Shown: positions 1-32,575 of the stretch, one piece after another
Position numbering within the stretch: position 1 is the first letter of the stretch
Layout of the letters: every line of letters starts with the position of its first letter
Assembly (NCBI GenBank): GCA_016210665.1
Contig: JACQTT010000015.1
Location: 1-32,575 of the forward strand
Direction of reading: 5' to 3'
DNA length: 32,575 nt
Origin: Chloroflexota bacterium
GTDB lineage: Bacteria; Chloroflexota; Dehalococcoidia; Lucifugimonadales; JACQTT01
Notes under the pieces: model-generated
The model's input: the letters and a program-made list of their open reading frames with translations, nothing else
Database searches by the model: none
Told to the model about the DNA's origin: nothing
Position numbers and translations under genes: made by a program

Positions 1-112
1 CAAAATGGCGTATATACGCCCTAGGCCTGCCACATCTATGGCAACGGTTATGCTCTCTAACCTTGAACTTCTGTTCCCTTTTCCACTTTTGTATCTTTGA
101 TTCTTTGGCCAA
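1..112 (-). CDS. rpsN: 30S ribosomal protein S14 (type Z, zinc-binding), partial at left edge
   Basis: Reverse-strand reading from a TTG start at 112: (M)AKESKIQKWKREQKFKVREHNRCHRCGRPRAYIRHF; CxxC motif; AGAGG upstream; expected gene after rplE. Not in the ORF track because it is short and truncated. Confidence 0.9.
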   Translation of the reverse strand, partial: MAKESKIQKWKREQKFKVREHNRCHRCGRPRAYIRHF

Positions 113-164
113 TGTAGTTATCCTCTGAAATCTACGTCCTGCTGATTCTCTGTCTATCGGCTTG

Positions 165-911
165 TCAGGCGGTTTGCCTTTGGGCGACGTCGACATGAGC
201 GAAGGGCATGCCCAATAACTCTAAGAGTCGTAGGCCTTCCCGATCTGTCCTTGCTGTGGTTACGATGGAGACCTGCAATCCCCTTATTCGGTCTATCTGG
301 CTGTAATCGATCTCTGGGAAAATAACCTGCTCGCGAATTCCCAGGGAGAAGTTACCTCGTCCATCAAAAGCGTCGCGAGAAACGCCTCGGAAGTCTCTTA
401 TGCGAGGGAGGGCAGCATTTATTAGCCTGTCCATAAAATAATACATACGGCTGCCCCGCAGGGTTACCATAAGCCCAATGGGCATGCCGGCCCTAAGTTT
501 GAAGGCTGCTATGGACTTCCTCGCTCTAGTGGTTACGGGGTGTTGGCCTGAGATGATAGTTAAGTCGTGAGAAGCGCTCTCTGGTGCTTTGGAGTTTTGT
601 ATGACCTCGCCCAGACCTATATTGAGCACTACCTTTACAAGGTGAGGCACCTCCATCCTGTTCTTGTAGCCGAACTCCTCTACGAGAGCTGGGACAACTT
701 CCTTTCTGTAGCGCTCCAGCAGGCGAGGGCTAGTCTTGACGGGTGGAGCCTCTACTAGAGCGGGAGAAGGCTCAGAAGCGGCAGCGCCCTTGCGAGCCGT
801 TTTTGGAGTGGTTCTCCTCGCTCTGGTGGTGGTCTGGCCGCTGGTGGCCTTTGGTCCCTTCGCTTTTTGACCGTTTTGGCTCTCTGGCTCTACTCGATTA
901 CTTCTTGGCAT
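165..911 (-). CDS. rplE: 50S ribosomal protein L5 with long basic N-terminal extension
   Basis: Core ...[39 protein letters not shown]... typical of L5; synteny. Confidence 0.96.
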
Positions 912-1201
912 CTCTTACAAACCCTTGCTTTTGTCTTATCTTCTAGGAGTTTATATCCTACTCGCGCCGGCTTATTGCAGTGAGTACAGATAATCATAAC
1001 GTTGGAGACGTGGATAGGCGATTCTCGGTGCACTATTCCAGCTTGACGCGTGCCGGGCCTGGCCTTGGAATGCTTACTGATCATGCTTATCCCCTCCACC
1101 ACTACTCTGCTCTCTTTAGGCAGCGCCCGCTGTACCTTACCCTGTTTGCCGCGGTCTTTTCCTTTGATAGCCACTACCAAGTCGTTTTTCCGTATCCTCA
1201 T
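890..1201 (-). CDS. rplX: 50S ribosomal protein L24
   Basis: KOW-like N-terminus [24 protein letters not shown]-terminal CxxC...CxxC; synteny. Confidence 0.97.
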
Positions 1202-1203
1202 TA

Positions 1204-1572
1204 TTATAGCACCTCTGGGGCTAGGGAGATAATGCGCATGAAATCTCTCTCCCTCAGCTCTCGAGCCACAGGGCCGAAGATACGTGTACCCCTGGGCAGC
1301 ATCTTGTCGGTGAGGATAACGGCGGCGTTATCGTCGAAGCGTATATAGGACCCGTCGGGTCGCCGGTGTGGCCTGGTTGTGCGAACTACAACCGCTCGCA
1401 CAACCTCTCCTTTTTTTACCGGGGCGGCGGGTGTTGACACCTTGACTGACGCTACAATAATATCTCCTAAACTCGCATAGCGTCTGCGGGTGCCTCCTAG
1501 CACATTGATACACATAATCACCTTAGCACCGGAGTTATCGGCTACGGTCAAACGGGTGTATTGCTGAATCAT
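1204..1572 (-). CDS. rplN: 50S ribosomal protein L14
   Basis: [27 protein letters not shown] typical L14. Confidence 0.98.
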
Positions 1573-1901
1573 TCTTGTTGCTCCGTCTGCTCATCGTGCG
1601 TTGCTTCTTCTAGCCGTACATCTATGTCCTGGGGCTTTATCTCTACCATCTCAGGACGAGCCAGGATCTCCACTAACTTCCACCGTTTGGTGCTGGATAG
1701 GGGCCTGGTCTCTACAATCAGTACCTTGTCTCCGACGCGGCACTGGTTATGCTCGTCGTGGGCATAAAGCTTGGAGATGCGTTTCACGAGCTTCTTGTAC
1801 AGCCGGTGGCGACGGCGCCACTCGTAGGCCACTACTATAGTCTTATCCATTTTATCGCTAATCACTAGTCCTATTCGGACCTTTCGGTTTGTCTGAGCCA
1901 T
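1569..1901 (-). CDS. rpsQ: 30S ribosomal protein S17
   Basis: [36 protein letters not shown] typical S17. Confidence 0.97.
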
Positions 1902-1902
1902 T

Positions 1903-2100
1903 CTATGTCCTCGTTAGTTGCCTTTCACCTATAAGTGTAAGTAGGCGAGCTATTCTTTTTTTGGCCTTTCTAATCTCGTTAGTGTTTGCCAGTTGCATAG
2001 TAGCCTGTCGGAATCGCAGGTTCATCAGCCCTCGGAGGGATTCACTGTACTCCTTCCGAAGGTCGGCGTCGTTAAGCTTTCTTAGGTCGTCAATCTCCAT
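1903..2100 (-). CDS. rpmC: 50S ribosomal protein L29
   Basis: MEIDDLRKLNDADLRKEYSESLRGLMNLRFRQATMQLANTNEIRKAKKRIAR typical L29. Confidence 0.96.
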   Translation of the reverse strand: MEIDDLRKLNDADLRKEYSESLRGLMNLRFRQATMQLANTNEIRKAKKRIARLLTLIGERQLTRT

Positions 2101-2113
2101 AAATAGCTTACAC

Positions 2114-2533
2114 CTAGGCTTGACCTTCTTCTCGTCCTACTATTATAGTGGCTATGGGCAGTTTGTTAGATGCAAGAAGCAGAGCTTCCCTGGCTACATC
2201 TTCCTTCACGCCCCCAATTTCAAAGAGGACTCTTCCCGGCTTTACGACGGCTACCCAATGATCTACTGGGCCTTTTCCGCTGCCCATGCGAGTCTCAGCT
2301 GGGCGTTGGGTTACAGATTTACCGGGGAAGATGCGAATCCATACCTGTCCTCCACGCCGTACGCCTCTTGTTATTGCACGACGAGCCGCCTCAATTTGAC
2401 GCGACGTGATCCATGCAGGCTCGACAGCTTTAAGCCCGAAGTCTCCGAAAACAACGGTGCTACCGGCAATGGCAATACCCTTACGCCTGCCTCGATGCTG
2501 CTTGCGGTACTTCACTCTCTTAGGCTGTAACAT
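2114..2533 (-). CDS. rplP: 50S ribosomal protein L16
   Basis: [36 protein letters not shown] typical L16. Confidence 0.98.
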
Positions 2534-3233
2534 TACTTTCCTCTTCTGACCCTCGGACGGTTACCTCGATGGTGGCCATCTCCGCTAGCTCTTCTTTAGG
2601 CCGAGGTAATACGTCTCCCTTATATATCCACACTTTGACTCCAATGCGACCCATGGTTGTATGGGCCTCTGCCAGGCCATAGTCTATATCTGCCCTTAAG
2701 GTGTGAAGGGGGACACGCCCCTGCTGTACCTTATCTTTCCGGGCAATCTCTGCTCCGGCCAAGCGCCCTGCGCAGATGATCTTTACTCCTTTGGCTCCAG
2801 CTTGCATGACTCGGGATAGGGCTTGTCTCATCGCTCTACGGAAGGCTACCCGCCTCTCAAGCTGTTGGGCGACACTCTGGGCTACAAGGAAGGCATCCAA
2901 CTCTGTCTGACGTATCTCTTGAACGTTCAGGCGAGATTTCTTGCCGGTCAGTTTCTCCAGAGCCTGGCGCAACTCTTCTACTCGCTGACCGCCTCGTCCT
3001 ATCACAATTCCTGGGCGGGAGGTGTGAACTGTTACAACCAGGTCTTGGGCGCCACGCTCGATCTCTACCCTAGATATGCCGGCATCGGAATACCTGGAGA
3101 AGATGGCCTTACGTATGGCAAGGTCATCCAGCAAGAGAGATCTGTAGCTCTGATGCTGGGCGGGAAACCATCGGGCCTGCCATTCCTTGTTTATACCTAA
3201 ACGGAAACCTATGGGATGAGTCTTATGGCCCAA
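2520..3233 (-). CDS. rpsC: 30S ribosomal protein S3
   Basis: [25 protein letters not shown]-domain motif [13 protein letters not shown]. Confidence 0.98.
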
Positions 3234-3572
3234 CTAAGAACCCTCCTCTTCTACGACAACAGTTATGTGGCTGGTTCGCCGCGTAATTCTTCCCGCTCTA
3301 CCCCTGGCCCTGGGACGGATCCTCTTAATACGGGGACCTTCGTTGGCATATATCTCAACAATCCTCAGATCCTCTCTATCCAAGAGGAGATTATTCTCAG
3401 CATTGGCGGCGGCGGATTTCACTACTTTAGCTATTGCTGCCGCTGCCGGGGTGGTCAGAAAACGCAACAGGTTAAGAGCGTCTCCTACCTTTTTGCCTTT
3501 TACTGCGTCCGCTACGGACTTTAGTTTTTTGGAAGATATTCTTGCCTGGCTAGCCTTAGCTGCGACAGCCAT
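3234..3572 (-). CDS. rplV: 50S ribosomal protein L22
   Basis: ISSKKLKSVADAVKGKKVGDALNLLRF...GPRIKRIRPRARGRAGRI typical L22. Confidence 0.97.
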   Translation of the reverse strand: MAVAAKASQARISSKKLKSVADAVKGKKVGDALNLLRFLTTPAAAAIAKVVKSAAANAENNLLLDREDLRIVEIYANEGPRIKRIRPRARGRAGRITRRTSHITVVVEEEGS

Positions 3573-3584
3573 CTTTCAATTCTC

Positions 3585-3884
3585 CTATTGACGGCCTACC
3601 CTGGGTGCAGTAGTTGCGCGTTCCGACTTAGAGCTGTGGCTTCTAAAGGTTCTAGTGGGAGAAAACTCTCCCAATCGGTGGCCTACCATGTTTTCGGTGA
3701 TGAATATGGGTACGTGTCTGCGGCCATCGTGAACGGCGATGGTCAGCCCAATCATTTCAGGCATAATGGTAGAGGCTCTGGACCAGGTTTTGATTATCGC
3801 CTTGCCTTCGCTGCGACGCAATGCTTCTACCTTCTTCATCAGCTTGGGATCTACAAAAGGCCCCTTCTTTGTTGATCTGGACAT
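3585..3884 (-). CDS. rpsS: 30S ribosomal protein S19
   Basis: [22 protein letters not shown]...[15 protein letters not shown] typical S19. Confidence 0.98.
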
Positions 3885-3894
3885 CTGCCCTCTT

Positions 3895-4719
3895 TTACTT
3901 ACGACGCCGTACTATCAATCTGTCTGTAAGCCTGTTCTGGCGAGTCTTATAGCCTAGAGTTGGTTTGCCCCAAGGGGTCTTCGGCCCGGGCATACCTATG
4001 GGAGACCGTCCCTCGCCACCGCCGTGGGGATGGTCGCGAGGGCTCATTGCCGAGCCTCTGACAGACGGTCGCCAGCCTAGGTGGCGTTTTCGACCTGCCT
4101 TTCCTAACTTGATGTTCTGGTGGTCCAAATTGCCGACTTGGCCTATGGTGACCATGCATTCGCTTAGGACACGCCGTATCTCGCCTGAAGGCAGGCGCAG
4201 AAGGGTGTAGGCTTCTTCTTTGGCCAGCACCTGGGCTGCAGCCCCGGCGCTTCTCACTATCTGACCTCCTTTGCCTTGCTTCAATTCTACGTTATGTACC
4301 AATGTACCGGTTGGGGTGTTTTTAAGCTGCAAGCAGTTACCCACTTTAATTTCCACCTTGGGACCAGCCTCTATGGAGTCTCCAGTTTTTAGGCCATTAG
4401 GAGCCAGGATGTATCGCCAATCTCCATCCGGGTACTTAATGAGAGCAATGCGAGCTGAGCGATTTGGATCATACTCGATAGTCATCACCTTTCCACTCAC
4501 ATTATGCTTGTCTCGCTTGAAGTCGATTATCCGGAGCTGGTTCTTGGGGCCGCCGCCCTGGTGGCGCACTGTCATCCTCCCCAAGTTGTTCCTGCCACCC
4601 CGACCCTTTAGAGGGGCAACAAGGGATTTCTTTGGCTTTCGTTGAGTTATCTCATCAAAGGAAGCCGATATGGTATGTCGCTGTCCAGGAGACGTTGGCT
4701 TAGGGATCTTTAATGGCAT
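3895..4719 (-). CDS. rplB: 50S ribosomal protein L2
   Basis: [33 protein letters not shown]...[14 protein letters not shown] typical L2. Confidence 0.98.
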
Positions 4720-5003
4720 CAGGCACCTTCAAAAACCTCTATCTTATCACCGCTCTTTAGGGTGACAATGGCCTTTCTTAGACCCTTGTTTTCTACCAAT
4801 TTGGGGCCAAATCGCTTCCTCTTCCCTTTCTTATTAATAGTGTTAATGGCTACTACATCTACATTGAAGGCCTTTTCTATAGCCTCTCTTATCTGAGCCT
4901 TATTGGCAGCGATGCTCACTTCAAAGACGTATTTGCCGCGCTCTTGGAGTACGCTGCTCTTTTCCGTTACTATAGGCCTTCTTATAATTTCAAAGGGATG
5001 CAC
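4719..5003 (-). CDS. rplW: 50S ribosomal protein L23
   Basis: [43 protein letters not shown] typical L23. Confidence 0.98.
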
Positions 5004-5009
5004 GTTTGT

Positions 5010-5678
5010 TTAATCCTGAGATGTTTCTACTCGGTGTCCTCTAGGACGTACCAGCTCTTTCCCCCACATCTCCTCAGCTGTGCGAAGTGCAGGCACTGTG
5101 ATGATCAGTTTATGATGATTCAGCAGGTCCAGGACGTTGAGCACCGAGACGGGAAACCCCTTCACCCGTTGTAAATTACTAATAGACTTGGCTATCTTTT
5201 GGTTGGGACCCTCAGTAACTATTAGAGCCGAAGAGCTTATCTGCAAGTTAGCCAATACTTTTGCCATCTGCTTTGTGCTGGCCCTCTCAAGGCTCAAAGA
5301 GTCAAGTAGAATCAGGTCATCTCTTCGTATCTTGTCCGATAGGATAACCTTAAGGGCTAGGTGTTTCATTCTCCTCGGTATTCTTCGTCTGTAATCTCTA
5401 GGATGGGGACCAAAGGCTATCCCACCGCCTCGCCACTGAGGCGCTCTGATGCTTCCTTGACGAGACCGACCGGTATGTTTCTGAGGTCTGGGTTTAATGC
5501 CTCCTCCAGACACGTCAGAGCGGGTTTTGGTGGAAGCGGTTCCCTGACGGGCATTGGCCCTCTGGGACACCATAACCTGATAGACCACGGCAGAGTTCAA
5601 GGGGACGCCAAAGAGGGAATCCATCACCTCAATAGAGTCCACCACTTCACCCTGGGAATTTCTAACTTGAAGTTCCAT
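5010..5678 (-). CDS. rplD: 50S ribosomal protein L4
   Basis: KTRSDVSGGGIKPRPQKHTGRSRQGSIRAPQWRGGGIAFGP typical L4. Confidence 0.97.
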   Translation of the reverse strand: MELQVRNSQGEVVDSIEVMDSLFGVPLNSAVVYQVMVSQRANARQGTASTKTRSDVSGGGIKPRPQKHTGRSRQGSIRAPQWRGGGIAFGPHPRDYRRRIPRRMKHLALKVILSDKIRRDDLILLDSLSLERASTKQMAKVLANLQISSSALIVTEGPNQKIAKSISNLQRVKGFPVSVLNVLDLLNHHKLIITVPALRTAEEMWGKELVRPRGHRVETSQD

Positions 5679-5681
5679 TTC

Positions 5682-6317
5682 TTATCGCTTATGGGGCCTG
5701 ATAGCCTTTCTGATTATGAGGAGCCCGTTACTAGGCCCTGGTACAGCGCCTTTTACCAGAAGGAGGTTTCTCTCGGGATCCGCCTCAATAACTTCCAGGT
5801 TCCTTACGGTAATTCTGGCACTTCCCAGGTGACCGGCCATACGTTGGCCTTTCCAGACTCTCCCTGGAAAGGTTGTAGCGCCGACAGAGCCAGGCGCCCG
5901 TTGCCGATCGGACTGGCCATGGGTTTTTGGGCCGCCAGAAAAATGATGGCGTTTAACCCCGCCAGCAAATCCCTTGCCTATGGATGTGCCAATCACATCT
6001 ATAAGGTCACCTGGCTTGAACATATCTACTTTTGTCTGCTGCCCTACTTGTACCTCTTCTAGGGTTTCTACCTTCAATTCTCTAAGTAATCGGAAAAGCT
6101 TGCCTGACCTGTGTAGGTGGCCTCTCTGGGGTTTGTTGAGGCGTCCTGCCTCTTCAAAACCTACCTGAACGGCATCATAACCATCTTTCTGCATTGTCTT
6201 CACCTGAGTGACGGTGCAGGGACCGGCCTCAATAGCGGTTGCCGACTCTATACGTCCGTCTTCTGTAAAGAGTTGGGTCATGCCTATTTTCTTACCTAAA
6301 ATCGCCGTAACGGTCAT
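5682..6317 (-). CDS. rplC: 50S ribosomal protein L3
   Basis: ILGKKIGMTQLFTEDGR...GFAGGVKRHHFSGGPKTHGQSDRQRAPGSVGA typical L3. Confidence 0.98.
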   Translation of the reverse strand: MTVTAILGKKIGMTQLFTEDGRIESATAIEAGPCTVTQVKTMQKDGYDAVQVGFEEAGRLNKPQRGHLHRSGKLFRLLRELKVETLEEVQVGQQTKVDMFKPGDLIDVIGTSIGKGFAGGVKRHHFSGGPKTHGQSDRQRAPGSVGATTFPGRVWKGQRMAGHLGSARITVRNLEVIEADPERNLLLVKGAVPGPSNGLLIIRKAIRPHKR

Positions 6318-6325
6318 ATCATCCT

Positions 6326-6634
6326 CTATAGCTTGATAGAGATGTCCACGCCTGCGGGTACGTTAAGTCTGGTAAGGACATCGATGGTCTTAGAGGTGGG
6401 TTCTAGGATGTCAATCAGGCGCTTGTGGTTTTTCAGTTCGAAGTGCTCTTGGGAATCTTTATCTATGTGAGGCGAACGAAGGACACAGAAGCGCTTGATA
6501 GAAGTGGGAAGAGGTACTGGCCCGGCTACCTGGGCGCCAGTGCGTTCAGCAGCCTCTACAATTTGGGTGACCGACAAATCCAGCACCCGGTGGTCAAAGG
6601 CCTTTAGTACTATACGAATCTTCTGTCTTGCCAT
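6326..6634 (-). CDS. rpsJ: 30S ribosomal protein S10
   Basis: [44 protein letters not shown] typical S10. Confidence 0.98.
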
Positions 6635-6646
6635 AGCATCTTGTAC

Positions 6647-8770
6647 CTATACTCGGACTACTTCGCTTGTTATAGAAGCTGGAACCTCTTCGTAGTTTTG
6701 GAACTCCATAGAGTAGTTGGCGCGCCCTTGGCTGAGAGAGCGTAGGGATGTGGCATAGCCGAAGCTCTCTGCCAGGGGAATCAAGGCAGTTACCACTTGT
6801 ATATTACCCTGTCCTTCTATATTGCGTATTCGTGACCTTCGGCTATTCAGATCGCCTAGCACGTCGCCCAGAAACTCTCCGGGTGTTACTACCTCCATTT
6901 GCATGATAGGCTCAAGCAAGATGGGGCGTCCGCGCTTAAGTCCCTCTTTGAGTGCTATAGATGCAGCCATTTTGAAGGCTATCTCTGAGGAATCTACCTG
7001 GTGATAGCTGCCATCGACTAAGGCTACCTTAACATCCACCACCGGGTATCCGCCTATAACGCCGTTCTGAAGGTTTTCCTTTACTCCAGACTCTACAGCA
7101 GGAATGTATTCCTTGGGTATAGCGCCCCCTACAATACGATTTTCGAACTGGTTGCCTGCGCCTCGCTCAAGAGGCTCAATCTCCAGCCATACGTGTCCAT
7201 ATTGACCTCGACCTCCAGTTTGGCGTATGAAGCGTCCTTCAACCTTGGCTGATGAGGTTATAGCCTCTCGATAAGAGACTTTGGGCGTACCCACATTTCC
7301 TTCTACCTTAAACTCCCTCTTCATCCTTTCCACCAGTACATCCAAGTGTAACTCTCCCATGCCAGATATTAAGGTCTGGCCTGTCTCTTGGTCGTATCGT
7401 ATCTTGAAAGTGGGATCCTCGTCTGCCAGTTTCAGTAGGGCATCTGTAAGTTTGTCCTGATCGGCTTTAGACTTGGGTTCTATGGACACAGATATAACTG
7501 GCTCCGGGAATTTTATGGTTTCCAAGATAATCGGGTGCCTTTCGTTGCAGAGCGTATCGCCGGTGAAGGTGTCCTTTGGTCCCAGGGCAGCCCCGATGCT
7601 TCCTGATCTAAGCTCTTCTACCTCCTCACGGCGCTGAGCGTGCATGAGCAGGATTCTTCCCATACGCTCTCGAATGCCCTTGGTTGAGTTGAAAACCATA
7701 TCCCCCGCTCTAACGGTGCCGGAATAGACCCGTAAATAAACCAGGCGACCCACGAAGGGGTCTGTAACCACTTTAAAGGCGAGGGCGGAAAAGGGGGCAT
7801 CATCGTCAACGTCTCTTATAGTTTCTGTTTCTGAGCGGGGATCAACTCCGGGTACTGGAGGCACATCTAGAGGAGACGGCAAGTAAGACCCCACGGCGTC
7901 CAGTAGAGGTTGAATGCCCATATTCTTGACGGCACTTCCACAGAGGACCGGCACAAGTTTGGAGGCAATGGTGGCCTGTCTGAGAGCCGTCCTGAGCTCT
8001 TCCTCGGTAATCTCCTCCTCTGCCAGGTATTTAGCGATGAGTTGATCGTCGGTCTCCGCAATTTTCTCTATCATCAACTCTCGGTAGCTATTGAACTCTT
8101 TCATCATCTCTTCGGGCACTGGCATCTCTTGGGGAAACTGGGGGCTTTCCCCGGGAAATACCAGTGCCTTCTTTTCGATCAGGTCAATTATGCCCCTGAA
8201 AGAGGCCTCTCTTCCCAGGGGTATCTGAAGAGCAACTGGGTTGGCTCTTAGGCGATGGCCAATCATATCTATAGTGCGCTGAAAATCAGCGCCTACACGG
8301 TCCATCTTGTTGATAAAGCAAATCCTGGGAACCTTATAGCGATCAGCCTGGCGCCACACAGTCTCGGATTGGGGTTGTACCCCGGCGACGGCATCGAATA
8401 CGACTACGCCGCCATCCAGTACCCGAAGGCTTCGCTCTACTTCAGCGGTGAAGTCAACGTGCCCTGGGGTGTCTATGATATTGATATGGTAGTCTTTCCA
8501 CTCGCATGTGGTGGCGGCGGCGGTGATAGTAATGCCTCGTTCTCGCTCCTGAGCCATCCAGTCCATAACCGCCGTTCCTTCATCTACCCCTCCAATCTTG
8601 TAGGTGCGGCCGGTAAAGAATAGCACCCGCTCGGTGACGGTGGTTTTCCCGGCGTCTATATGGGCGATGAATCCAATGTTGCGGATATTGCCCACTTTTA
8701 ATGCTGAAGATACTGAAGACACGATATGTGACCTGCTTGTTGGCTCTGGGCATAGCTGTGCAATTACCAT
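6647..8770 (-). CDS. fusA: translation elongation factor G
   Basis: [57 protein letters not shown]; start overlaps rpsG end (ATGGTAA); a GTG closer to the GTPase domain is an alternative start. Confidence 0.98.
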
Positions 8771-9234
8771 CTATAGTGAGCGAATGCCCTATTAGCTTCA
8801 GCCATTCTATGCAGGTCCTCCTTTCGTTTTACGGCAGCTCCCTGTCCCTGGGAGGCCTCAACCAGCTCTTTGGCCAGTTTCTCGGTCATGGGCTTGCCGG
8901 CGCTACTTTGGGCTGACTTGATTATCCATCTCATTGCCAGGGCCACACGGCGGTTTTCGTTTACCTCCACCGGGACCTGGTACGTGGCACCACCAACTCG
9001 GCGAGATTTGACCTCCAAAGCGGGCGTGGCATTGTTGATGGCCTGTTGCAAAACCTCCAATGGTTGTTTAGAGGTTCCCTGGGCTACTCGCTCCAAGGCT
9101 TGATAGACAATGCGTTGGGCTACAGTTTTCTTGCCATTTTTCATTACTTTATTAATGAACTGTGCAACAACAACACTACTATATTTTGTGTCGGGGATGA
9201 TTACCCTTCTTATTGCTCTTCTTCGGCGTGACAC
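8764..9234 (-). CDS. rpsG: 30S ribosomal protein S7
   Basis: [44 protein letters not shown] typical S7. Confidence 0.98.
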
Positions 9235-9251
9235 GTATCAATTCTCCAATG

Positions 9252-9689
9252 CTATCTTTTAGGCGCGCCTTTCTTCGAGCGCGATTCGTTGCTGGTTCCG
9301 TATTTGCTGCGCCCCTGTTTCCTGTTGGTCACTCCCGCTGAATCCAGGGTACCCCGTATTATGTGGTAGCGAATCCCTGGTAGGTCCTTCACTCGACCAC
9401 CCCTTATTAGCACCACGGAGTGCTCTTGAAGGTTGTGGCCTTCACCGGGGATATAGGCTGTTACCTCCATGCCATTGGTAAGCCTCACTCTTGCAATCTT
9501 GCGCAGCGCCGAGTTGGGTTTTTTTGGTGTCACAGTGCGAACCTGGATGCACACTCCCCTCTTTTGAGGGCTGGGTTGCTTACTAACTCGGCCTCGCAAG
9601 GAGTTCTGGGAAAGGCGTAAGGCCGGAGCCTTGACCTTTTTCTCCGTCTTACTCCTCTCTTTTCTTATGAGTTGATTCATAGTGGGCAT
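9252..9689 (-). CDS. rpsL: 30S ribosomal protein S12 (start corrected from track ORF 9252..10175)
   Basis: [35 protein letters not shown]...[44 protein letters not shown] ~7 nt upstream of ATG at 9689; the track's N-terminal extension is antisense to pheS and spans the promoters. Confidence 0.96.
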
Positions 9690-9756
9690 GGCTACGCCTC
9701 TTCGAGAATCAGGGATTACTGTTGTAGGGCACACGCAAACAGAGCAACAAAGGTTG

Positions 9757-9785
9757 ACTATATCAGGTGTGCATTTTCTTGTCAA
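9757..9785 (-). promoter_or_regulatory. sigma70-type promoter for the ribosomal supercluster
   Basis: Reverse strand: TTGACA (9785-9780), 17 bp spacer, TATAGT (9762-9757). Confidence 0.8.
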
Positions 9786-9804
9786 TACATACTCTAGCCT
9801 ATTC

Positions 9805-9833
9805 TTGACCCCCAGTAGCGTTGTACCTATAAT
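9805..9833 (+). promoter_or_regulatory. sigma70-type promoter for pheS-argS
   Basis: TTGACC (9805-9810), 17 bp spacer, TATAAT (9828-9833); pheS GTG start at 9877. Confidence 0.8.
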
Positions 9834-9876
9834 AACAGCCAAAAAGGCGCAAGATATTCCCAACGAGGTATAACTG

Positions 9877-10959
9877 GTGACCACCGAAGCTATTCTCGTC
9901 AAGTTAGAGGAGATAAAAGGCATAGGCCTGCATGGGCTTGAGGCCATAGAGACCCTGGAGTATCTGGAGGAGTGGCGAGTGGCATATCTTGGGAGGCGGA
10001 GCCAACTGGCGCAGTTGCTTAGAGGCTTGAGCTCTTTATCTTTTGAAGAACGTCGCCTTGTGGGGGCAAGAGCCAATGAGACGAAGGCACTTCTAGAGCA
10101 GAGCCTATTAAAGCGAGAGGAGATCTTGAAGGAGGCCGATGCTGCTCTTCTTTCAACAAAAGAGGAGATGGACATTACCCTTCCTGGCCGTCCTGTACCC
10201 CTGGGACGATTGCATCCTACGACTCAGATGGTCAGAGAGATATGCAATGCCTTTGTCTCTATGGGCTTCCAGGTGGTAGAGGGACCCGAGGTGGAATGGG
10301 ATCACTACAACTTTGAGATGCTGAACATACCCAAAGACCACCCGGCCAGGGATATGTGGAACAGCCTCTGGATTGATTACGCTGATGAAGATGGTGAGCG
10401 CACCATGCTTCTGCGTACTCACACTTCGCCGATGCAGGCCCGCATTATGGAGGGGATGAGGCCGCCGGTGCGGGTAGTGGTCCCTGGCAAGTGCTATCGC
10501 TATGAGGCTACTGATGCAACTCATGAGTGGCACTTCTTCCAGATCGAGGGGCTAGCAGTGGACGAGGGAATTACCTTTGCCGATTTGAAGGGGACTCTCT
10601 ACGAGTTTGCCCGGCGCATCTTTGGTCCTCAGAGGAGGGTGCGCTTTCGTTGCGACTACTTTCCCTTTGTAGAGCCTGGGGTGGACATGGCGATAGACTG
10701 TTTCGCCTGCCAGGGCCGAGGCTTCCTCTCAAGTGGGGCTGAGGAGGGGTGTCGGCTCTGCAGAGGGTCTGGGTGGATCGAAATCATGGGGGCAGGTATG
10801 GTGCATCCCAAGGTGCTGGAGGGGGTTGGGTATGATCCCACAATTTATACCGGGTTCGCCTTTGGACTGGGGCCAGAGCGCATCGCCATGCTGAAGTACG
10901 GTATCGATGACATACGCCTTTTCTATAGCAACGACCTGCGTTTTCTGAGCCAATTTTAG
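9877..10959 (+). CDS. pheS: phenylalanyl-tRNA synthetase alpha subunit
   Basis: [77 protein letters not shown]. Confidence 0.97.
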
Positions 10960-11056
10960 GGTCTGGGTGAGGCGGAGACTAGAGACTCCTTCTGCGAATA
11001 TGTCTATTGTTCAGTTGCATAAATCAGCGTGCTTAAGGCCCTCCCCAATCCCGCTC

Positions 11057-11147
11057 ATCCTGAGCTCCGAATTCATCGCGAGTCTCGACATAGTCGGACT
11101 TGTCGAAGGATCCTCCGTTCATGGTTCGACAGGCTCACCACGAGCGG
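11057..11147. repeat. intergenic palindromic repeat cluster of the TTCGACAGGCTCACCACGAGCGG / CATCCTGAGC...GTCGAAGGAT type
   Basis: ctcatcctgagc...cttgtcgaaggatcc followed by ccgttcatggttcgacaggctcaccacgagcgg (11115-11147) in a noncoding gap; resembles a widespread bacterial intergenic repeat motif known from memory. Confidence 0.6.
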
Positions 11148-11200
11148 CTGATTATGACGCTTTTTCTGTAACTAAAACTAAGCATTAGGATATTTGTTCC

Positions 11201-12871
11201 ATGACTATCAAAGAAAGGGTAGCCGCTCTTTTGCAGCAAGCTATGGATGAGGCCCAAGCCAAGGGCTTCATCCCCCAAGCTATGCTCCCTGACGTCCTCC
11301 TTGAGCGCCCTCAGAACAGGGAGCATGGCGATCTCGCTTCCAGCCTGCCGCTAAGGCTGGCCCGGAATCTGCATCTCAATCCTATGGAAATAGCCCAGAG
11401 GCTGATTCCTTTGATACCTCCTGCCGAGGAAGTGGAGCGAGTATGGGTGGCACCTCCTGGATTTATCAACTTCGCCCTGAAGAGCTATTGGCTGGTCCAG
11501 CAGGTGGAAGCCGTAGTTCAAGCGGGTGAGCGGTATGGCAACATGGATTTGGGAAAGGGAAAGAAGGTTCAGATAGAGTTCGTCAGCGTTAATCCCACCG
11601 GGCCCTTGCATGTGGGTCATGTGCGAGGGGGAATCCTGGGGAGCACTCTGGCCAATGTTCTAGCTGCGTCCGGCTACAGTGTGGAAAGGGAGTACTACGT
11701 CAACGACGCTGGCACCCAGATGGATTCCTTCTATTACTCCCTTTACGTGCGTTACCAGCAGGCCCTGGGAAAAGAGGCGGAGATGCCCAAGGATGGCTAT
11801 GTGGGGACATACATGGTGGAACTGGCGAGGGAGATCGCCATCGAGGAGGGAGAAGGCTTTCTTCAAATGAGGCCAGAGGAGGCGGTGAAGGCTCTAGGGG
11901 CGATAGGCTTGCAAAAGATGTTGAAGTCCATAAAGGAGGATCTGGAACGGGTAAGAGTTAGTTTCGACGTCTGGTTTAGCGAACGCAGCCTTTACACGGG
12001 CGGTCAATATGATAAGTCTATGCAGATCCTCCGAGAGGCAGGATATCTGACCCAGCGGGAGGGTGCTCTGTGGTTCGCTTCCACAGCGCTGGGAGAGGAC
12101 AAGGACAACGTGCTGGTCCGGAGCACGGGAGCTCCTACCTACTTCGCCTCTGATATAGCCTATCACTATAACAAGTTCTCAGAGAGAGGATTTGACTGGG
12201 TGATAAACATCTGGGGTGCCGACCATCAGGGCCATGTGCCTCGCATGAAGGCTATGGCCTCGGCGTTAGGGGTCGCACCTGAGCGCCTTACGCTGATTAT
12301 CTCCCAGTTGGTCACCCTTAGGCGTGGCCAAGAGGTAGTGAGAGCCTCGAAGCGCACTGGCGAGCTGGTTACTCTACGAGAGCTGGTTGACGAGGTGGGC
12401 CCTGATGCCTGTCGCTTCTTCTTTCTTTCCAGGTCTCCTGAGAGCCAGATGGAGTTTGATCTGGAGTTGGCCAAGAAAGAGTCCTCGGAGAATCCCGTGT
12501 ATTACGTGCAGTACGCCCATGCCAGAATTGCCGGCATTCTGCAACTGGCGCAGGAATCGGGCATAGACTACAGTGACGGCGACGTCTCACTTCTCGTCAA
12601 TCCTGCTGAGATTGACCTGATCCGCCACATGGTAGAATTTCCAGAGTTGATTGAGACTATGGCCCAAAATCTATCGCCCCATCACCTTCCCCACTACGCC
12701 ATGGAGCTGGCGACCGCCTTTCACTGGTTCTACGACCATTGCCGAGTGGTCTCCAGGCTGTCTGAGGAGGAGGGCATCACGAAGGCACGCCTCAAGCTGG
12801 TGCAGGCGGCGCGTATAGTCCTGGCGCGTTGTCTGGATTTGATGGGCATGGACGCCCCAGAGAAGATGTAG
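11201..12871 (+). CDS. argS: arginyl-tRNA synthetase
   Basis: [67 protein letters not shown]-terminal DALR domain. Confidence 0.97.
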
Positions 12872-13218
12872 ACTCTCATTAGGTGAGGCACTTTGTTCGA
12901 CCCCCCGGCCAAGCAGGGCTGCATCCCCGGCGTGACCCATAACTCCAGACTCCAGAGGGTTCTGTGAGGGAGAATAGGTCAGAGCAAGGTTGGCGGTATC
13001 TCTACAGGAAATGAGTTGATCTAGTACTATTATGACTATTATCTTATTGCTGTTGCCATTGAGCAAAATCTGGGGTCATGTGTTGCAACATGCTTAGGGA
13101 GGCTTTTTCGCAAGAATAAACGCAGCCTCTGCTTTTCTTAGTTTTGTAGTCGGAGGACTCGGTGGGAGTGGTACAGGGTAAGGCAGGAGGGAAGCGAGAT
13201 AATGACAAATGGCTACTT

Positions 13219-14745
13219 TTACGCTTCACCAGAACTCCATAATCGGCAAAATCCTATTAGAATCTGGTTTACTTGATCTTGGTGCTCTTTAACGGTAATC
13301 GTCTCGGAGCCGTCTGCTCGGGCAAGTTCTAAAGCCGCAGTTTCAGCTATATACAAGTCATGCCCTTTCCATTCTTTGTAGAGGGGGAATGTTTTGTTTA
13401 TTATGAGCAATCTTTGTTGCTTGTTATCCTCCCAAGTACTCCTAATTTGAGAATCTAGGACTCTTAGCTCCCATGGAGGCATGCTACCTAAACGCTTAAG
13501 CCTTCCGACGCCGCCGGGAGGAGCCGGCGTTTTTGGATTCTTTGGGATGTGTGTGCCATCAGTACCGGGGACTCCGTCACTTTTACCATTACCTGTCTGC
13601 GGCGGTTTCCGCCCTCTACCTTCCCCCAAAGAGCTTAGGTTCCCGTGCTCTTCGGCTATTGTCTCAATGGCTTTTGCCATAACCCGGCGGACGTCATTCA
13701 GCCTCTTCCTTTCTTCTCTATTAACCGTATCTTCATCAGCTTTATTCAGCAGCTCTTTGATATGGGGATCTAGGACGCTCTTAAGGATCATCTCTACTTG
13801 CTGCCATTCGCTGGACTCTCTATCGAAGTCAGTCTTGTTTGGTAAAACAGGTACACCTTCTACTTTCTTACTAGGCATTTCTACCTCTCCGATGAGGGTG
13901 TTCAAAGACTGTTTGTAAGACGGGCCAGGATGTCCGAAGAATTCACCATCACATATCAAGCGGCCCTTCCTAAGCAGACGCATACCTCCTCGAATTGGCA
14001 AACCACCTTTGCTGCTATGGTCTCTCTTCAGCCGCCCAATCCAGCCCGTTAACCGCAATCCAGAAGAAGTTTTCTTATCAAAGGTCTCTTGATGAAAAGC
14101 CTCGTACAAAGGGAGTTTAAACGGTTCAATCGTCTCTTTGTTCATCGTGATAGATATCTTACCCTCCGCCAATAGCTTTCTAAATACATTTCCCAGATGG
14201 AGTTTAAGTTTTGCTGAATTCTGGCGCCGAGGATGGAGCTTCCGAATTTCGAACTTACAATACCCCTTTCCAAATAGGTCTTTAGTACTCTTATTGGGGA
14301 TCACATCGTACTCTTTCTCTCCCGATGACACATCGCTCCAGTGATCGTCCTGAAGCTCCCAAACAATCTCTTCATCCCACCTTTTTGTCTTCACAATCCA
14401 GGCATCACCTATGTAGCCCATAGCCCCTTTGCCGCCTTGACCGTATTCACCTATATGATCAGCCTTGTTGCTTTTCCCCCATGCCAGCCAGTCTTGTAAC
14501 TCCTGTGGTCCCATACCCAGGCCACCACGATTCTCTACCACTATTTCATCCTTTTTGATTTCTATGTCTATATACAAGTGGTCGCCACCTTGTTTGCCAT
14601 CAAATTCATCAACCGCATTATCAACCAGCTCAAAAACGGCTTCTGCTAGACCTCGGTAGTTATACATAGAGGTTTTTACTAACCCCCGGGTCAACTTTTC
14701 CCTAATTCTTATAGCAGGCGGCATGTTACCTGGTACAGAAATCAT
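13219..14745 (-). CDS. GHKL-superfamily (Hsp90/MutL/MORC-like) ATPase, function unknown
   Basis: N-box-like AEAVFELVDNAVDEFDG, G1-like VVENRGGLGM, G2-like GEYGQGGKGAMGYIGDAW; strong AGGAGGT RBS before ATG at 14745. Confidence 0.8.
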   Translation of the reverse strand: MISVPGNMPPAIRIREKLTRGLVKTSMYNYRGLAEAVFELVDNAVDEFDGKQGGDHLYIDIEIKKDEIVVENRGGLGMGPQELQDWLAWGKSNKADHIGEYGQGGKGAMGYIGDAWIVKTKRWDEEIVWELQDDHWSDVSSGEKEYDVIPNKSTKDLFGKGYCKFEIRKLHPRRQNSAKLKLHLGNVFRKLLAEGKISITMNKETIEPFKLPLYEAFHQETFDKKTSSGLRLTGWIGRLKRDHSSKGGLPIRGGMRLLRKGRLICDGEFFGHPGPSYKQSLNTLIGEVEMPSKKVEGVPVLPNKTDFDRESSEWQQVEMILKSVLDPHIKELLNKADEDTVNREERKRLNDVRRVMAKAIETIAEEHGNLSSLGEGRGRKPPQTGNGKSDGVPGTDGTHIPKNPKTPAPPGGVGRLKRLGSMPPWELRVLDSQIRSTWEDNKQQRLLIINKTFPLYKEWKGHDLYIAETAALELARADGSETITVKEHQDQVNQILIGFCRLWSSGEA

Positions 14746-14751
14746 TCTCTA

Positions 14752-15300
14752 TTACCTCCTCGCCCTACTCTTAGTCCGTGTTCGCTTGCTGCGCTTAACT
14801 TTTCTTATACCTGCGTTTGATACACTTGTTGGATACCATTGTCTTAGACCATACACGCCACGCTTTGGTCTTAAGAACCTTGGGTCTTTATATATGTGGG
14901 CAACTAAGTTATTGCCAGGGTCTTTCCCAGGTATTATTACACCCCTTGCCACCAGCGCTTTTGTTAAGTCTATGTAGTGATATTCTTTGCCTTCTTGAGA
15001 TAAAAACAGATGAACTGCATCTGCCAGAGAAGCTCCTAAAGAAGTAGAGGGTTTGCCACTGGGTATCTCTTGTTTCCCGCCGGCTCCATCCAAGGCAAAC
15101 TCTACTGGTACCCCCTCTAAAGTCAAAAGGGCCTGAATGTGACGTAGTAGCGCTTCTAGGGTGTCTTTCTCATTCTCTAACTCGGTCAGACGCCCGGCCA
15201 TCTCCGTTCTCACTACCTCTATTTTGGTACAGACCGCGCTCAATTTAGTTGAGACGGCACTTAACTCACTTCTTAGTGCTTTCACAAACTGACTTTCCAT
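14752..15300 (-). CDS. coiled-coil protein with C-terminal winged-helix (HARE-HTH-like) domain and basic tail
   Basis: Start at MESQF (GAAGGG RBS) rather than the track's TTG at 15336; heptad-like N-terminus; SLADAVHLFLSQEGKEYHYIDLTKALVARGVIIPGKDPGNNLVAHIYKDPRFLRPKRGVYGL wHTH-like; KRSKRTRTKSRARR tail. Confidence 0.7.
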   Translation of the reverse strand: MESQFVKALRSELSAVSTKLSAVCTKIEVVRTEMAGRLTELENEKDTLEALLRHIQALLTLEGVPVEFALDGAGGKQEIPSGKPSTSLGASLADAVHLFLSQEGKEYHYIDLTKALVARGVIIPGKDPGNNLVAHIYKDPRFLRPKRGVYGLRQWYPTSVSNAGIRKVKRSKRTRTKSRARR

Positions 15301-15341
15301 TGGTTTCCCTTCTAACGTTATGTTATTAATCACCAAGGTCT

Positions 15342-15370
15342 ATTATACACTCTGTAATTAATCTTGTCAA
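15342..15370 (-). promoter_or_regulatory. consensus sigma70-type promoter of the wHTH/GHKL cassette
   Basis: Reverse strand TTGACA (15370-15365), 17 bp spacer, TATAAT (15347-15342). Confidence 0.8.
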
Positions 15371-15537
15371 TAGTTGTATAGTGACAGTTATAATGCAATA
15401 TTATATTACTTTGATAACAGTAATAATAGCTCGGTAATTATGTTTTACAAATAAATCGCTGGCGAAGCTAATCAATCGCCCTCAAAGTCACCTGCTCTGA
15501 GTGTCTTCTTTGGGTATGCCCAGTTGAAACCGTAAAG

Positions 15538-16992
15538 TTATCGCTGAAAATGCAGCCGTATTGTTCCGGTTGTGGCCTCTTGCACCTGAGCCCATTCCGC
15601 TATGCGATAGCCTACCACCCACACAATGCCTCTTGGGGAGACTACCAGAGGGATGCGGTCCCGCCAGGAGCGGGGGATTTTCGAGTCCACCATGAAGTTC
15701 TGGAGCTTTTTCTCCTGGGCCATACCCAGGGGCTGAAAGCGATCTCCTGGGCGGCGACGGCGAATCCATAGCTCGCGTCCGGTGGCTTCCAGGGACAGGA
15801 CGGCGCTATAGGAATCCCCTCTGCCTTGCTCCTCCCTGAGAAGGTAGCAAGAGGCGGACTCAGGGTCAGGCACGACAGCGCTGACCTGCCAGCCAGGAAG
15901 CAGGGTTTCGCCTTGGATATTCAGCCTGTGTTCGCCATCCAATGGGGGAAGGGGACACGGCTCCTCCATGACTGAAGATAGAGTGGCGGTTGCATAGCTA
16001 ACAGAGAAGGTCACCTGGCCAGGGAGATCAAGGCTCTTGCCTGCGCCCCTCTGCATAAGGCGGGCCATGTTCTGAATGTGGTTACGCTCCACGTTCCCCA
16101 AATCGCCTTTGACATGATTTACGGCTCGCCGAAGAAGATGATGCTGGATCGCCGTGTCCAGAGATGAGAAGGCGCTTCTATCCAACTCTAGACCTCGGGG
16201 CCGTTCCGTTATTACCCCGGCCCACGCTTTATCCACCTCTTTCTCAATGTAGGCCAGATCCTCTGCTGCTGAGCGGGAGAGGCGCAGAAGGGAATCCTTG
16301 ATGTTAGGGTTGTATTGCTGAAGGAGGGGTAGAAGCTCGTTGCGCAGGCGGTTGCGGGTAAACCGTGAAGAGAGGTTTGTCTCATCACGGCGCGGAGAAA
16401 GCCCCTGAGCTCTACAGTAGGCCTCGGTCTCCTCCCGAGTAACGTTCAGCAATGGGCGCAGGGCGGTAATCTCTGGCATGTCTGAAACCATAGGTGCAGA
16501 GGTGAAGAGGGCTATACCTCTCAAACCGGAAAGGCCTGTTCCCCTGAGGAGGTTCATAAGGATCGTCTCGGCCTGGTCATCGGAGGTGTGCCCCAGAGCC
16601 ACTGCGCTGGCGCCAACCTCTGCGGCAACTCGACTCAGAAAGAGATAGCGTACTTTACGAGCGGCCTCCTCTAGTGAAAGGCGCTCCTTGGCTCTGAAAG
16701 CGGCGACCTCGGCTCTCTCAACGGTGCAAGGCAAGCCCAGGGACTGGAGGGTCTTCGCCACAAATTCGGCGTCTTCATCGGCGTCAGCGCCGCGTAAGCC
16801 GTGATTGAGGTGTGCTCCATGGAGTTGCAGACCAAAGGAGTCCCTCAGGGCATTGAGGCTGTACAAGAGTGTTAAGGAATCTGGGCCGCCGGACACAGCT
16901 ACTACCAGGAGCTCGCGTTTGGCAAACCCAGAATCCCTTAAGACCCTCGCTACCTCGCGGTGTACTCTCTCGACTACCCTTTTATCTGTCAC
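15538..16992 (-). CDS. tilS: tRNA(Ile)-lysidine synthetase
   Basis: LLVVAVSGGPDSLTLLYSL (PP-loop SGGPDS), HLNHGLRGADADEDAEFV, LGHTSDDQAETILMNLLRGTGLSGLRGI. Confidence 0.95.
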   Translation of the reverse strand: MTDKRVVERVHREVARVLRDSGFAKRELLVVAVSGGPDSLTLLYSLNALRDSFGLQLHGAHLNHGLRGADADEDAEFVAKTLQSLGLPCTVERAEVAAFRAKERLSLEEAARKVRYLFLSRVAAEVGASAVALGHTSDDQAETILMNLLRGTGLSGLRGIALFTSAPMVSDMPEITALRPLLNVTREETEAYCRAQGLSPRRDETNLSSRFTRNRLRNELLPLLQQYNPNIKDSLLRLSRSAAEDLAYIEKEVDKAWAGVITERPRGLELDRSAFSSLDTAIQHHLLRRAVNHVKGDLGNVERNHIQNMARLMQRGAGKSLDLPGQVTFSVSYATATLSSVMEEPCPLPPLDGEHRLNIQGETLLPGWQVSAVVPDPESASCYLLREEQGRGDSYSAVLSLEATGRELWIRRRRPGDRFQPLGMAQEKKLQNFMVDSKIPRSWRDRIPLVVSPRGIVWVVGYRIAEWAQVQEATTGTIRLHFQR

Positions 16993-18305
16993 GGGGTGGT
17001 CTTCGAGCCTTCAGGATTGGTCTCAGCCGACTCTTTCTTCGCGCGTTGGGGGGTGATGGTAATGGTAACTCTTTCGATTTTCAGCCCCTTCATTTCGATT
17101 ATCTCTAGTCGCAGGTTTTTGTGAGAGAAACGCTCGCCCTGATGAGGGATGTGTCCCAGGGTATCCAGGACGAAGCCGGCAACGGTCTGATAGTCTCCTT
17201 TTGCGATTCTCAGTCCCAACTCTTCGTTGGCCTGATCGAAATTCATGCCGCCATCAATTTGAAAGGTGTTCTCGCCAATAGCCTCATACTCTCTGTCTGC
17301 TTCAGTGCCCTCTTCTCCGGTACTTCCTACAACCTCTTCGATCAACTGTTTAAGGGTTGCCAGGCCGGTTATGCCCCCGAACTCGTCAATGACCATGGCC
17401 ATCTGATGGCCGAAGCGGCGCATCTCGGCGAAGAGGGCATCCATAGCCTTGGTCTCTGGAACGAAGTAGGGGGTGTGTATGATTTCTGTAACGGGATCTT
17501 CCGATGAGACCCTGCCGGAGGCTATGTTTTGGAGAACATCTTTTGCAGAGAGAATGCCAACGACATTATCTAATGTCTGTTCATATACCGGGAAGCGGGT
17601 GTGATAATGTTCTGAGTAAATTTGCAGAAACTCTCGTAAAGGAGTGCTTTTCTCTATCCACACAATCTCGGTTCTAGGGGTCATGACCTCTCGAACCCGG
17701 CGGTCACCGAAGCGGAATACATTCTCCAGCATCTCTGCCTCGGTGCGCTCTACGACCCCCTCGGCCTGGCTGATGTCTATAAGCATGCGTAGCTCGCCCT
17801 CGGTAACGGTGGGGGTCTGAAGGCTAACTTTCTTGCCGAGGGCCCTGAAGACCAGGCTGGGGACCAGGGAGAAGAGATGAATGAGGGGAGTCTCTACCTT
17901 CATAATAAGCTCCACGGGACGGGACACGACCAAAGACCACCGTGTTGCCATCTGAGCGGCGATAGACTTGGGGGTTATCTCGCCAAAGGTGACAATGACG
18001 ATAGTCAACAGTACGGTAGCGATGACCAGAGTACTGCCCCGGTCTCCAAGTAAGGAGATGGCGAGGGCTGTCCCCAGCGAGGAGGCCAAAATGATAAAGG
18101 CGTTCTCGGTGAGCAGGATGGTGGCGAAGAACTTATCGTGCCTCTCTACCACGCGATTGACCGCCTGGGCTCCCTTGTTCCCCTGGCCGGCCAGGTGGCG
18201 TGTCCGTATCTTGCTCACCGAGATAAGACTGGCTTCGGCGCTGCTGAAGAAGGCGACGGCCAGGATGCTGACAATAAGGATTATGATCTGAATGGATTCT
18301 CCCAT
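16989..18305 (-). CDS. CNNM/CorC (HlyC-like) transporter-family protein: DUF21 membrane + CBS pair + CorC_HlyC domain
   Basis: N-terminal TM segments AVAFFSSAEASLISVSKIR; FGEITPKSIA; VREVMTPRTEIVWI; MVIDEFGGITGLATLKQLIEEVVG. Confidence 0.93.
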   Translation of the reverse strand: MGESIQIIILIVSILAVAFFSSAEASLISVSKIRTRHLAGQGNKGAQAVNRVVERHDKFFATILLTENAFIILASSLGTALAISLLGDRGSTLVIATVLLTIVIVTFGEITPKSIAAQMATRWSLVVSRPVELIMKVETPLIHLFSLVPSLVFRALGKKVSLQTPTVTEGELRMLIDISQAEGVVERTEAEMLENVFRFGDRRVREVMTPRTEIVWIEKSTPLREFLQIYSEHYHTRFPVYEQTLDNVVGILSAKDVLQNIASGRVSSEDPVTEIIHTPYFVPETKAMDALFAEMRRFGHQMAMVIDEFGGITGLATLKQLIEEVVGSTGEEGTEADREYEAIGENTFQIDGGMNFDQANEELGLRIAKGDYQTVAGFVLDTLGHIPHQGERFSHKNLRLEIIEMKGLKIERVTITITPQRAKKESAETNPEGSKTTP

Positions 18306-18308
18306 GCT

Positions 18309-18797
18309 TTATACGTCCTCCTCATCGGAGCCGAATTTCTTCTCTTGCCACAGGCGATTTATCGTTCCTCGTATTACCGAGGCGCTGAATCCAAGACGCC
18401 GAAGATGGCTCCATACCTTACGCCGAAAGGTGACAAAATCGGCCTTTTCCAGATGACGTGTGACCTTCAGGCCTGCCTGATACGCACCCTCTTCATCGTC
18501 CAGGTCTATAACGGCAGCATCGGCTATCTCATGGGGAATACCTTTGGCCGCAAGCTCCCTGCGAATAAGAAAGGCACTGCGGGGTCGGGACGACTCTCGG
18601 CTACGACGCCATGATTGGGCAAAGGAAAGGTCGTCTAAGAGGTTCTGTTCTTTGAGACGTGCCAGGGCACTCTCTACCTCTGGCAGGGAAAAGGTGCGGA
18701 GGAGGCGTGTTCTGAGTTCAGCCTCGCTGCGTGAGCGAAAGGAGAGAAGGCGCAAAGCGGAGTTGTAGGCCCGTAAGAAGGGATCATCGTCGTTCAT
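18309..18797 (-). CDS. recX: regulatory protein RecX
   Basis: AYNSALRLLSFRSRSEAELRTRLLR...LDDLSFAQSWRRSRESSRPRSAFLIRRELAAKGI; located downstream of recA. Confidence 0.92.
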   Translation of the reverse strand: MNDDDPFLRAYNSALRLLSFRSRSEAELRTRLLRTFSLPEVESALARLKEQNLLDDLSFAQSWRRSRESSRPRSAFLIRRELAAKGIPHEIADAAVIDLDDEEGAYQAGLKVTRHLEKADFVTFRRKVWSHLRRLGFSASVIRGTINRLWQEKKFGSDEEDV

Positions 18798-19083
18798 AGT
18801 CAGAGGCCTTAAATAGCCTTAAATATTAGATTCAATTGTACAAAAGCACACGCCTAGGAGTAGGGATGTTACTTATCCTAATGCGGTAATTCTATAGCAA
18901 CACACGTATTAAGTCAAAAGGATTATGGTAGGAACTGTTCTGGCAATAGTCTCGTACCCCATCATGACTGCTGAGGCATAGATTACTTCAACCCCGAGGC
19001 AGACCCAAGACATGCTTAAGGCAGGGATAGCTAAGGGACCTTCCAAATCGTTTCTAAGACGGTGAGCACTAATAACCAGGGAC

Positions 19084-20124
19084 CTAAGCCTCCTCAGGCT
19101 CTGGCTCCTGGTCGGAGGAGGATGTCAGCGTCGGCGAGCCGGATGATGAAGAGCGGATCTCCTTCTCTATCTGAGCAGCGATATCATGTTGCTTGTATAG
19201 GAACTCCTTGGCGGCCTCTCGCCCCTGGCCCAGGCGTGTCTCGCCGAAGGAGTAAAAGGCGCCATTCTTCTTTATAGAGCCAAGACTTACCCCTATATCC
19301 AGGAGGTCTCCCTCTCTGCTTATGCCATGATTGAACATGATATCGAACTCAGCGGTACGGAAGGGCGGGGCTACCTTGTTTTTTACCACTCTGGCGCGAA
19401 CCCGATTGCCGATAATCTCGTTGCCCTGCTTTATAGAGTCCAAGCGACGCAGGTCAATGCGCACCGAGCTGTAGAACTTGAGGGCACGGCCCCCGGGAGT
19501 CACCTCTGGGTTGCCGAAGAAGACTCCTATCTTCTCTCGAAGCTGATTAACGAAGATGACGGCAGTGCGGGATCGGCTGATGGCGGCGGTAAGTTTTCGC
19601 AGAGCCTGAGACATAAGGCGGGCCTGAAGGCCTACGTGAGCATCACCCATGTCTCCTTCTAGCTCGGCCTTAGGCACTAGGGCGGCCACGCTGTCTATGA
19701 CTACTGCGTCCACAGCTCCGCTGCGCACCAGGTACTCGGCTATCTCCAAGGCCTGCTCTGCTGTGTCTGGTTGAGACACGAGGAGTTGCTCTGTATTGAC
19801 CCCGCAGTGGGCTGCATAGATGGGGTCCAAGGCGTGCTCGGCATCGATGTAGGCGGCGGTGCCGCCAAGGTTTTGAGCCTCGGCGATGATGTGGAGAGCG
19901 AGGGTGGACTTGCCTGCCGCCTCGGCTCCGAAGATCTCCGTGACTCGCCCCCTCGGAATGCCGCCGATGCCCAGGGCTATGTCCAGAGAGATGGAGCCTG
20001 TGGAGAGGGCCTCGGCTGGCGTCCTACGGGCGGCTTCGCCCAGCTTCATGATAGCGCCTCGGCCAAAGTGGCGCTCTATCTGTCCTACCGCCAATTCTAA
20101 TGCCTTTTCTTTTTCTGTAGTCAT
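19084..20124 (-). CDS. recA: recombinase RecA (start corrected from track ORF 19084..20301)
   Basis: [30 protein letters not shown]...[19 protein letters not shown]...[40 protein letters not shown] upstream of ATG at 20124; the track extension runs through a MITE-like element. Confidence 0.97.
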
Positions 20125-20141
20125 TGTTGGCTGTCCCCCAT

Positions 20142-20156
20142 TGTATCTCAGATACA
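20142..20156. promoter_or_regulatory. perfect 7-1-7 inverted repeat upstream of recA (candidate operator)
   Basis: TGTATCT-C-AGATACA; overlaps a possible reverse-strand -10 (TACAAT, 20145-20140). Confidence 0.4.
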
Positions 20157-20172
20157 GGGTGTTATGGCTAAG

Positions 20173-20315
20173 TATCTCAAAAACCCTCACCCCCTGTGTC
20201 CCCCGCTCCCTTGCTAAGGGAGCGGGGGAGAAAAAGAATCTGGAGGACATCCCCAGACCCCTGGCAGAGGGGCCTATGCCCCCTCTGCACTCCCCCAACA
20301 ACGGTTTTTGAGATA
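20173..20315. mobile_element. MITE-like non-autonomous element with TIRs and TA ends
   Basis: Left end TATCTCAAAAACC (20173-20185), right end GGTTTTTGAGATA (20303-20315), perfect 13-bp TIRs including terminal TA; internal 12-bp hairpin CCCCGCTCCCTT/AAGGGAGCGGGG (20201-20227) and 9-bp hairpin (20264-20288). Confidence 0.7.
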
Positions 20316-20438
20316 GTTTCTAAGGGTATCGTATCACAAGTCGGCAACAAGACTCAAGGCGAGGTGTCAGGAGGCTTTGGGTAGTTCAACGTCAGTTTCT
20401 CAAGTAAAAACGGGACGGTTCTCAGTGACAGTGCTCTA

Positions 20439-20467
20439 TTGACGGTGCGGAACATATGTTCTACATT
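20439..20467 (+). promoter_or_regulatory. promoter with Gram-positive-type LexA (SOS) box in the spacer, upstream of the phage-like cassette
   Basis: TTGACG (20439-20444), 17 bp spacer, TACATT (20462-20467); GAACATATGTTC perfect palindrome at 20450-20461. Confidence 0.65.
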
Positions 20468-20495
20468 GTTAGCATCACTTTGTGGAGAAGTTTAG

Positions 20496-20843
20496 GTGAC
20501 AACGGAGGCTAGAGTGGAGTCTCAGAGCCTTGAGGCCCTAGCTATCTTGGAGCGGGGGGTAACAGCGCTAAGCAGTATTCTTAATGTCTTCTATTTCGCC
20601 TTATACCGTTCTAGGTTGAAGAGGCGAAAGATAGGAGCGGTGGTTTTAGTTGTGGTGAATCTGGCCTTTCTGATTCAGAGCCTTTACTTTGGTTTTCTGC
20701 CCTACTTTGCTAGGCTGAACGTGGCTATCCTGGCTGGAGACGCGGGACTAGGGTTGCTAGCTGGCCTTCTGCCTATGATCGCTTCCCTTTTGATTACACT
20801 GCTTATCGTTAGGCAACTCTTGTCACGACGCATAGGAAAATAA
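20496..20843 (+). CDS. small multi-TM hypothetical protein
   Basis: 115 aa with hydrophobic segments VVLVVVNLAFLIQSLYFGFL and LLPMIASLLITLLIV; first ORF after the promoter (GTG start). Confidence 0.6.
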   Translation: MTTEARVESQSLEALAILERGVTALSSILNVFYFALYRSRLKRRKIGAVVLVVVNLAFLIQSLYFGFLPYFARLNVAILAGDAGLGLLAGLLPMIASLLITLLIVRQLLSRRIGK

Positions 20844-20859
20844 TGCTAGGAGCGGAACA

Positions 20860-21033
20860 ATGCAAGCTCTGACTTTGGCAATACAAAGGGAACAGTGGGA
20901 TGCGGTGTCTGTACTTCTTCTGAGCGCTCTGGTAAAGGTTACCAACCAGGTGCCAAGAGATGCGGTTCAAGGTCTTTTGGAGGCCCTAGAGGTGCGAGGT
21001 TCTGAAGGAGACATGCATGGCTCCCAGGTCTAG
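20860..21033 (+). CDS. 57-aa hypothetical protein (below ORF-track cutoff)
   Basis: AGGAG RBS then ATG; MQALTLAIQREQWDAVSVLLLSALVKVTNQVPRDAVQGLLEALEVRGSEGDMHGSQV; end overlaps next ORF start. Confidence 0.55.
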   Translation: MQALTLAIQREQWDAVSVLLLSALVKVTNQVPRDAVQGLLEALEVRGSEGDMHGSQV

Positions 21034-21352
21034 GCCTAAGGTTATTGAGCCGGGAGTCTTTTATAGGCAAGTTCTCTCCCAGGCGCAGCGAATAAAGCTA
21101 GACGAGGCCCGTCAGGTTGAGGGATTGGATGAAGAGATAGCACTTCTGAGGGTGCATCTCAGCCAGTTGGTTCAGGAGCAGCCTGACAAGTTGGAGCTCC
21201 TACTCAAAGGCATTCGTTTATTGGTTCATGCTGTGGCAGTCAGATATAGGCTTTCACCGCAGGCAGAGCAGGACCTGTCTAAGAGTCTCGCCAACGTCAT
21301 TCGAGAGGTAGGCGGGCTCCTTATGCCGGAGGAGTCTAGTGGAGACAGATGA
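21017..21352 (+). CDS. hypothetical protein, possibly phage packaging accessory
   Basis: 111 aa helical protein directly before terminase genes; overlapping coding arrangement. Confidence 0.6.
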   Translation: MAPRSRPKVIEPGVFYRQVLSQAQRIKLDEARQVEGLDEEIALLRVHLSQLVQEQPDKLELLLKGIRLLVHAVAVRYRLSPQAEQDLSKSLANVIREVGGLLMPEESSGDR

Positions 21353-21557
21353 GCTTAAGGAGGCCATTGGCCGGCTCAAGTCCTCACGACATCAAAGGGT
21401 TGATACGTCGCCTGGCTCTACCTTCGAGGCCCTCTTGGAGCAGCGTATCGGGGATGTGGAACGCCACGTGGACGAGTTGAAGAGCCGTATCAACGGGTTA
21501 ATGTTTACAGTAGCGGCGGCTATTATCGCCCAACTGGTGATTAGCCTGGTTACCTGA
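21339..21557 (+). CDS. small coiled-coil protein with C-terminal TM segment
   Basis: LLEQRIGDVERHVDELKSRINGLMFTVAAAIIAQLVISLVT; overlaps preceding ORF. Confidence 0.6.
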   Translation: METDELKEAIGRLKSSRHQRVDTSPGSTFEALLEQRIGDVERHVDELKSRINGLMFTVAAAIIAQLVISLVT

Positions 21558-21567
21558 AGGAGGCGAT

Positions 21568-22962
21568 ATGGCTACTAGGTATGCTCTCAGGCCATATCAG
21601 GTGGAGATAGGAAGACGTATTCTGGATAGCATTATCCACCACCGGGGCCTCGCCTTTTCGGTGGAGATAGCCCGCCAGGGTGGCAAGAACGAGCTATCGG
21701 CTCAGATGGAGATGCTTCTCCTCACCCTCTTTATCCAGAGCGGTGGCAACCTGGTGAAGGCTGCGCCTACCTTTATACCCCAGTGCCTCATAAGCATGAT
21801 GCGACTCAAGGAGCGGCTTAACGATGCGGGCTTCGGTGGCTTCTGGAGTTCTCAGGCTGGATACATTATTCAGGTAGGCCAGGCTCGCCAACTCTTTTTC
21901 AGCGCCGAGAACTCGGCCAACGTGGTTGGAGCAACTGCCCACATCCTCCTGGAGATAGACGAGGCTCAGGACGTGGAGAAGGAGAAGTATTATAAGGAGT
22001 TCCGACCGATGGGAGCCTCTACCAATGTGACCTCGGTACTCTACGGAACGCCCTGGAACGCCTTTTCCCTGTTGGAGGAGGTGAAGCAGACCAACCTGGA
22101 GCTAGAACGCAAGGACGGTATCCGGCGCCACTTCTCTTTCGATTGGCAAGAGGTGGCTCGTTACAATCCCGAATACCAACGCTATGTAGTGGCGGAAAGA
22201 GAGCGCCTGGGGGAGGACCATCCTCTCTTTCGTACCCAGTACATGCTTTTGCCCTTGCAAGGAGGCGGTGGTTTCCTATCTGTGCAGCAGATAGCTCGGA
22301 TGGGAGGCTTCCATTCCCGCCAGGCCCGTCCATCGCTTGGAAAGACGTACGTGGCCGGTGTTGACATAGCCGGTCAGGGTGAGGAGGGAGAGGGCATCTT
22401 CTCTCTTCCTGGAACAGGCTCAAGGCGGGGACGCGACTCCACTGTCGTTACTATCGCTGAGCTAGACTTTTCGGCCTGTGAGGAGTTTGTTAGAGAGCCA
22501 GCTGTAAAGGTAGTGGAGCACTATTGCTGGACTGGAGAGAGCCATGCTTCTTTGTATGCCCAGCTAGTGGATATTTTGAAGAGCGTGTGGCGTTGCCGTC
22601 GAGTAGTTGTGGACTCTACTGGTCTGGGAGAGGGAGTCGCCAGCTTTCTAGAGAAGGCCCTGGGTGCCTCTGTAGTAGCACCATTCAAGTTTACTGCCCA
22701 GAGCAAGTCTGACTTAGCGTATGAGTTGCTGGCGGCGGTGAACTCGGGACGGCTAAAGGTTTACGGGTCTGATGGCTCCTTTGAGTACCAGGAGTTCTGG
22801 CGGCAGATGGAGCTAGCCAAGGCTCACTATCGGCCTAATAAGACCATGAACTTCTATGTGGACCCTTCTCAGGGCCACGACGATTTCATGATGAGCCTGG
22901 CTCTGGTAGTCAAGGCATCGGGGTATCTGCCACGGGTAGCGGTAGGTCGCCTAAGAGATTAG
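21568..22962 (+). CDS. phage terminase large subunit (ATPase + nuclease)
   Basis: EIARQGGKNELSA (Walker A-like), AHILLEIDEAQDV (Walker B), VAGVDIAGQ...RDSTVVTIAEL and GHDDFMMSLAL (RNaseH-like nuclease motifs). Confidence 0.88.
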   Translation: MATRYALRPYQVEIGRRILDSIIHHRGLAFSVEIARQGGKNELSAQMEMLLLTLFIQSGGNLVKAAPTFIPQCLISMMRLKERLNDAGFGGFWSSQAGYIIQVGQARQLFFSAENSANVVGATAHILLEIDEAQDVEKEKYYKEFRPMGASTNVTSVLYGTPWNAFSLLEEVKQTNLELERKDGIRRHFSFDWQEVARYNPEYQRYVVAERERLGEDHPLFRTQYMLLPLQGGGGFLSVQQIARMGGFHSRQARPSLGKTYVAGVDIAGQGEEGEGIFSLPGTGSRRGRDSTVVTIAELDFSACEEFVREPAVKVVEHYCWTGESHASLYAQLVDILKSVWRCRRVVVDSTGLGEGVASFLEKALGASVVAPFKFTAQSKSDLAYELLAAVNSGRLKVYGSDGSFEYQEFWRQMELAKAHYRPNKTMNFYVDPSQGHDDFMMSLALVVKASGYLPRVAVGRLRD

Positions 22963-23071
22963 GGTAGTTTATGTATGCCCAAGTTAGGGAACAAGTGCGG
23001 ACAAGCTTGGCAAGGAGATGCCATGAATGGTGAGCCGGAACAGAGAGAATTGCTTTTGGAGGGGATTCGCC

Positions 23072-23377
23072 ATGACTCGACGCAAGGGAATGCCGTTAAT
23101 CGATGCGCTGCCAGAGTACTATCCTTACAGAGACAATGGATGCGAGGTTTCACCCTCTTGCCTGGCCTGTCCCCTGCCCAAGTGTAGATATGACGACCCC
23201 GGTTGGATACAGCGGGAGGCTCGTGAGAAGCGAGACGGAGAGGTTCTAAAGGTTCGTCATAGAGATAGAAAGACGGTGCACCAACTGGCTAAGGAGTTCG
23301 GAATCAGCCAGCGCACCGTCCACCGTATTCTTAGCAGGGCCGGCAATGGCAACGGAACGAATGTGTTTCGAAGTTGA
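23072..23377 (+). CDS. small protein with N-terminal Cys cluster and C-terminal HTH
   Basis: Start MTRRKGMPLIDALPEYYPY with GGAGGGG RBS; CEVSPSCLACPLPKC; TVHQLAKEFGISQRTVHRILSRAG HTH. Confidence 0.65.
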   Translation: MTRRKGMPLIDALPEYYPYRDNGCEVSPSCLACPLPKCRYDDPGWIQREAREKRDGEVLKVRHRDRKTVHQLAKEFGISQRTVHRILSRAGNGNGTNVFRS

Positions 23378-23387
23378 AGGAGTGCAG

Positions 23388-24737
23388 ATGAATACATTAT
23401 CTATACCATCTATTCCCCAACAAATTTCTAGAAGGGATCTGGACCGCCTTAGGGCTTATCGCGAGAACCTGGACTTTTACAATGGAATTCAGTGGCAAGG
23501 TATAGGTAGGCGAGGGGAGCGGCGACTGATCTTTAACTATGCAAAGACCTTTATAGATAAGCTAGCATCCTATTTAATGTCTGGTGTTGAGGTAGTAATA
23601 GAGCCTCAGGATACCTCTGAGGAGTCTGGGGAACAGGCGCGGAGGGCACAAGAGGCCCTGCACCGTGTTTATGATGTCAACGGCCTGGAACAGCTAGATT
23701 TCGAAACAGAGCTGGACGCCTCTATTTTGGGGGACGGTTGCTATAAGGTAACCTGGGATCCCCATAGCCAACAGGTGCGAGTAACATCGCCCGATGTGCA
23801 GGGCATATACGCCTGGTGGGTTGGAGACGACCCCTCTCGCGTTTGGCGGATCGCCAGTAGCTACAAGCTCTCATGGGAAGAGGCACAGATGATATACGAC
23901 ATCGCCATTCCCTCCACGGAACAGTTACATCAACAGGGTGTCACTATCGTTGAGGTGTGGTCAGAGACCTCTTTCCAGCTCTGGCTTGGTTCTACCAGCT
24001 CACCTGGAGGCGGGGGCTCGCTCCTCCAGGAGCGAGCTAACCCCTATGGCTTTATCCCGTTTATCCCCTTTCCTAACCTACGAGAGCCCAAGAAGTTCTG
24101 GGGACAGAGCGACCTGGCGCTCCTAAAAGAGCCTTCTAGAGAGCTGAACAGGGCACTTTCCCAATTATCCATGATACTGGAGCTTTCTGGTAACCCTATT
24201 GCTGTGCTGGAGGGGGTGCATGAGGCCCAGGACATAGCCGTGCAGCCGGGCGCAGTGTGGGAGTTACCAGAGCAAGCACGGGCCTACCTCCTCGATCTTC
24301 TTCAAGGCGGAGGTATCAAGCTGCATATAGACTTTATTGACCTTGTGTATCGTGCCCTCCATGATCTGTCGGAAGCCCCCCGAACTGCTTTTGGCGATAA
24401 CCCTCGAAACCTCTCGGGCGTGGCCCTGGAGATGGAGATGCATCCTCTGCTCCAGCGGGTACGTCGCAAGCGCCTCATAAGGACGGCGGTGTACAAACAG
24501 CGAAACGAGATGATCCTGCGTATCCTGGAGGAAAAGACTGGAGTGCGCTATCTGCCGGTGCGGCAGCGTTTGATGTGGGGACAGCTACTGCCCCAGGACC
24601 GTGGCCGACTAGTGCGGGATGAGCAGATACTGGTAGAGTCGGGGGTTCACAGTCGGCGGCGTGCTATGGAGGAGCTTGGGGTGGGTAACCCAGAGGCGGA
24701 GTGGGCCCGCATTAAGGAGGAGGGGGGAATAGGATAG
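23388..24737 (+). CDS. phage portal protein (SPP1 gp6-like)
   Basis: Start MNTLSIPS with AAGGAG RBS (track start 23346 upstream); RAYRENLDFYNGIQWQGIGRRGERRLIFNYAKTFIDKLASYLMSGVEVV...LDASILGDGCYKVTWDP; SDLALLKEPSRELNRALSQLSMILELSGNPIAV. Confidence 0.85.
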   Translation: MNTLSIPSIPQQISRRDLDRLRAYRENLDFYNGIQWQGIGRRGERRLIFNYAKTFIDKLASYLMSGVEVVIEPQDTSEESGEQARRAQEALHRVYDVNGLEQLDFETELDASILGDGCYKVTWDPHSQQVRVTSPDVQGIYAWWVGDDPSRVWRIASSYKLSWEEAQMIYDIAIPSTEQLHQQGVTIVEVWSETSFQLWLGSTSSPGGGGSLLQERANPYGFIPFIPFPNLREPKKFWGQSDLALLKEPSRELNRALSQLSMILELSGNPIAVLEGVHEAQDIAVQPGAVWELPEQARAYLLDLLQGGGIKLHIDFIDLVYRALHDLSEAPRTAFGDNPRNLSGVALEMEMHPLLQRVRRKRLIRTAVYKQRNEMILRILEEKTGVRYLPVRQRLMWGQLLPQDRGRLVRDEQILVESGVHSRRRAMEELGVGNPEAEWARIKEEGGIG

Positions 24738-24940
24738 CGGCTGTATGAGGCGCGGCATCAATTGCCGAAGAAGACAGTGGGCATCTTGTTGAATTTTGTT
24801 CGTTGATGATGTTGGCTGATGTAACCTCATGCCAAAATAGCTGTTTTAGTCAGGTCTCAGTTGAAAAACGCTGTTAATCAAGATTTTCTCAACCCTCTTG
24901 ATCTCCCCAGTTAATAAACGACCTCGAGTACACGGCCTTG

Positions 24941-24981
24941 ACACAGGCATGGGCGAATATTAAGATTTGGCCTGTGCCGTG
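24941..24981. other. imperfect inverted repeat downstream of portal gene
   Basis: CACGG...CACAGGC (24952-24958) / GCCTGTG (24970-24976) CCGTG; no clear U-tract, so not called a terminator. Confidence 0.35.
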
Positions 24982-25047
24982 GGTGGTTTCCGTGACGTTT
25001 AATGGTTAGAAGGGTGAGTAGACGTTGAACTATTACCCTATAGGGTC

Positions 25048-25075
25048 TTGACTTTTCGCCTTATTGCTATATACT
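25048..25075 (+). promoter_or_regulatory. candidate promoter of the giant secreted-protein gene
   Basis: TTGACT (25048-25053), 16 bp spacer, TATACT (25070-25075); ~137 nt to ATG 25212. Confidence 0.5.
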
Positions 25076-25211
25076 GTCGGTCAGAGTCTGGGGAAGTATT
25101 TTGTGGCATCTCAGAGATTTGAGGATGCAGCACCAGACGCGTAAGGCAAGCGTGAGGGGGAGGTGTCAGGAGATTGATAGTGCTGGAAATTACCAGAGCA
25201 GGTAAGATGGG

Positions 25212-28200
25212 ATGAATAGAAAATCTTTGGCCTATTCAGGTATTTTATTCCTCGCGGTAGTCTTTGTTTATACTTTACTAAGCAGTGGACTAGTTCAGGG
25301 CGTTACTCAGAATGCCGACGTTGTGCTGCAGAGCGACTCCTCTCAATATGTTCTGGGTCAGTCTGTTTTTTATACTGGGAACCTAAGATTTGTCCAAGAC
25401 GAGCAAGCTACCATTCATAATGTGCGGCTCAAGGTCGGCGGACCCCAGGGCTTCGAAGTTGATTTGCCCCTGGAAGAGGGTACCTTTAACCTGTCCTCCC
25501 AGGTTCCAGGCGATTTGACAGGCACCGTCAGCTTTCAAGACTTGGACTTCGGCGAGCCTGGAGGAACGTTACCCGGCGGCACCCTGCCAGGTACCCTGCC
25601 GGGCACCTTGCCTGACGGCCAGCAGTTCAAAGGTTTGAGCAACCTGGCGAAGATAATCTACGCTATCAAGTGGACTCCTCCGGTCTTTATTGATCCGGCT
25701 CCCTCTTTTACCCTGATCCCGAATACCGATGTGCTCTTCACCATACCTCAACTGGCGGGCCCTACCGAAGAGCAGGGAACGAAGCTTCCTGCTACGGAGT
25801 TGAAATTCAGCATACCCTCTCTGGGTGCCCCTGGGGGAACTGTTTTGCCCAATGCTGACTTTGCCTTCAACATCCCCCAGGTGGCCGCCGTGTCCACCGC
25901 TCCCGCCGAGCTGCCGGACCTACCCGACACCGCCGTTGGCTTCAACATACCCCAGGTGGTTGTAACCGGTGCACCTCCTGGAGTTCTGAACTTCCCCGAT
26001 TCCAGCGCTGCTTGGGGCTCTGGCGCCACGGCCGGCGATATCCCCACCTTGTCTGTTGATGCCGCTCCCACGGGAGTGCCCAACCTGCCCGACACAACCG
26101 CTGCCTGGGGCACCGGCGCCACGGCGGGCAACATACCTGACCTGGTTGCCCTCGGGCTCGTGCCCACGGCCCCGGCTGGGGTCGAGAACCTGCCCAACTC
26201 CAGCCTCGCCTTTCCTATCCCGCTGGATCAGAGCCCCAGGGGCCTTGCCTTCGACGGCAACAACTTCTGGATGGTGGTGGATGGCTCCTCTAGGGATCAG
26301 GTCTTGAAGCTGGACGGCGATGGGAATCACATCGCCTCCTTTAGCGGGCCGAGCGCTAATCTATCTGGCATCGCCTTTCTCAACGACTTCCTGTGGGTCA
26401 ACGAGAACCAGTTCCGGTGCTTCGATGACGTGGATGGCGACTTCTCTTCGGACTACAATGAGTGCTTCCGGAGCCACAGAATCTTCAAAGTCAATCCCAG
26501 CTCGGTGCCCAGCTCGGACATTGGCTGGTCCCAGCTCAGCAGCGCCGCCATCAACACCGTGGACCAGTGGAGCGACATGGGGGGCGTTGCGGCCTCAGGC
26601 AGCGGCAGCTCGGGCACTCTCTGGGTTGCCGGCAGGTTCACCGGCCGCCTCTACAACATCGAGCAGAGCGGTAATGAAATCGCAAGCATATACACCACCG
26701 AATACCTGGAAATGGAGGCCGCGGCCTTCGATAACAATGTCATCTACACCTCCAAGAGCGGGACCATCACGGCGTGGACGACTACGGGAACCAAGATAAG
26801 CGATACGGTCACCAACCCATCCCGAGGCAACATAAGAGGCCTGGCCTTCAAGAGCGTCAGCGGCTCGCCCGTCCTCTTCTTCGCCGGCGCCACCGATAAG
26901 AAGGTTTACAAAGGATTCTTCGCCACCACGGTCACCACCAGTCCCCGGGGGCTGGCCTTCACCAAGAGCACCGACAACCCCGGCGAAGCCCTGTGGATAC
27001 TGGTGGATGGTGAACCCAAGGACAAGATTCTAAAGGTAAACCCCACCACCGGGGCGTTGATTACGGACTTTGGAACCAGCGGACAGGCCGATGCCCCCAG
27101 CGCCAAGACCGAGGGCATCACCTATTATGGTCAAAACCTGTATGTCATCGCCAACGAAGGTTTTGTGCGGAAGCTGTATAAGCTTAACCCCTCTTCCGGC
27201 GCCATCGTAACCGAGTACGACCTGGGAAGCACGGCTCAGATCTATGACGACCTGGGAGACCTGACCACGGACGGCACCAACCTGATAGCCTATGCCACCG
27301 GGTTCAACACCGTCTATGTAATTAACCCAGCCAATGGTAACAGGGAGGACATCAAGTTCCCCTGCTGCCCGCCTACCCTGAGCGGTGCCCGAGGGCTGGC
27401 CCATAACGTAGGCAGAAACATATTCTTCTTCGCCAAGGGTGGAAAACTGGGAACCCTGGCGTCTGATTTCGCCTTCCTGGAAGAGCAATCGGTTACCAAG
27501 GACACCGCCAGCGTAACCGGCATCCAAGGGCTGGTGTATAGCGGAAACCTCCTCTACGTAGCCATTGATGGGAAGATATTGAGGGGATTCCTGGCCGTTA
27601 CCGTGACCACTAACCCCAGGGGCATGGCCTTCAGCCCAACGGGTTCGACTCCGGGCCGCGCCCTGTGGATAGTGGTGGACGGCGACCCCAAGGACAAGCT
27701 CTTCAAGGTGAACCCGGACACAGGGGCCTTGCTCACGACCTTTGGCACCGGCGGGGCCGTGGACGCGCCCAGCAAAGAGATCCAGGGCGTTACCTTCCTG
27801 GGGAACAAGCTATGGATGGTCTCGAATGAGGGCTTTACCCGCAAGCTGTACAAGATAAATCCGTCCAATGGCGCAGTAGAGAACACCTTTGACCTGGGCA
27901 CTACAGCCCAGATCTTCGGCGACCTGGGGGATATCACCAACGATGGCACCAATCTCGTGGTCCATGAGAGGAACAACAACGTCGTCTATTTCCTAGATAC
28001 CACTGGCGTGAAGACCGGGCTGGAGATGAAGTTCCCCTGCTGTCCCTCCTTCTTCGGTGCCAAGGGGTTGGCCTTCAACAGCGGACGCAGCACCTACTTT
28101 GCTGCCAGCGCTGGCAAAGTGGCGACTTACAGCTCCTCCTTCGATTTCCTGGAAGAGGTTACAGCAAAGCAGGACGGCACCAACATCACTGGTATCGAGG

Positions 28201-31200
28201 GGATGGTATTTGATGGAGACCTCTTGTATATCTCCCGCAGCGGAAAGGTGAGCAAGGGCTTCCTGGCTACAACCGCCACCGTGGAGCCAAAGGGCATAGC
28301 CTTCACCTCGGCGGCTACTGCCGCAGGAAAGGCCCTGTGGATACTGGTGAATGGCGAGCCCAAGGACAAGCTCCTCAAGGTGGACCCGGACACGGGGCTA
28401 CTTAACGCAGCCTTCGGTTCCAGCGGCTCTGTGGACGCGCCCAGCAAGAATACCGAGGGAATTACCTTCCTGAACACGGGCGTTGCCAACACCAGCTTCC
28501 TGTGGATCATCGGCAACGAGGGATTTGAAAGGAAGTTGTACAAGGTGAATGTAAGCAACGGCAATGTTGCGGATACCTTTAGCCTGGGCACTACAGCCCA
28601 GATCTTCGACGACCTGGGGGGCATCACCAACGACGGCACCAACCTGATAGTCTATACCCGCGGCTTCAACCGCTTCATCGTGATAGACCCATCCAACGCC
28701 TCCCAGGTGAGCAGCCAGTTTGTAGGCGGCCCCAGCTTCGAGGGTGGCCGAGGGCTGGCCCGCCACGCCGGTCGGAGCCAGTTCTTCGTCGGCAGGTCTG
28801 CCAAGCTGGCCCGCTTCAACTCCGAGTTTCAGTTCCTTCAGGAGCAGACGGTAACCGAGGCGGCTTCGTCCATCGCCGGCATAGAGGGGTTGGATTTCGA
28901 CGGCGACGTGCTCTACGTTGCCCGCTTCCAGAGTGGCGTCGGCAAGGTGAGCAAGGGCGCTCTGCGCCTCACTGTGACCACCAATCCCAGAGGCATGGCC
29001 TTCACCCCGACGGGAACTCTAATCAGCGGCATCAACGTCGGCAGGGCCTTGTGGGTGCTGGTGGACGGCGATCCCTTTGACAAGCTGCTGAAGATAGACC
29101 CAGATACCGGGGCGTTGATTACCACTTTTGCCACGGACGGCGCCAAGGACACCCCCAGCGGCAACACCGAGGGCATTACCTTCTTCCAGAACGCATTGTG
29201 GGTCGTGGCTAACGAGCCCAACGGGGTGAAGCTGTTCAAGGTCAAGGCGACGGACGGGTCTGTGCAGGAGACGATAAACCTGAGCCAGTGCCCCAGCCTG
29301 TGTTCGGTCTTCGACCCTGTGGGTGACATAAGCAATGACGGCACAAACCTGTTAGTCACCATGAATGGTTTTATGAAGGTTGTGACGCTGAACACCGATG
29401 GTACCAAGGTGTCGGATCAGTTCCCTGCGCCCGTTCTTAACGGGGCTAACGGCCTTGCCTTCCGGTCTGCTAAATCCCAGCTCTTCTTTGCCAAAGGCTC
29501 TACTATCGCTCAGTTCGCCCTAGAAGGGGACCAGCTATTCTTTGCCGACGAGTTTGCCACCTCCCTGACGGGGATTCAGGGGCTTACCTTTGTAGGTGAC
29601 GTGCTGTACATAGGGCACACGGGATCCGGTAAGGTCTCCAAGGCGTCAATTCCATCGGATATATCAAATGTCCCTCAGGGGTTGGCCTACGACAGCGGAG
29701 CCAATGAGCTCTACGTCCTGGTGGATGGGAAGGCGGCCGACCATATCATCGTGATGAACCCTACCAATGGCAACGTCATACGGGACTTTCCGGCGACTGA
29801 TGAGGACTCCTTCAGCATCACCTTCCTGAATGGTTTTGTTTACGTTGGTGTCCGGGACGACGACTTTGGCCAGACGACAGCCGCAAAATTCGTGAAGCTC
29901 AACCCTGCCAATGGCAACCTAGTGGCTACCATAACTCCTGGTGCGATCCCCTTTGGCAATCCTCCTACGGGGCTGAGCAACGACGGCACCTCTCTGGTCG
30001 CTTTGATGGGGCAGGGGCCCTCGGAGGTCCGCTTCCTGGATCCCTCCGACGGGTCTCAGGAGGAGCAGGTAGGCTTCTTCGACCCCCAGGGCGGCTTTGT
30101 ACCCAGTGAGATGCAGGCACTGGCCCTCCGCTTGGCGCCTACAAGAAACTTCTTCGCCTTCAAGGGCAACCAGGTCTTCCGCTTTGACGAGGGAGGCAGG
30201 AAGATTGCCGAAATCAGCATCTCTACTGCCAACTTCGGCAATGTCCAGGGAGCCACCTTCGTGGGGAATCTTCTCTACATGGCGGAGGCCCAGGGGAAGA
30301 CCATCCATGCGGCCCTTATACCCGCGCCGACGACGGTAATAACGAAGAGCCCGAAGGGGATGGCGACAGATGGCACCAGCCTCTACGTCGTGGTGGATGG
30401 CAGCCCCAAGGACAAGATAATGAAGCTGAACGCCACCACGGGCGCCCTGGTGACCTCCTTTGGCTCCCAGGGCTCCGTTGATGCCCCTGGCACGGATACC
30501 GATGCCCTGGCCTTCCACGGAGGCTTCCTCTACGCCGTGACCAACGACGTGAAGAGTGTCGAGGTGCAGCCCCAGGTCTTCCAGCAGCAGGTCTTTCCCG
30601 TCATTTCCAAGCTCGATGCTACTACAGGTGCGGAGCAACTGAAGTTCAAGATCCAGTGGCAGCCTCCAGGCCAGCAGACCCAGAGGCTCAATGACACGAT
30701 TGGAGCCCTGGCCAGCGATGGCACGTTCCTCTACGCCGGTGTGAAGGGTGAAGGTGCGCTCCAGGGAGCCTGGTTCAAGGTGAATCCCGCTAACCCGCAG
30801 GCTGTTTCCTCTATGGTCAGCCAGTTCGCCGGAAAGTTTCCCTTCATGGGCAGTTTCCAGGCCATGGAGCTTACCCTGGGCACCGACTTCCCTGCTGACC
30901 GGCAGTTGGTCGCCAGCGACGGCAGTGGCATCGCCCGCTTCAACAAGACTACAGGCGTGATGTTCGACCGGTACGAGGAAGGCAAGAATATCAGGGGTAT
31001 GGCCTATATCGGCCTGAGGCTCTTCCTTGCTGATGCCGCCAGTGACAGCATCCTGGGGACGGCGCTGCCTGAGAAGACGATAGAGCTTACCAATGTGGGG
31101 AGCTACAGCAGCGAGCTAATAGCCGATGTGTCTGCCAGTCCTACCCAGACCGTCAAGAATGTACCGGCTCTAGCCTACAGCATCATCCGCAACCCGGATG

Positions 31201-32575
31201 TGGTGTTGAAGCTCACCAATCCGACGGCGAACTTCATATTGACTCAGACAGCCACCGACATACAGGGTCTTATAAGCGATCCAACGGCCTTGCAGGTGGA
31301 GGCGGGAATAAGGCTGCCCTTCACCAAGCTCTTGGAGGACAGGGTAACCCGGCCAGACTCCAACAACCTGTGGATTATTGGCGGACAGGCCGGGCCAGCC
31401 AACTGGCACGTCGCCTGCCAGGGCGACCTCATTTCTCAAGGCGTTCCCATTCCCTTGGCGCTCAGTTCAGCCCCTTGCTCTTGGCGCTACGCCATACCCA
31501 ACGGAGCCTCCTTTGACACCGGCGCTCGTACCCAGGGAACCCTGACGACGGTTGACCCTATCACCGTGAGTCAGGACATGGTTCTATCTTTCTTCATCTG
31601 GTATGATACGCAGCCCGATCCAAACAACGATACGAAGAAGGTTAGAATAGCCACGGTGACGCAGGACCTGCAGGGGAACGACGTTGTAGGCGCTTTCCAG
31701 GACTTTGCCCAGATCGTCGGCAAGGGGTTTGGCACCGCTCAGTCTCCTCAGGGGGCCCACTCTGCCTTCCAGTACAAAGAGGTAGACCTATCTAAGTTCA
31801 GGTTCGAGCAGGGCGTTGCTATCCCCGATATGACCCAGGTCAACATCCCTCTGGCTACTTTTGAAGGGGATCGGGTGAAGATTCAATTTGAGTTCGATAG
31901 CCAGAACGCGGTTGCCAACCAGGGCAAGGGGACGTTTATAGACGACATTGTGGTAGCTGGTGAAGGCTTCAAGACTGTGATCGGGAGCACCACGCTTCTG
32001 ACGACGCCAACGGTGTTGAATAATGTCAAGTTCTTCCGTAGCTTCAGCATACCCTTCGATCTGGCCGAGGGACTGAACGACGTGGGCGCCGAAGCCAAGC
32101 AATCCTACAATCCCTTCAAGTCAGGCTTTGATTTTGTCACCGGCTTCGTAGATCAGACGTCTCCGAGTGTGACACTAGGCGGCATTAGCGCAAACGTTAA
32201 AGTGCTTCAACAAACCCTTACAGGTACTATAGATGACGAAACCTTCCTGTCGCTGGAGGTCAGGCAGACCGACGTCTTCGGCACCAGGGTTATATCCACC
32301 CTCGCCTCTCTGCCGCAGAGCAGAACCTTCTCCGTGCCGGTGAGCCTGAACGAAGGTAGCAATACCTTCACGGGTATTGCCATAGACCGGGGTGGCCTGA
32401 CAAGGACGGCCACTCTGATTACCATAGCCGACACGGCTCTGCCTAGCGCAGTAGTTCACGTGGTCACGCTGACCAGCCAGGGCGAAGCGGTTACAGGAGA
32501 CCAGTTCTTCATTGCCGTTGCGGCCACGGACGCTGGCTCCGGCGTACAGACAGTAAAGCACATAGCTAGCAATGA
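25212..32575 (+). CDS. giant secreted repeat protein (beta-propeller-like super-repeats, jelly-roll-like and Ig-like regions), partial, runs off right edge
   Basis: Continuous frame from ATG 25212 (MNRKSLAYSGILFLAVVFVYTLLSSGLVQG signal peptide) to the last base, 2454 codons + 2 nt, no stop seen; recurring PRGxAF...ALWxxVDGxPKDK...KVNPxTGAL...; frame checked at 26220, 29640 and the end. Confidence 0.92.
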   Translation, partial: MNRKSLAYSGILFLAVVFVYTLLSSGLVQGVTQNADVVLQSDSSQYVLGQSVFYTGNLRFVQDEQATIHNVRLKVGGPQGFEVDLPLEEGTFNLSSQVPGDLTGTVSFQDLDFGEPGGTLPGGTLPGTLPGTLPDGQQFKGLSNLAKIIYAIKWTPPVFIDPAPSFTLIPNTDVLFTIPQLAGPTEEQGTKLPATELKFSIPSLGAPGGTVLPNADFAFNIPQVAAVSTAPAELPDLPDTAVGFNIPQVVVTGAPPGVLNFPDSSAAWGSGATAGDIPTLSVDAAPTGVPNLPDTTAAWGTGATAGNIPDLVALGLVPTAPAGVENLPNSSLAFPIPLDQSPRGLAFDGNNFWMVVDGSSRDQVLKLDGDGNHIASFSGPSANLSGIAFLNDFLWVNENQFRCFDDVDGDFSSDYNECFRSHRIFKVNPSSVPSSDIGWSQLSSAAINTVDQWSDMGGVAASGSGSSGTLWVAGRFTGRLYNIEQSGNEIASIYTTEYLEMEAAAFDNNVIYTSKSGTITAWTTTGTKISDTVTNPSRGNIRGLAFKSVSGSPVLFFAGATDKKVYKGFFATTVTTSPRGLAFTKSTDNPGEALWILVDGEPKDKILKVNPTTGALITDFGTSGQADAPSAKTEGITYYGQNLYVIANEGFVRKLYKLNPSSGAIVTEYDLGSTAQIYDDLGDLTTDGTNLIAYATGFNTVYVINPANGNREDIKFPCCPPTLSGARGLAHNVGRNIFFFAKGGKLGTLASDFAFLEEQSVTKDTASVTGIQGLVYSGNLLYVAIDGKILRGFLAVTVTTNPRGMAFSPTGSTPGRALWIVVDGDPKDKLFKVNPDTGALLTTFGTGGAVDAPSKEIQGVTFLGNKLWMVSNEGFTRKLYKINPSNGAVENTFDLGTTAQIFGDLGDITNDGTNLVVHERNNNVVYFLDTTGVKTGLEMKFPCCPSFFGAKGLAFNSGRSTYFAASAGKVATYSSSFDFLEEVTAKQDGTNITGIEGMVFDGDLLYISRSGKVSKGFLATTATVEPKGIAFTSAATAAGKALWILVNGEPKDKLLKVDPDTGLLNAAFGSSGSVDAPSKNTEGITFLNTGVANTSFLWIIGNEGFERKLYKVNVSNGNVADTFSLGTTAQIFDDLGGITNDGTNLIVYTRGFNRFIVIDPSNASQVSSQFVGGPSFEGGRGLARHAGRSQFFVGRSAKLARFNSEFQFLQEQTVTEAASSIAGIEGLDFDGDVLYVARFQSGVGKVSKGALRLTVTTNPRGMAFTPTGTLISGINVGRALWVLVDGDPFDKLLKIDPDTGALITTFATDGAKDTPSGNTEGITFFQNALWVVANEPNGVKLFKVKATDGSVQETINLSQCPSLCSVFDPVGDISNDGTNLLVTMNGFMKVVTLNTDGTKVSDQFPAPVLNGANGLAFRSAKSQLFFAKGSTIAQFALEGDQLFFADEFATSLTGIQGLTFVGDVLYIGHTGSGKVSKASIPSDISNVPQGLAYDSGANELYVLVDGKAADHIIVMNPTNGNVIRDFPATDEDSFSITFLNGFVYVGVRDDDFGQTTAAKFVKLNPANGNLVATITPGAIPFGNPPTGLSNDGTSLVALMGQGPSEVRFLDPSDGSQEEQVGFFDPQGGFVPSEMQALALRLAPTRNFFAFKGNQVFRFDEGGRKIAEISISTANFGNVQGATFVGNLLYMAEAQGKTIHAALIPAPTTVITKSPKGMATDGTSLYVVVDGSPKDKIMKLNATTGALVTSFGSQGSVDAPGTDTDALAFHGGFLYAVTNDVKSVEVQPQVFQQQVFPVISKLDATTGAEQLKFKIQWQPPGQQTQRLNDTIGALASDGTFLYAGVKGEGALQGAWFKVNPANPQAVSSMVSQFAGKFPFMGSFQAMELTLGTDFPADRQLVASDGSGIARFNKTTGVMFDRYEEGKNIRGMAYIGLRLFLADAASDSILGTALPEKTIELTNVGSYSSELIADVSASPTQTVKNVPALAYSIIRNPDVVLKLTNPTANFILTQTATDIQGLISDPTALQVEAGIRLPFTKLLEDRVTRPDSNNLWIIGGQAGPANWHVACQGDLISQGVPIPLALSSAPCSWRYAIPNGASFDTGARTQGTLTTVDPITVSQDMVLSFFIWYDTQPDPNNDTKKVRIATVTQDLQGNDVVGAFQDFAQIVGKGFGTAQSPQGAHSAFQYKEVDLSKFRFEQGVAIPDMTQVNIPLATFEGDRVKIQFEFDSQNAVANQGKGTFIDDIVVAGEGFKTVIGSTTLLTTPTVLNNVKFFRSFSIPFDLAEGLNDVGAEAKQSYNPFKSGFDFVTGFVDQTSPSVTLGGISANVKVLQQTLTGTIDDETFLSLEVRQTDVFGTRVISTLASLPQSRTFSVPVSLNEGSNTFTGIAIDRGGLTRTATLITIADTALPSAVVHVVTLTSQGEAVTGDQFFIAVAATDAGSGVQTVKHIASN

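Follow-up and report, generated by a model that had tools for sequence, protein, structure and literature searches.

A two-gene operon on the minus strand

The window, that is, the whole stretch of 32,575 nucleotides analysed here, comes from an uncultured Chloroflexota bacterium, and its annotation places argS, tilS and cbs as neighbours of a pair of minus-strand genes. The first of these encodes P0002, a 182-aa protein with a coiled coil, a HARE-HTH domain and a basic tail (14752..15300), and the second, after an intergenic gap of 6 nt, encodes P0001, a MORC-like GHKL ATPase of 508 aa (13219..14745); coordinates of the operon refer to the minus strand unless noted. The pair is preceded by a sigma-70 promoter, TTGACA-N17-TATAAT (15342..15370), which matches the consensus at 12 of 12 positions and is the only such site in the stretch scanned for promoters. 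Across it lie two 11-nt direct repeats, TGTTATTAATC and TGTAATTAATC, 32 nt apart and flanking the -10 box (15321..15363, no strand assigned); they are a weak candidate for an operator, in an AT-rich stretch where such a repeat may arise by chance. A Shine-Dalgarno sequence for the ATPase gene, AGGAGG (14755..14760), stands 9 nt before its ATG within the final two codons of P0002, and this overlap makes translational coupling of the two genes probable.

The base composition of the cassette is atypical. Its GC content is 46% against 53% for the whole window, and its GC and codon fit are the lowest among all window genes tested; expressed as fractions, the cassette stands at 0.46, the housekeeping genes of the window at 0.50-0.58 and the upstream spacer at 0.35. 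The first-pass annotation had described this AT-rich upstream region as well as the two-gene layout with its 6-nt gap and consensus promoter, and all of these were borne out, coordinates included. Its suggestion of a recent acquisition was not: even the nearest relatives share no more than 44-49% identity, too distant for a recent transfer, which we therefore rejected. We likewise rejected the idea that the pair is cargo of a mobile element, since the window contains no tRNA and no integrase was seen beside the pair.

In the AlphaFold model, P0002 begins with a long helix (residues 4-61; 15118..15291), a predicted coiled coil, followed by a low-confidence linker, a winged-helix domain of three helices and a two-strand wing, and a tail rich in Lys and Arg (14755..14811), which make up 11 of the last 19 residues. 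The winged helix coincides with a HARE-HTH domain (PF05066, residues 91-155; 14836..15030) scoring 28.9 bits against a Pfam cut-off of 25.9. As to the extra helix that HARE-HTH domains have within the HTH motif, the model has a 9-residue linker and no helix between residues 118 and 128. In structure comparisons RNA polymerase delta subunits come out on top, with probabilities close to 1.0 and modest E-values; delta is itself a HARE-HTH relative. The first-pass reading of a coiled-coil, winged-helix protein with a very basic tail thus stands. P0002 resembles other HARE-HTH proteins (ASXL, RNA polymerase delta and restriction-linked wHTH proteins) in its Pfam match and winged helix, and differs from them in being a standalone protein with a coiled coil, a basic tail and a GHKL neighbour, and in having no nuclease fusion. 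PADLOC matched no defence model on P0002, returning just LmuB at E=0.07 within the coiled coil. HARE-HTH has been proposed to read modified DNA, a literature prediction cited in PMC10853773 and PMC11037411.

P0001 carries a GHKL ATPase domain (HATPase_c_3, residues 33-132; 14350..14649) at 28.8 bits against a cut-off of 25. Its N-box, ELVDNAVD, keeps the catalytic Glu (E39) and the Mg-binding Asn (N43), and the glycine-rich lid, or G2, is intact (IGEYGQGGKGA). An S5-like transducer region follows (13816..14163), identified by profile and fold match to MORC3, with an invariant lysine (K304, in NKTDFD). Within it lies the MORC signature GhXhhpXXRhl of PMC2292703 (GMRLLRKGRLI, residues 254-264; 13954..13986), a motif that matched by chance in 101 of 20,000 shuffles and that deviates in two paired relatives (L055 and L063). 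The protein ends in a small alpha/beta domain, seen in the alignment and the model, with a family-conserved IINKTFPLY motif (13222..13512). PADLOC found no match for P0001.

MORC proteins silence DNA in animals and plants. A profile of 19 P0001 relatives matched human MORC3 (E=1.5e-12), MORC4 (E=3.6e-12) and MORC2 (E about 1e-5), and the eight best PDB matches of the P0001 model (pLDDT 79) are MORC3, MORC4 and MORC2, with E-values down to 2.8e-14. The TM-scores are modest (about 0.4-0.54, over about 390 columns), so P0001 shares only the ATPase core with these eukaryotic proteins; it also differs from them in having no CW zinc finger and in its bacterial two-gene arrangement. Profile-profile comparison linked it at a probability of 99.5 to two GHKL proteins of the same class that are associated with methyltransferases and helicases. 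The GHKL+S5 core anticipated for the ATPase was therefore found, and the MORC-like assignment made at first sight holds for fold, profile and profile-profile match, but not for the canonical G1 box: in this motif, one of the four of GHKL proteins, the adenine-contacting Asp of DxGxG lacks conservation at the corresponding alignment column of the family, and P0001 has Asn/Arg there (ENRGGLGM). Because this residue is missing, we rejected strict MORC membership and call P0001 MORC-like.

Conserved pairing and alternative partners

Among genome contigs a single-protein query gave no match, and relatives were recovered with an alignment query. P0001 relatives are sporadic: 6 of 250 genomes of the order have one at E<=1e-6, a close one in three cases, and the 393 genomes of the class contain 11 genes at E<=1e-20. 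With a HARE profile whose sole inputs were the window and G013 sequences, we found a HARE gene directly upstream of a P0001-type ATPase in G284, G389 and G467. The same order, HARE then ATPase, thus occurs in five genomes, the window and four other Dehalococcoidia/Chloroflexota (G013, L002/L035; G284, L024/L039; G389, L026/L055; G467, L028/L063), so homologues are not always single, as the first-pass annotation had allowed they might be. In the class sample, three genomes besides the window show this adjacency against about 0.03 expected by a hand estimate. This count, restricted to the P0001 family, is the fair test; a count of 10 pairs and its Poisson tail are inflated because HARE itself led to two of the three ATPase families. 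No nuclease, methyltransferase or helicase was recognised as an operon partner at any of the five pairs, and distant kin of P0001 (L011, L033) lie in methyltransferase-helicase cassettes (compare PMC2292703).

The pairing is not universal. Roughly half of the class's ATPase relatives have no HARE gene, HARE proteins also occur alone, and no HARE gene was seen beside the other close relatives, which come from Chloroflexota, two Actinomycetota MAGs and one Levybacteria MAG; in the nearest relative of all (L036), an assembly gap falls at the HARE position. On the ATPase tree the pairing needs four changes, no better than shuffles, so that gain and loss of the partner are indistinguishable on it, and the HARE tree is too weakly supported to order the partners in time. 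Beside HARE-less P0001-type ATPases we noted by eye genes resembling toxin-antitoxin or Abi genes, of VapBC-, HicB- and AbiE-like kinds (L038, L043, L053, L042, L052), and in Levybacteria a 585-aa coiled-coil gene without a Pfam match lies 2 nt upstream of the ATPase (L045:4209-5966).

HARE proteins of the P0002 type occur in 33 of 393 class genomes, and among the loci examined, those of six further genomes have them next to large GHKL proteins of two other families. One of these families comprises L119 and L120, with L123 and L124 related to them (E about 1e-29); the ATPases of the latter two match HATPase_c_3 at E about 0.001, below the cut-off. The other (L121, L122) carries the motifs EPVQNSxDA and GSRGQGK. 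L119-L122 were assigned to GHKL by motif reading, and L119 and L120 also through their homology to L123 and L124, Pfam alone giving L119-L122 no score. The libraries used did not recognise the family of the GHKL and HARE pairs at L100 and L106 (L121, L122), and near the start of the L121 copy there is an in-frame TAA. DNA methyltransferase genes of the N6/N4 type adjoin HARE in L123, L124 and L125 (confirmed by Pfam/PADLOC for L123 and L125), and in L123 and L124 they lie between HARE and the ATPase. Plasmid relatives of the second family sit in defence-like neighbourhoods with SIR2, DUF262, DUF4007 and PAPS-reductase genes.

In some loci without HARE, its slot directly upstream of the GHKL gene is filled by a helical protein of about 79 aa that is unrelated to HARE. 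It was found with all three ATPase families, namely at L003 (1259-1498) for the P0001 family, at L150 (1229-1465), L154, L156 (2553-2822) and L157 for the second, and at L166 (3183-3452) for the third. This protein family is apparently undescribed and has no Pfam or NCBIfam match over cut-off. No locus examined has both HARE and the ~79-aa protein, and several ATPase relatives have neither. C5 methyltransferases adjoin the ATPases of L158 and L161 and share an operon with the ATPase in L165.

The insertion site and the state of the copies were also compared. A CBS-domain gene precedes tilS in 23 of 29 relatives, and in none of the 29 is tilS followed by the cassette or by argS (1.5 kb flank examined). 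Two of the four other pairs have a broken ATPase frame, which in G013 contains several stops and frame changes and in G284 a single TAG; the frames of the L055 and L063 pairs remain open. Counting all copies, disruptions were seen in G013, G284, G341 and G021. G284 has two P0001-type ATPase genes (L024, L027), each with a single in-frame TAG, which might reflect decay, assembly error or TAG reassignment. Plasmids and phages yielded no relative of P0002 and a single remote one of P0001, which lies on a plasmid between dcm and Z1/HNH genes, and viral contigs gave only two remote ATPase matches.

A possible two-component GHKL module

P0002 and P0001 probably work as a functional pair. As an overall account we favour a two-component GHKL module, the best explanation in our judgement, in which our confidence is evenly balanced. 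In its favour are the constant gene order in five genomes, the adjacency beyond expectation, the other GHKL and methyltransferase neighbours of HARE, the slot shared with the ~79-aa protein, the C5 methyltransferases beside some HARE-less ATPases, the MORC-like fold and profile, and the cassettes of distant P0001 kin. Against it stand the missing G1 Asp, the five pairs at which no nuclease, methyltransferase or helicase partner was seen, the negative PADLOC result, the HARE proteins that occur alone and the ATPase relatives that have neither partner. We infer that HARE-HTH would be an exchangeable DNA reader, probably of modification state, that aims a GHKL clamp, most likely against invading DNA. 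A tentative mechanism, one we consider possible rather than probable, would run as follows. P0002 would oligomerise through its coiled coil and thereby gather HARE-HTH domains, which together with the basic tail would bind DNA chosen by sequence or, probably, by modification state. P0001, recruited by P0002 in a physical complex, would dimerise upon nucleotide binding and close on the DNA, and the closed ATPase might compact or block the invading molecule, or a nuclease might be recruited as the outcome. The pair could act by itself or together with restriction or modification enzymes whose genes lie elsewhere in the genome. Since the host carries at least five genes for N6/N4 methyltransferases, its own DNA is probably marked.

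Defence, which the first-pass annotation had put forward, seems to us a rather likely role. In support of this idea, P0002-type HARE genes also have DNA methyltransferases and further GHKL families as partners; on the other hand, no defence genes flank the pair in the window, PADLOC matched neither protein, and about half of the class ATPase relatives stand without HARE. The patchy occurrence and repeated breakage would suit an accessory, defence-type gene. Prokaryotic MORC and paraMORC ATPases lie in restriction-modification operons (Iyer, Abhiman and Aravind 2008, PMC2292703), typically with an SFII helicase, nuclease or methyltransferase and in about 70% of cases with a helicase (PMC2292703). 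They share with P0001 the GHKL and S5 fold, the N-box Glu and Asn, the lid, the S5 lysine, the GhXhhpXXRhl motif and a sporadic distribution, whereas the window pair adjoins no helicase, nuclease or methyltransferase, has no G1 Asp and has a HARE-HTH partner instead. A GHKL domain also serves phage defence in the Shedu protein VcSduA of V. cholerae (PMC12137116), but there it is fused with a nuclease in one protein, and no nuclease domain was found in the window pair. We found no paper that names HARE-HTH and GHKL together in the literature searched, which excludes the original HARE-HTH paper.

Other explanations have to be weighed against such a module. P0002 might be a local winged-helix regulator of its own operon, with the ATPase working alone. 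Its first position in the operon, behind a strong promoter flanked by the 11-nt repeats, the closeness of its fold to RNA polymerase delta and the many ATPase relatives without HARE would all fit a regulator. However, a methyltransferase gene intervenes between HARE and ATPase in L123 and L124, a non-HTH protein of about 79 aa takes the place of HARE in each of the three ATPase families, and most paired HARE proteins keep the coiled coil and the basic tail; we consider the regulator unlikely. The association of related ATPases with methyltransferases, helicases and nucleases, together with the disrupted copies in four genomes, could instead mean that the pair is a functionless remnant, orphaned or decaying, of a larger GHKL restriction-modification cassette. 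This we regard as quite improbable, because the window copy is unbroken and has both a perfect promoter and a Shine-Dalgarno sequence, two further ATPase frames are open, and the minimal form of two genes recurs at all five loci, a uniformity that suggests completeness.

A routine role in chromosome structure, as a host chromatin or nucleoid factor, would accord with a MORC-like ATPase that has a DNA-binding partner and housekeeping flanks. The patchy distribution, atypical composition and broken copies argue against it, as does the cassette's absence from the cbs-tilS site in 29 relatives, and we hold this already disfavoured reading to be very unlikely.

Returning to the two-component module, it would be tempting to go further and regard HARE-HTH and the ~79-aa protein as interchangeable targeting subunits of a nuclease-less GHKL anti-invader family, with the window pair as its minimal form and as the bacterial equivalent of the eukaryotic coupling between DNA-mark reading and MORC-type silencing. 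This extension is speculative, and we think it doubtful. The two-component module bears on how prokaryotic MORC-like ATPases are targeted to DNA and on whether they can act without a nuclease; with only two genes, one of them for a candidate reader of DNA marks, it offers a small, cloneable test case. It would also link HARE-HTH and MORC, both parts of eukaryotic chromatin, within one bacterial operon.

Other genes in the window

Between recA and a giant open reading frame, the plus strand encodes a terminase large subunit and portal-like genes (21568-24737; PHROGs, portal E=6e-30), near which no further phage gene was recognised by eye. The giant frame itself (25206-32573, plus strand) extends over at least 2456 codons and runs off the window; it begins with an N-terminal signal-like stretch and contains repeated segments resembling beta-propeller blades.
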